From positions 1-51,380 of the forward strand of contig JAROBA010000039.1 in the NCBI GenBank assembly GCA_029432815.1: a DNA stretch of 51,380 bases, in the 5' to 3' direction. Position numbers and translations under genes: made by a program. Each line of letters starts with the position of its first letter. Position 1 is the stretch's first letter. Below the pieces are notes generated by a model. The model was not told where the DNA came from, made no database searches, and saw nothing but the letters and a program-made list of their open reading frames with translations. Shown here piece after piece: positions 1 through 51,380 of the stretch. Source of the DNA: Pontiellaceae bacterium B1224 (lineage in GTDB: Bacteria; Verrucomicrobiota; Kiritimatiellia; Kiritimatiellales; Pontiellaceae).

Positions 1-103
1 ACGAACTTTCAAATCAACCGAGCAGTCTTTAGATCAGCAAAATGGAAAAGATTATAGGCCAACGCGATTGACAGTCCCCATAGAAGGACTGACACCTGCC
101 GCA

Positions 104-907
104 TCATCTTTTCCTATTCTTCCTGTTTTTCTCATATTCTCTGCTTAATTCATCCATTGTAGCGTTAGCTTCCATACGCGTCATGGTCTGTGCATCCGGA
201 TAGCCGTTGTTCAGCAGGCACCTCACCTGCCTCGGCGTAGCGAGGTTCTGATCGAACCGCCAATCCATCACGTCGAGAACCTTTTGTGCATAGCCCGACT
301 TCCAGCCGGTTGTATCAAATCCGTGTCGATCAAGGCGCGTCACCTGCTCATCGGTTGCGGGTGCCGCCTCATTCTTGGTCTCCGGCTGCCAATCAACCAG
401 TGCGTTGTCGATAAGGGAAAAGGAGTGAAGTACAGGATCGAATTTTTTGGTTGTGGCACCGACAAAATCCTTTTTAACAATATCCGGGTTTTTCAAGTAA
501 CTTGGATAGATGTTCAGGCAGTCAATGACGCGTTGAACAGCAGTCCTTAAATCTAGGGAAAAGAACTCGCGGTTGCTGTTCAATCGATTTTCTCCCAAGA
601 ATTGATGAACTTTTTGTTCATCACGCAGAGGATTTGCACTATCAAAAACCGCTTCGATCTCAAACGGGACGGGAACCCCTGTTCCATTCAACTCAACAAC
701 CCTCTCTTGAACACTTCGCTCAGTAGCGCCAATCTTTAACAAACCCGGCATTGCAGGATTCGACAAGACATAAACCTGACCGACCGTAACCGCGAACTTG
801 AAAAGCTTTTTTCCGCAAGCAGGGCATAAAAACTCTTGGGAGCTGTTCCCTAAGTCAATTGAGCATACCCGTGAACAATCACATTGAATCGAAATTCTTT
901 TGGCCAT
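104..907 (-). CDS. T5orf172 (GIY-YIG-like) domain protein with zinc ribbon
   Basis: 267 aa. The N-terminus carries a Cys cluster (C9, C11, C15, then CPAC at 28-31) that looks like a zinc ribbon. Residues about 43-130 match the T5orf172/MUG113 pattern, a GIY-YIG-like fold: GQVYVLSNP, then GLLKIGAT and an Arg-rich helix. The C-terminal half is unassigned. The ATG at 907 has AAGGA just upstream. Family members occur in phage and defence neighbourhoods, often next to helicases; the fragment downstream of this strand's promoter side (955-1803) fits that setting. Nuclease activity is an inference and the substrate is unknown. Confidence 0.7.
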   Translation of the reverse strand: MAKRISIQCDCSRVCSIDLGNSSQEFLCPACGKKLFKFAVTVGQVYVLSNPAMPGLLKIGATERSVQERVVELNGTGVPVPFEIEAVFDSANPLRDEQKVHQFLGENRLNSNREFFSLDLRTAVQRVIDCLNIYPSYLKNPDIVKKDFVGATTKKFDPVLHSFSLIDNALVDWQPETKNEAAPATDEQVTRLDRHGFDTTGWKSGYAQKVLDVMDWRFDQNLATPRQVRCLLNNGYPDAQTMTRMEANATMDELSREYEKNRKNRKR

Positions 908-954
908 CTAATCCTTTTTACTAAGTGCCATTCGGGACTGGCACCTTTAACAAA

Positions 955-1803
955 TTAAGTGGTGATTATGTTAAACGGACGTTTTTCTGCACCCCAGAAA
1001 ACTACATCCAAATAGCCTATATCCTCATTTAAACTCGCGGAATATACCCCCGATTTGAGCAAGTTATATCTGCAATTAAGGTGTCCTATTTGTTCGCAAT
1101 CAGAAGCTATTACTTGAGTGCTTCCTACTTCTCCATTCAAAAGTTTAACTACCGTCCTGACATCTGGATTTTGGCCGGCAAGCCATTCTACCTTCATTCG
1201 AACAGAAACTGGTTCCCAAGTGGTTTCAGAAGTTGGCTGATACTCCTTCAAAAAGGTCAACCAGAGTTTAGATGTCTCGGGTGTTGGCCAGATCAATGAA
1301 CGTGTATTCTCCTGAACCAAATCAGAACCTAACCACGCATTGAATTGATGGCTATTTGTGAAAGTTGCATTCGTTGAGCTGACGGCATGGATAGCCGCAT
1401 TTCTAGAATTAAAACCGGCTTGCATTAATAGCGCGACACTTCTATCTAGGGTGCCATTCTCAATTGCAGGGACTACCAAACCAAGTTCATATTCATCGAT
1501 TGTAATCCCGTCAAATATTTCATCTTCATTAGCGAGAGCGCGAACTCTTATAGCCTCCAAAGCCCACGGAAGCCGATAAACCAACCCATCTTCAATAAAT
1601 TTAAGGGAATCATCGATGTTTATAAACGTGCAGGCCGTAAGATTTTCACCCTTTAACCATGCTGCCAAGATTTCTCTCCAGTCTTCAGGAAGAGTTATGG
1701 GAATGAATGGGGAAATATCGAAAAGTAATTCCGCTAATTTAGTGATAGTGCCTATTCTCAGTAATCCTATGAAATGATGTTTTCTGCATTTCCCATACTC
1801 CCA
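955..1803 (-). pseudogene. C-terminal fragment of a large protein, probably DEAD/DEAH-type helicase
   Basis: The reading frame is open from 1803 to the stop at 955, but in-frame stops lie just above it (TAA at 1804-1806) and no ATG suits a full protein. The segment PEDWREILAAWLKGE followed by FIEDGLVYRLPWALEAIRV resembles the C-terminal region of large defence-associated DEAD/DEAH helicases; no helicase motor motif is present. I read it as the surviving tail of a truncated gene. It could also be a short protein starting at TTG 1668. The helicase assignment is from memory of the family and is tentative. Confidence 0.45.
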
Positions 1804-2223
1804 TTATCTTCAAAATAAGCTTCATCCAAGGCGTCAGAACGCTTTTATAATCATCCGCCACTCAACTGCCCGCCCCATACGCACAGTAAAAATATCCGTA
1901 CAGGTTACTCTGGTTTAGATTTAAGTAAAGGAAAGGGTTTTAAGAAGCTGGGGGTTTGGGGTTTTGCGCGTAGCGCTTTGGCTTGTCCCGCCATAGCCGT
2001 CAGGCGCCGGCGGAAGTGCGGCAGCTCGATGCCGCTTTCCGTCCGCATAGGCTGTTCCTGCGCAAGAGCGGTTGCACCGCATTTGCGCACGAACGGCGCG
2101 TCGGGGACATGGCCTACCCTATAAAAACAGAGGACAGCCAACAGCATACAGCCTTTGCGTCCTGGCGTCTTAGCGGTCAAAAAAAAATCTGCGGCTCGGT
2201 GCTTCTGAGCCAGATATAGAAAC

Positions 2224-2291
2224 TGAGGCGTGAGGCGTGAGGCGTGAGGCGTGAGGCGTGAGGCGTGAGGCGTGAGGCGTGAGGCGTGAGG
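2224..2291. repeat. 7-bp tandem repeat, nine copies
   Basis: The unit TGAGGCG is repeated nine times without error (2224-2286) and followed by a partial copy. The surrounding stretch 1804-2345 has no convincing gene: it holds low-complexity and repeat-like sequence, including a CGCAAAG-type unit near 2155-2180 in the opposite sense. The frame through it encodes a Thr-Pro-His-Ala-Ser repeat that I regard as non-coding. Confidence 0.9.
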
Positions 2292-2297
2292 ATTTTC

Positions 2298-2312
2298 TTC
2301 CAACCTTTGGAA
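2298..2312. repeat. TTCCAA-N3-TTGGAA palindrome (spacer CCT), intergenic
   Basis: Perfect copy of the window's iterated palindrome. It lies 33 bp beyond the trpG stop, directly after the heptamer array. Confidence 0.95.
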
Positions 2313-2345
2313 CCTTGTCACGACTCAACCGTCACTTTTCAAGCC

Positions 2346-2909
2346 CTACAAATCCAGAAAGTTCTGCAGCAGCTTTTTGCCTTCCACCGTCAGGATGGAT
2401 TCCGGGTGAAACTGAACGCCGTGCACCGGATGCTCTTTGTGTTTCACTCCCATAATTTCGCCTTCAGCCGTCCAGGCAGTGATTTCCAGACAATCCGGCA
2501 AGGTTTCCCGCTCGATGATCAGCGAATGGTAGCGGGTGGCATCGAACGGACTTGGCAGCCCTTTGAATACACTTTTGCCTTCGTGAATCATCGGCGAGGT
2601 TTTTCCGTGCATTAAACGTTCGGCCCGAATCACATGCCCGCCATACACATCGCCGATCGATTGATGCCCGAGACAGACGCCGAACAGCGGCAGGCGCGGA
2701 CCGAACTCGCGGATGATGTCGCAGGAGATCCCGGCTTCTTTCGGCGTGCAGGGCCCAGGGCTAACCAATACTTTTTCAGGATTCAGAGCAACCGCTTCTT
2801 CAATGGAAATCTCATCATTGCGGAACACCCGCATTTCAGCACCCAGCTCGCCGAGATACTGCACCAGGTTGTAAGTAAAGGAATCGTAGTTATCTATTAC
2901 TAAAATCAT
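2346..2909 (-). CDS. trpG: Anthranilate synthase component II (glutamine amidotransferase)
   Basis: 187 aa from the ATG at 2909 ([14 protein letters not shown]), preceded by GAAGGACC; upstream in-frame codons lie in a repeat and are not used. It releases ammonia from glutamine for TrpE to aminate chorismate, the first step of tryptophan synthesis. The class I amidotransferase triad is present: nucleophile Cys79 in GVCLGHQ and His168/Glu170 in HPES. The length is normal. It follows trpE on the same strand with a GxxExxY cassette between them. Such subunits can be shared with folate synthesis (PabA); the trpE neighbour favours TrpG. Confidence 0.95.
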
Positions 2910-2922
2910 ATATAAGGTCCTT

Positions 2923-2950
2923 CTCACGCAAAGGCGCAAAGAGCGCTAAG
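2923..2950. repeat. Left inverted repeat of GxxExxY cassette 1
   Basis: Made of CGCAAAG/CGCTAAG units and reverse-complementary, with small differences, to 3331-3356. It begins 13 bp upstream of the trpG start and ends at the GxxExxY stop. Confidence 0.8.
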
Positions 2951-3328
2951 CTACATGCCATTCGCAACTCTAGTTATTCCATCTTTGATTAGATTCTCGC
3001 CAAAATTAATTAATAAACCCAGTTTTAATTTGGTCAGCCGAAGGTAGGTCAACAGCTGCTTCTTATAAACTGGTCTGACCTCTTCGACCGACTTAAGCTC
3101 AATAATGACCAGCTCATTAACAATCAAGTCATCACGGAAGGCTTCGGGAAACTCCCGACCATTATATTCAATTTGAATAGGCACTTGTTGCTGAACAGAA
3201 AGCCCCCTTCGAATCAGTTCATCCGCCAGCAAAATTTCATAGACACTTTCAAGCAGGCCCGGGCCAAGTTTGGAATGAATAGCAAAAGCAGCATCAACCA
3301 CTTCCTTGGCTATATCATTCTCAGTCAT
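2951..3328 (-). CDS. GxxExxY protein (PDDEXK_3 family), cassette 1
   Basis: 125 aa, the usual length for the family. The name motif is visible as GLLESVYE near residue 25, and FRDDLIVNELVIIELKSVEEV supplies the D...ExK core of the PD-(D/E)xK nuclease fold. Whether such proteins cut DNA is unproven. The gene lies between trpE and trpG on the same strand and is tightly framed by inverted repeats (2923-2950 and 3331-3356), as if inserted as a unit at the operon junction. A second, diverged copy with similar framing is at 6444-6830. Confidence 0.85.
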   Translation of the reverse strand: MTENDIAKEVVDAAFAIHSKLGPGLLESVYEILLADELIRRGLSVQQQVPIQIEYNGREFPEAFRDDLIVNELVIIELKSVEEVRPVYKKQLLTYLRLTKLKLGLLINFGENLIKDGITRVANGM

Positions 3329-3330
3329 TA

Positions 3331-3356
3331 CTTAGCGTCCTTTGCGTCTTTGCGAG
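3331..3356. repeat. Right inverted repeat of GxxExxY cassette 1
   Basis: Reverse complement of the left repeat with a few changes. It ends 4 bp from the trpE stop codon, so the cassette fills the whole trpE-trpG junction. Confidence 0.8.
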
Positions 3357-3359
3357 AGA

Positions 3360-4883
3360 CTATCCCTTCAAACGGGCGGCGTGGTAGTGCTTGGCCAGCG
3401 CGAGCGCTTTCATCATGCCGCGCGCTTTGTTGCGGGTTTCCTCGTATTCATTAATCGGTACCGAGTCGGCCACAATCCCGGCTCCGGCCTGAACATAGGC
3501 TTTATTTTTATCGAGGATGACCGTGCGGATAGTAATCGCGGAATCAAAGTTTCCGTCATAGTTAAAATAACCCACGGCACCGGCGTACGGGCCGCGTTTG
3601 CTTTTCTCAAGCTCGGCAATTATTTCCATGGCGCGTATTTTCGGAGCGCCGCTCACGGTTCCCGCTGGGAACGTGGCACGAACGAGATCATACTCATCAT
3701 GATCATCGGAAAGGTTCCCGGTCACATCAGAAACAATGTGCATCACATGGCTGTAGCGTTCGATCACCATTAAATCCGGAACTTCAATGGTATTGAAATC
3801 GCAGACACGTCCGATGTCATTCCGTCCGAGATCCACCAGCATGATGTGCTCAGCGCATTCCTTGGGATCGGCCAGCAAATCTTTTTCAAATGCCAGATCT
3901 TCTGCCGGAGTGGCGCCGCGCGGACGGGTTCCGGCAATAGGGCGCACTTCAACCTTGCGATCTTCACTGCGAACCAGAATTTCCGGAGAGGTGCCCACAA
4001 TTGCGCTTTCCCCCATATCCAGACAAAACATGTAAGGCGAAGGATTGATCGAGCGCAGTGCCCGGTAGACATCCAGCGAATCTGCTTCATTTTCCACTTC
4101 AAATCGTTGCGAGATGACCGTCTGAATCACATCACCGGAAAGAATGTATTCCTGAACCTTATCCACCATGTCCAGAAATTCTTCTTTGCTGGTATTGGAA
4201 TGCGGTTCAAGCGGTTTAACATCCTGATGCGTATCAATCATCACCCGCTTAATCGGCGTCTGCAGCGCATCCATCAGCCCATCAATCTGCTCAAGTGCCT
4301 TGTCGTAGGCGGCATTGGCATCGCCGTCAATATGCGCGTTGGCCACGATCTTTAAATTATGGTTCACCCGATCAAAAACAATCAGGCCATCGGTCACCAT
4401 AAACACCATATCCGGATTCCCGATTTCATCGTTTCCAATGATTGGAACACGCGGTTCAAATTGAGACACCACATCATATCCGAGAAAACCCACGGCACCG
4501 CCGATAAACGGGGGCAGCGCCGGATCGTCGACCACCGGAGCAAACTGCTTCATGTGATTTTTCAGTGCATCCAACGGATCAATATCTTCAATCACAACCG
4601 GCTCATCGCCATTCGTTGTAATCTCAACACGACGACCGTACGCGCGAATAATCGTGCGCGGTGTTCCGCCGATGAAGGAATAGCGGCCAATATTTTCGCC
4701 GCCTTCGACCGATTCCAGCAAATAGGTATGTGAAGCATGGTCGCGTTCCCGCAAATATTTACGAACCCGTTTATAGGCGGAAACCGGCGTCTCCTGATCG
4801 GCGAGAACTTCCTTCCATACCGGCACCAGGTTCCCCTGCTTCGCTTGTTCCAAAAATGTTTGTCTATCGGGAATTACAGCCAT
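3360..4883 (-). CDS. trpE: Anthranilate synthase component I
   Basis: 507 aa. It converts chorismate and TrpG-derived ammonia to anthranilate. The N-terminal LLES at 55-58 is the tryptophan feedback-inhibition motif. The chorismate-binding core follows, including [20 protein letters not shown] and the C-terminal [19 protein letters not shown]. Length and start ([10 protein letters not shown]) are typical. Downstream on the same strand, after cassette 1, is trpG. A perfect iterated palindrome lies inside the gene at 4433-4447 and is read as PIIG. Confidence 0.96.
4433..4447. repeat. TTCCAA-N3-TTGGAA palindrome (spacer TGA), in trpE
   Basis: Perfect copy inside trpE; the reading frame gives P-I-I-G. 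Confidence 0.95.
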
Positions 4884-4940
4884 GATTCTATCTCTTGGTT
4901 AAAACTCGAAATAGTAGCTTTTCCGGAGTACACCGCAAGC

Positions 4941-6398
4941 TCAACCTTTCAACTTGAGCAGGACTTCCATTGAAACCCGTTGCATTTCCTGTACGCGCTT
5001 CTCTGAATCAGCCTCGTTGTAGCAGCGGAATTCGGGCGCGTTGCCGGAGGGGCGCATATGGAGGACTTCCGAGGATTCGAAGGTTACCCGCAGACCGTCG
5101 GTGCGGTCGATGGATTCCACCTTGCCGAAGACTTCACCAAAGGCAGCTTCGATGGCAGACACCTCCACAAACTGCTCCAGAATCTTCGCACTTTCTTCGG
5201 TCGGAAAATCCTGAATGCGGTCGCTGGCGGTAAAACGCTGCGGCAAATCCGCCAACAGTGCGGAGATCGGCTTACGCTCTTTAATAGAGAGCAAAATGAT
5301 GCTCAGCACTGGAAGCACGGCATCGCGTGTCGGCAGGGCCCGCAGTTCTTTTCCAAACACTGGAAAATCGGAATTGGTCAGAAACCCGCCATTGGCTTCA
5401 TAACCCACCACGCCTTTGTTGCCGGCATAGGTTGCTTCGATCATCGAGGCCACCACGAACGGGGATCCGATTTTTGTGCGGCGGATATCTTTGAACCATC
5501 CGCATTTTTCCAGCGCAGTGTTGCAGCTGACAGGGGTACTGACGGAATCTGCCCCCAGATATTTCGCCGCCAGAATGCCCGCCACATCGCCGCGCAGCCA
5601 GTTCCCGTGTTCATCGCTGATCAGCGGGCGGTCACTGTCGCCATCGGTCGAAAGAATGACATCAAATCCATTTTCTTCCGACCACTGCTTTGCCAGCACG
5701 CAGTCTTCCGGACGAATCGCTTCCGTGTCGACCGGAACAAACGTGTCGGAAAAGCCGAGCGGGGTCACGTCCGCCCCCAGCCCCGAGAAGATTTCAATCA
5801 GCACATCGCGCCCGACGGCCGAGTGCTGATAAATGCCGATCTTTTTCCCCTGCAGACAATCGTGGGGAAATGCACGTAAATATCGGTTCACATAATCGAT
5901 TCGGGCATCGATATTCTCTTCCGGAAGCTCAAATGGTTCGTCACCGAAAATCGATTCGTCCACCTCCACCATCTGCTCGCGGATTTGTTCCTCATCAAAT
6001 TTGAGGATTTCGCCGGAGCACTTGTTAAACTTGATTCCGTTGCGGTCAGCCGGAATATGGCTGCCGGTCACCATAATGGCCGGACACCCACGTGTGAGGC
6101 CGTAGAGCGCCACAGCCGGCGAGGGAATAAAACCGCAATTTACCGGAGTGTAGCCCATGTCGGAAGCCGCCTTGCCAACCGCCGCCATAATACGGGCGGT
6201 GCTCGGTCGCAGATCGCCCGCAATGGCGACCTCTTCACCATTGTTTTTCAACTGTCCGCATTCTTCCAGATATTGGAAAAACCCTTTGGCATAGGTGTAG
6301 CAGACGGAATCGGTCATTTCCACGGCCAGCCCGCGTGCGCCGCTCGTGCCGAACTTGACGCCGCTCTGTTGCATGAGGTCGTTGATTTTAATATGCAT
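4941..6398 (-). CDS. Phosphoglucomutase/phosphomannomutase family protein
   Basis: 485 aa, alpha-D-phosphohexomutase family, which interconverts sugar 1- and 6-phosphates. The active-site serine loop is TGSHIP (Ser103; usually TASHNP), the metal loop is DGDSDRP, the sugar-binding loop is GYEANGG (usually GEESGH-like) and the phosphate loop is RPSGNAPEFR. The start is the ATG at 6398 (MHIKINDLMQ) with AAAGG upstream; longer starts fall in the repeat next to cassette 2. Two near-perfect palindromes lie inside it (5351-5365, 6264-6278). Substrate preference cannot be told from the sequence; peptidoglycan or exopolysaccharide precursors are plausible. Confidence 0.9.
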   Translation of the reverse strand: MHIKINDLMQQSGVKFGTSGARGLAVEMTDSVCYTYAKGFFQYLEECGQLKNNGEEVAIAGDLRPSTARIMAAVGKAASDMGYTPVNCGFIPSPAVALYGLTRGCPAIMVTGSHIPADRNGIKFNKCSGEILKFDEEQIREQMVEVDESIFGDEPFELPEENIDARIDYVNRYLRAFPHDCLQGKKIGIYQHSAVGRDVLIEIFSGLGADVTPLGFSDTFVPVDTEAIRPEDCVLAKQWSEENGFDVILSTDGDSDRPLISDEHGNWLRGDVAGILAAKYLGADSVSTPVSCNTALEKCGWFKDIRRTKIGSPFVVASMIEATYAGNKGVVGYEANGGFLTNSDFPVFGKELRALPTRDAVLPVLSIILLSIKERKPISALLADLPQRFTASDRIQDFPTEESAKILEQFVEVSAIEAAFGEVFGKVESIDRTDGLRVTFESSEVLHMRPSGNAPEFRCYNEADSEKRVQEMQRVSMEVLLKLKG

Positions 6399-6417
6399 TT
6401 CGAAACCTTTATTATTT

Positions 6418-6443
6418 TCGCGCAAAGACGCCAAGGCGCGAAG
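6418..6443. repeat. Left inverted repeat of GxxExxY cassette 2
   Basis: CGCAAAG/CGCGAAG-type units, reverse-complementary in large part to 6833-6859. It touches the GxxExxY stop codon at 6444. Confidence 0.75.
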
Positions 6444-6830
6444 CTATTCTTTTAATCCATTTACCGCTCTAACTATTCCATCCTTCATTAGAGCTGAACC
6501 AAAATTAAGCAGGAAGCCTAACTTCAACCCGGATAATCTCAAATACGTCTGAATTTGTTTTCTATGAGCAGCATGCAGGGATTCCACAGATTTAAGCTCC
6601 AGAATCACTTTATCCTCCACAATCAAGTCAGCTCTAAATCCCTCATCAAATTGTACTCCGTCATATTCGACAGAAATTGGAACCTGCCTCTTAACTGACA
6701 ACCCCCGCTTCTCTAGTTCATAAGCAAGAACAGCTTCATATACTGACTCATAAAGCCCAACACCTAGAGCTCTATGCACATGTATCGCCACATCAACTAC
6801 AATTTTAGAAATCTCATTTTCAGACATCAC
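6444..6830 (-). CDS. GxxExxY protein (PDDEXK_3 family), cassette 2
   Basis: 128 aa, a clear homologue of the protein at 2951-3328: GVGLYESVYE, then FDEGFRADLIVEDKVILELKSVE with the D...ExK core. The two differ at many positions, so this is not a recent duplication. It is framed by inverted repeats (6418-6443, 6833-6859) and lies between hisI and the phosphohexomutase gene on the same strand. Its biochemical role is unknown. Confidence 0.85.
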   Translation of the reverse strand: MMSENEISKIVVDVAIHVHRALGVGLYESVYEAVLAYELEKRGLSVKRQVPISVEYDGVQFDEGFRADLIVEDKVILELKSVESLHAAHRKQIQTYLRLSGLKLGFLLNFGSALMKDGIVRAVNGLKE

Positions 6831-6832
6831 TA

Positions 6833-6859
6833 CCTTTGCGTCTTAGCGACTTTGCGCGA
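6833..6859. repeat. Right inverted repeat of GxxExxY cassette 2
   Basis: Partner of 6418-6443. It ends 4 bp from the hisI stop codon. Confidence 0.75.
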
Positions 6860-6863
6860 GCAA

Positions 6864-7280
6864 TTATTTATCGAGGTTTTCGAGCCGGGTCGGATTGTCC
6901 AGATCGATTTTGCGGTAGTAGCAGTTGCGCGGCTCGCCGGATGCATTTTTCGTGTGGCAGATACCGCCGCGATTCGGGCGTACTACAAACAGCAGTGAGT
7001 TCTGCTCACAGTTCACATAGGCATCGATCAGTTCAAAGGTTTCGCCGGAGGTCAGTCCTTTAATCCAGAGTTCCTGACGCGATGAACTCCAAAGCACCAG
7101 CATCTTGCGTTTGAGCGATTCTTCAAAGGCGATCTGATTGATGTAAGCAACCAGAATGACCTCTTTCGTATCGGCATTCTGTACAGCAACGGGGATGATG
7201 CCCTTCGTTCCTTCAACCGCCTTTTCGAGCTTGTTCCAATCCAGTGCCAGTTCCAATCCTTCTTCAAGTTCTTTACTCAT
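6864..7280 (-). CDS. hisI: Phosphoribosyl-AMP cyclohydrolase
   Basis: 138 aa. It opens the adenine ring of PR-AMP in histidine synthesis. The core is recognisable: VAYINQIAFEES, LWSSSRQELWIKGLTSGETF, then GGICHTKNASGEPRNCYYR with the zinc-ligand cysteines. The segment that is normally DCDxD, with metal-binding aspartates, reads NCEQN here, so D-D-D has become N-E-N. A 10-residue insertion precedes the last Cys pair. This may mark a lineage-specific subfamily. No HisE domain is attached. The ATG at 7280 follows a GGAATAG-like sequence. Confidence 0.9.
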   Translation of the reverse strand: MSKELEEGLELALDWNKLEKAVEGTKGIIPVAVQNADTKEVILVAYINQIAFEESLKRKMLVLWSSSRQELWIKGLTSGETFELIDAYVNCEQNSLLFVVRPNRGGICHTKNASGEPRNCYYRKIDLDNPTRLENLDK

Positions 7281-7420
7281 AATCTATTCCTTCCCTGTTT
7301 AGAAAAAAAGAGGGTCTAATAATGCCTCTCCACGGGCAAGCCGAACTTTATAAAAAGCCCCAATACAATATCGAACGCAAATACTTGCAGAGGACTATGT
7401 ATTTATCTATTTTGTTCGTT

Positions 7421-9748
7421 ATGAAAAACATATACACATTCCTGATTCTCGTCACCCTTTGCGTTTCCACTGCAATCGCCACTCCATGGGACCGCCTGTC
7501 GCCGGAAGAGGCTGCATTCTGCAAAGTACATATGGAAAAAGCGCTGTCGCTCTACGAAGCCGGCGAACAGGATGCGGCCATCCAGTCATTGGAAGATTCC
7601 TACAACCTCGCTGATAAACAATTTAACAACTCCTTTTTTGTTCATCGGATCATCTGGTGGGAAGCGCAGGTATACAGCGGCAAAGAAAATGAAGAATGGG
7701 GCCTTAAAATGTTCCGCTTTCTGCGGGACCGCGAACACCGGCTCTATCCTCAGCACGCCATCGAAATTCCCGGCCGCGATTTTGTCCTGTATGAAAACAT
7801 TATTATGAAATTGCGAAGTCTGGGGATGCTGGCTCAGGCTCGTGCTGAAACGCAGGAATTGGAAAATACGCTGACAACGTATAAAAACTTCGACCTGTCC
7901 GGGCAGCGCTATCCCGACCGGGGCCCCCTCTTCAGCACCCTTCCGGAAGCACGGAAACGAGACTATCCGGTGCACTGGAACGAATTGAACGGAACGTCCC
8001 GCAGCAACCGCCACATCTACTATTGCTACCTGTACGGAGTGCAGCTCATTTCTGAAAATGCACTCACCTACGGCGATTGGAAAAAAGCCGCTGAACTCGC
8101 CGACTGGTACATGCAGTTTAACGATTCGTACGCACTCAGCGATGAGGAGATGCGCGGTGAAGTTTGCCGAGTTGCCCTTCAGGCCACCGATACGCTCGCA
8201 GATATCTCGCTGCTGGATGGCCCGCCGGAAGAAGCGGCCGCATTTTATCGGACGTATATGGATAAAATGGATTCCGGTCACTACAACCCCTCCACCAATG
8301 CGTATTTTATGGCTCAGCTGAAACTCGCCCGCCTGCAGATTCAAATGGGCACACTCACCCCCGCAGCCATTCCCATGGCCGATACCGCCGTTGCCAGCAT
8401 CGAAGAATTCCTCCATTTTGACCGTGCGCAAATCATTCATGCCAAACTCAGCCGGGCCCGGATTTACCACGCACTGGGCGACCCCGATCAGGCCTGGGCC
8501 ATCGTGAACACCTTGTTTGATGAAACCTCCATGGATGTAAATACCTACCATCAGCTGCGCATCCTCACCACCGCCATAGATCTGGCACTGGACGAAGGCG
8601 GCACCCACCCGGAACTGGAAAACTGGCTGGTTCAGGCCCTGCACAATGAACGGCAGCTCGGCAACAAATTCAACGAACTGCCACTCTACGAAAAGTATGC
8701 GGAGTTCCTCGAAATTCACGGCCGCTACGACGAAGCGCGCTCCATTCGCAAAGAAGCCATTCGTCTCTCCAAGGCGATGAACCTGCCCCGCCGCACCCAG
8801 CGAAATGAAATGGCACTGCAACGAATCCCGGCAAATGCGGCACCGGCGAATCAGGTTGCAGCGGCTCCGCCAATCGTTTCCGAGCCCGCTCAAAAACAAA
8901 AGCCATCCACAAAGCCGGCAACGAAATCCCCTGCTCCCAATGAAACGGAAGTCTCTTCCGGCGTCTCGATCTCGGCGGATATACCGGTTGAGATACAGCC
9001 CAGCCTAAGCCTCAGCGCGGCACTTCCAGAGCATTCTGCCCATGGACGCTTCTATTTAACCAATCCCGCCGCCACGACGCAGACCGGCCAAATTAAAATC
9101 GACGGCGCAATCGATCAACCCAAATGGCAGAACGAGCAATGGCTGACCTTGCAGGCCAGTCCTTCCTTCCCCTCCATCTCCCTGACCCGCCCGCTCCAAC
9201 TGCAAGCTGGAGAGAGCTGCATCATCGACATCACCGGACTGCCGGCAGAGAGCGGTGCCGGCGGCGCGGTACGCTGCGCGTGGATGAACGGATCCGTATT
9301 GATCAGCGAAGGCATCTGGGAATATCGCAGCGAAGAATCCGAAAAACGCACCGCCGTCATCGATGCCCACGAACTCCGCCGCAATCCGTTCTACCTGCTC
9401 CCCATCAACCACACCATCCAGCGGCAGGAATCGGACTCTGCTGAAGCAGTCGATGTTACCGTCTCGGCCAGCTCGCCCATGCGCATTGAGGCCTATAACG
9501 GCACAACCGGAAAACTACTCTACGTGGATGCCAACGGCGATGGTGATTTCGACGATGCCGGCGATTTGATTTCATCCGATGCCAACCACAATGGCTGGCC
9601 GGATATCCTCTTCAGTGCAGGCGACCGTATGGCTGCGCTGACACTCTATGTGAAATCGGAATCCGACACAACGGAAGAACAGGAACTGACGATCCAATTA
9701 TTGGAAAACGGGCAGTGGCGAATCGATGCGGTTGACGTAATCAAATAA
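7421..9748 (+). CDS. Secreted TPR-like protein of unknown function
   Basis: 775 aa from the ATG at 7421, which opens a signal peptide (MKNIYTFLILVTLCVSTAIA). An upstream ATG at 7397 would add eight residues and cannot be excluded. Residues about 25-480 are helix-rich with TPR-like spacing (A..Y...G....A). A Pro/Lys/Ala-rich linker follows, then a beta-rich C-terminal part with a calcium-loop-like segment (DANGDGDFDDAGD, DANHNGWPD). I recognise no catalytic domain. It runs convergently into hisF, with one base between the two stops. A near-palindrome copy is at 9692-9706. Confidence 0.7.
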   Translation: MKNIYTFLILVTLCVSTAIATPWDRLSPEEAAFCKVHMEKALSLYEAGEQDAAIQSLEDSYNLADKQFNNSFFVHRIIWWEAQVYSGKENEEWGLKMFRFLRDREHRLYPQHAIEIPGRDFVLYENIIMKLRSLGMLAQARAETQELENTLTTYKNFDLSGQRYPDRGPLFSTLPEARKRDYPVHWNELNGTSRSNRHIYYCYLYGVQLISENALTYGDWKKAAELADWYMQFNDSYALSDEEMRGEVCRVALQATDTLADISLLDGPPEEAAAFYRTYMDKMDSGHYNPSTNAYFMAQLKLARLQIQMGTLTPAAIPMADTAVASIEEFLHFDRAQIIHAKLSRARIYHALGDPDQAWAIVNTLFDETSMDVNTYHQLRILTTAIDLALDEGGTHPELENWLVQALHNERQLGNKFNELPLYEKYAEFLEIHGRYDEARSIRKEAIRLSKAMNLPRRTQRNEMALQRIPANAAPANQVAAAPPIVSEPAQKQKPSTKPATKSPAPNETEVSSGVSISADIPVEIQPSLSLSAALPEHSAHGRFYLTNPAATTQTGQIKIDGAIDQPKWQNEQWLTLQASPSFPSISLTRPLQLQAGESCIIDITGLPAESGAGGAVRCAWMNGSVLISEGIWEYRSEESEKRTAVIDAHELRRNPFYLLPINHTIQRQESDSAEAVDVTVSASSPMRIEAYNGTTGKLLYVDANGDGDFDDAGDLISSDANHNGWPDILFSAGDRMAALTLYVKSESDTTEEQELTIQLLENGQWRIDAVDVIK

Positions 9749-9749
9749 A

Positions 9750-10508
9750 TTACAGCCGAACTTCAACGCCCTTCGAGCGCATATATTCCTTGAGCTCACC
9801 CACCGTGAGTTCTCCGAAATGAAACAGCGATGCTGCCAACACGGCATCGGCTTTACCATCCGTCACAGCTTCAACAAAATGGTCTTTGGTTCCGGCCCCG
9901 CCGGAGGCAATCACCGGCACGCCAACCGCCTCTGCAATCGCACGGGTCAGCTCCAGATCGTAGCCATCCCGGCACCCATCGCAATCCATACTGGTGAGCA
10001 GAATTTCCCCGGCCCCGCGCTGCGTGCCCTCAATCGCCCATTCAATCGCATCCAGCTCAGTTGGATTCCGGCCACCGTGCGTGTAAACGCCCCAGGTTCC
10101 GTCGCCGTTGCGGCGCGCATCAATTGCCAGCACCGTGCATTGGGAACCAAAGGAGTCGGAGCATTGGTTGAGGATGTCGGGATTGGTGATCGCGGCGGTG
10201 TTGAACGAAACCTTATCGGCCCCGGCTTTGAGCATGTTGCGCACATCGGCCAGCGTACGAATGCCTCCACCCACAGTGAGCGGCATAAAAACCTGCTCCG
10301 CACAGCGGCGCACAATATCAACCATGGTTTCACGGCCATCGCTCGATGCGGTAATATCCAGAAAAGTCAGCTCGTCCGCACCCTGCGCTTCGTAGGCCTT
10401 GGCACATTCCACCGGATCGCCTGCATCGCGCAGGTCCACAAAGTTTACGCCTTTAACCACACGCCCGCCGGTTACATCCAGACACGGTATAATTCGTTTT
10501 GCCAACAT
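9750..10508 (-). CDS. hisF: Imidazole glycerol phosphate synthase, cyclase subunit
   Basis: 252 aa (beta-alpha)8 barrel. It uses ammonia from HisH to turn PRFAR into IGP and AICAR. Both catalytic aspartates are in place: [12 protein letters not shown] near residue 11 and AIDARR near 130. The phosphate-binding loops VGGGIRTL and ASGGAGT are present. The length is typical. No hisH is in the window; hisI lies 2.5 kb away, so the histidine genes are scattered. The next gene upstream is separated by a terminator at 10610-10634. Confidence 0.96.
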
Positions 10509-10609
10509 AGAAACATTCCTGTTTTAAAAGGGCGTGACGATATTCCAGGCATTGGAAAAACGCAAACGGCTTTTCCCGCAATTCGGCCCGTCCATCGACA
10601 GCAAAAACT

Positions 10610-10634
10610 AAAAAAGGGCGGCCGAAGCCACCCC
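10610..10634 (-). terminator. Rho-independent terminator with UUCG loop
   Basis: Read on the minus strand, GGGTGGC and GCCGCCC pair around a TTCG tetraloop and run into a T-rich tail. It directly follows the 46-aa ORF at 10640-10780 and precedes hisF. Confidence 0.85.
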
Positions 10635-10639
10635 GTTCA

Positions 10640-10780
10640 CTATCGTCCTGTTTTGGAAGTCCGCTTTTTACGCCAGCGGCGAAAGAGCCAGCCACCGATC
10701 AGAAAAACCGCCGCGATGATCAGCATGGCCAGCACATCGCTCGGAGCCGGTTCGCAATACGGTATGAAGGGCTCTTCCAT
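10640..10780 (-). CDS. Small single-pass membrane protein, 46 aa
   Basis: A short ORF, MEEPFIPYCEPAPSDVL, then one hydrophobic helix of about 15-17 residues and a basic tail RRWRKKRTSKTGR. It begins 17 bp after the SlyD-like gene and ends just before a strong terminator, so it sits as the last gene of a two-gene transcript. The perfect palindrome at 10782-10796 ends 2 bp upstream of the ATG and its GGAA could serve as the ribosome site. The EPAPSD...RRRR layout recalls PEP-CTERM tails, but no exported domain precedes it. Function unknown. Confidence 0.55.
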   Translation of the reverse strand: MEEPFIPYCEPAPSDVLAMLIIAAVFLIGGWLFRRWRKKRTSKTGR

Positions 10781-10781
10781 T

Positions 10782-10796
10782 TTCCAATGATTGGAA
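10782..10796. repeat. TTCCAA-N3-TTGGAA palindrome (spacer TGA), intergenic
   Basis: Perfect copy between the SlyD-like gene and the 46-aa ORF; it overlaps the likely ribosome binding site of the latter. A one-mismatch copy is at 10543-10557 on the other side of the same transcript. Confidence 0.95.
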
Positions 10797-10797
10797 C

Positions 10798-11220
10798 TTA
10801 GTCGACCGCGACGAGCTCCAGCTCAAAATTCAGATTCTGGCCGGCGAGCTGGTGGTTGGCATCGATGGTGATGGCCGCGTCCTCAACTCCTGTAATCGTG
10901 ACCGGAACCGGCTGTCCTTCAGGACTCTGCATCTGCAGCATCATACCGATTTCCGGCTCCAGATCCGGCGGCAGCTGCGAACGTTCGAAGCTCATCACCA
11001 GCTCATCACGCTTTTCGCCATAGGCTTCGGCGGCAGGAATATTGATGGTTTTCTTTTCGCCGACAGCCATGTCTGCAACGCCCTTTTCAAAGCCCGGGAT
11101 CACCATGCCGGCACCCATTTCGAATTCCAGCGGATCGCGTCCGGCTGAGGAGTCAAACTGGTTTCCATCGTCCAGCGTTCCGGTGTAGTGAATCTTAACT
11201 TTCTGTCCTTTTTCGATCAT
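10798..11220 (-). CDS. FKBP-type peptidyl-prolyl isomerase, SlyD-like
   Basis: 140 aa. The FKBP core (KIHYTGTLDDGNQFDSS, VIPGFEKGVADM, GEKKTINIPAAEAYG) is split by the chaperone 'insert in flap' segment, and the C-terminus has the SlyD/SlpA-type DANHQLAGQNLNFELELV. The His-rich metal-binding tail of E. coli SlyD is absent. It catalyses prolyl isomerisation during folding, probably in the cytoplasm because no signal peptide is seen. Confidence 0.92.
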   Translation of the reverse strand: MIEKGQKVKIHYTGTLDDGNQFDSSAGRDPLEFEMGAGMVIPGFEKGVADMAVGEKKTINIPAAEAYGEKRDELVMSFERSQLPPDLEPEIGMMLQMQSPEGQPVPVTITGVEDAAITIDANHQLAGQNLNFELELVAVD

Positions 11221-11301
11221 TTTATTGCCTTTCTGTTCTAATTAAGATGAAGGCGCACCTTACAGGCATGCGATCCGAATTCAACCCCTAGTCGGCACTT
11301 T

Positions 11302-12000
11302 CTACCAGCTTTGGTCGCTGGCGGCGCGGCGCAGATGAATGACATCCACCGTGATATTTTCAGGTAGACTGCAGAGATATGCCACCGCATCGGCCACATC
11401 TTCGGGTTGGATCATCGCGCTGAAATCGGTCAGATCGGGACGGGACTGTTTCACCATTTCCGTGGCCACCCCGCCCGGGCAGATGGCATGTACCCGAATA
11501 TTAAAATCCCGCCCTTCTTCAATGGCGGTTTTGGTCATGCCGATCAGCGCGTGTTTGCTCGCCCCGTAGGCCCCCTGATTCGGATAGCCCTTAACGCCGA
11601 CCACCGAGGAAATGTTGATGATCCGACCACGCGCCTGCGACTTCATCATTTTCATGGCTTCGCGCATGCAGAGAAACGAACCCTCCACATTCAGTTTAAA
11701 AATATACTGCCAGTCTTCCAGCGAGGCCTCGGTCAGCGGATCAAAAATGCCCACGCCAGCATTGTTCACCAGCAGGTCGACGGTTTCCAATGATTGGAAA
11801 AGTTCAACCACCTCCGGTTCCTGCGAAAGATCCGCCGGCCGAACTTCGGCTGAAATACCAAACGCTTCGCATTGCTGTTTAACTTCGGCCAGCTTTTCGG
11901 CATTGCGAGCCACCAGCACCAGATCGTAGCCGCATTCGGCAAGTTTAAGCGCAATCGCCGATCCGATTCCCTGGCTGGCTCCGGTAATGAGTGCTTTCAT
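11302..12000 (-). CDS. SDR family oxidoreductase
   Basis: 232 aa from ATG 12000 (MKALITGASQGIG) with a GGAG site upstream. This ATG overlaps the TGA of the BaiN gene in ATGA form, indicating translational coupling. Classical SDR features: cofactor loop TGASQGIG, NNAG, catalytic Ser in ISSVVG and YGASK (Tyr/Lys), then PGGVATEM. Arg in the cofactor region (VARN) suggests NADP(H). The substrate is unknown; sepiapterin- or 3-ketoacyl-type reductases are possible. The palindrome at 11785-11799 is read as FQSLE. Confidence 0.88.
   Translation of the reverse strand: MKALITGASQGIGSAIALKLAECGYDLVLVARNAEKLAEVKQQCEAFGISAEVRPADLSQEPEVVELFQSLETVDLLVNNAGVGIFDPLTEASLEDWQYIFKLNVEGSFLCMREAMKMMKSQARGRIINISSVVGVKGYPNQGAYGASKHALIGMTKTAIEEGRDFNIRVHAICPGGVATEMVKQSRPDLTDFSAMIQPEDVADAVAYLCSLPENITVDVIHLRRAASDQSW
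11785..11799. repeat. TTCCAA-N3-TTGGAA palindrome (spacer TGA), in SDR gene
   Basis: Perfect copy; the gene reads it as F-Q-S-L-E. Confidence 0.95.
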
Positions 12001-13130
12001 CTTTTTCTCCTGTAATTTCGTTTGCTGCCTCTGGCAGGAGGCGCAGATTTTTTGCTTTCTTTTTCCAACGGTTGGAATCCCTTCTTGCCGCACCGCTTTC
12101 CAATAGAAGCAACCGCCAGCCGCGCAGTGGAAAATGCGGCCTGCAGATTATAACCTCCGGTCGGCCCGTCCACATCCAGCACCTCGCCGGCAAAATAGAG
12201 CCCCCGGCACTTTTTGGATTCCAGGGTCTGGAAATTAATCTCACCGAGCGCCACGCCTCCGACCGTTACCATCGCTTCTTTAATTCCACGCGTTTTGATC
12301 GGCCGAATCTCTTCCGTTTTACCATTCTGAAAATCGATGAGGAGTCGATAGTCTTTCAAGTTTTTACGGGCAACGATCCGCGACGCATCAGTAAGCGCGG
12401 TTCCGCCGACGCCCCACTTTTCAATTTCATAAACGCCGCGCGTCTGCCCCACCGAGGTCCCGTTCACCAGAACGTCCACGAGCACCTTTTCATAAATTTT
12501 TCCAATCCGCCCTTTCATCACCTGCGGATCAACTTCAAAACCGGCGAGCCCGGGGCGATACGGCGAAACGGTGTGCCCCAGCATTTTCGCCCATTCCTGG
12601 CCATCGCCGACGGAGCCGGTTTTAGGATAGCTGATGCCGCCTGTGGCAATCAGCACATAGCTGCTCTCCACTACAAAATTATCGGCGGTTACGCGAAAGC
12701 CGTTCTTTGTTTTTTCCAACGCCTGGACCACCGACGAGCAGGCGAGCGAAATATTTTGATCACGCAACAGATCGGTGAACAGCGCGAGCACATCGGCCGC
12801 CCGCTCTGTATGCGGATAAACCTTATTGCCCGCCTTCACCACGGTTTTCAGCCCATTGGCCGCAAACCAGCGTTGCAGCATTGATGGTGTGAATGCTTTC
12901 AAAGCCGGCTCCAAAAACGGGCCTACCGGATTACCGAACATCTGCACCATCCGGTCGTCGGAAATGTTGGTGGTCAGGTTGCAGCGCGAATTCCCGCACA
13001 TCAGCAGTTTACGCCCCGGCTTGGCCTTGCGCTCCAGCACCAGCGTCTTCAGTCCCAACTCACCGGCTGCGCAGCCGGCCATCAGCCCAGCCGCGCCGCC
13101 CCCTATTATGATCAGATCCGTTTTACTCAT
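11997..13130 (-). CDS. BaiN/RdsA (HI0933) family FAD-dependent oxidoreductase
   Basis: 377 aa. The N-terminal dinucleotide-binding motif is IIGGGAAGLMAG, followed by the family signature GRKLLMCGNSRCNLTT. The C-terminal part has FAGEVLDVDGPTGGYNLQAAFSTARLA, typical of this flavoprotein family. Substrates are mostly unknown; named members reduce bile-acid intermediates or other enones. The last 25 residues are basic, unusual for the family, and end in the SDR start overlap. The palindrome at 12063-12077 is read as FQPLE and a two-mismatch copy at 12219-12233 as FQTLE. Confidence 0.9.
   Translation of the reverse strand: MSKTDLIIIGGGAAGLMAGCAAGELGLKTLVLERKAKPGRKLLMCGNSRCNLTTNISDDRMVQMFGNPVGPFLEPALKAFTPSMLQRWFAANGLKTVVKAGNKVYPHTERAADVLALFTDLLRDQNISLACSSVVQALEKTKNGFRVTADNFVVESSYVLIATGGISYPKTGSVGDGQEWAKMLGHTVSPYRPGLAGFEVDPQVMKGRIGKIYEKVLVDVLVNGTSVGQTRGVYEIEKWGVGGTALTDASRIVARKNLKDYRLLIDFQNGKTEEIRPIKTRGIKEAMVTVGGVALGEINFQTLESKKCRGLYFAGEVLDVDGPTGGYNLQAAFSTARLAVASIGKRCGKKGFQPLEKESKKSAPPARGSKRNYRRKR
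12063..12077. repeat. TTCCAA-N3-TTGGAA palindrome (spacer CGG), in BaiN gene
   Basis: Perfect copy near the 3' end of the flavoprotein gene; read as F-Q-P-L-E. Confidence 0.95.
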
Positions 13131-13180
13131 AGACAGGCATGTTGGCAGAACCTATATTCTTTTCCAATCAAGGAGACGTC

Positions 13181-13756
13181 ATGAAATACACAACCGCTTT
13201 GTTCCTATCTTCCGCTATCGCCCTTTTGAGCGGATGTTCCAGTATGAAAGTAACATCCGAAGAAGTTGCTGATTTTGATTACCCGGCGGCCGCAACCTAT
13301 GAGTGGATTCAAGCACCGGTAACGGTTCTCGAAGAGGACGACACCTATCTGAACGAAAACGTCCAGATTGCTTTAAACAACGCCCTCTCCGAGCGGGGCT
13401 GGAAACAGGTTCTCGAAACCGAACAGGCCGATATTCAGGTGGTCTACTACATTAAGCTCGCCGAACAGGAGGAGGTTACGGGACCAACTGAAACCGATGC
13501 CACCCGAGTGACCGGCGGCTTTACCTACAATAAAAGCAGCGAGAGCTGGAGCTATGCCGATCAGAACCCAGACCTGATCGTCTACACCATCGAAATCGGT
13601 ACGCTTTCCCTGCTGATTTACGATGCGGAAAACGGACAGAAAATCTGGAGCGGCTCCCTGCAAACCCGGCTCGACCGCACCACCCCGCTCGACAAACAGC
13701 CTGAACTGCTTCGTAATATTGCCCGAAAGATTACCGCCAAAATTCCCGGCAAATAA
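13181..13756 (+). CDS. DUF4136 lipoprotein
   Basis: 191 aa from ATG 13181 with AGGAG upstream. The signal peptide ends in a lipobox (LLSGC), so it is an envelope lipoprotein. The mature part fits DUF4136: a beta-strand start around DFDYPAAATYEWI, ALNNALSERGW, ADIQVVYYI and a late IWSGSLQTRL. DUF4136 proteins have no assigned function. It is divergent from the BaiN gene (50 bp between starts) and is followed 2 bp later by mtfA. Confidence 0.85.
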   Translation: MKYTTALFLSSAIALLSGCSSMKVTSEEVADFDYPAAATYEWIQAPVTVLEEDDTYLNENVQIALNNALSERGWKQVLETEQADIQVVYYIKLAEQEEVTGPTETDATRVTGGFTYNKSSESWSYADQNPDLIVYTIEIGTLSLLIYDAENGQKIWSGSLQTRLDRTTPLDKQPELLRNIARKITAKIPGK

Positions 13757-13758
13757 TC

Positions 13759-14544
13759 GTGTTGCCGATTCTCCTTATTATCTTGGTGGCCCTCGCCATC
13801 ATCGGGATTTACCTATTTAAAGTACAGCTCCGCAAACAGCGGATCCAGCAGCTCTACAGTGCGCCCACGCCCGAGCACTGGCGACCGATGCTCGAAAAGA
13901 CGCTTCCAATGGTTGGAAAACTCTCGTCCGAACATTGGACGCAATTGAGCGGTCTCATGAACGTTTTCATCAACACCAAACATTTCGAAGGCTGCGGCGG
14001 ACTTGAAATCACGGAAGAGATGAAAGTCACCGTATCGGCCCAGGCGTGCATGCTGCTGCTCGGGCGCGACGTGAAAGTCTACCCGAAACTGAAAACCGTC
14101 CTGCTCTATCCGCACACCTACACCGACGGTGAAACCGCCCGGCTCGGTGAATCGTGGAATATCGGCGTGGTGGTGCTCTCCTGGAACAGCGTGGTGGGCG
14201 GGGCACGTAATTTTGCAGACGGCCACAATGTGACCTTCCATGAGTTTGCCCACCAGCTCGATCAGGAAGATGGCGCCGCCGACGGCGCGCCGATTCTCGG
14301 TGAATCCAATGCCTATCAAACCTGGGCGCGCGTTTTCAGCCACGAGTTTGAAGAGCTGGTCGAAAAAACCGAACACGGCCAGAAAGACGTAATGGACGAT
14401 TACGGCACCACCAACCCCGCCGAGTTTTTCGCCGTGGCCACCGAAACCTTTTTCGAAAAACCCCGGCAGATGAAAAGCAAACATCCCGAGCTCTACGAAA
14501 AACTGCGCGGCTACTACAAAGTGGACCCAACGGAATGGATATAA
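13759..14544 (+). CDS. mtfA: Zinc-dependent peptidase, MtfA/M90 family
   Basis: 261 aa from GTG 13759, which opens an N-terminal membrane helix (LPILLIILVALAIIGIYLF). The zinc site is HEFAHQLDQEDG, the HExxH motif of family M90, followed by the glutamate-bearing helix in YGTTNPAEFFAVATETFFE. E. coli MtfA binds Mlc and controls glucose PTS expression; here the membrane anchor suggests a different placement. It overlaps the next gene by 10 bp. Palindrome at 13904-13918 (PMVG). Confidence 0.92.
   Translation: MLPILLIILVALAIIGIYLFKVQLRKQRIQQLYSAPTPEHWRPMLEKTLPMVGKLSSEHWTQLSGLMNVFINTKHFEGCGGLEITEEMKVTVSAQACMLLLGRDVKVYPKLKTVLLYPHTYTDGETARLGESWNIGVVVLSWNSVVGGARNFADGHNVTFHEFAHQLDQEDGAADGAPILGESNAYQTWARVFSHEFEELVEKTEHGQKDVMDDYGTTNPAEFFAVATETFFEKPRQMKSKHPELYEKLRGYYKVDPTEWI
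13904..13918. repeat. TTCCAA-N3-TTGGAA palindrome (spacer TGG), in mtfA
   Basis: Perfect copy; read as P-M-V-G-K. Confidence 0.95.
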
Positions 14545-15611
14545 AAAAGCCACGTAAAACAGAGCATGCAAAATGGGTCGGCCTTCTCTGCGCATTTCTT
14601 TGGCCCGGCTCCGCCCACTTTCTTGCTGGGCAACGAAAAATCGGCATCCTTTTATTTGTCGGCCAATTGGCGATTCCAATGGTTGGAATCTGTGTGGCCG
14701 CCATTCCCCATCTCGCCAGTCTTTACCTCGGTCTGATCCTTATTTTCGTCGTCAGTCCCATCTACTACCTTACCGTTCTTGTTAAATCCTACCGGCATAT
14801 TCATCGATTGTCGCTGCCCGGCTGGGTCGGGTTTGCAGCTTTGCTGGTGGCTATGAACCTGCTCAAAGCTCCAATGATTGGAAGCCTACCGGTCAAAACC
14901 TACTCTTTACCCACCGGCGGCATGGCACCCACGCTTCAAGGCCGCCGCGCAATCCCCGGCGAAGACTCCACGCGTTGGGGCGATTCCCTGTTTCAGGGAA
15001 AAACGTATTATCATATTTCTGCTCTGGCTTCCGGCGCATTTCAAAATCCCCGTTATCAGGATAAAACCGTTCAGTTTCAAATCGGCGGAGTCCCCTATCA
15101 ACTGCCAATCGAAATTTTCCCGGCGTTTAAACCGAAAACACATTACGAACAATCGGAACTCATCTGGAGCGGTATCCTTCAGTCCGGCGACCGGATGCTG
15201 GCCGACCGGTTCAGCTATCTCTTTTCCGAACCACAGCGCGGCGATGTCGTTGTCTTTGAAACCAAGGATCTCGACTATCAGGGCATCAACCCAAACACCG
15301 TATTTGTTAAACGCATTGCGGGGTTGCCCGGAGAAACGATTCAGATCATAAACGCCCGCCTATGGGTGGATGGCAAGGAAATCAGCGAACCCCAAATCTT
15401 TCAGTTGCTCAACTACGGCAACGCGGGCAAACTCGCCTCTTCGGAAGAATCAATCACGCTCGGTCCGGACGAATACCTCGTCTTAGGCGATAACACCGCA
15501 CCGAACATGAGTTTGGACGGCCGGTTCTTCGGCCCGGTCCGCCGCGACCGAATCATCGGGAAAATACAAACCATCTACTGGCCCTTCCAACGCATGGGCA
15601 TTGTTGAATAG
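14535..15611 (+). CDS. lepB: Signal peptidase I-like protein, catalytic Ser position is Gly
   Basis: 358 aa. Several N-terminal membrane helices (about 13-120) precede a signal peptidase I (S26) domain. Box B reads PTGGMAPTL, with Gly129 where the catalytic Ser stands just before the conserved Met. The general-base Lys (Lys259 in FVKRIAGLPGE), the box D GDN and the box E-like SLDGRFFGPV are intact. About 80 residues separate box B from the next conserved GD, far more than in E. coli LepB. It overlaps mtfA. It may be a non-catalytic relative, may use another nucleophile, or may carry a single-base change (GGC for AGC). Confidence 0.8.
   Translation: MDIKKPRKTEHAKWVGLLCAFLWPGSAHFLAGQRKIGILLFVGQLAIPMVGICVAAIPHLASLYLGLILIFVVSPIYYLTVLVKSYRHIHRLSLPGWVGFAALLVAMNLLKAPMIGSLPVKTYSLPTGGMAPTLQGRRAIPGEDSTRWGDSLFQGKTYYHISALASGAFQNPRYQDKTVQFQIGGVPYQLPIEIFPAFKPKTHYEQSELIWSGILQSGDRMLADRFSYLFSEPQRGDVVVFETKDLDYQGINPNTVFVKRIAGLPGETIQIINARLWVDGKEISEPQIFQLLNYGNAGKLASSEESITLGPDEYLVLGDNTAPNMSLDGRFFGPVRRDRIIGKIQTIYWPFQRMGIVE
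14674..14688. repeat. TTCCAA-N3-TTGGAA palindrome (spacer TGG), in lepB-like gene
   Basis: Perfect copy; read as P-M-V-G. A one-mismatch copy at 14869-14883 in the same gene is read as P-M-I-G. Confidence 0.95.
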
Positions 15612-15612
15612 C

Positions 15613-15627
15613 TTCCAACCATTGGAA
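15613..15627. repeat. TTCCAA-N3-TTGGAA palindrome (spacer CCA), intergenic
   Basis: Perfect copy starting one base after the stop of the signal-peptidase-like gene. Confidence 0.95.
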
Positions 15628-15726
15628 CTTAATATTCGGCACTGCGAGACTTTCATACAATAGCGAAAACAGGCTTTTTTCCCAACGACTGTCCTTATCT
15701 CTTATCCCTCCCCGTACCAACAGAAC

Positions 15727-18357
15727 TCACGGTTCAGAAATCAGCATTCGGAAGTAGCGTAGTTGATCCACAACCGGCCATTCGACCCTTTCAGAAATAT
15801 TAGTAACCGGGAATGTTGCCTGTCGCGGCATCCATTCGCTCCAGTTGAATAGATTGGTGCTGGATTGAATCTGCACATCAAGTCCCGCCAACTGCGTATA
15901 TTGAAAGACTAGGTTGGTGCCGGTGGTGCCGAAGGAATAGTTCCAAACATTGGAAGCCGCATTCGGATCGGAGCGGGTCAGTCGTTCCCACTCATTATCG
16001 GCCCCGTCGCCATCCGGATCCTCATCCGGTTCGCCGGGATCGACGGTCTGCTGGGTGCGCCAATCTTTATAGGGTGCATAAAGCCCCAGTTCCGTCTGAA
16101 TCCAATTTGCCAACAGCTCTTCTGCTTCGAGGTCCCGGACATTGGAACCGATCGGCGGCATGCGATCGAATGGAGGGGTTGCCGCAATCCGATGCAGTAC
16201 CATAGAATTATTCGTATTGCCGGGCACCGCAAAGCGGGCTGCCGTGTTTCCGTTATTCTGATTAATCGCCCCATTATAAATCTGCGCATCGGAAAACGCG
16301 GTAGCCATCAGACCATTCCATACCGCCGGCGTGGTGCCGCCCGGCTGATGGCAGTTTGCACAGTTGACATCAAAATACGAACGCGCGCGCACGTGCAGGC
16401 TTTGCGAGGTGTCGTCCACCGGAAAAACACGCGGCAACGACGGGATAGAATCAACGGCATTACTGAAATAGCCCGCCTGTTCCAAAGCCTGGATTTGATT
16501 CTGATCCACGACGCCATACGTTTGCTCTCGGTTCAGCTGACGGGTGTTGAACGACAACGCATAACCGCCGGCATGCGTATGGCATTGAACGCACTGGCTT
16601 CGGCTGGGATAGCTCCAGGTCTGCAGAAACGTGGCATCATTCTCCAGCGTGATCGTCAGATTTTCATTTGTCCCTTCCGACGGCAGCAGAAAGGCTTCTG
16701 TTCCGGCATCGTTCCACTTATAGGTGACACCGTAAATACGGTTGGTGGTTTTAATAATGAACCGGGTTTCCAATCGTTTCCAAACAGCCGGCTCGCCGAG
16801 ATCGGTCCGCAGATCAAAATGTTTGATCCAGACCGCGCCCGCCGGAAAGGTCCAATTGGCATCACGGTTCCATCCGATGTCATCATTAATATCCGGAATT
16901 GAAAACCAGCGGCTTTTCACCGCGCCGTCTGACCAGAAATTAACATTGGGGGCATAAGCCACAATACCGGTGTTCGGCGTCAGTGTGGCCAAATCCGAAA
17001 ACGCACCGGTTGCGGTTAAGGTGGACGGAAGCGAACCGCTCGGCGCACCGCCGGCAACCAGTTGTTTAATCTGTCCGGAGTTGGCATTCAGAACCAGCAG
17101 TTCGTGCGTTGCGGGGTGTTCGCCGAATGCCACAATACCGTGCTCTCCCGTCACTATGATTTCATCGGTGAACGCCCCGGAACCGGGAAGGGTTTCGGTC
17201 AGGCCCCACACCCGGCCGTCATAAGCGTCGGCCAGGAAATAGACACCGTAAAGTTGCGGCAGCGCACCGCCGCGATAGACCCGCCCGCCGATCACACTCT
17301 TTGAGCCGGGCACATGGGCATATTCAAAAATCGGCTCCACCGGATTAAAACCGGCCGGTGCTTCATTGGCATCCGGGCCATCGATGGTACCCTCCCGATA
17401 GTTCCATCCGCAGTTATCCCCTTTCGCAACCAAATGCACATCCTCCCGCGCGTCCTGGCCGACATCCCCGACATATAATCTTCCCGTGACTGGATCAAAT
17501 GCCATACGCCACGGATTCCGCAGGCCCGTGGCCCAAAACTCCGTTCGCACATTTCCGCTGACCGCTTCACCATTAAACGTTGTGGCCCCCACAAACGGGT
17601 TGTCCGGCGGAATACCGTACCGGGCAATCCCGTCATCCAGCACCACGGCTCCGGCCGTATGTGTATTCGGCTCCAGACTTCCGCTTTTTTTATCCACATC
17701 AATGCGGATGATTCCCGAGAAAAAATCTTTCGTGATCGTCTGGCTGTTCTGCCGTGAATCATTCCCCGCCCCCTCATCACCCAGTGAGAGATAAAGATAG
17801 CCATCCGGACCGAAATGCAGATCGCCGCCGTTATGGTTGCTTCGGTCATCCGGCTGATCAATCAGCACAACTTCAGTGACGGCATCCACCGTCCCGGTCG
17901 ACGCCCAACCGGGCGGAGCCTGAAAACGACTCAACCGATCTTTGCGCGTACTGTCACTTGAGTTGTTCGGATGGGTGTAAAAGACATAGAAGAAGCGATT
18001 GCTCTGAAAGTTCGGATGAAACGCCATACCCAGCAATCCCTCCTCATTGCTGCTCGAATCTACCGGGCCGGAAATATCGAGAAACGCCGACTTTTCAGGC
18101 GTTCCGCTCAGATCGGTGATTCGCTGAATCCGCCCATCCTGCTCCACCACAAACAGCATATTCGTTTCGCCGGGTGGAGAAACCAGCGCCACCGGCCGCG
18201 TGAAAGTTCCAATCGTTGGAAATGCATTCTCAAACTGGAAGCTGGAATAGACCGGTGCTTCGTCGGGAAAATTCAAGCTCGTGTTTGCTTCGCGCACCAG
18301 CTGCCCATAGATGGAAAGAACAAAACAGAAAACAAACGCGCATAAACCAAATTTCAT
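15727..18357 (-). CDS. Secreted PQQ-type sugar dehydrogenase with two c-type heme motifs
   Basis: 876 aa from ATG 18357 (GGAGG upstream), opening a signal peptide (MKFGLCAFVFCFVLSIYG). Residues about 40-440 match the glucose/sorbosone dehydrogenase beta-propeller: ALVSPPGETNMLFVVEQDG, GLLGMAFHPNF, HNGGDLHFGPDGYLYLSLGD, GLRNPWRMAFDP, YVGDVGQD. The C-terminal half holds two CxxCH sites, CVQCH at 16576-16593 and CANCH at 16345-16362, so it likely passes electrons from sugar oxidation to heme. A last beta-domain ends in RYFRMLISEP, similar to the tails of the LRR and LamG proteins. Two perfect palindromes lie inside. Confidence 0.87.
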   Translation of the reverse strand: MKFGLCAFVFCFVLSIYGQLVREANTSLNFPDEAPVYSSFQFENAFPTIGTFTRPVALVSPPGETNMLFVVEQDGRIQRITDLSGTPEKSAFLDISGPVDSSSNEEGLLGMAFHPNFQSNRFFYVFYTHPNNSSDSTRKDRLSRFQAPPGWASTGTVDAVTEVVLIDQPDDRSNHNGGDLHFGPDGYLYLSLGDEGAGNDSRQNSQTITKDFFSGIIRIDVDKKSGSLEPNTHTAGAVVLDDGIARYGIPPDNPFVGATTFNGEAVSGNVRTEFWATGLRNPWRMAFDPVTGRLYVGDVGQDAREDVHLVAKGDNCGWNYREGTIDGPDANEAPAGFNPVEPIFEYAHVPGSKSVIGGRVYRGGALPQLYGVYFLADAYDGRVWGLTETLPGSGAFTDEIIVTGEHGIVAFGEHPATHELLVLNANSGQIKQLVAGGAPSGSLPSTLTATGAFSDLATLTPNTGIVAYAPNVNFWSDGAVKSRWFSIPDINDDIGWNRDANWTFPAGAVWIKHFDLRTDLGEPAVWKRLETRFIIKTTNRIYGVTYKWNDAGTEAFLLPSEGTNENLTITLENDATFLQTWSYPSRSQCVQCHTHAGGYALSFNTRQLNREQTYGVVDQNQIQALEQAGYFSNAVDSIPSLPRVFPVDDTSQSLHVRARSYFDVNCANCHQPGGTTPAVWNGLMATAFSDAQIYNGAINQNNGNTAARFAVPGNTNNSMVLHRIAATPPFDRMPPIGSNVRDLEAEELLANWIQTELGLYAPYKDWRTQQTVDPGEPDEDPDGDGADNEWERLTRSDPNAASNVWNYSFGTTGTNLVFQYTQLAGLDVQIQSSTNLFNWSEWMPRQATFPVTNISERVEWPVVDQLRYFRMLISEP
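15941..15955. repeat. TTCCAA-N3-TTGGAA palindrome (spacer ACA), in sugar dehydrogenase gene
   Basis: Perfect copy; read as S-N-V-W-N. Confidence 0.95.
18207..18221. repeat. TTCCAA-N3-TTGGAA palindrome (spacer TCG), in sugar dehydrogenase gene
   Basis: Perfect copy near the 5' end of the gene; read as F-P-T-I-G. Confidence 0.95.
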
Positions 18358-18493
18358 GGAATCGCCTCCGTTGCTGAAACCTGAACGGGGATTATCAAAT
18401 TCTCGGCGCGGCGTAACGGAAAAACAAGAGGCGATATTGAACCGCCCCGACACAACAGCATCGGAGCGTTTCATCAATTGTCTATAGTTATCG

Positions 18494-19435
18494 TTACAGC
18501 GTAACCACCACCTTGCCCACCGTACGGCCGGATTCAACCTGCAGATGCGCATCCTGCAGCTTATCAAATGGGAAGGTTGCCGAGACATGCGGCTTAATCG
18601 TTCCGTTTTCGAGCATACCGGCCAGCGTGTTCATATCGTCGCCGTTGGACTGAACGAGGATGAACTCGATGTTGATGTTGCGCGCTTCCGCTTCCTGCGT
18701 TGCGGCTTCGGGAAAATCCGGCGCGGGCAGCGAAACCATAGCGCCGCCGTCTTTGATCACCTTTACGGATTTGGTGATGTTATCGCCGCCCATGCCATCG
18801 AGTACAAAGTCGATATCCGTGAGAACTTCTTCAAATTTCACTTCACGGTAGTCGATATGTTCATCCGCTCCGAGTTGCATGCAGAAGTCGCGGTTTTTGG
18901 CGGAGGAGGTGGTGATGACGTGCGCACCCATATTTTTTGCGATCTGAATGGCATAGTGCCCCACCCCGCCGGAACCTGCATGGATCAACACGCGGTCGCC
19001 GGCCTCCACGCGACCGGTCAAGACCTGCAGCGCGGTGAGGGCCGCCAGCGTGGTAGCCGCCGCGTCTTCAAACAAAGTTGCGGAGGGCTTCTTTGCCAGC
19101 TGACCGGCCGGTGCGGCCACATACTCGGCATAAGCGTTTCCAGCCCCGGGAAAATTCACCATGCCAAACACGTCATCGTCCACGGCAAAATCCGTTACAT
19201 CCGCGCCGACTTCCGCCACGGTGCCCGAGATATCCCAGCCGAGAATGACGGGACGTTCGGTGCTGATGAATGAATTGATCGCATCCTCGCTTCCCCTGAC
19301 TTTATAATCCACCGGATTGATGCTGATGGCTTTGGTTTGCACCAGCACTTCGTCGGCTTTGACCGCCGGTTTTTCGATTTCGCTCAATACGAGGTTTTCC
19401 ACCCCGCCGGCTTTATTTAATAGATATGCTTTCAT
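18494..19435 (-). CDS. NADP-dependent MDR oxidoreductase (quinone reductase-like)
   Basis: 313 aa from ATG 19435 (MKAYLLNKAGG), GAGG upstream. Medium-chain dehydrogenase without the structural-zinc cysteines. The catalytic domain is N-terminal (NPVDYKVRGS, LGWDISGTV) and the cofactor fold carries AGSGGVGHYAIQIAK. The C-terminus closes with the family's GRTVGKVVV. Likely reduces enones or quinones. It is the last gene of the run nitroreductase - monooxygenase - cupin - MDR. Its tail resembles that of the deleted MDR gene at 25679. Confidence 0.9.
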   Translation of the reverse strand: MKAYLLNKAGGVENLVLSEIEKPAVKADEVLVQTKAISINPVDYKVRGSEDAINSFISTERPVILGWDISGTVAEVGADVTDFAVDDDVFGMVNFPGAGNAYAEYVAAPAGQLAKKPSATLFEDAAATTLAALTALQVLTGRVEAGDRVLIHAGSGGVGHYAIQIAKNMGAHVITTSSAKNRDFCMQLGADEHIDYREVKFEEVLTDIDFVLDGMGGDNITKSVKVIKDGGAMVSLPAPDFPEAATQEAEARNINIEFILVQSNGDDMNTLAGMLENGTIKPHVSATFPFDKLQDAHLQVESGRTVGKVVVTL

Positions 19436-19478
19436 GTTATTTTTCCTCATCATTTTTGGGTTATCTTTGTCGCTTCGT

Positions 19479-19520
19479 CAGGCGGAACGCCAGCGATACG
19501 TACCGCTGGCGTCCCGCCTG
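19479..19520. repeat. Inverted repeat element (17-bp arms)
   Basis: Arms 19479-19495 and 19504-19520 pair at 16 of 17 positions around an 8-bp loop (unit CAGGCGGGACGCCAGCG). It lies between the cupin and MDR genes of one operon. Confidence 0.85.
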
Positions 19521-19540
19521 CTCCAGACAGTTGTGTTGCA

Positions 19541-20365
19541 TTAGTCTTCCGAAAGGATCTTGTATTGACCATCGGCGCGGACATAGAGGACGCTCTCTGC
19601 ATCCGCTTCAATTTCCAGCACGGCCGGTCCAACCGCTTCGATTCCGCTGCCCGGAAGCAGGTCGTTGTCTTCGTATTCAATCTCGCCCTTAACCAGCACC
19701 GCGCGGAAGGTTGAACCAGTGCTGTGGATGGTTCCCTCAAAGTCGGCGGCCAGTTTGATAAAGGTTCCGTTCAGTTCACCTTCCTGCCAGAGAAAAGCGA
19801 CCTGTGCGCCGAACTGATCCACCAAGGTAAGGTCCGATGGGTTCAGCCAGACGATATTGGTTTCATCCACATTGACCGGTCGTTCGTCGGTGTCGAAATG
19901 ATCCGCTTCCGGCAGGACAAGATAAGGACCTTCCTCAATTTCAATGTAGGCCAGCGAGTCGATTCCTTCGGCGGCCGTGATATGCACGTGACCTTTCGGC
20001 TGCGTCCAGAATGAGCCTGCCGGCATCCACATCTCAGCGGCGTTCGGATCGTCGTTATGCATGATGCCCTGAATCACAACGCCCCGGTAAGAGATGTTGT
20101 GAATATGGGGCGGCGATTCAAAATTGCTCGGCGGCTTCAGCAGAAAACCGGTCGGTTCGTTGCCGTTGCGGTCGCCCCACAGCGTGCCAGCCTTGGGAGC
20201 CAGATCGCCGCGCTTTGGATTTAGATGCGTCCAGTCGACTTCAGACGTCATCGTAACCTTAACGTTTTGTTGCTTAGCCTCAGAAGACTGCGTGGTCGTG
20301 CAGCTGGCTAAAAGCGAGGCGGCAAGGGGTAAAATGGTGGCGGCAATAATTATTTTGGTGGTCAT
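19541..20365 (-). CDS. Cupin-like DUF4437 lipoprotein
   Basis: 274 aa from ATG 20365 with GGAG upstream. The signal peptide ends in LLASC, a lipobox. The mature part has two cupin-like halves ([23 protein letters not shown]; later [23 protein letters not shown]) as in DUF4437 proteins, whose role is unknown. HIH in the first half could bind metal. It sits in the TetR-linked redox operon, downstream of the ABM monooxygenase. Confidence 0.82.
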
Positions 20366-20477
20366 TTCTTTTTCTCCATGGGTTGTTGAGAAGTTTTTGG
20401 AGTGCACCGGGAAATGAAATGCCACGACGCTTTGAAAAGCGGTGTCGCCCGTTGGTTGCCAGCGCACTCCAGATTTT

Positions 20478-20768
20478 TTAAGCAATCTGCGTCATTTCAT
20501 TCACGGTAAATTCTTCGGTTGCGCCTTCCGTGGCTTTCATGAAGGCCTGAAAGTGATCCGAATCGATATGCTGCTGCAGCAGTTCCGGGGATGCCCAGTT
20601 TTCGTATACGACGAAAAGCGCTTCAGCGGTGTTGTCCTGATGCAGGTTATAGTTGATGCAGCCTTCATCCTGGGCGTTTGTTGTTTCGGCCAGTTTAACC
20701 AGTTCCGATTTCACCAGATCCAGTTGGTCTGCTTTTGCTTTGATCGTTGCAACGATAGTCAGTGCCAT
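20478..20768 (-). CDS. ABM-family monooxygenase (quinol monooxygenase-like)
   Basis: 96 aa from ATG 20768 with GGAG upstream. Small ferredoxin-like antibiotic biosynthesis monooxygenase domain: [19 protein letters not shown], then [13 protein letters not shown]-like (here [10 protein letters not shown]), [23 protein letters not shown]. YgiN-like members oxidise quinols without cofactor; other members have different or no known activity. Placed between a nitroreductase and a cupin lipoprotein under likely TetR control. Confidence 0.88.
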
Positions 20769-20790
20769 TTCTCTATCTCCATTAATTTTA

Positions 20791-20873
20791 GGGTCTAAGG
20801 TCTGAAGGTCTAAGGTCTGAAGGTCGCTGTTCCGGACGAGGTTCTCTGACCTTCGACTTTCCGACCTTTTGAC
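20791..20873. repeat. Inverted repeat element (AAGGTC family)
   Basis: The left arm (20791-20825) holds two tandem 15-bp units GTCTAAGGTCTGAAG; the right arm (20848-20873) is roughly their reverse complement. A GCGGC-AAA-GCCGC hairpin follows at 20875-20887. The same kind of unit occurs at 33035-33102. Confidence 0.75.
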
Positions 20874-20886
20874 GGCGGCAAAGCCG

Positions 20887-21435
20887 CTATACAAATCGCA
20901 GGATTTTTTCGGCATCCATGCGCGGGGTGGGGTTCGGGGTTTCATCCGGGCGGCCGTAAACGATCAGAGCCGATACGGTTTCGCCTTCCGGTAAGTTCAG
21001 GAGTTTAGGAAGGGTCTCCTTGTCGATCACGCCGAAGATGGTGGTGCCGACGCCTTTGGCATGCGCGGCCAGGCAGAAGGTCTGACAGGCGATCCCGGCA
21101 TCGAACGATTCCCACGCTTCCGGATTGGCAAACTCCATATCAAATTTTTTCGGGTCGAGCCTTCCGCTCTTGCCCTGCACATGGCTCAGCACGCAGACAC
21201 CCGTCGCGTTTTCAAGAGTTTTCATGTTGTACGAAAATCCCTTAACACCTTCGTCGGCGATTTTCTTAATCATGTCCGGGCTGTCGACCAATGTGTAGCG
21301 CGCAATCTGCGTGTTCGCCCACGACGGGGCCCAGCGGGCAATGTCGACGATTCCCTTCATCGTTTCGCGGTCAACCGCTCCGTCCTTGAATTTACGAACG
21401 CTTCGGCGCGTTTTGATCATTTCAATCGCTTTCAT
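20887..21435 (-). CDS. Nitroreductase family protein
   Basis: 182 aa. FMN-binding nitroreductase fold: the opening MIKTRRSVRKFKDGAVD, the WAPSWANTQ motif, a central GIACQTFCLAAHAKGVGTTIFG and a late VSALIVYGRPDE. These enzymes reduce nitro compounds, quinones or enones with NAD(P)H. It is the first gene after the operator/promoter at 21591-21620, so it probably heads the four-gene redox operon. Confidence 0.9.
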   Translation of the reverse strand: MKAIEMIKTRRSVRKFKDGAVDRETMKGIVDIARWAPSWANTQIARYTLVDSPDMIKKIADEGVKGFSYNMKTLENATGVCVLSHVQGKSGRLDPKKFDMEFANPEAWESFDAGIACQTFCLAAHAKGVGTTIFGVIDKETLPKLLNLPEGETVSALIVYGRPDETPNPTPRMDAEKILRFV

Positions 21436-21464
21436 ACTAACTCCTGTTTGTTGTTAAATTCTGT

Positions 21465-21563
21465 ACCGCGAATAGACGCAAATGTACGCCAATTATTTCA
21501 GTGCAAACCGGCACCTAATTAGAAAGGGATCTTCATTCGTGTTTATTTGTGTTCATTAGCGGT
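21465..21563. repeat. Inverted repeat element (ACCGCGAATAGACGC family)
   Basis: Arms 21465-21494 and 21535-21563 are imperfect reverse complements. The same family is at 25386-25487. It lies in the leader of the nitroreductase gene. Confidence 0.8.
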
Positions 21564-21590
21564 TTCTTTTAATTATTTAGCTCTAATACC

Positions 21591-21620
21591 AAAATAGACC
21601 GGTCGTCTAGTTGTGGGTAA
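21591..21620 (-). promoter_or_regulatory. Promoter with TetR operator for the nitroreductase operon
   Basis: TAGACCGGTCGTCTAG at 21595-21610 is identical to the copy at the tetR promoter. Minus-strand -35-like TTACCC (21615-21620) and -10-like TATTTT (21591-21596) flank it at 18 bp, so repressor binding would block polymerase. Confidence 0.65.
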
Positions 21621-21634
21621 AAAAAATTACACGT

Positions 21635-22231
21635 CTACGGCTTCATGTTTTCAATCCGGGTTTTAATGTGTTCAACGGTTTTGCGCACCGGTTCCGAACT
21701 TCGGAAAATAACAGCACGCTGCGCGGCGCCGGCCCAGTGATCCTGAATCATCGCGGCTTCGGCAGCCGTATCCAAATCCGCCGGCAGTTGTCCGGCCGCG
21801 ACAGCGTCATCGAGCACTTCCTGATAGATACTGATCCAATCCTGGAATCCCTTCACCAGCTCTTCGCGCATCCCCTCGCTGATCTCCGACACCTCGTTGC
21901 CCAGTTTGATCGCGAGGCACGGGAACTTACCGGGGTTACTGTCCATAAACGTAATGCTGCCTTCCAGGTATTGGAACAGTCGCTTCAACGCATCGAGTTC
22001 TCTTTCGCGGTCCAGCATGAACGAGCGTTTATGCACACTCGCCTGCTCCATGTAGTGCCTCATCATTTCAATGCCAAACTGCTCCTTCGACTCGAAATAG
22101 TGATAGAACGATCCCTTCGGCACCTTCACAGCATCCAGCAGCTGCTTAAGCCCCACAGAGCAGAAACTCTTCTCCTGCATCAGCTCTTCCGCCGCTTCCA
22201 GTATGCGTTCTTTAGTCGTTTGTTCCTTCAT
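21635..22231 (-). CDS. TetR family transcriptional regulator
   Basis: 198 aa from ATG 22231 (MKEQTTKERILEAAEELM). A start at 22243 would lie inside the predicted -10 box, so the shorter form is preferred and its mRNA would have almost no leader. HTH: VGLKQLLDAVKVPKGSFYHYFESKEQF. The ligand domain (PGKFPCLAIKLGNEVSEISEGMREEL, FQDWI) resembles the NemR/AcuR-like group that senses electrophiles, which suits the linked nitroreductase and oxidoreductase genes. Two identical operator candidates support autoregulation and control of the downstream operon. Confidence 0.9.
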   Translation of the reverse strand: MKEQTTKERILEAAEELMQEKSFCSVGLKQLLDAVKVPKGSFYHYFESKEQFGIEMMRHYMEQASVHKRSFMLDRERELDALKRLFQYLEGSITFMDSNPGKFPCLAIKLGNEVSEISEGMREELVKGFQDWISIYQEVLDDAVAAGQLPADLDTAAEAAMIQDHWAGAAQRAVIFRSSEPVRKTVEHIKTRIENMKP

Positions 22232-22241
22232 GATGACGCGC

Positions 22242-22269
22242 ATATTAGACCGGTCGTCTAGTTGTGCAA
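22242..22269 (-). promoter_or_regulatory. tetR promoter with operator between -35 and -10
   Basis: On the minus strand, TTGCAC (22264-22269) and TAATAT (22242-22247) stand 16 bp apart, and the 16-bp operator (22246-22261) fills the spacer. It matches 21595-21610 exactly, including the flanking TTGTG. Confidence 0.7.
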
Positions 22270-22727
22270 GCTAAAACTTCTACGTTCTCCCCTATCCAAT
22301 CTCCCCATTCATCTAAACATCTCCCCATTCCAACCTTTGGAGATCAAACGAATGATTGACGATATTTCCAATGATTGGAGGGATGCCGTCCCCGGCGTCC
22401 GCCGCACGAATGCAGAAAGTGTCAGTGCAGAAAGTGTCAGTCCTATTTTTTCGTTATTTTCAATCTGGAGGGTCATGGGCTCCATGACTATCCGGAGGAA
22501 TAGTGCTTTCCGAACGGGCGGTCGCTGAGGCCATCGCCCCCCCACCTTCCAATTATTAAAAGATTCCTTGTTATAGGGCGCAAACGGGTGAGCCTGCGAA
22601 ACGTTGGCTTGCAAGTTTTCAGCCTCGCTACGCGTCGAGCCGATCGGCGGAAAGGTCTCATTCTTCAACCGTTTCCGCCCTACAAGTTCCGAGCAACTTT
22701 TCCAAACCTTGGAAACCAATCGCTCGG
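22270..22727. other. Intergenic stretch without a gene, with palindromes and a 15-bp tandem
   Basis: No supported gene. It holds near-palindromes at 22328-22342 and 22366-22380, a perfect one at 22700-22714, and two tandem copies of TGCAGAAAGTGTCAG (22411-22440). Confidence 0.7.
22700..22714. repeat. TTCCAA-N3-TTGGAA palindrome (spacer ACC), intergenic
   Basis: Perfect copy, 13 bp beyond the stop of the LysR remnant. Confidence 0.95.
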
Positions 22728-23440
22728 CTATTGCTGTTCAAATGCCTGGGCCAGTTTGTCGGCGAGGGCGCTGATGCGGGCGGGGTGCGATTTCCCGGGA
22801 GGGAAGAGCATGTGCAGCTGGGTGGGCGGCGGTGAGTTTTTCTTAAGCAGCTGAACGAGTTTCCCTTCGCCGATATCGCGGTTGACATCCCATTGCGATT
22901 TGAGCGCAATGCCGTGGCCGGCAAGACACCAGTGACGGGTGAGGCGTCCGTCGTTGGAGATGCGGTTGCCACGCACGACCACATCAAACGACCGGCCCTC
23001 GAGCTGCAGATGCCAGACATTATCGATCTCGGAGCCGAAGCGCATCACGAGGCAGTTGTGCTTCATGAGATCATTCGGATTTTTCGGTTTCCCCTGTTTG
23101 GAAATATAGTCGGGCGAGGCCACCAGCACGCGCTGGTTCATCCCGAGGTTACGGATGCGCAACGTGCTGTCGGCGGGGCGGCCGAGGCCGAAAGCAATAT
23201 CGATGCCTTCATCAATCATGTTGGTGCCGCCGTCGTTCAGAATCAGCTCAATGGAAATGTCGGGGTGCTCGGCGAGAAAGGAATTGATGACAGGTTCAAC
23301 TCTGGATTGTCCCAGATCAAACGGGGCACTGACGCGAATAAAACCGGACAGGGTTTCCGCGCCGAGCACAATGCGGTTTTCCAGATCTTTGGCCTCGGAG
23401 AGAATATTGCGCGCGGACTGATCTTGGCGAATGTTTACAT
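22728..23440 (-). pseudogene. LysR-type regulator lacking its DNA-binding domain
   Basis: The effector-binding domain is well preserved from the end of the linker helix (RNILSEAKDLENRIVLG) through LSGFIRVSAPFDLGQSRVEPVI, IDIAFGLGRP and HWCLAGHGIALKSQW. The roughly 70-residue winged-helix N-terminus is missing. Where it should lie, the DNA is instead an opposite-strand segment of a glutaminyl cyclotransferase gene (about 23412-23663). The frame stays open into that DNA to 23573, but those residues are an antisense accident. The protein could not bind DNA as LysR does. Confidence 0.85.
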
Positions 23441-23663
23441 GACCCCCACCATTGTGGCCATTTCGCCGAGTAACGGACAGGTTGCCTTTTCGCTTGATTG
23501 CTCCGCCATCGCTGCCCGGCACAAAGATGGAGACGTAGGCCATGTGCTCAACGGCATTGCGTACGACCCGCAACGCGATGCCTTCTGGGTGACCGGGAAA
23601 TGCTGGAACAAACGCTATTTAATCCAAATCAATCCCCCGGAAAACGCAGTGCCGAAAGAATAA
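23412..23663 (+). pseudogene. 3' fragment of a glutaminyl-peptide cyclotransferase gene
   Basis: About 83 codons plus stop, closely matching the C-terminus of the complete gene at 30653-31450 (shared VYMTPTIVAISP, DGDVGHVLNGIAYDPQRDAF, WVTGKCW). Most differences are silent third-position changes, so the source was under selection before truncation and this is not a fresh copy. The 5' two-thirds are gone and the truncated LysR gene occupies that place, in opposite orientation. The join is near 23412-23440. Confidence 0.88.
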
Positions 23664-23810
23664 GCCGCACGGCGAAACATTAGTTTCGCTATAGATCGTG
23701 GCCTTGTGTAAAGCAGATGGGACCCGTGCGGTACATTTTCCGGATCAAGCTTTCCGATCCATCCACAACTCAGAGTGATGCATTACTGGAGTTTTCCAGT
23801 TTGCATCGAA

Positions 23811-24275
23811 TCAATCACAGCACTTTTCCTTACGGCAGAGTAAAAAGTTTCGCGTGTGAGCTGCGGTCAGGAAGGCGGCGCCCACCAGGTTTACCAGCGT
23901 GGCGGGGTTTAGAAGACTTCCCGCTTCTTCTTGAGCACAGAGAGCACAGTGTGCTCCGCTAACAGCATGGAAAAAGGACTCATAAACGGCAACGGAAACC
24001 AGACAGCCAAGTCCGGTAAGCCCCAGTCCCATCACCATTTTGCTCTTATGCTTTCTGCATCCAACAAAAAGCGAAAAAGCGGCCATCGGGACGACGAGCG
24101 CTAACATCCATAAATGAAAATCCTTGTGCACCCAGAACGTACTCGCAAGCACGGGTAGCACGGCAATTAGAACAGGGGTAACCATACAGTGAATGCCACA
24201 GATCACAGACATGCCGATTGCGCATGAATCCAACCACCCGTGAGAAGGGGAATGTACTTTGGTCTGTGTTGTCAT
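23811..24275 (-). CDS. MerC domain membrane protein
   Basis: 154 aa from ATG 24275 with AGGAG upstream. MerC family: four predicted membrane helices and the Cys motif GIHCMVTPVL near residue 30, plus GAHCALC and a Cys-rich end (CRKEKCC). MerC proteins take up mercuric ion in mer operons, but stand-alone relatives are common and may handle other metals. No mer genes are nearby. Confidence 0.85.
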   Translation of the reverse strand: MTTQTKVHSPSHGWLDSCAIGMSVICGIHCMVTPVLIAVLPVLASTFWVHKDFHLWMLALVVPMAAFSLFVGCRKHKSKMVMGLGLTGLGCLVSVAVYESFFHAVSGAHCALCAQEEAGSLLNPATLVNLVGAAFLTAAHTRNFLLCRKEKCCD

Positions 24276-24524
24276 ATTTTCTCCTAAAACGAACGGGCTG
24301 GTAACTCATTTAAGCCGCAATTCATGTCACAAATGTTTACGATCCGTAGCTTGACTCAACCACCGGAATCAATGGGCGCACAGTATATCGATGCAAAGCT
24401 GTCATGCAATTCATGTAATACTGTAATTGTTCTATATAATGAACTGGTGCGAATGCGGTATTCGCAACCTAATTTGAAGTGGATTGACCGTCAATAAACC
24501 GGAAAAATTTTAACCGCAGTAAAA
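24276..24524. other. Intergenic region upstream of merC-like gene, with inverted repeat
   Basis: No gene seen. TGCGAAT and ATTCGCA form a 7-5-7 inverted repeat at 24448-24466, about 175 bp above the MerC start. It could be a metalloregulator site; nothing else supports that. Confidence 0.4.
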
Positions 24525-25382
24525 TCAGTTTTTTCCGGCGCAGGTAACGAGATAATCAATAAATGGTTGTGCAGAGGGATGCGTGACGGCGGGACTGATG
24601 TAGCTGGTGACGGTGGTGTTCGGCAATTTCGGCAACTCTTCGATAACCGGCATGTCTTCCCGGATGGCGGTCACGGGTAGAACTGTTACGCCGAGACCCG
24701 CTCGTATGGCATTCTGTACGGCCTCAAACGAGTTGGCTTCAATGGACATTCTCCAGGCCCTGGAAATCCGGGTGAGCGAATCGAGCGCAAGTTTGCGGTA
24801 GAGGCAGCCGGCCGGCATCATCACCAATTTCATGGGCACCGTGGGATCCTCGGGCGAATCGCAAGCTCCCGTCCAGACGAGCGGCTCATTCCAGAGCACC
24901 GTCCCGTTGTCGCCTTCGGGTCCGGCGATGACCAGGTCCAGTTCTTTGCGCTCCATCATATCGAGCAAGGGCGGGCCGAGCCCGAGCACCAGACTCAGGT
25001 CGCAGTTGGGGTTCTGTTCGTTGAAGCCGGAGATCACCGACTGCAGATGCTGCGGGGCCAGATATTCCGCAAACCCGACCCGCAGCTGCTCTTTTTGCTC
25101 CCACGGACTGACCGCAAAGGCGGCCTCGTCGGCCAGTTCGAGCATACGGCGGGCATAGCTCAAAAACGTTTCACCGGCCTGGGTCAGCTGAACAGAACGG
25201 CTGGTGCGTTTCAGCAGCTTGGCGTTCAGCTGATCTTCCAGCTTGGCGATCTGAACACTTACAGCCGACTGCGTACGATGCACCCGCTTGGCCGCAGCAG
25301 AAAAGCCGCCCTCCTCCACCACCGCGATCAAAGATCGTAAGGTGTTCAGGTCGGTTTCCAGTTTCAATTTATCGTTTTTCAT
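24525..25382 (-). CDS. LysR family transcriptional regulator
   Basis: 285 aa, complete. The HTH is typical: LNTLRSLIAVVEEGGFSAAAKRVHRTQSAVSVQIAKLEDQL. The effector domain starts at LRVGFAEYLAP and includes ELDLVIAG and AIRAGLGVTVLP. It starts at ATG 25382, divergent from the deleted MDR gene at 25679 and the SDR at 26168, which are plausible targets. Confidence 0.93.
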   Translation of the reverse strand: MKNDKLKLETDLNTLRSLIAVVEEGGFSAAAKRVHRTQSAVSVQIAKLEDQLNAKLLKRTSRSVQLTQAGETFLSYARRMLELADEAAFAVSPWEQKEQLRVGFAEYLAPQHLQSVISGFNEQNPNCDLSLVLGLGPPLLDMMERKELDLVIAGPEGDNGTVLWNEPLVWTGACDSPEDPTVPMKLVMMPAGCLYRKLALDSLTRISRAWRMSIEANSFEAVQNAIRAGLGVTVLPVTAIREDMPVIEELPKLPNTTVTSYISPAVTHPSAQPFIDYLVTCAGKN

Positions 25383-25385
25383 AGA

Positions 25386-25487
25386 ACCGCTAATGGACGC
25401 TAATGTGCGCGAACAGGCAAGCAGTTATAAAGCCTCAAAATCCAAACGCCAGCCCGGATTCGCGTCTATTTATGTTCATTCGCGGTT
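25386..25487. repeat. Inverted repeat element (ACCGCGAATAGACGC family)
   Basis: Arms 25386-25413 and 25458-25487, imperfect reverse complements, related to 21465-21563. It begins 4 bp upstream of the lysR start. Confidence 0.8.
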
Positions 25488-25522
25488 TTCATTTAGAACT
25501 TTATACAGGGTGTAAATCAGGC

Positions 25523-25537
25523 TTCCAAGGGTTGGAA
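25523..25537. repeat. TTCCAA-N3-TTGGAA palindrome (spacer GGG), intergenic
   Basis: Perfect copy between lysR and the deleted MDR gene. Confidence 0.95.
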
Positions 25538-25678
25538 AAGGACGGTTTTACTGGGGCATTTCGATCTATCGTTTTTATGAATAGATCCCATGAAAACAGG
25601 GAATTTCCCAAATTCCGGATCCAGCCCTACATTGGAACCCATCGAAACGAAAGCAATTTAACCAACAGGAGAATTCAC

Positions 25679-26065
25679 ATGAAAGCAATGGTACTTAACA
25701 GTTATGGCGCAGATTCAGTTTTTGAAGAGACAGAAGTGGCAAAACCCGAAGCCAAAGCCGGAGAGGTGCTCGTAAAGATTGCGGCATCGAGCGTAAACAC
25801 CGTCGACACCATGATTCGAAATATGGGCGAGGAGCTGCCGCTGTCGCCTGCAACACCGGCGCTGCTCGGTATGGACTTTGCCGGAACCGTTGAAGCGGTC
25901 GGCGAAGGAGTTGAAGGTTATGCGATTGGCGACGAAGTCTACGGCTGCGCCGGCGGACTGAAACCGCTACTCGATGAAACCCACTATTCCCTCGAAGAAG
26001 TCGACCGCGCCTACGCCCGCCTCGAAAGCGGACAGGCCATCGGTAAAGTTGTTGTAGAAAACTAA
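25679..26065 (+). pseudogene. Internally deleted MDR (zinc-type alcohol dehydrogenase-like) gene
   Basis: 128 aa with a good start (ATG 25679 after AACAGGAG). Residues 1-95 are a normal MDR N-terminus (MKAMVLNSYG, SSVNTVDTMIRN, LGMDFAGTVEAVGEGV, GDEVYGCAGGL). The last 34 (HYSLEEVDRAYARLESGQAIGKVVV) are a normal MDR C-terminus. The roughly 200-residue Rossmann cofactor domain between them is missing, yet the frame is kept. It cannot bind NAD(P)H as such. It may be a decayed gene, or less likely a retained small protein. Confidence 0.85.
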
Positions 26066-26070
26066 ATGTA

Positions 26071-26146
26071 GCCCACAGATTGACGCAGATCCGGAAGCGC
26101 TTGAATAAATAAAATGTATCTGCGTCGATCTGTGTAATCTGCGGGC
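26071..26146. repeat. Inverted repeat element (CACAGATTGACGCAGAT family)
   Basis: Arms 26071-26090 and 26118-26146 pair as GCCCACAGATTGACGCAGAT with its near reverse complement. It fills the gap between the deleted MDR gene and the SDR gene. Confidence 0.8.
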
Positions 26147-26167
26147 CCAACAAAACAGGAGTGGGAT

Positions 26168-26947
26168 ATGAAGAAGACGATTCTAATCACAGGTTCAACC
26201 GACGGCATTGGGCTGGAAACCGCGCGTGCGCTGGTTTCGATGGGCCACCATATTCTGGTTCATGGACGTAGCTCCACCAAAGTGGACAACGTGGCGGCGG
26301 AGCTGGGCGTGGCTGGCTATGTCGCCGATCTCTCGAACCTCTCCGACGTGGAAGAATTGGCCAAGACCGTAGCCGATCAGTATGAAACGCTCGATGTGCT
26401 GATCAATAATGCCGGCGTATTCAATACTCCCGAACCGGTATTGGCGAACGGGCAGGATGTGCGGTTTGTGGTGAACACGATTGCGCCGTACCTTTTGACG
26501 CAGCGACTGCTTCCAATGCTTGGAACATCCGGGCGCGTGGTGAACCTTTCTTCGGCGGCGCAGTCGCCGGTGGATCTGGACGCGCTGGCCGGGAAACGAA
26601 GACTCGGCGACATGCCGGCCTATGCACAAAGCAAGCTGGCGATTACGATGTGGTCGTTTGAGTTGGCGCAAAAGCTGAGCAAAAATGGACCGGCCATTAT
26701 TGCCGTGAATCCCGGCTCACTGCTCGGCACCAAGATGGTTCGGGAAGGGTTTGGCACAGCCGGCAAGGATATTGGCATTGGTGTGGATATTCTCTGCCGC
26801 GCCGCGTTGTCGGACGAATTTGCAGATGCGTCGGGCAAATATTTCGACAACGATTCCGGTCGTTTTGCCGACCCGCAGGCGGATGCTCTCAACCTGGCAA
26901 AGTGCGAAGCGCTTGTGAAGATGATTGAGGCGATATTACTAAAGTAG
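26168..26947 (+). CDS. SDR family oxidoreductase (retinol dehydrogenase/WWOX-like)
   Basis: 259 aa with ACAGGAG upstream. [12 protein letters not shown] is the cofactor loop, HGRSSTK suggests NADP(H), then NNAGVF, NLSSAAQ and YAQSKLAI (catalytic Tyr/Lys). The C-terminal part (PGSLLGTKM) fits the subgroup of SDRs similar to retinol dehydrogenases. The substrate is unknown. The palindrome at 26511-26525 is read as P-M-L-G. Confidence 0.88.
26511..26525. repeat. TTCCAA-N3-TTGGAA palindrome (spacer TGC), in SDR gene
   Basis: Perfect copy; read as P-M-L-G-T. Confidence 0.95.
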
Positions 26948-27014
26948 AGTAAGCGTCTCGCTTGCTTCTTTCAGGAACGATTCCGTCGGGGAACAAGCGG
27001 GACGCATGTTCTAC
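26944..27014. repeat. Inverted repeat element (GCGTCTCGCTTG family)
   Basis: Arms 26944-26964 and 26994-27014 pair in blocks GTAGA, GCGTC and CGCTTG. It overlaps the SDR stop codon and lies just before the radical SAM gene. Confidence 0.8.
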
Positions 27015-27032
27015 TTTCAATGGAGATCAAAA

Positions 27033-27908
27033 ATGGACTATGAAGGAAAAATTTATCGGCCCTGGCCGGAGGCGGACAGCCTGCTGATCCAGACGACCAT
27101 CGGGTGCTCGCATAATAAATGCACGTTCTGCGATATGTTCCGCGAAAAGAAATTCCGAGTGAAACCGATCGAGCAGGTGTTTGCCGATATTGAAGAGGCG
27201 CGCTTGCACTATCGTCACGTCGGGCAGATCTTCCTGATCGACGGCAACGTCATGGCGCTTAAAACCGAGAAGCTGCTGACCATCCTGAACAAGGTCACCG
27301 AGACCTTTCCGGAGTGCAACCGTATTTCGCTCTATGCCGGCTACAACGATCTACGCCGCAAGTCGGTTGAGGAACTGAAGCAATTGAAGGCCGCCGGTTT
27401 GACGATGGCCTATGTCGGGCTGGAGTCGGGCGATTTCCAAACCTTGGAACGTATCAAAAAAGGGATGACGCCCGAAGAAGCTATTGAAGGTGCGGCCAAT
27501 GCCAAAGCGGCCGGCATTCAAGTGCTGGCGTCATTCATCTTCGGCATCGGCGGGCGTGACCGTTCGAAGGAACACATTGAAGCCACCGTCAAACTGCTCA
27601 ATATCCTGCAGCCGGAAGAGATGGCGCCGATGGCGCTGGCGATTCAACCGGGGACCGAGCTGGAAGACGAAGTGATACGCGGCACATTTGTTCTGCCGAC
27701 GAAACGGCAGGTGCTCGAAGAAGAAAGATATCTGCTCGAAAACCTGGACGACTTCGACACGTTCTATTGGGGCGACCACGGCAATAATATTGTCACCTTG
27801 AAGGGCCGGTTGCCTGCTGCCCGGAAGTTGTTCCTCAAGCAGGTCAACGATGCGATAAAGCATCACTCTTCCGCAAAAGAAGACGTCCTCGAAACCTTTG
27901 CGTGGTAA
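27033..27908 (+). CDS. Radical SAM protein
   Basis: 291 aa from ATG 27033 (TGGAGA upstream). The iron-sulfur motif is GCSHNKCTFCDMF, a Cx4Cx2C variant typical of a radical SAM subgroup distinct from the plain Cx3Cx2C type. Downstream are LIDGNVMAL, YVGLESGDFQTL and FIFGIGG, which form the SAM barrel. The reaction is unknown. It is followed by the KefF/KefC-like pair on the same strand. The palindrome at 27435-27449 is read as FQTLE. Confidence 0.88.
   Translation: MDYEGKIYRPWPEADSLLIQTTIGCSHNKCTFCDMFREKKFRVKPIEQVFADIEEARLHYRHVGQIFLIDGNVMALKTEKLLTILNKVTETFPECNRISLYAGYNDLRRKSVEELKQLKAAGLTMAYVGLESGDFQTLERIKKGMTPEEAIEGAANAKAAGIQVLASFIFGIGGRDRSKEHIEATVKLLNILQPEEMAPMALAIQPGTELEDEVIRGTFVLPTKRQVLEEERYLLENLDDFDTFYWGDHGNNIVTLKGRLPAARKLFLKQVNDAIKHHSSAKEDVLETFAW
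27435..27449. repeat. TTCCAA-N3-TTGGAA palindrome (spacer ACC), in radical SAM gene
   Basis: Perfect copy; read as F-Q-T-L-E. Confidence 0.95.
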
Positions 27909-27991
27909 AAATGTAGCACGGTGCTCTGCGCCGTGTATGCTCCTGAACGGCAAAGCGGCCCGCAGGACCGCTTCACGTTGGAGAAAAATTT

Positions 27992-28600
27992 ATGGACACT
28001 AAAAAAGTGCTGGTGCTTTATGCCCATCCCTCGCAACACCGCTCGGAGGTAAACCGTCCGCTGTTCAAGGCGGCGCAACAGATTGAGGGCGTAACCGCCG
28101 TTGATCTCTACGCGGAATACCCCACCTTCAATATGGATATTGAAAAAGAGCAGCGGCGTCTGATTGAGCACGATGTGATCATTTTTCAGTTTCCGCTCTA
28201 CTGGTATTCCACGCCCGCCATTCTGAAGGAGTGGCAGGACCTTGTGCTCGAATACGGCTTTGCCTATGGCAGCGAAGGCACCGCGCTGAAGGATAAACTT
28301 TTTCTCTGTGCGCTTACGGCGGGCGGGAAGGAAGAGGCCTATCAAACCGACGGCTATCTGCATTTCACGATTAAGGAACTCCTGCACCCGATTACACAGA
28401 TGGCGCGTCTGACCGGCATGCACGATCTGCCCCCTTTTGTGCTGTTCGGGTCGCGGACGGCGGCCGAGGAAAACAGGATCGGGTTGCATATTGCACAGTG
28501 GCAGAAACTGCTGCGCGCTCTCACGGTAAATAAAATTGATCCGGCCGCGGCTCAGGATGCGGAACAGCTTAATCCGTTTGTGGAAGGAGTCGTATTGTGA
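27992..28600 (+). CDS. KefF-like NAD(P)H oxidoreductase
   Basis: 202 aa flavodoxin-like fold: VLVLYAHPSQHRSEVNRPL (FMN loop), FQFPLYWYSTPAILKEWQD and LTAGGKEEAY are hallmarks of the KefF/MdaB/NQO1 group. Its GTGA overlap with the next gene, a KefC-type antiporter, indicates it is the ancillary flavoprotein that activates potassium efflux in response to electrophiles, as in E. coli KefFC. Quinone reductase activity is likely. The hairpin-rich gap 27909-27985 shows no gene. Confidence 0.9.
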   Translation: MDTKKVLVLYAHPSQHRSEVNRPLFKAAQQIEGVTAVDLYAEYPTFNMDIEKEQRRLIEHDVIIFQFPLYWYSTPAILKEWQDLVLEYGFAYGSEGTALKDKLFLCALTAGGKEEAYQTDGYLHFTIKELLHPITQMARLTGMHDLPPFVLFGSRTAAEENRIGLHIAQWQKLLRALTVNKIDPAAAQDAEQLNPFVEGVVL

Positions 28601-30510
28601 CCGCCATTTTTATTCAGGCCTTCATCTATCTCGTCGCCGCCGTCATTGCCGTGCCGATCGCCAAACGGTTGGGACTGGGTTCGGTGCTGGGCTATCTCAT
28701 CGCCGGCGTGGTAATCGGCCCGGTGACCCATCTGGTGGGAAAAGAAACCGTCACCATTCAACACTTCGCCGAATTCGGCGTGGTGATGATGCTGTTTCTC
28801 GTCGGTTTGGAGCTCGACCCGAAAAAGCTATGGACCATGCGGAACCGGCTGATGGGGCTCGGCGGCCTGCAGGTGGTCGGTACCGCAGTCATTATTATGG
28901 GCATCGCTCTGCTGTTCGGTCAGCCCTGGTCCATTGCACTAACGATCGGCTTAATCTTTTCGCTCTCCTCCACCGCCATCGTGTTGCAGACCTTCAGCGA
29001 AAAAGGACTCAATAAAACCGACGGCGCGGAAAACGCATTTTCCATTCTGCTGTTTCAGGATATTGCAGTCATTCCAATGCTGGCTCTGATTCCCTTGCTT
29101 GCCCTGCCCGATCTGGTCGCGCATGCAGACGTGCTGCATGCCACAGCCGAACACCACGAAGAGCTGAGTCTGGTGGCGGGGCTGCCCAACTGGGCCTACG
29201 GACTGGTGATTATCGGATCGATAGCTGCCGTCGTTGCCGGCGGGCATTTTCTGAGCCGCCCGCTCTTCCGTTATATTGCCAACACCGGCCTGCGCGAAAT
29301 CTTCACCGCCACCGCCCTGCTGCTCGTCATCGGCATTGCCGCGCTGATGAGCCTCGTCGGACTTTCTCCAGCCCTTGGAACTTTTCTGGCAGGCGTGGTG
29401 CTGGCCAATAGCGAATTCCGGCATGAACTCGAATCCACCATCGATCCCTTCAAAGGCCTTCTGCTCGGTCTGTTTTTCATTACGGTCGGGGCTGGAATCG
29501 ACTTTTCCATACTCTGGAATGAAATCGGTTTAATCTGTGCGCTGACTGCTGGAGTGATGGCCTTAAAAGCCGGCGTGCTGTATGTGCTCGCCCGAACCTT
29601 TCGGATTAAAGGCAGCGATCGGTGGCTGGTGACCCTGGGCCTCGCACAAGCCGGTGAATTCGGTTTTGTGCTGCTCGGTTTCACGGTTCAGAACAATGTG
29701 CTTCCCCCCGAACTCGCGCCGGTGCTTTCACTCGTCGTGGCACTTTCGATGTTCCTCACCCCGGGACTCTTCATTCTGTTTGAAAAAGTGATCCGCCCGC
29801 GCTTCGAACAAAAGTCCAATGAGCGAGGCGCCGATACCGTGGATGAACCCGGCACCGTCATTATTGCGGGCATGGGACGCATGGGACAGGTCATCAATCG
29901 GTTGCTGGTGACCAACGGAATCAAAACCGTGGTGCTCGACTATGAAACCTATCAGGTCGATCTCATGCGTAAGATCGGCACCAAAGCGTACTACGGCGAT
30001 GCGACCCAACCCGGTTTGCTACATACCGCCGGCATCGAAAACGCCGCCGCCATTGTGGTCGCCATCGATCATCAGGAAAGCTGTGTCGAGCTGGTCAAAC
30101 ACGTTCGCCATACCTACCCGAAAATAAAAATCATCGCCCGTGCTTTCGACCGCGGACAAGTCTATCTCCTGCGTCAGGCCGGCGCCGACATCATTGAATC
30201 CGAAACCTATCACACGGCCCTCGAAATGGGCGTCCAGACCCTCAGCGCCATCGGGCACCACCCCTTCTATGCCGAGCAGCAAAAAACCGCCTACAAAAAT
30301 ATCGAGGCCCAGCAATCGGACCTGCTCTACGAAGCCTGGGCCGACGACGAATCCGGCGAACGATTCGATCAGAAATTCCGACAGCTGTTTATTGAGCTGG
30401 AAAAAAAGATCGGCGAAGTGATGGGCAAAGACAAGCGCGGCATCCACTCGCTCGCCGAACGCGAATGGACCCCGCCGCCCAAAGGCTATACCGACGATCT
30501 GGAATCATAA
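28597..30510 (+). CDS. kefC: KefC-type potassium:proton antiporter (CPA2) with TrkA-N domain
   Basis: 637 aa from GTG 28597, overlapping the KefF-like stop. The N-terminal 390 residues hold about 12 membrane helices with GLGSVLGYLIAGVVIGP, FLVGLELDP and SSTAIVLQ (CPA2 signature), then LGTFLAGVVLANSEFRHELE. A cytoplasmic TrkA-N (RCK) domain follows (VIIAGMGRMGQVINRLL, YYGDATQPGLLHTAGI). In KefC this domain binds glutathione and its adducts. Together with the KefF-like protein it should acidify the cytoplasm for protection against electrophiles. Confidence 0.9.
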   Translation: MTAIFIQAFIYLVAAVIAVPIAKRLGLGSVLGYLIAGVVIGPVTHLVGKETVTIQHFAEFGVVMMLFLVGLELDPKKLWTMRNRLMGLGGLQVVGTAVIIMGIALLFGQPWSIALTIGLIFSLSSTAIVLQTFSEKGLNKTDGAENAFSILLFQDIAVIPMLALIPLLALPDLVAHADVLHATAEHHEELSLVAGLPNWAYGLVIIGSIAAVVAGGHFLSRPLFRYIANTGLREIFTATALLLVIGIAALMSLVGLSPALGTFLAGVVLANSEFRHELESTIDPFKGLLLGLFFITVGAGIDFSILWNEIGLICALTAGVMALKAGVLYVLARTFRIKGSDRWLVTLGLAQAGEFGFVLLGFTVQNNVLPPELAPVLSLVVALSMFLTPGLFILFEKVIRPRFEQKSNERGADTVDEPGTVIIAGMGRMGQVINRLLVTNGIKTVVLDYETYQVDLMRKIGTKAYYGDATQPGLLHTAGIENAAAIVVAIDHQESCVELVKHVRHTYPKIKIIARAFDRGQVYLLRQAGADIIESETYHTALEMGVQTLSAIGHHPFYAEQQKTAYKNIEAQQSDLLYEAWADDESGERFDQKFRQLFIELEKKIGEVMGKDKRGIHSLAEREWTPPPKGYTDDLES

Positions 30511-30520
30511 TGTCGGATTG

Positions 30521-30535
30521 TTCCAATGATTGGAA
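30521..30535. repeat. TTCCAA-N3-TTGGAA palindrome (spacer TGA), intergenic
   Basis: Perfect copy 10 bp after the antiporter stop; a one-mismatch copy (30553-30567) follows, 32 bp centre to centre. Confidence 0.95.
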
Positions 30536-30652
30536 AAACGTGCACCCTAAAGTTCCAGAGCTTGGAAGATTCGCAGAACAGCTGAACGTTTCATCTTGAA
30601 CCCTTCTGCTCGCACAGGCACTTTTTGCAGTTGTATAATGAAAAGGATTCCG

Positions 30653-31450
30653 ATGACTAAATGGTTCTCCAGAAAATTTCGAGTGATTGCGTTGATTCTC
30701 ATAGTCTGTGGGAGTTCGGCCCTATCGGCATTCGCAGCAGAGGCGACCTATAAAATTCTGGAAACCGCGGATCATGATCCATCCCTTTTTACGCAGGGTT
30801 TCGTGGTCGATGGCGACGAGCTGATTGAAAGTGCGGGGCTTTATGGACGCTCCCGAATTTTGCGCTACAAGATCGAAACGGGCGAATTAATTCAAAGCAA
30901 GGCCCTCCCCGCTTCTGTTTTTGCCGAAGGCCTCCATCAATTAAACGATTCAGTCTACCTGCTGACCTGGCAGGAAGGTTTGGCTTATCGACTGGATTCG
31001 GAAGACTTCAGTATTCAACAGCGTTATGTGCTCGAAACCGAAGGCTGGGGGTTGACGCATGATGGTAAGCAATTCATTCAGAGCGATGGTTCCAATGTGC
31101 TGTTCTTTCGCAACAGTTCGACCTTTAAGGAGGAAAAACAACTTCCCGTTTACAATGGGATGCGTCGACAAAACAATCTGAACGAGTTGGAATACGCCCG
31201 CGGACTGATCTGGGCGAATGTTTATATGACCCCCACCATTGTGGCCATTTCGCCGGATGACGGACACGTTACCTTTTCACTCGATTGCTCTGCCATCGCC
31301 GCCCAGCACAAAGACGGAGACGTCGGCCATGTCCTCAACGGAATCGCATACGATCCGCAGCGCGACGCCTTCTGGGTGACCGGAAAATGCTGGGACAAAC
31401 GCTACCTGATTGAAATCAATCCCCCGGAAACCGCCACTCCGAAAGACTAA
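30653..31450 (+). CDS. Glutaminyl-peptide cyclotransferase, exported
   Basis: 265 aa from ATG 30653 with AAGGA 5 bp upstream (ATG 30638 is an alternative). Signal peptide IALILIVCGSSALSAFA. The beta-propeller QC family (Glu_cyclase_2) is clear: DPSLFTQGFVVDGDELIESAGLYG, LTWQEGLAYRLD, EGWGLTHDG, LNELEYARGLIWANVY, HVLNGIAYDP, FWVTGKCW. It forms N-terminal pyroglutamate on exported peptides. A partial relative of its last third is at 23412-23663. Confidence 0.93.
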   Translation: MTKWFSRKFRVIALILIVCGSSALSAFAAEATYKILETADHDPSLFTQGFVVDGDELIESAGLYGRSRILRYKIETGELIQSKALPASVFAEGLHQLNDSVYLLTWQEGLAYRLDSEDFSIQQRYVLETEGWGLTHDGKQFIQSDGSNVLFFRNSSTFKEEKQLPVYNGMRRQNNLNELEYARGLIWANVYMTPTIVAISPDDGHVTFSLDCSAIAAQHKDGDVGHVLNGIAYDPQRDAFWVTGKCWDKRYLIEINPPETATPKD

Positions 31451-31656
31451 GTTTTCACCCTCTATTCCGCATAGAAAAACGTGTAGATCCGGGATAAACC
31501 TGCGACACATAGTTCCGCTTGCCCCACCGAATAGAAACAACTGCCCTAAAAGCGGAATCAACCGGAACGACTCCAGAAAAACAAAGGCCGTATTTGCCTT
31601 TGATAGCGTAAGGCTGTAACGTTTCGGTGAATTCAAATCAGGGAAAGGGAAATCAA

Positions 31657-31929
31657 ATGGAAGAACAAAACGTAAACATACCGAACTACTTATGGCAGTC
31701 TATTGTCGTAACCATCCTCTGTTGCTGGCCGGTCGGAATACCCGCGATCATTTTTGCAGCCAAGGTCAATGGCCTGGTTGCTCAGGGAAAAATCCAGGAA
31801 GCACAGGAAGCATCGGCTAAAGCCAAAATGTGGTGCTGGATCTGTTTCGCTCTGGGCCTTGTCGCAGGTATTATTGGTGGAGTAGTTCAGTTTGCAGCCA
31901 TCGGCGCTGCCGCTGCCAGTGGTTATTAA
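31657..31929 (+). CDS. CD225/dispanin family membrane protein
   Basis: 90 aa from ATG 31657 after AGGGA. CD225 pattern: NYLWQSIVVTILCCWPVGIPAIIFAAKVNGLVAQG, then a second helix (CWICFALGLVAGIIGGVV). Bacterial members commonly adjoin DUF2752 proteins, as here (6-bp gap). Function unknown in bacteria. Confidence 0.88.
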   Translation: MEEQNVNIPNYLWQSIVVTILCCWPVGIPAIIFAAKVNGLVAQGKIQEAQEASAKAKMWCWICFALGLVAGIIGGVVQFAAIGAAAASGY

Positions 31930-31935
31930 TCACGC

Positions 31936-32328
31936 ATGTCGGATATATGGAAGAGATGCACGGTCGTCGCCCTCATCGGGGTGGCGGCTTTTCTTTTGTG
32001 GTGGATGCACCCCGAGGAAAACAAGGTCATTCCCCAATGTCTGGTGTTGAAGCACACCGGTTTTTATTGCTCCGGATGCGGCTCACTCCGTGCCATCCAT
32101 TTCCTGCTGCAGGGAGAATTTTCCAATGCCTGGACCATGAATCCGCTCACGGTCCTGCTGCTGCCCGGCCTTTTCATACTCGCGGGTGCAGAGCTCATTT
32201 TCAATCGGCACGATATTTCCACTCGTATCCGCCCCGCCTACCTTTGGGCCCTCATCGTCATCTTTATTCTCTTCGGGATTCTGCGTAACCTGCCCGTCTA
32301 TCCTTTCACCCTCCTCGCACCGCATTAA
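31936..32328 (+). CDS. DUF2752 membrane protein
   Basis: 130 aa. The signature PQCLVLKHTGFYCSGCGSLRAIHFLLQGEFSNAWTMNPL is typical of DUF2752, with three predicted membrane helices. The paired cysteines FYCSGCG may bind metal. It follows the CD225 gene closely and probably shares its transcript. No function is established. Confidence 0.87.
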   Translation: MSDIWKRCTVVALIGVAAFLLWWMHPEENKVIPQCLVLKHTGFYCSGCGSLRAIHFLLQGEFSNAWTMNPLTVLLLPGLFILAGAELIFNRHDISTRIRPAYLWALIVIFILFGILRNLPVYPFTLLAPH

Positions 32329-32374
32329 TTTCAGAAATTTCAAAGCTCGCCGGCCTGTCCGAACTACCTGCTTT

Positions 32375-33022
32375 TTAAAGCAGATCCATCTGGTTCAACT
32401 CGGCGACCGGGCGGAAGGATTGGCGGTGTGCGGGAATGGCGCCGTGCTTTTGCAGGACTTCCAGATGTTTTTTAGTGCCGTAGCCTTTGTGCTGGGCGAA
32501 GCCGTACAGGGGGAACTCGGCATCCAGCGCGACCATCATGCGATCGCGCGTAACTTTAGCGATGATGCTGGCGGCGGAGATAGAGATGGACAGCGCATCG
32601 CCTTTCACGATGGCTTTGTGTTCACAGGGAAGTCCTTTCACCGGCAAGCCATCAACCAGAGCATAGTCGGTCCTCACCTGCGCCGCTGCAAGGCCCATGG
32701 CTTTGTGGGTGGCTTTAAGAATATTGATTTCGTCGATCTCGGCCGGCTCAACAATTCCCACCCCGATCTGAACGGAGTCCGAATCTTTCAGGGTTTGGAA
32801 AAAGTGCTCGCGCCATTTTTCGCTCATCGCTTTGGAGTCGGTTAGTTTTCCATAGGTTGGAACGAGTTCTTTTTTAATATAGCCGGGCTCAAAGATGACG
32901 GCCCCGGCAACCACGGGTCCTGCCAGCGGGCCTCGCCCGGCTTCATCGATTCCGGCCACACGTAAAAAGCCCGACGCCCAGGCTTCTTTTTCATAAAGCA
33001 GGACATCGGGATGGTCGCTCAT
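32375..33022 (-). CDS. rnhB: Ribonuclease HII
   Basis: 215 aa. It removes RNA from RNA-DNA hybrids and ribonucleotides from DNA. Metal ligands are visible: GIDEAGRGPLAGPVVAGAV (Asp/Glu), YALVDGLPV (Asp) and the ISAASIIAKVTRD motif. The end (HKGYGTKKHLEVLQKHG) is typical. It follows rplS. The region contains near-palindromes at 32786-32800 and 32848-32862. Confidence 0.95.
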   Translation of the reverse strand: MSDHPDVLLYEKEAWASGFLRVAGIDEAGRGPLAGPVVAGAVIFEPGYIKKELVPTYGKLTDSKAMSEKWREHFFQTLKDSDSVQIGVGIVEPAEIDEINILKATHKAMGLAAAQVRTDYALVDGLPVKGLPCEHKAIVKGDALSISISAASIIAKVTRDRMMVALDAEFPLYGFAQHKGYGTKKHLEVLQKHGAIPAHRQSFRPVAELNQMDLL

Positions 33023-33034
33023 ATTTCGCTCCGG

Positions 33035-33102
33035 GTCAAAAGTCAGAACGTCAAAAGTCGAAGGTCATTGCGAAAACGACCTTCGACCTTAAGACCTTCG
33101 AC
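33035..33102. repeat. Inverted repeat element (AAGTCGAAGGTC family)
   Basis: Arms 33035-33066 and 33078-33102; same family as 20791-20873, and likewise followed by a GCGGC-GAA-GCCGC hairpin (33111-33123) next to the upstream gene's stop. Confidence 0.75.
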
Positions 33103-33127
33103 CGCGAGACTGCGGCGAAGCCGCTTC

Positions 33128-33475
33128 TTAGACGCGGCGTTCTTTAATGCGGGCTTTCTTACCGGCAAGATCACGCAGGTAGTAGAGTTTCGCACGGCGA
33201 ACTTTACCATGGCGCTCAATCTCGATCTTATCGATATTCGGGCTGTTCAGCGGAAAAATACGCTCAACACCTTCGCCGTAGGAAACACGACGGACGGTAA
33301 TGGATTCCATTACGCCGCCGCCTTTGCGGGCAATTACGGTTCCGGCATAAACCTGAACACGTTCCTTGCCGCCTTCCTTAATCTTGTAATGAACGCGAAT
33401 AGTATCGCCGATTACGAATTTCGGATGACGATCCTGTGTAGCCTGTTCCTGGCTGATTTTTTCTACAGTATTCAT
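33128..33475 (-). CDS. rplS: 50S ribosomal protein L19
   Basis: 115 aa, normal length. Typical L19: [73 protein letters not shown]. It contacts the 30S-50S interface. It lies between trmD and rnhB, the usual order. Confidence 0.97.
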
Positions 33476-33538
33476 AAAAGTATCTCACTTCTGGATTTAT
33501 TCAAAGAGCGCTAGATAATAGCGAACCGCGTTTCGCGG

Positions 33539-34255
33539 TCAAGTGTTGTTTTCGTCAATTTCACCCGAATCCGACAATAAATCGCTCCGCCGCTCTTTTG
33601 TACGTTTCAGCGCCTGCTCATGGCGCCATGCTGCAATTTTTCCGTGATCTCCTGAAAACAGGATTTCCGGCACGTTCATTCCCCTAAATTCCGGTGGGCG
33701 CGTATATTGAGGAAATTCAAGCAAACCGGATGAAAAGGATTCATCCTCAGTTGCCACCTCACCGCCGCCCAGCACACCGGGCCGCAGCCGGACCACCGCA
33801 TCAATTACAACGCTGGCCGACAAAACCCCGTTGGTCAGCACATAGTCGCCAATCGAGATCTCCTCGTCTATCAGCGCTTCGCGCACACGCTCGTCGATGC
33901 CCTCGTAGTGACCGCAGACAAAAACCAGGTGGTTCCAATCATTGGAAAGTCGCTGGGCATCGGCCTGTTTAAAAGTTTTTCCTGACGGAGTCATCAGGAT
34001 CACCCGGCTTACCGGAGTCCGGACCGATTCAATGGCCGCAAACAACGGTTCGCACTTCATTACCATCCCCGGTCCGCCGCCGAACGGACGGTCATCGGTT
34101 GTATTGTGCTTATCGGTGGTGAAGTCGCGCGGATTGACCACGTTGAATTCCACGAGCCCTGCATTCGAGGCGCGTTTCATCATACTCTCCTCCAGAAAGC
34201 CGGTCAGCATTCCTGGAAAAAGCGTAATCACATCAACTTTAAGCACGTCACTCAT
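33539..34255 (-). CDS. trmD: tRNA (guanine-37-N1)-methyltransferase
   Basis: 238 aa from ATG 34255 ([16 protein letters not shown]); a TTG further up lies in a repeat. SPOUT fold with a deep knot: [46 protein letters not shown], and the C-terminal [22 protein letters not shown]. It makes m1G37 and prevents frameshifting. rimM, usually just upstream, is absent. Palindrome at 33933-33947 (S-N-D-W-N). Confidence 0.96.
33933..33947. repeat. TTCCAA-N3-TTGGAA palindrome (spacer TCA), in trmD
   Basis: Perfect copy; read as S-N-D-W-N. Confidence 0.95.
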
Positions 34256-34265
34256 GGTTTTTTTT

Positions 34266-34333
34266 ACAGAAGAACGCAAAGTTCGCCAAGCGTACGACCA
34301 TTCCTGCCCTTCGCGAACTTTGCGGCCTTCTGT
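34266..34333. repeat. Inverted repeat element (CGCAAAG family), ORF-less
   Basis: Arms 34266-34290 and 34310-34333 pair as ACAGAAGAACGCAAAGTTCG with its near reverse complement. The CGCAAAG unit recalls the arms of the GxxExxY cassettes, but only 19 bp lie between the arms. Confidence 0.8.
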
Positions 34334-34351
34334 TTAAATGATGGTTCCAAT

Positions 34352-34378
34352 AAAAAAGAGCGGCAGAACCGCTCTTTT
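34352..34378 (-). terminator. Rho-independent terminator after khpA
   Basis: A perfect 10-bp stem AAAAGAGCGG/CCGCTCTTTT with a 5-bp loop; A/T tracts on both sides make it possibly bidirectional. It separates ffh-rpsP-khpA from trmD-rplS-rnhB. Confidence 0.85.
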
Positions 34379-34403
34379 CGTTGTTTCCAGAGCTTGGAAA
34401 CGC

Positions 34404-34634
34404 TTAGTCGACCACTTCGAGCATGGCTTTTCGGCCCTGCTTGGCGGCCATGGAATTCATGATGGTTCGCATGGCTCCCACCGTTTTGCCGCTCTTGCCA
34501 ATAATCTTACCGACGTCCTTGGCGTTGCAACGCAGTTCGAAAATGATGGTCTTTTCGCCGTCGACCTCGGTGATCTGCACCTCGTTAGGTGCATCCACCA
34601 GAGATTTAGCAATAGATTCAAGAATCTTCTTCAT
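34404..34634 (-). CDS. khpA: KH-domain RNA-binding protein KhpA
   Basis: 76 aa, the standard length. One KH domain with the GKIIGKSGKTV loop. KhpA proteins bind RNA, often with KhpB, and affect cell division and translation in other bacteria. It starts 4 bp after the rpsP stop and ends before a terminator. A one-mismatch palindrome lies 4 bp after its stop (34385-34399). Confidence 0.93.
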   Translation of the reverse strand: MKKILESIAKSLVDAPNEVQITEVDGEKTIIFELRCNAKDVGKIIGKSGKTVGAMRTIMNSMAAKQGRKAMLEVVD

Positions 34635-34637
34635 TGC

Positions 34638-34994
34638 TTAGGCTTTTTCTTCAGTCGCTTCTTCCGCAACTTCTTCTGCGGCCTCTTCAGCCTCTACTGC
34701 TGCAACCGGAACTTCTTCTTCAGTTACTTCACCACTAACGGCCTGTTCAACCGGAAGAGATGCTGCTTTTTTGATCAGGCTTTTGGCGGTGTCCGACGGC
34801 TGCGCACCGTTTTCCAGCCAATAGTTTACGCGATCGAGGTTGAGCGAGAAGTTATTACCTTCCTGCTTCGGATCGTACCAACCGAGGGTTTCAATGAAAC
34901 GGCCAGTCGGAGCAAAGCGTCCGTCCTGAACAATTACACGATAGAATGCGGCGTTTCTGCTGCCCATTCTGCGTAGTCGAATTTTTACTGCCAT
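34638..34994 (-). CDS. rpsP: 30S ribosomal protein S16
   Basis: 118 aa. The core (VKIRLRRMGSRNAAFYRVIVQDGRFAPTGRFIETLGWYDP) is typical. The C-terminal extension of about 35 residues is Glu/Ala-rich (EEAAEEVAEEATEEKA), as seen in several phyla. Between ffh and khpA in the usual order. Confidence 0.97.
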   Translation of the reverse strand: MAVKIRLRRMGSRNAAFYRVIVQDGRFAPTGRFIETLGWYDPKQEGNNFSLNLDRVNYWLENGAQPSDTAKSLIKKAASLPVEQAVSGEVTEEEVPVAAVEAEEAAEEVAEEATEEKA

Positions 34995-35038
34995 GTTGTT
35001 TCTCTCCGTAAATTATCCCGCTATTTGGGGTAAAGGGG

Positions 35039-36382
35039 CTACTTTGTAGTGAACTTTTTCATGTGCCGCAACCTTTTTTCCATCTTTTTGAACTGCTTAC
35101 CCATTTTACCCATTTGTTCGAATCGCTTGAGCAACTGGTTGACATCTTGAAACTTGCGGCCACAGCCTGCCGCAATGCGTAACCGGCGCGGACGATCGAT
35201 CTTCTTCGGATTCTGACGTTCCCATTTGGTCATGCTCTGAATGATCGACTCGAATTTTTTCATTTCGAGTTCAGATGCTGTTGCAATGGCATCCTTTTTC
35301 TTCTGATCCATTTTCATGGCATCGCCCGGCATCATATCAAACAGGCTGCTCATGGAACCGAGCTTTTTCATCTGCTGGATCTGCGAGAGGAAGTCCTCCA
35401 GGTCCATCTGATTTTTCATCAGCTTTTCCTGCATCTTCATCGCTTCTTCCTGATCCACCACGCCCTGCGCTTTTTCCACAAAGCTGACCACATCGCCCAT
35501 GCCGAGAATGCGCGAGGCCATGCGGTCCGGATAAAACGGCTCCAGGTCTTCCATCTTTTCACCGGAGCCGGTCATCAGAACCGGACAGCCGGTCACGGCA
35601 TGGACCGACAGTGCCGCACCGCCGCGCGCATCGCCGTCGAGTTTGGTCAGGATCAATCCGGTCAAACCAACGGCATCGCGGAAGGTTTCGGCCACATTGA
35701 CCGATTCCTGACCGATCGCCGCGTCCAGCACCAGCACCCGGTTATTCGGATTGGTCTCGGCACTGAACTCTTTCAGCTCCTGAACGAGCTCGTCATCCAC
35801 CTGAAAACGCCCGCCGGTGTCATAAATCACGACATCAAACTTTTCGTCTTTGGCATATTTCGCGGCGCGCTTTCCAAGCATTGGAACCGATTCGCCGGGT
35901 TCGGGACCGATCACATCGCACCCCACCTGCCCCGCCAGAATCATCAGCTGCTCCACGGCGGCCGGACGACGAATATCGCAGGCGACCAGCAGAACGCGTC
36001 GACCGGATTTTTTCCAGCGCATCGCCAGCTTGCCGGAGGTGGTGGTTTTACCGGAACCATGCAGCCCCATCATCATGACGGAGGCCGGGTGCCCGGTCAG
36101 TTCAAATTCCCGATGCGCGCCGCCGAGCAGTTCTTCCAGCTCGTCCTGCACCTTTTTAACAACGAGCTGTCCGGGCGTAATGCTGCCCATCACCTCATCG
36201 CCCATGCAGGATTCCTGCACTTTTTTCACGAAGTCGCGCGCGACCTTAAAGTTTACATCGGCCTCCAGCAGGGCCATACGCACTTCGCGCATGGAATCCT
36301 TGACGTTTTTTTCGGTCAGCCGGCCGTAGCCACGCAGGTTCTTGAATGTTTTCTGTAAAGCCGTAGATAGGTTTTCAAACAT
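35039..36382 (-). CDS. ffh: Signal recognition particle protein
   Basis: 447 aa SRP54 GTPase. N domain at 1-85; G domain with GLHGSGKTTTSGKLA, DTGGR, and TKLDGDARGGAALS; methionine-rich M domain (about 300-447) that binds 4.5S RNA and signal peptides. The P-loop has His in GLHGSGK where Gln is more usual. It heads the ffh-rpsP-khpA group. Palindrome at 35872-35886 (P-M-L-G-K). Confidence 0.97.
   Translation of the reverse strand: MFENLSTALQKTFKNLRGYGRLTEKNVKDSMREVRMALLEADVNFKVARDFVKKVQESCMGDEVMGSITPGQLVVKKVQDELEELLGGAHREFELTGHPASVMMMGLHGSGKTTTSGKLAMRWKKSGRRVLLVACDIRRPAAVEQLMILAGQVGCDVIGPEPGESVPMLGKRAAKYAKDEKFDVVIYDTGGRFQVDDELVQELKEFSAETNPNNRVLVLDAAIGQESVNVAETFRDAVGLTGLILTKLDGDARGGAALSVHAVTGCPVLMTGSGEKMEDLEPFYPDRMASRILGMGDVVSFVEKAQGVVDQEEAMKMQEKLMKNQMDLEDFLSQIQQMKKLGSMSSLFDMMPGDAMKMDQKKKDAIATASELEMKKFESIIQSMTKWERQNPKKIDRPRRLRIAAGCGRKFQDVNQLLKRFEQMGKMGKQFKKMEKRLRHMKKFTTK
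35872..35886. repeat. TTCCAA-N3-TTGGAA palindrome (spacer GCA), in ffh
   Basis: Perfect copy; the last before a gap of about 15 kb. Read as P-M-L-G-K. Confidence 0.95.
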
Positions 36383-36555
36383 AGCAGCGTTATCGGTTAT
36401 CAGTTATCTGTTCATGGGAAAGTGCGGAGTTAAGCGGAAGCACACCTGATTTCAAACCTCTAATCCTGACTATTTTGAACCTATTGCTATACTCCGCTGC
36501 TCGTTAATGAAAGTATGCCTGAATATTACGGACATACACACGGGAACAGGATGAC

Positions 36556-38745
36556 ATGAACAGGAACAGCCTATTGCTATTTGGAATTTCGCTCATTTCC
36601 GGAGTTTTCTCCGCGCAGGCGCTGGAGTTCGGAGACTACAGCTATACGGTCAATTCGGATGACTCCGCGACTATAACTGACTATACGGGCTCGAACACGG
36701 TCCTGAACATTCCCTCATCCATTGACGGGCATATTGTGACCGAGATCGGAGAGACCGCCTTTTCAGATTATCCGTCCGCCCCGGAATACTTTCAGGAAAT
36801 CATCCTCCCGGATACCGTTGTAAACATCGGTTACCGCGCATTTGCGGCCTGCATAGATCTTCACACCATCGCATTCAGCGCGAGCCTGACCAATATTTCC
36901 GGCGAAGCGTTCATCTACTGCAACTCCCTCACGAACCTGACGCTGGACGGCATGATTGAGACCCTCGGTTATCGAGCTTTCGCGTATTGCGAAGATCTTC
37001 AGCATCTGAGCACAGGCAACGCTCTCCGAACCATTGGAGATTCCGCCTTTTATTTCTGCCAAAATCTCGCGAGTGTGGAGCTCGGAGACGGAATGGATCT
37101 CATCGGGGATCTAGCGTTTATCGACTGTTCCTCCTTAACCAACCTTGCGCTGGGAAACAGCGTACACTCCATCGGAGAACGCGCGTTTCAACGGTGCGAC
37201 AGCCTGTTGAGCGTCACGATACCCCATAGCGTCACCAACATGGGCTACGACACGTTCTATGATTGCGAGAATCTGCAGAGCGTGGTGTTCGGCGACGGCA
37301 TGACCTATGTTCCCTACCGCGGTTTTTGGGGTTGCGCCAGCCTGACCAACGTCACCTTCGGAGCGTCCATCGCATCCATTGAGCCCTTCGCTTTCTCATG
37401 GTGCACCAGCCTACCGGAAGTCAGCGTTCCGGAAGGTGTTCACTCGATCACCTGGGCGTTTTCGGACTGCATCTCCCTGGAGCGGGCGAGCTTGCCGGCG
37501 TCATTCACCAATTGCCCCTTTGAATCATTTGTTTTCATGGGTTGCTCCAGCCTCACCTCCATCGTGGTCGCGGCGGGCAACCCGATCTACAAGGATATCG
37601 ATGGCGTGTGGTTCAACAAAGAAGGGGATGATTTACTGATGTACCCCGAGGGACGAGCGGGAGCTTACACGATTCCGGCAGGCACCCGTTACACGTCGTC
37701 CTCATTCGGCAACTGCACAGGGCTTACCGCCGTAAATATCCCCGACACCATGCTTTACATGGGCGTTTCGCTATTTAATGGCTGCACCAATCTTTCTTCG
37801 ATAACCGTCGCGGCGGACAGTCAGGTATTCCAAAGCCTGAACGGCGTCTTATATGATGACACGCTGGCGGAGCTGCTCAAATATCCGGCAGGAAAAACCG
37901 CGAAAAGCTTCAGTGTGCACGGCCACATTACGACGTTACGCCAATCCTCCTTCAGTGGAGCGGCCCATCTCGAGTCCATCCATTTGCCCGAGACGCTGGT
38001 TGAAATCGGCAGCTACACCTTTCGCGGCTGCGCGAATTTACGAAGCCTCACCATTCCGGATAGCGTCCCAAGCATTCCTTCCCACGCGTTCACCGATTGC
38101 GTCGCCTTGACCAACATCGCGCTTCCCGATGGAATCACCATCATCGAAAATTCAACCTTTGAAAACTGCGCATCGCTCACGTCGATCCAGCTATCGACCA
38201 ACCTGACCTCCATTAGCAAGTCCGCCTTCCAAGGGTGCTCAGCACTGACTAAAGTCACCATCCCCGATTCCGTGGTTGAACTGGGTGATCACGCATTCAG
38301 CGACTGCGACTCGTTGGAACGCGTCTATTTCGGCACAACGGTGGACGAGATTGGATCGTACACATTCGATGACTGCGATGCCCTTGAGAATTTGTACTTT
38401 AAAGGCGAGCCCCCTTCGAGTCTCGGCCACAACGCGTTGCCAACCGGAGAAGAGGTCGCGATTTATCGGCTGCTCGATTCCGATTCATGGCCTGTGAGTC
38501 TCGACGGCATTCCCGTCTACATATGGAATCCGACCATCCGCGCCAATCAACCTCAGCCCGAGACTGCAAACTTTGTAATGACGGTCACCGGTCCGAATAA
38601 TGACAGCGTCGTGATTGAACAGAGCTTCGAGCCGGGGGGCGAATGGTTCCCTTGCTTAACCAATGCGCTATCAGGAGGCACAGGCCAATTCACCGTGCCC
38701 AGCAATGCAACGAACGCTTTCTACAGAGCAACTATGCAGGACTGA
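36556..38745 (+). CDS. BspA-type leucine-rich repeat surface protein
   Basis: 729 aa with signal peptide (SLLLFGISLISGVFSAQA) and AGGATG upstream. Residues about 60-640 consist of some 20 LRR_5 (Treponema pallidum/BspA) repeats of the form I...AF..C..L..+.L...+, seen as GYRAFAACIDLHTI, GDSAFYFCQNLASV and so on. Such proteins act in adhesion or binding. The last 60 residues form a beta-domain ending in AFYRATMQD, like the LamG and sugar-dehydrogenase proteins; this may be a shared sorting tail. Many Cys residues lie in the repeat consensus. Confidence 0.9.
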   Translation: MNRNSLLLFGISLISGVFSAQALEFGDYSYTVNSDDSATITDYTGSNTVLNIPSSIDGHIVTEIGETAFSDYPSAPEYFQEIILPDTVVNIGYRAFAACIDLHTIAFSASLTNISGEAFIYCNSLTNLTLDGMIETLGYRAFAYCEDLQHLSTGNALRTIGDSAFYFCQNLASVELGDGMDLIGDLAFIDCSSLTNLALGNSVHSIGERAFQRCDSLLSVTIPHSVTNMGYDTFYDCENLQSVVFGDGMTYVPYRGFWGCASLTNVTFGASIASIEPFAFSWCTSLPEVSVPEGVHSITWAFSDCISLERASLPASFTNCPFESFVFMGCSSLTSIVVAAGNPIYKDIDGVWFNKEGDDLLMYPEGRAGAYTIPAGTRYTSSSFGNCTGLTAVNIPDTMLYMGVSLFNGCTNLSSITVAADSQVFQSLNGVLYDDTLAELLKYPAGKTAKSFSVHGHITTLRQSSFSGAAHLESIHLPETLVEIGSYTFRGCANLRSLTIPDSVPSIPSHAFTDCVALTNIALPDGITIIENSTFENCASLTSIQLSTNLTSISKSAFQGCSALTKVTIPDSVVELGDHAFSDCDSLERVYFGTTVDEIGSYTFDDCDALENLYFKGEPPSSLGHNALPTGEEVAIYRLLDSDSWPVSLDGIPVYIWNPTIRANQPQPETANFVMTVTGPNNDSVVIEQSFEPGGEWFPCLTNALSGGTGQFTVPSNATNAFYRATMQD

Positions 38746-38785
38746 TGCCGCATTGAACATCAGCACCCTATCGGCCGGACTGTCT

Positions 38786-39193
38786 TTACCGCTGAAAATC
38801 AGCCGTCCATTTCTTTTCGCATTTAATCAGCTCATCGAAACTGAGGAGCTTTTCGGCCTTTCGTAAACTGACGACCCGGCGCTTTCGCTCCTTTTTTTCC
38901 GGCCAATGCTGATACAGTTTACTGACCTCCATGGGAAACAGTTCCAGCTCCACGCTACTGCCTTTGCGCGGAATCGTTACAGAATATGAATGCTTCATCT
39001 TAAGCGCCCCTTTCACCCCCGCTTCTTCAAACGCTTCCTGGATAGCAGACTCATATTTATCTTTGCCTTTGACGGGATTCCCTTTGGGAAAAATCCAGTA
39101 ACCGTTTGTACGGCTGGTAACCAGAACCAGTTTATATTGTCCATTCTTTCGGACAAACGGAATGACGCCGTACTGTTTGGACAGCCTGCTCAT
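38786..39193 (-). CDS. NUDIX hydrolase (DIPP-like)
   Basis: 135 aa. Nudix box at about 40-62: GNPVKGKDKYESAIQEAFEEAGV, with Gln where the motif usually has Arg (Q-E-A-F-E-E); the metal-binding glutamates are kept. The fold and small size resemble diphosphoinositol/diadenosine-polyphosphate and polyphosphate hydrolases. It is the last gene of the five-gene operon; its start overlaps the CYTH stop by 4 bp, so it is translationally coupled. The substrate is inferred only from family and context. Confidence 0.88.
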   Translation of the reverse strand: MSRLSKQYGVIPFVRKNGQYKLVLVTSRTNGYWIFPKGNPVKGKDKYESAIQEAFEEAGVKGALKMKHSYSVTIPRKGSSVELELFPMEVSKLYQHWPEKKERKRRVVSLRKAEKLLSFDELIKCEKKWTADFQR

Positions 39194-39657
39194 TTTTCAG
39201 CCAATCCGTGAATCGCCAATTGCTTGTTTTTATACGCGGGATCTTCGGTGACTTCCCGGCCGAACCACGCGGGCGGCACAAATGCCAGCGCAGACGCCTC
39301 GTCCGGGAATTCCACCTCGCAGAGTTTAAGTCCTGCCAGTGAATCCTCAAAAATATCAATCTCAGCCATCAGTGCATTCGGCAGGGCGACTTTATAGCGG
39401 ACTTTACATACCCGCCGCCCCACGGTCAGGGGCCAAAACTGCTGAAACAGATCCTCTCCGATTTCACTTTCCTGCTCTTCCCGGGTCATGCCTTGCCCGG
39501 TTTTACAGGTGAGAATATATGTCGAGCCCTTCTGTCGCAGACGAACTTCAACGGAATCGTCGGGCTCGGTGATGTATCCCTGAAGAACCGCCACCGGTTC
39601 CTCGCCCATGGAGTCAGGCAGTTCTTTCAGAATAAATTTCCGTTCAATTTCCTTCAT
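39190..39657 (-). CDS. CYTH-domain triphosphate tunnel metalloenzyme
   Basis: 155 aa. The opening MKEIERKF contains the defining ExExK motif (E3, E5, K7). Further tunnel residues follow: VEVRLRQKGSTYILTCKTG, RYKV, AEIDIFEDSLAGLKLCEVEFPD. Bacterial members are often tripolyphosphatases (YgiF/ttm type) and some make cAMP or hydrolyse thiamine triphosphate. ATGA overlaps on both sides (ParA upstream, NUDIX downstream) tie it to the operon. Confidence 0.92.
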   Translation of the reverse strand: MKEIERKFILKELPDSMGEEPVAVLQGYITEPDDSVEVRLRQKGSTYILTCKTGQGMTREEQESEIGEDLFQQFWPLTVGRRVCKVRYKVALPNALMAEIDIFEDSLAGLKLCEVEFPDEASALAFVPPAWFGREVTEDPAYKNKQLAIHGLAEK

Positions 39658-40409
39658 CGCCGCTTCTTCACTATTTTGGATTCAACCTCTGCCCATAGCG
39701 TTTCATAGGATTGAACGGCGGGTTTACGGCCGGCAAAGCTGAGGGCCGGGGCTCTGTGGATTCCCATCTTCTCGATGTGCGTTGAGAACGGGATTTCTGC
39801 TTTCAGAATCTTTTTATGGTTTTTACGCAAGCGTTCCATCGTTTCCACATGCAGGGATTTTCCGCGCTGGACCATGGAAAAGAACGGGAGGATTTTATTC
39901 TTCGCATAGCCCTTATCCTTAAAGAAGTCGTAGAGTTGTTCGAGCGTCCGCTCCGACAGCGTGGTTGGAATGACCGGCACCACAATTTTATGCGCAACCT
40001 TAAATATATTCTCCGACAACAGGGAAATATTCGGAGGGCAATCGAGCAGAATCACATCATACTGATGGTTCACAGAATCCAATGCTTTGTTCAGCCGAGA
40101 ACGGCTGTGTTTCATACGCGAGAGAAAAATATCAAAATCACGGAAGGTCATATTGGCCGGCAGCAGATCCAGGTCTTCAAAATCGCTGGCCCGGATGGCC
40201 TTTATGAAACGTTCCGTGTCTTTGAAAAAACGCTGTTCCTTCAACTTGGCCGATGGTTTCACTCGGAAATAAAACCCGGAAGCCCCCTGCGGATCCAGAT
40301 CGCACAGGAGCGTACGATAGCCTCTTTGAGCACAGGCATACGCCAGATTCACCGACGTTGCGGTTTTTCCAACGCCTCCTTTATTACTGTAGCAGGCCAC
40401 GATCTTCAT
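39654..40409 (-). CDS. ParA/MinD-type partition ATPase
   Basis: 251 aa. The deviant Walker A is KGGVGKT (10-16) with the signature Lys10; Walker A' DLDPQGAS and Walker B VILLDCPPN follow. There is no N-terminal HTH, as in small ParF/McdA-like ParA proteins that move DNA or protein cargo over the nucleoid. It overlaps the CHAD gene upstream and the CYTH gene downstream by 4 bp each. The RHH gene at the head of the operon is a likely ParG-like partner. The cargo is unknown; context points to polyphosphate. Confidence 0.92.
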   Translation of the reverse strand: MKIVACYSNKGGVGKTATSVNLAYACAQRGYRTLLCDLDPQGASGFYFRVKPSAKLKEQRFFKDTERFIKAIRASDFEDLDLLPANMTFRDFDIFLSRMKHSRSRLNKALDSVNHQYDVILLDCPPNISLLSENIFKVAHKIVVPVIPTTLSERTLEQLYDFFKDKGYAKNKILPFFSMVQRGKSLHVETMERLRKNHKKILKAEIPFSTHIEKMGIHRAPALSFAGRKPAVQSYETLWAEVESKIVKKRR

Positions 40410-41926
40410 TTGTCATTCTCTCCAATCATAAACAGGTTGTTAAATGCGGTCCGGGTCTCCGGACTTCCAAAGGCTGCAAGATTTGCGACAATCAGGTCGC
40501 GTTCGCGCAGTTGCTCGCTGTACAGCATGGACGTGAGCGCTCCGATACTTTCCGCAAGGCGCAACCCCTTTTTCCCGCGGATTGTATGATTGTTCATAAA
40601 TTCCTCCAGCGAGACCTGCTGTACGGAACGGTCGTTAAACAAACCCAGATGTTCCTGCATCCGCTTCAGCTTTTTCAACAGGGTTTTAATCTGCTTCTTT
40701 GGAAACAGCGGCGCAAAAGATTCGATCAGATATCGTAGTTTTTTACACTGAATACGGAGCTCATGAATCGTTTCATCCGGCGTTTCAACCGTTATGCTTT
40801 TTGCAATGCGGCAGACCTTGCGATAGCGCTTCATGATCAGGCCGCATCCATATTTCTTTGACGGCGCATTCGCAAATTCACCGCGCAGCTGCTCATTATC
40901 AGGGCCAAACCAATTTTCGAGCCCGGACATTATATTTTGATAATCCTGGCTTTTAAGCATCCGGCGGATCGCCTGATGGGCCCGGTTTCGTTCCTCCTCC
41001 AGCATTTCAAACAAGGTTTCCAGCCCCCTATGCAGACGGGGAGGAACCATGGAAAAGTAATCCGGTTTTGACAGTAAATAAACATCCCGGTCGCGAAGCA
41101 GGTTGGTCTCCTTCATGATTTCGGAGAAGGATTGTTTTAGATGAGCCGTATCTTCTTCGCTCAAGACATTTTTAAACAAACTCAGAACCGACCGGATTTT
41201 ACGGAGGCTGACCCGGTAGTCGTGAAGAAATTCAGTGTCGTAATCAGCAATCACACCCTCTTCATTTTTTCGCGCCACATTCAAATACGTCGTAACCAGC
41301 AAACGTAAGCTATCAAAAACGGGGGCATCCGGTTCCAGTCTGATTTCGGGCTTAGCGGAATAACCGGACGTTTCAAGCGTCAGGATTTCGTGATATTCCG
41401 GAGCAGCTCCGCCCGTCTGCCCGTCCAGCGCCTGGATCAGCTGCTGATGATAGGCGTCATAACCACGCATGGCATGGGTTTGCAGAAAAGACAGACTCTG
41501 TTTTTCCTGCGAAATAATCAGGCCGCTCAACCTACAGCATGTTTTTTTCTCCTCATCCAGTAGCGGAAGAAATAGATTCAAAACATCCACCTCTCCCACC
41601 GGAAAAAGCAGGCGAAGCGCTGTCAGGCGCACAAGATGATCTTTCAAATCGCATTCAGGCAGTGTTTCGGCAAAACGGTTCCACGCCGAACTGAGCTCCA
41701 ATACGTCCGTTTTCGCCGTCTGGACATCTGCACAGATCAGCGTTGTGCCTGCGAGGATGAGCAGTTTCCCCTGACCCGCAAGGATTCCGTCAAAGGTATC
41801 GAGTACCATACCCGACTGCGGCTCGCTCCCGCACAGCTTCAATTTACTGCCTTTTGGTAGCCTTTGATTAATTTTTCGTCCCGTCACCGCACCTGCGATC
41901 ACAAACTGACGACTGTCATTTGTCAT
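40406..41926 (-). CDS. CHAD-domain protein with degenerate CYTH-like N-terminus
   Basis: 506 aa. Residues about 200-500 form a CHAD domain with the conserved basic/His helices (FLHDYRVSLRKIRSVL; IHELRIQCKKLRYLIESF). CHAD domains bind inorganic polyphosphate and target proteins to polyphosphate granules in other bacteria. The first 190 residues are unusual; MVLDTFDGILAGQGKLLIL recalls the DT.DG.L segment of CYTH, but the acidic/basic tunnel residues are missing, so it may be an inactive CYTH in a CYTH-CHAD fusion. Its start overlaps the RHH stop by 11 bp and its stop overlaps the ParA start by 4. Confidence 0.88.
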   Translation of the reverse strand: MTNDSRQFVIAGAVTGRKINQRLPKGSKLKLCGSEPQSGMVLDTFDGILAGQGKLLILAGTTLICADVQTAKTDVLELSSAWNRFAETLPECDLKDHLVRLTALRLLFPVGEVDVLNLFLPLLDEEKKTCCRLSGLIISQEKQSLSFLQTHAMRGYDAYHQQLIQALDGQTGGAAPEYHEILTLETSGYSAKPEIRLEPDAPVFDSLRLLVTTYLNVARKNEEGVIADYDTEFLHDYRVSLRKIRSVLSLFKNVLSEEDTAHLKQSFSEIMKETNLLRDRDVYLLSKPDYFSMVPPRLHRGLETLFEMLEEERNRAHQAIRRMLKSQDYQNIMSGLENWFGPDNEQLRGEFANAPSKKYGCGLIMKRYRKVCRIAKSITVETPDETIHELRIQCKKLRYLIESFAPLFPKKQIKTLLKKLKRMQEHLGLFNDRSVQQVSLEEFMNNHTIRGKKGLRLAESIGALTSMLYSEQLRERDLIVANLAAFGSPETRTAFNNLFMIGENDK

Positions 41927-42074
41927 TCACTTTCCTTTGTTTCTTAAGATACTCTGCAACCAGATTTTCAAGGATCGCCTGGACACTCGTGTCATTCTGA
42001 ATGGCGGCCATTTTCAGTTGTTTCAAAACTTTTTTCTCTAAACGCAACGATGTGTTTTTCCTCTCATCAGCCAT
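41916..42074 (-). CDS. Ribbon-helix-helix protein, ParG/CopG-like, 52 aa
   Basis: A short ORF (stop TGA 41916-41918) whose product has the RHH layout: a flexible start MADERKN, a strand TSLRLEKKV, then helices VLKQLKMAAIQNDTSVQAILENLVAEYL. This spacing matches ParG/omega-type partition proteins and CopG repressors. It overlaps the CHAD start by 11 bp and is the first gene of the operon, so it is likely the operon's repressor and the DNA-binding partner of the ParA ATPase encoded two genes downstream. TCAT repeats lie just upstream. Confidence 0.75.
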   Translation of the reverse strand: MADERKNTSLRLEKKVLKQLKMAAIQNDTSVQAILENLVAEYLKKQRKVNDK

Positions 42075-42095
42075 ACCACACCTCAACATCCTTTA

Positions 42096-42134
42096 ATGAT
42101 TTCATGACGTCATATCATCGTTTCATCACATCAT
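42096..42134. promoter_or_regulatory. TCAT repeat array, candidate RHH operator/centromere
   Basis: TCAT starts at 42102, 42110, 42115, 42123 and 42131 (steps 8, 5, 8, 8), with an inverted ATGA at 42096 and a TGACGTCA palindrome in the middle. RHH proteins such as ParG and omega bind short boxes at 7-8-bp steps. It begins 22 bp upstream of the RHH start. Confidence 0.55.
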
Positions 42135-42305
42135 TCAAATGCAGATGAATTATTTCTTCCATTCAGGTGTCGAAACGGAAACAGGACTTAATTATCCCTA
42201 TTATAAACTCGCACCAGCTTTCGGTTGGGGTATTTTATCGGTTTGGAGACAAACGCGATTGCCGACCCACCAGTTAGGAATCACGAAAACGGCAAGGCAT
42301 GCAGT

Positions 42306-43355
42306 ATGACTGAAAACGAAACAAATGAACCCGTTTCAAGGCAGGTTCTGAACAGAATAATTCTGAAGTTCACCACCCCCCGGCGCGGAGCAGCCACCTG
42401 GCAGATGCTCAACACCCTGATACCCTACTTTGCCCTCTGGGCGTTGGCCATCTACTCATTTACAACCGATCTTTCAAATTGGTTTGGCATTCTGGCCATC
42501 CTGATCGCCGGTCCGTTTCTCGTGCGCATTTTCATTATCTTCCACGACTGTTGTCATTCATCTTACTTCAAATCCAAATGGGCCAACACGCTGGTCGGTT
42601 ATTTTACCGGGATTCTCACGCATACACCCTATCGCGATTGGGGCCAGGCGCATATCTATCATCATGCCACAGCAGGCAATCTTGACAAACGCGGAGTCGG
42701 CGACATCTGGACGCTGACAGTTGAAGAATACATTACGGCTCCAAGAGCCAAGCGAATCACCTACCGCATTTTCCGCCATCCGCTGTTCATGTTCGGGGTA
42801 GGCCCCTCCTATGTCTTTCTCGTTTTCCACCGCTTCTCACAGAAAGGGATTCAACACAAAGGGCGCCTCAGCGTTTACATTACCAATCTGGCCCTGCTGC
42901 TTCTTCTCCTGCTGGGCGGTGCAACCATCGGCTATAAAACCTATCTGGCCATTCAGCTGCCCATTGTTATAATTGCCGCTACTCTCGGCGTCTGGCTGTT
43001 CTACGTGCAGCATCAATACGAAGAGGTCTACTGGGAGCGCAACGATGTCCGCGATTCCCTCAAAGCCGCACTTGAAGGCAGCTCCTACTACAAATTGCCG
43101 AAAATTGCCCAGTGGTTCAGCGGCAATATCGGCCTCCACCATATTCACCACCTCAACCCCTCCATCCCGAACTACAACCTGCAACCCTGCCACGACGAAA
43201 TTCAGAAACTGCAGCACATTGAACCGATGGGTGTCCGCAAAAGCTTAAAATCGCTCTTTATCCACCTATGGGACGAAGACAACAAAAAACTCATCAGCTT
43301 CAAAGCGATGCGCCGCATCCGTTCCGCCCGACGGAAGAATAACGGGGAAGGCTAA
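42306..43355 (+). CDS. Membrane fatty acid desaturase
   Basis: 349 aa from ATG 42306. The three histidine boxes of the di-iron site are present: HDCCH near 107, HIYHH near 143 and HHIHH near 278, within a four-helix membrane layout (IPYFALWALAIYSF, FGILAILIAGPFLV and others). It resembles delta-12/omega-3-type acyl-lipid desaturases (FADS). It is divergent from the RHH-CHAD-ParA operon across about 230 bp. Membrane fluidity control is the likely role. Confidence 0.92.
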   Translation: MTENETNEPVSRQVLNRIILKFTTPRRGAATWQMLNTLIPYFALWALAIYSFTTDLSNWFGILAILIAGPFLVRIFIIFHDCCHSSYFKSKWANTLVGYFTGILTHTPYRDWGQAHIYHHATAGNLDKRGVGDIWTLTVEEYITAPRAKRITYRIFRHPLFMFGVGPSYVFLVFHRFSQKGIQHKGRLSVYITNLALLLLLLLGGATIGYKTYLAIQLPIVIIAATLGVWLFYVQHQYEEVYWERNDVRDSLKAALEGSSYYKLPKIAQWFSGNIGLHHIHHLNPSIPNYNLQPCHDEIQKLQHIEPMGVRKSLKSLFIHLWDEDNKKLISFKAMRRIRSARRKNNGEG

Positions 43356-43358
43356 ATC

Positions 43359-43412
43359 CAAGAACACGAAGAATACTGCTTCCGAATACGCTTCGTGAAC
43401 TTCGTGCTTTTG
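43359..43412. repeat. Inverted repeat element (AACACGAAG family)
   Basis: Arm 43359-43371 (CAAGAACACGAAG) and arm 43391-43412 (CTTCGTGAACTTCGTGCTTTTG) are near reverse complements. Located between the desaturase and DUF1456 genes. Confidence 0.7.
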
Positions 43413-43446
43413 TGTTTTACTCCCGATCTCGAAAGGAACTCACGAC

Positions 43447-43896
43447 ATGACCAATAACGATACCCTGCGCCGTCTGCGCTATGCCTTTAACATCAACGAT
43501 GCCCAAATGGCTGAAATCATCAACCTCACGGGGCGGGTCACCAAGGATGAAGAAGTCACAAGCTGGCTGAAACGCGAAGACGAAGCGGGTTATGCTGATC
43601 TCAAGGATTCCGATCTCTGTTGTTTTCTCGACGGATTGATCATTCAAAAACGCGGACCTCACCCCTCTGGCAGTGTTCCGAGACCACTTGAATTTCTTTC
43701 CAGCAATGAAGTCCTGAAAAAACTGCGCATTGCTCTGGAGCTTAAAGAAGAGGACGTGCTGGCCGTATTCAAAAAAGCCGATTTTAACGTCACCAAAGCC
43801 GAGCTTGGTTCCTTTTTCCGCAAAGAAGGCCACCGCAACTATCGCAAAGTTCCCGAACAGGTCCTTCGAAAATTTATCCACGGGCTGGGCGTTTAG
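43447..43896 (+). CDS. DUF1456 family protein (YehS-like)
   Basis: 149 aa. Two tandem DUF1456 units: TNNDTLRRLRYAFNINDAQMAEII and NEVLKKLRIALELKEEDVLAVF, each followed by a LGSFFRKEGHRNY-like segment (SWLKREDEAGY in the first). Function unknown, probably cytoplasmic. The start is preceded by AAAGGAACTCACG. The following 43897-44067 has no gene, only a possible hairpin near 44013-44042. Confidence 0.92.
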   Translation: MTNNDTLRRLRYAFNINDAQMAEIINLTGRVTKDEEVTSWLKREDEAGYADLKDSDLCCFLDGLIIQKRGPHPSGSVPRPLEFLSSNEVLKKLRIALELKEEDVLAVFKKADFNVTKAELGSFFRKEGHRNYRKVPEQVLRKFIHGLGV

Positions 43897-44067
43897 GAAG
43901 AGGTCACGGATCCCCCGTCCCCGCCTGATAGATGCCCTTTACCGGAGCGTCCCCCCAGCCCCCTCGTACGACCCAAGCTTTCATCGCATATATACCGATC
44001 CATACTAAAAGACGGCAAAGCGGGTGGTAGCCGCTTCGCTGCCCCAGGAGCGACGAGATGAGAGTAG

Positions 44068-44754
44068 CTAAATCATAAAGCGCCGGCGGATGAAGAGCAG
44101 TCCGCCACCAATCGCCGTAATCAATCCCAGCGTAGCCGGTTCAGGAACCGCAGCAATCGTAATGGCACTGATGCCTATATTCCCGTATGCTGTGTCCGAT
44201 ATAGCAGGCGCAGAAAAAACGATATCCATAGAATCGCCCAGGTTGTCGATACTGAAACCGACGGCGTAAACCGTGTGATCATTACTGTTACCATGAGTTG
44301 CAGTCTGCGAGCTGACACCGAGCGTAGCAGTCAACTCCTGAGTTGCCTTATACGAGCTGGCATAAAGCATCATTGAATAGTCGCCGACGGCCAAACCATC
44401 TACTGAAAAAGACAGGTATTGATCGGTATTAGTCAGCGGCTTAGCCTCCCAGTCACCTGATGCGCCCGTTGCTGAAGCCAACGGGTTTCCATCCGTCCAA
44501 CCGAACTGATGTGCACTGCCAGCCCACGAATCATGCGTGCCGGATACGGTCACCGCTGAAATAAAATCCACGCCCGATTTCTCATCACGATTCGCGACAC
44601 TGCCATCCCGACCCAGCATGACCCAGTCGGTCGCTCCTTCGGTCGTCAGGTTTACATCAACGGCCCCTGTGCTTTCTAATGATACGGAAGTAATGTCCGC
44701 ATAGGACATCGAGGCAAGTACCGCGCATGCCACCACTGTTATTCCTTTTTTCAT
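44068..44754 (-). CDS. PEP-CTERM sorted secreted protein
   Basis: 228 aa. Signal peptide (MKKGITVVACAVLASMSYA) and a C-terminal PEP-CTERM tail: VPEPATLGLI, a hydrophobic helix and RRRFM. The tail marks it for exosortase processing at the cell surface. The middle is beta-rich without a recognised domain (DWVMLGRDGSVANRDEKSG). It follows the LamG gene on the same strand 56 bp later and may share the LacI-controlled transcript. No exosortase is in the window. Confidence 0.88.
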   Translation of the reverse strand: MKKGITVVACAVLASMSYADITSVSLESTGAVDVNLTTEGATDWVMLGRDGSVANRDEKSGVDFISAVTVSGTHDSWAGSAHQFGWTDGNPLASATGASGDWEAKPLTNTDQYLSFSVDGLAVGDYSMMLYASSYKATQELTATLGVSSQTATHGNSNDHTVYAVGFSIDNLGDSMDIVFSAPAISDTAYGNIGISAITIAAVPEPATLGLITAIGGGLLFIRRRFMI

Positions 44755-44810
44755 TGCTGTCTCCTTTGTTTAGAAAGGCTCTCCGGTTCATGCCGAAGAG
44801 CCGTTAAATT

Positions 44811-46712
44811 TTAATCCTGAATATAAGCCCTATAGAATCCGCTATCACCCAGCAGCGCATTCGTGACGATAATTTTCGAATCGGTTCCGGCAACGTCCAT
44901 GACCACATTAGTCCAGGGACCGTTTACGAGATTTCCGGTTGCCTCAACACTGTAAAGGGCTCCGTAGCTGGTCTCGAATCTCAGTACAATCTCTGTTCCG
45001 TCCGAAACGATTTCAAAAGAAACATCACCCACTTCAGGATTGGGGTTCGTGTAATTCAACGGAACGATTGCAAACCCGCTGCAACCCGTGTATGCGGCAA
45101 CTTTGTTCCAGCCAATGGTGAGCGTATCGGCAACGGTTTCATCAGTCGTAAAACTGAACTTCGCCATAAAGTTCGTTGCATCGGAGGTAAAGACGTCGTT
45201 CGTGGCGGTTGTGATCTCTATACCATCGAACGAAAAAATTGCCTGCTGATCGTCGGCATCGCCTTTTCCCCAGACATACAAGCTGTATTCCGTACTTGCC
45301 TCCAGCTGACTGCTCAATCCGCCGATCGTAATATCCGAGTACCCTTTATGATAGATATATTCTTTCATGAGGGCCGCGCCCGCCCCGGTGTAGGTCGCAC
45401 CCGGGATATGGCTTCCTGCATAATTACTCAGATCAACGCTTATGCCGCCGTGCAGCATATTCTGAGCACCTTCGACGTTGGAGACGGCTCCATCACCAAT
45501 ATATTCCATGACCCCTGCAGCAACAAAATCGGCTACTGTTGCTGGAACATTTCCTCCGTCTGATGACTTGCCGAAATCCCAAAGAATGGGGCCTGCAGCA
45601 GGGAGCTCATATAAAACGCTGATCGGCAGAATAATTTCAGTGACTTCTGCATCACCCGTCACATTCCAGGCAATCGTCACAAACCCCGTTGCCGATTCAC
45701 CATCCTGCAAACCGGTAACGGCATTATCGAATGCAAACTCCAGAACCGTATTGGATGGACTCGGATCCACCAGCGTCAGCGGTGTGGTGTTGAGCAAAGT
45801 AAACGCTCCGGGATGGGATTCATCTGAAATAGAGACCGCGACTTCAACGTTCGTATCAGCAAGGTATGAGACCGAGACACTTCCTGTAATCATCGTCTCC
45901 GGCGAATATAAATTGAGCGAAATTTCATCTGAATCAACGAATACATCCGCCTGAGGAATATATAAATCCACCACCTCGGATGAGGATAGTGCATGATCAT
46001 AAAACTGAATGTTGTCATACAGAAAGTCTGCCTGACGGCCTAAAGGATTCTCGCGCGCATCAAAAATAAGCACTTGGCCAATCGCCTCCAGCATAACAGC
46101 CCCTGTTGCAGATGCTTCTTCAACTCCATCGACATAAAGCGTCAGAGTTGACGTAGCGCTGTCATACGTATACGTCAACAAATGCCACAACTGATCTAGT
46201 AGATTAATTGAGGGATTCGTGTCCTGAACAGTTACGGTGGTGTTAGGGCGGTAGAAACTAACCATGGTGCCATCCGTCCCATATTGAGACCGCATGGTCC
46301 AGCCCACACTATTCGCTTCACCCGAATTCACAACTTCATCCTGATAGCCCTTGCCGGCTAACTCATCCCACTTATTCCAACTACCGGTTGGACTCTTCAC
46401 CCACATCGAATAGGAAAAAGAAGATGGCGCATCAAATGTGTCTACATAGCCCGTATGGTTCGTGGCACTGTTGGTAACCCACATGTATCCTGCGGCCCCC
46501 GACAGATCCAGCGCATACCCGCTTCCGGTCGGTGTATCCACCGTAAACACAGGTGTCCCAGAGGTTACGCCGGAATGGTCAACGCCACTGGAACCGCTAT
46601 TGGTTAGTGACAAATCATCAAAGTTCCACTCCACCACTAACGCCGCCTGCGAAACACCGCTCATTGCGATGCCGATCAAGGTGGCCATCATTATTCTGTT
46701 CGTTCTTCTCAT
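44811..46712 (-). CDS. Secreted LamG (concanavalin-like) domain protein
   Basis: 633 aa from ATG 46712 with AGGAG upstream; signal peptide IMMATLIGIAMSGVSQA. Residues about 25-250 form a Laminin-G_3 fold (ALVVEWNFDDLSLTNSGSSG, FSYSMWVKSPTG, WHLLTYTYDSATSTLTLYVDGVEE, YDNIQFYDHALSSSEV). This fold often binds carbohydrate. The rest is beta-rich and ends with a 60-residue domain closing in GFYRAYIQD. An operator-like palindrome at 46863-46876 matches one beside the LacI gene. Confidence 0.87.
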   Translation of the reverse strand: MRRTNRIMMATLIGIAMSGVSQAALVVEWNFDDLSLTNSGSSGVDHSGVTSGTPVFTVDTPTGSGYALDLSGAAGYMWVTNSATNHTGYVDTFDAPSSFSYSMWVKSPTGSWNKWDELAGKGYQDEVVNSGEANSVGWTMRSQYGTDGTMVSFYRPNTTVTVQDTNPSINLLDQLWHLLTYTYDSATSTLTLYVDGVEEASATGAVMLEAIGQVLIFDARENPLGRQADFLYDNIQFYDHALSSSEVVDLYIPQADVFVDSDEISLNLYSPETMITGSVSVSYLADTNVEVAVSISDESHPGAFTLLNTTPLTLVDPSPSNTVLEFAFDNAVTGLQDGESATGFVTIAWNVTGDAEVTEIILPISVLYELPAAGPILWDFGKSSDGGNVPATVADFVAAGVMEYIGDGAVSNVEGAQNMLHGGISVDLSNYAGSHIPGATYTGAGAALMKEYIYHKGYSDITIGGLSSQLEASTEYSLYVWGKGDADDQQAIFSFDGIEITTATNDVFTSDATNFMAKFSFTTDETVADTLTIGWNKVAAYTGCSGFAIVPLNYTNPNPEVGDVSFEIVSDGTEIVLRFETSYGALYSVEATGNLVNGPWTNVVMDVAGTDSKIIVTNALLGDSGFYRAYIQD

Positions 46713-46862
46713 CGTTGCTCCTTTTCTTTCCTGTGCACCATGCATCAAACTGGTTTTCGGCAAACGGTTCAGTAGGTCCTGTCTCCCTTGGTAATTACGA
46801 ACCACACCCATCGAGTTAGACTGGTTTTATCACGTTGCCGTATATGGACAACTGACTTGAAA

Positions 46863-46876
46863 CTTAAGCATTTAAG
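46863..46876. promoter_or_regulatory. Candidate LacI-family operator upstream of the LamG gene
   Basis: CTTAAGCATTTAAG differs at two positions from the perfect palindrome at 49929-49942, and both are followed by AA and CCC. It lies about 150 bp upstream of the LamG start. Confidence 0.6.
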
Positions 46877-47011
46877 AAAACCCCAGGCGGCTTCGCAGCA
46901 ATATCGAAAAGCAGAATATGGTTTGGAACGCATAGCAACGAAGTTGCGCCGAATGAAGCAACTATTTGCTTCGAAATTTCGACATTCCTTACTCGTCATT
47001 CAATATTAAAA

Positions 47012-47040
47012 AAGGCCCCCTACGTATCGAAGGAGGCCTT
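47012..47040 (-). terminator. Rho-independent terminator after the GH3 gene
   Basis: A 10-bp stem AAGGCCTCCT/AGGGGGCCTT with one mismatch and a 9-bp loop; on the minus strand it runs into a T tract. It starts 27 bp beyond the GH3 stop. Confidence 0.85.
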
Positions 47041-47066
47041 AACGGGAGTTAGATGTAACGAGTGAC

Positions 47067-49790
47067 CTACAAAATCTGAACTCGGGCTGTACTACGGATA
47101 TCATCCGATGCCGCTCCGACCTGAATTTCGAACGGCCCTGACGGAACCACATACCGGTCCGCATCCACATCCCAATAGCGCAACGCGCTGGCTGGCAGGT
47201 CGAGTTCAACGATTTCAGATGCTCCCTTTTTGAGGAAGATTCGTTTGAAGCCAGCCAGACTTTTCTTCGCGTGCGGCACCGGAGAATTCAGATGCCGAAC
47301 GTAGAGCTGCACCACCTCTTCTCCATCAAATGAACCACTGTTTTCAACTCGAACACGCACTTTAATTTGGCCGTCTTTCCCCATTTTTTTCGCGGAGGTT
47401 TCGACGTCGCCATAGTTGAATTGCGTATAGCTCAAGCCGTATCCAAAGGCATAAAGCGGCTTGCCGATAAAATAGCGATAGGTTCGGTTTTCCATGGAAT
47501 AATCCGTAAACTCGGGCATGCCTTCCGTTGAACGGTAAAACGTAATCGGCAAACGCCCGGCCGGGTTATAATTCCCGAACAGCACATCGGCCACAGCGGT
47601 TCCGCCATTCTGACCGGGATACCACGCCTGAACGATCGCCGCCATTTTCTCCTGCGCGGTCGGGATGGAGATGGAACTCCCGCTCATGTTTACAAACACC
47701 ACCGGACGCCCCGTTTCCGCCAAGGCGTTCAACAGATCAATCTGTTGTTGCGGAAGCGAAATGAGTTTGCGGTCGCCTTTATCGAACCCTTGATAGGAGG
47801 TCCTCATTTCCTCGCCTTCAAGACGCGCACTCAGGCCACCGACAAACAGAACCAGATCCGCGTTTTTCGCGAGTGCAAGGGCTTCAGCGCCCTGCTCATC
47901 CATTACGCTGTAGGTTTCGTCCTGCTTCAGGCCTAAGGGGCACCCTTCTGCATAGGTAATCTCTACATCAGATCCAAGTTCGTTTTGAATGCCTTTTAAT
48001 GCCGTGATGGGGTTCGAAGGCTTCCCGGCATAATTCCCGAGCAGAGGTGTCACCGAATCGGCGTTCGGTCCGATGACGGCGATCCGGTTCAGCTTCGTTT
48101 TATCCAGCGGAAGCACGCCGTTGTTCTTCAGCAGAACCATCGACTTGCGCGCCGCCTCCAAGGACAAACGGCTATTCTCAGGGGTATTATTTTCCGATGC
48201 GGGAATATTCAGGTAGTCGCACTCTTCGGGAGAATCAAACAGCCCGAGCTTAAAGCGCGCCGTTAACACCCGGCTTAACGCAACGTCCACGTCTGCTTCT
48301 GTCAGCAGACCCTGCGTCACGGCTTCCGGAATATTCTGATACACCCCACCACAGTTTAAATCATTACCTGCCTGAATGCAGATCGCCGTCGCTTCGACCG
48401 GCGTCTCAACATATTTGTGATATTTATACACGTCGCGAATACCGCCGCAATCCGAGACCACATGCCCATCAAATCCCCATTGATCGCGCAGAAGATCCTG
48501 CAGCAAAAATTTGCTGGCCGGAGCCGGATTTCCATACACAGAATTATAGGCCGACATGATATTACCGACGCGCCCCTCTTTCACCGCACGTTCAAACTGC
48601 GGCAGATAGGTTTCATAGAGATCCCGCTCGGAGGGAACCGCATCAAATACATGGCGTAATTTTTCGGGACCGTTGTGCACCGCAAAATGTTTTGCGCAGG
48701 CCAGCGCCTTATAATACGTCGGATCATCGCCCTGAATTCCCTTAATAAACGCGACCCCGAGTTCACCGGATAAATAGGGATCTTCGCCATAGGTTTCCTG
48801 ACCGCGGCCCCACCGGGGATCTCTGAAAATATTAATATTCGGCGTCCAGAACGTAAGGCCGTAATAGCGCGCCGTATTCGGGTTCTTCGCACGGGCGCCG
48901 TTATTCTTGGCCCGTCCTTCCGTGGCAATGGTATCGGCAATCGTATGCATCATTTCCGCATCCCACATCGCCGCCATTCCGATCGCCTGCGGGAAGACCG
49001 TTGCATGACCCGCCCGGGCCACCCCGTGCAAACATTCGTTCCAGTAATCATACGCCGGTACACCGAGTCGCTTAATTTCCGTGGCCTTATTCACCAACTG
49101 GTTCGCTTTTTCGTCCAGCGACATACGACGCACGAGATCCGCCACACGCTCTGCCGTCGGAACCGACGCATCCGTATAGACAACGGGCTCGTTAATTTCC
49201 GGAATCGGATAGCTAGGCCCCGCCGGTTCCAAATCAGCCGCATTGACGCACGCCAGCACCACATCATCGCTCAAAACCCGGATGGCATTGACCTTCGCGG
49301 CATCGCTTTTGGTTTCGAATCGAATCTCAAGCGGGCCTTTAATCGAATCTTCCAGATGATAGACCGTTCCCTTCAGCACATATTCCGTACCGGAACCGAC
49401 TTCAGCAAAAATATCCAGATTCCTGGCGAGCACCGTATCCCCGGAAAAAACGTCGAACACCCGTTTTCCTGCCGCAGTGTGATAGGTTTCAGCAACATAA
49501 ATTTCAAGGTTATATTCCCCTTCAGGAAGTCCTTCCACCAACGCCGAAAATTCACGCCCGTAAATTTCCTCCACGTACATCTTTGGGTCCGTTGCATTGG
49601 CGACGCTCGCAAATTCGGACTTCGACAGCGAATGATGCTTCACCTCTCCGCGTATACGGATCGGTTGCCCGCACGAGGAATTTCCAATTTCATCGGCACT
49701 CGCCGGCGCTGAAACAAGGCCCGTCACAACAAGCGATAACGCGATGGCCCCCATGCGGCGGACACCCCGAACGTTAACTTTCATACTCAT
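47067..49790 (-). CDS. Secreted GH3 beta-glycosidase, probably beta-xylosidase/glucosidase
   Basis: 907 aa from ATG 49790 (AGGGG upstream), signal peptide MGAIALSLVVTGLVSAPASA. A malectin-like module (about 30-190) precedes the GH3 catalytic barrel: YDYWNECLHGVARAG, TFWTPNINIFRDPRWGRGQETYGEDP, KHFAVHNGPEKLRH and the nucleophile Asp in VVSDCGG. The C-terminal GH3 domain and an Fn3-like module (VQLYVRHLNSPVPHAKKSLAGFKR) follow. SDCGG and the RWGRGQETYGEDP segment are typical of the xylosidase clade. Divergent from lacI. Confidence 0.92.
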   Translation of the reverse strand: MSMKVNVRGVRRMGAIALSLVVTGLVSAPASADEIGNSSCGQPIRIRGEVKHHSLSKSEFASVANATDPKMYVEEIYGREFSALVEGLPEGEYNLEIYVAETYHTAAGKRVFDVFSGDTVLARNLDIFAEVGSGTEYVLKGTVYHLEDSIKGPLEIRFETKSDAAKVNAIRVLSDDVVLACVNAADLEPAGPSYPIPEINEPVVYTDASVPTAERVADLVRRMSLDEKANQLVNKATEIKRLGVPAYDYWNECLHGVARAGHATVFPQAIGMAAMWDAEMMHTIADTIATEGRAKNNGARAKNPNTARYYGLTFWTPNINIFRDPRWGRGQETYGEDPYLSGELGVAFIKGIQGDDPTYYKALACAKHFAVHNGPEKLRHVFDAVPSERDLYETYLPQFERAVKEGRVGNIMSAYNSVYGNPAPASKFLLQDLLRDQWGFDGHVVSDCGGIRDVYKYHKYVETPVEATAICIQAGNDLNCGGVYQNIPEAVTQGLLTEADVDVALSRVLTARFKLGLFDSPEECDYLNIPASENNTPENSRLSLEAARKSMVLLKNNGVLPLDKTKLNRIAVIGPNADSVTPLLGNYAGKPSNPITALKGIQNELGSDVEITYAEGCPLGLKQDETYSVMDEQGAEALALAKNADLVLFVGGLSARLEGEEMRTSYQGFDKGDRKLISLPQQQIDLLNALAETGRPVVFVNMSGSSISIPTAQEKMAAIVQAWYPGQNGGTAVADVLFGNYNPAGRLPITFYRSTEGMPEFTDYSMENRTYRYFIGKPLYAFGYGLSYTQFNYGDVETSAKKMGKDGQIKVRVRVENSGSFDGEEVVQLYVRHLNSPVPHAKKSLAGFKRIFLKKGASEIVELDLPASALRYWDVDADRYVVPSGPFEIQVGAASDDIRSTARVQIL

Positions 49791-49928
49791 ATTCCCCTCA
49801 CCCTTCATGTTTAAAAAAAATTGAGAACCCCTGATTTTCCATCTCTATCGAAAGAACTTACATATCGGATTCATGACGTTATGGCTTATGTATACATCTT
49901 GATAAACGCAGTGCCGAGCATTCGCCAA

Positions 49929-49942
49929 CTTAAACGTTTAAG
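49929..49942. promoter_or_regulatory. Candidate LacI-family operator, GH3-lacI intergenic region
   Basis: CTTAAACGTTTAAG is a perfect 14-bp palindrome with central CG, the usual form for LacI-family sites. It lies 71 bp before the lacI start and 138 bp before the GH3 start, so it may control both. Confidence 0.7.
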
Positions 49943-50013
49943 AACCCTTCTCCCTTCCCTTGAACCTCCGTATAGGCCTATGGTGTTGAACTGATCACAA
50001 ACAGGACATATCA

Positions 50014-51081
50014 ATGACCTCAGCTCATTCTGACGACAGGGATAAAAAAGAAAAACCGCAACGCCGGATTACGATGAAGGATATCGCCCGAGAACTCGGC
50101 ATCTCGCATGTTGCCGTCTCGTATGCCTTACGAAATCTCAACGAAGTATCAGAAGACACCCGGCAGCGGGTGCTGAAAAAAGCCGAAGAAATGGGCTATG
50201 TTTCCGATCCCTTGCTCTCGGTCCTGTCCCGTTACCGCTTAGACAGCAAAAACAAACCGATTCAGGCTGAATTAGCCTGGATTAATTCATGGGATCGTCC
50301 GGAAGAACTCTACGAACACGCCGAGTTTAAACTGTATTGGGACGGCGCGACCGCCAGCGCGAAACGTTTTGGTTTTGAACTCGTCAAATTCAATGCAGCC
50401 GAAATTCCATTGAAACGCCTCGAATCCATTCTTAAAGCCCGCAATATAAAAGGGATCTTAATGGCGCCGCTTGAAGCATCGGAGCTCGATTGGTCCACCT
50501 TTTCCTGGAACGACTTTGCAACCGTGCGTTTTGGAAGAACCATCCCCCAACCGGAAACACACTTTGTGAGCAGCGCTCAAATTAACAACACCATTCTGGC
50601 CTTCAACAAAACCCACGAACTGGGGTATCAACGAATTGGACTGGCTTGCGACTGGCTGAAATATCGTTTTTTCGGGATTGGATTTGCATGGGCTCAACAG
50701 CATGTATCAGTGGAACAACAACTCCCCACGCTTTCACTGGAACACACCGACAGCTTCGAAAAAAAGAAGCAGAAACTGAACAACTGGATAAAGAAAACCA
50801 ATCCAGACGCCATCATTACCGATTCTCCCGAACTCCCCCTAATGCTCGAAAACTTAGGATATCGGATTCCCGAAGACATTGGCCTCGCTACCCTCTCAAT
50901 TAACGATACCCCTATCGATACGGGCATTAACCAGGAGCCATTTGACATGGGCCGCGCAGCGGTTCGCCAGATCGTCGCGCTCCTATCCGAAAATAATTTC
51001 GGCCTCCCGGAAAACCGCCACGAAACCCTGATCGGCGGCACCTGGGTCGACGGCTCCATGCTCCCTCCTCGAAACACATAG
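50014..51081 (+). CDS. LacI family transcriptional regulator
   Basis: 355 aa with AGGA upstream. A 17-residue polar lead precedes the HTH (ITMKDIARELGISHVAVSYALRN, VSEDTRQRVLKKAEEMGY). The hinge is not the usual NPxARxL form but SDPLLSVLSRYR, a variant common in PVC bacteria. The sugar-binding domain is recognisable (GYQRIGLA, IPEDIGLATLSIND, FDMGRAAVRQIVALL) though weakly conserved. Likely controls the GH3, LamG and PEP-CTERM genes through the two CTTAA-type palindromes. Confidence 0.9.
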   Translation: MTSAHSDDRDKKEKPQRRITMKDIARELGISHVAVSYALRNLNEVSEDTRQRVLKKAEEMGYVSDPLLSVLSRYRLDSKNKPIQAELAWINSWDRPEELYEHAEFKLYWDGATASAKRFGFELVKFNAAEIPLKRLESILKARNIKGILMAPLEASELDWSTFSWNDFATVRFGRTIPQPETHFVSSAQINNTILAFNKTHELGYQRIGLACDWLKYRFFGIGFAWAQQHVSVEQQLPTLSLEHTDSFEKKKQKLNNWIKKTNPDAIITDSPELPLMLENLGYRIPEDIGLATLSINDTPIDTGINQEPFDMGRAAVRQIVALLSENNFGLPENRHETLIGGTWVDGSMLPPRNT

Positions 51082-51105
51082 AACAACGCCGCACACCTCC
51101 AGCGC

Positions 51106-51120
51106 TTCCAACCATTGGAA
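51106..51120. repeat. TTCCAA-N3-TTGGAA palindrome (spacer CCA), intergenic
   Basis: Perfect copy 24 bp after the lacI stop, the first after a 15-kb gap. The rest, 51121-51380, shows no gene to the window edge. Confidence 0.95.
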
Positions 51121-51380
51121 ACCGAATGATCCGGCACAAGCTGAAACCAAGTCGGCTTGTTCAATTGATAGTGGAAGTTGGAAAACACTAAAATTGAAGC
51201 AGGGAGTTTTTGAATCGGCCTTCGGCCTATTCCCTTCGGGAATTATGTTCCGCGTTGCTCCTCGGTCTTTACTCAGAAGGGCTTAATGAGCCTCCCCCCA
51301 TCATCAAACCAGTGACCTAAAAAAATAAAATATAATTTGGTCTGGTTTTATGCCGAGTGACCGAAGGTCGCGAGGGGCGA

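Follow-up and report, generated by a model that had tools for sequence, protein, structure and literature searches.

The window, that is, the whole stretch of 51,380 nucleotides analysed here, carries five genes on its minus strand that overlap by 11, 4, 4 and 4 bp, and all open reading frames named in an earlier sequence-only reading of this DNA were present. The genes, the domains of the CHAD protein and an upstream palindrome are the following.

41916..42074, minus strand: RHH gene, 52 aa; probably the operon's autorepressor, with a ParG-like role possible
40406..41926, minus strand: CHAD gene, 506 aa, with a degenerate CYTH and a long CHAD domain; proposed polyphosphate-granule anchor
41372..41926, minus strand: CYTH/TTM-fold N-terminal domain of the CHAD protein (about residues 1-185), ExExK lost
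40418..41359, minus strand: long CHAD domain and C-terminal helices (about residues 190-503)
39654..40409, minus strand: ParA ATPase gene, 251 aa, with a KGGVGKT deviant Walker A motif; CHAD-linked subfamily
39190..39657, minus strand: separate CYTH/TTM hydrolase gene, 155 aa, with a complete ExExK tunnel
38786..39193, minus strand: NUDIX hydrolase gene, 135 aa, with catalytic glutamates E53, E56 and E57 kept
42104..42113, no strand: palindrome ATGACGTCAT, 30-39 bp 5' of the RHH start; probable RHH operator

Pfam matches of the window proteins above curated cut-offs were CHAD (8e-59), AAA_31/ParA (1.1e-38), CYTH (9e-6) and NUDIX (4e-6). Judged by its motifs, the ATPase is a member of the ParA/MinD family: the deviant Walker A motif that had been read in it (K10, G11, G12, G14, K15, T16) is invariant among 49 sequences, as are D37, D39 and D123. 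Its closest solved relatives by profile are the chromosomal ParA/Soj proteins (8ray, 6iub and 1wcv). None of the NCBIfam equivalog cut-offs was reached by the window ParA, and the subfamily is therefore apparently unnamed. The separate CYTH protein does have the ExExK motif claimed for it; E3, E5, R39, R41, K52, R59, E61, K85, R87, D101, E114 and E116 are invariant and K7 is nearly so. In the NUDIX box E53, E56 and E57 are invariant, and the glutamate of the GX5E element is K44 in the window protein. The active-site residues of both proteins are thus kept and, as the sequence-only reading proposed, both look like catalytically intact hydrolases.

The CHAD protein, the RHH protein and its palindrome

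The operon's CHAD gene is the only one in the window's genome. Among solved structures, the best match of its profile was CtCHAD, which has been crystallised with polyphosphate. In an AF2 model of the 506-aa protein (pLDDT 93.8), residues 190-503 superimposed on CtCHAD (6qv7; 6qva with polyphosphate) with a Z score of 36.8 and an rmsd of 1.6 A over 313 residues. Polyphosphate binding has been demonstrated for CtCHAD, and ten basic residues that contact the polymer were mutated in that study (PMC6537752). Nine of these ten positions are basic or histidine in the window protein (H235, R238, R242, R278, K366, R369, K370, K418 and K421), and the only non-basic one is M365, in place of R385 of CtCHAD. 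By analogy with CtCHAD, we infer that the window protein binds polyphosphate and may coat granules. In its CHAD fold and its polyphosphate-contact residues it resembles the CHAD phosins CtCHAD, YgiF and PptA (PMC6537752), CtCHAD being the closest solved relative. Unlike these, it combines CHAD with an ExExK-less CYTH domain, C-terminal helices and an adjacent ParA, whereas proteins of the YgiF type keep an active TTM domain. The idea that a C-terminal extension of CHAD sets the ParA-linked members apart was considered and discarded: the extension occurs in linked and in several unlinked members and is not diagnostic.

The CYTH-like N-terminus proposed for this protein stood as a fold. Residues of about 2-185 matched class IV cyclase/TTM folds (modest Z of 7-8; Foldseek probability 1.00), but 60 of the 62 CHAD proteins aligned, the window's included, lack the catalytic ExExK motif in this domain. 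The two that retain it (L139 and L140) have no ParA neighbour. These observations argue that the CYTH domain of ParA-linked CHAD proteins is probably a pseudo-enzyme. In some copies an intact TTM-like CYTH protein comes from a separate gene.

The 52-aa protein falls below Pfam cut-offs, while its orthologues in L020 and L091 exceed the RHH_1 cut-off, and on sequence grounds we assign it to the RHH transcription factor family. An alternative in-frame start at 42089 would give 57 aa; the orthologues favour the 52-aa start. Those in L017, L020, L089 and L091 are 51-60% identical to it. A model of the RHH monomer was modest (pLDDT 76) and was not used as a basis for fold claims. At or just 5' of the RHH start, a TGACGTCA core was found in all eight RHH-bearing operons examined. 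The exact ATGACGTCAT is present in six of the eight copies and has one mismatch in the remaining two; in L017 it overlaps an RHH start that was called too long. By contrast, exact ATGACGTCAT was found 5' of CHAD in none of 63 loci that have no RHH gene. Elsewhere in five genomes the exact 10-mer occurred at 2-9 sites per genome, near chance frequency and without clusters, and the idea of TGACGTCA as a genome-wide parS-like array was rejected.

The sequence-only reading had placed a ParA/RHH pair at the core of the motor. This part had to be given up, since the RHH gene is present in a minority of CHAD-ParA loci and, in these, comes with a palindrome of its own at the promoter of the operon. 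For the same reasons autorepression is the simplest role for RHH, which is probably the operon's autorepressor, predicted to bind TGACGTCA. Its tail is rich in Lys and Arg, and the Paracoccus orthologue (62 aa) gave a weak ParG match; a second, ParG-like role in contacting ParA is therefore possible in the copies that carry RHH.

Linkage of CHAD and ParA across bacteria

The linkage survey consisted of tblastn and HMM searches of loci retrieved with the window CHAD protein. In four group surveys, a same-strand ParA of the operon's subfamily adjoined CHAD in 59 of 75 CHAD relatives: 11 of 13 in the window's own phylum (window counted), 36 of 46 in Gammaproteobacteria, 4 of 7 in Alphaproteobacteria and 8 of 9 in Desulfobacterota. 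Since a genome of several thousand genes has only a few ParA genes, random adjacency to any ParA can roughly be estimated at below about 1%. The joint recurrence of the operon genes in other phyla is far above chance. Conservation beyond this genome, on which the earlier reading had staked its proposal, was found, with the CHAD-ParA pair in at least three phyla and the complete gene order elsewhere. Among more distant CHAD proteins found in the search for relatives, ParA was a neighbour in 0 of 10. Adjacent ParA was also absent in 16 of the 75 relatives, and in four such genomes that were checked the operon's ParA subfamily was missing from the whole genome; CHAD can therefore function without ParA.

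ParA scores in 30 CHAD-bearing genomes were bimodal. Intact matches above 200 bits were present in 25 of them, each directly beside CHAD; in a 26th (G613) the ParA beside CHAD was split by a frameshift, and all other ParA proteins in the 30 genomes scored 91 bits or less. A reciprocal search with ParA through the 369 gammaproteobacterial genomes of the CHAD survey found the subfamily in 56, with CHAD beside it in 41 (38 CHAD neighbours by HMM and three more stand-alone CHAD by Pfam). A recognisable CHAD neighbour was missing in the other 15, most of which form one diverged clade. Of the gammaproteobacterial species sampled, about one in ten carries the pair. Distances of CHAD and ParA were correlated in a mirror-tree comparison (r=0.78; 0 of 2000 permutations as high), a value that shared descent alone could yield.

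The complete RHH-CHAD-ParA-CYTH-NUDIX order, for which a co-occurrence search had been proposed, recurs in alphaproteobacteria and in relatives that share the window's phylum but not its family. Besides the window it was found in Seohaeicola (L017), in L089 and L091 (another family of the window's class) and on Paracoccus plasmids, where P. marcusii was examined in full and P. aestuarii and P. liaowanqingii by annotation only; in P. liaowanqingii the ParA is annotated as two pieces. Neiella has the first four genes (RHH-CHAD-ParA-CYTH), and L092 and L093 have the order ppx-ppk1-NUDIX-CYTH-CHAD-ParA. Since membership is kept while the order is rearranged, these arrangements argue for functional linkage. 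The CYTH and NUDIX genes are optional and vary in position among CHAD-ParA loci; they are accessory and not part of the core. In the ParA tree the window copy grouped with those of a Desulfobulbaceae MAG and of proteobacteria (support 100/99), which suggests horizontal transfer.

Genes of polyphosphate and phosphate metabolism recur around CHAD. Within the retrieved stretches (up to about 9 kb on either side), 15 of the surveyed loci have PPK1 nearby, 14 have a SixA-like phosphatase, 10 have Ppx/GppA and several have pst/pho genes. On pCP157_03, a plasmid of P. marcusii, pstC-pstA-pstB-phoU-phoB precedes the cassette. PPK1 or PPK2 is encoded in 20 of 20 tested genomes of the operon's CHAD subfamily, which is weak evidence because polyphosphate kinases are common in control genomes too. 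PPK1 is missing from some module-bearing genomes, and most loci have no ppk nearby. Taken with the conserved adjacency and the CtCHAD match with its kept polyphosphate contacts, the polyphosphate and phosphate gene neighbours identify CHAD plus ParA as the core of the operon. Such linkage means that the genes serve a common process; it says nothing on positioning as such.

A candidate granule-positioning system and its rivals

We regard it as fairly probable that the operon encodes a ParA-type, ATP-driven positioning system with polyphosphate granules as its cargo. By analogy with CtCHAD, the long CHAD domain would bind polyphosphate and the CHAD protein would coat the granule. As in ParA/McdA systems, the dedicated ParA, dimerised with ATP, would bind the nucleoid; on meeting the granule coat it would hydrolyse its ATP and be released, and granules would in this way be moved, spaced and shared between daughters. 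More speculatively, ParA might be contacted through the degenerate CYTH domain or the C-terminal helices of CHAD, or by RHH in some copies. CYTH and NUDIX might cleave short polyphosphates or related nucleotides as accessories, and RHH would mainly repress the operon through the upstream TGACGTCA. A granule partition system had been suggested by the sequence-only reading, and the CHAD-ParA link over at least three phyla, the polyphosphate-contact residues, the phosphate-metabolism neighbours and the apparently intact hydrolases lend it partial support, but not with a ParA/RHH pair as the core.

Each ParA/MinD ATPase positions one specific cargo (PMC10241942). The proposed arrangement is like that of McdAB carboxysome positioning and other ParA/MinD systems, in which the gene of a dedicated ATPase lies beside that of a cargo-associated protein (PMC10241942, PMC13052382). 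Here a dedicated ATPase is encoded beside CHAD in the 59 loci counted above, with CHAD the putative cargo-associated protein by analogy with its relatives. Unlike in McdAB, the cargo protein would be a CHAD polyphosphate binder, and no McdB-like protein was seen. Polyphosphate is not among the ParA/MinD cargos named in these two articles. ParA partners usually stimulate the ATPase with a basic N-terminal peptide (PMC12204374); a conserved peptide of this kind was sought in the CHAD proteins and not found, a difference from known ParA partners that speaks against the granule model.

The constant neighbour of CHAD is ParA and not PPK, which bears on the idea that ParA localises or regulates PPK1, PPX, TTM or a PhoU/Pst complex, for example at the pole, rather than finished granules, with CHAD as a shared scaffold. 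PPK1 and Ppx genes near 15 and 10 loci fit this idea, as does one of the 56 gammaproteobacterial genomes (L206), in which ParA lies directly 3' of PPK1 without CHAD; but the many loci with no ppk nearby and the module genomes without PPK1 leave it an unlikely account. We rate as rather improbable that the genes form an operon for phosphate stress whose ParA is a switch-like ATPase with no spatial role, co-regulated with polyphosphate and triphosphate hydrolases. Intact CYTH and NUDIX active sites, the operator-like site upstream and hosts such as G004, which retain CHAD and NUDIX without ParA, would suit such an operon, yet no other protein accompanies CHAD as faithfully as ParA does, CYTH and NUDIX are optional, and among solved structures the DNA-partition ParA/Soj proteins are closest to the operon's ParA.

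The combination of a ParA ATPase with a small RHH protein recalls ParFG of TP228, and the basic RHH tail, the weak ParG similarity and the copies on Paracoccus plasmids could be taken to mean that RHH and ParA are a DNA partition pair and the remaining genes passengers. Unlike in ParFG, however, a CHAD gene is inserted and hydrolases are added, the palindrome is scarce and unclustered, RHH is missing in most copies, and pCP157_03, the plasmid that was checked, carries a repABC of its own at coordinate 1. Given this repABC and the optional nature of RHH, plasmid partition was rejected, and we give a ParFG-type pair very little credence. Just as hard to credit is a CYTH-CHAD protein that produces cAMP and so ties ATP or polyphosphate state to signalling, as proposed for Acidithiobacillus (PMC6416229). 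The CYTH fold is common to class IV cyclases, which the N-terminal domain of CHAD resembles, but ExExK is lost in nearly all aligned CHAD proteins, and the two that keep it stand without ParA.

The claim that no system of this composition had been described holds for function within the literature searched and does not hold for gene content. A folD-ppk-parA-CHAD neighbourhood is known in Acidithiobacillus, with conserved parA and CHAD adjoining ppk as here (PMC10892726, PMC6416229); as far as the accessible parts of these sources go, it was read as cAMP signalling (PMC6416229) or studied for copper resistance (PMC10892726), RHH, CYTH and NUDIX genes are unmentioned and granule positioning is not proposed. 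A ParA tied to the positioning of polyphosphate granules was not found in the open-access literature searched; preprints or paywalled work may hold one. Bacterial polyphosphate granules are spaced along the nucleoid. In a 2025 review (PMC13052382) the sole positioning protein named for them is AlgP of Pseudomonas; in Caulobacter the positioning proteins are not identified, the need for energy or ATP is left open, and no ParA is given for polyphosphate granules. The outcome proposed here, an even spacing of granules in connection with the nucleoid, is like that of AlgP, but AlgP acts as a histone H1-like tether and has no ATPase, and the proteins are unrelated (PMC9239181).

The CHAD-ParA pair is thus a concrete candidate for granule positioning; Paracoccus and Seohaeicola have it too, as reportedly does Acidithiobacillus. 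The wider proposal, to which we lean by a small degree, is of a widespread, horizontally moving, ATP-driven system that would position and partition polyphosphate granules through ParA and a CHAD adaptor gripping an inorganic polymer, the first mineral-like polymer among ParA cargos. Altogether, the pairing of CHAD with ParA in three or more phyla, in most cases close to genes of phosphate storage, suggests an undescribed machine for positioning and sharing out phosphate-storage granules. If this is true, a storage polymer would join DNA and protein assemblies in the cargo range of ParA ATPases.

A conserved palindrome upstream of RHH

Upstream of the start of the gene for the 52-aa ribbon-helix-helix protein (RHH), which opens the operon, the following element was noted:

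ATGACGTCAT, a palindrome at window positions 42104-42113

Its core, TGACGTCA, was kept at all RHH-bearing operons (8/8), which span two phyla. Upstream of CHAD in the RHH-less loci, the palindromic 10-mer was found at none of 63.

NUDIX, SixA-like and CYTH genes around CHAD

In two loci (L111 and L135), NUDIX and SixA-like profile matches adjoin on one strand several kb upstream of CHAD, and these adjoining matches possibly represent a NUDIX-SixA fusion. The Paracoccus marcusii locus carries, after the cassette, a second CYTH gene (L226:10256-10753) that is distinct from that of the cassette.

ParA and CHAD apart

A diverged set of ParA proteins of the same family as the operon's ParA was observed without a CHAD neighbour (L200, L204, L205, L207, L208, L210, L212, L213, L215, L217, and L218); its neighbours include TerB-DnaJ, ligase-like, and response-regulator-like genes. 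At another locus without CHAD (L206:6171-8417), a polyphosphate kinase (PPK1) gene is directly followed by a ParA of that family.

The operon at L087, from a genome (G004) of the same genus as the window, retains CHAD and NUDIX without ParA, and no other ParA of the CHAD-linked subfamily was found in that genome. L087/G004 thus represents a natural ParA loss that is usable for comparing granule patterns.
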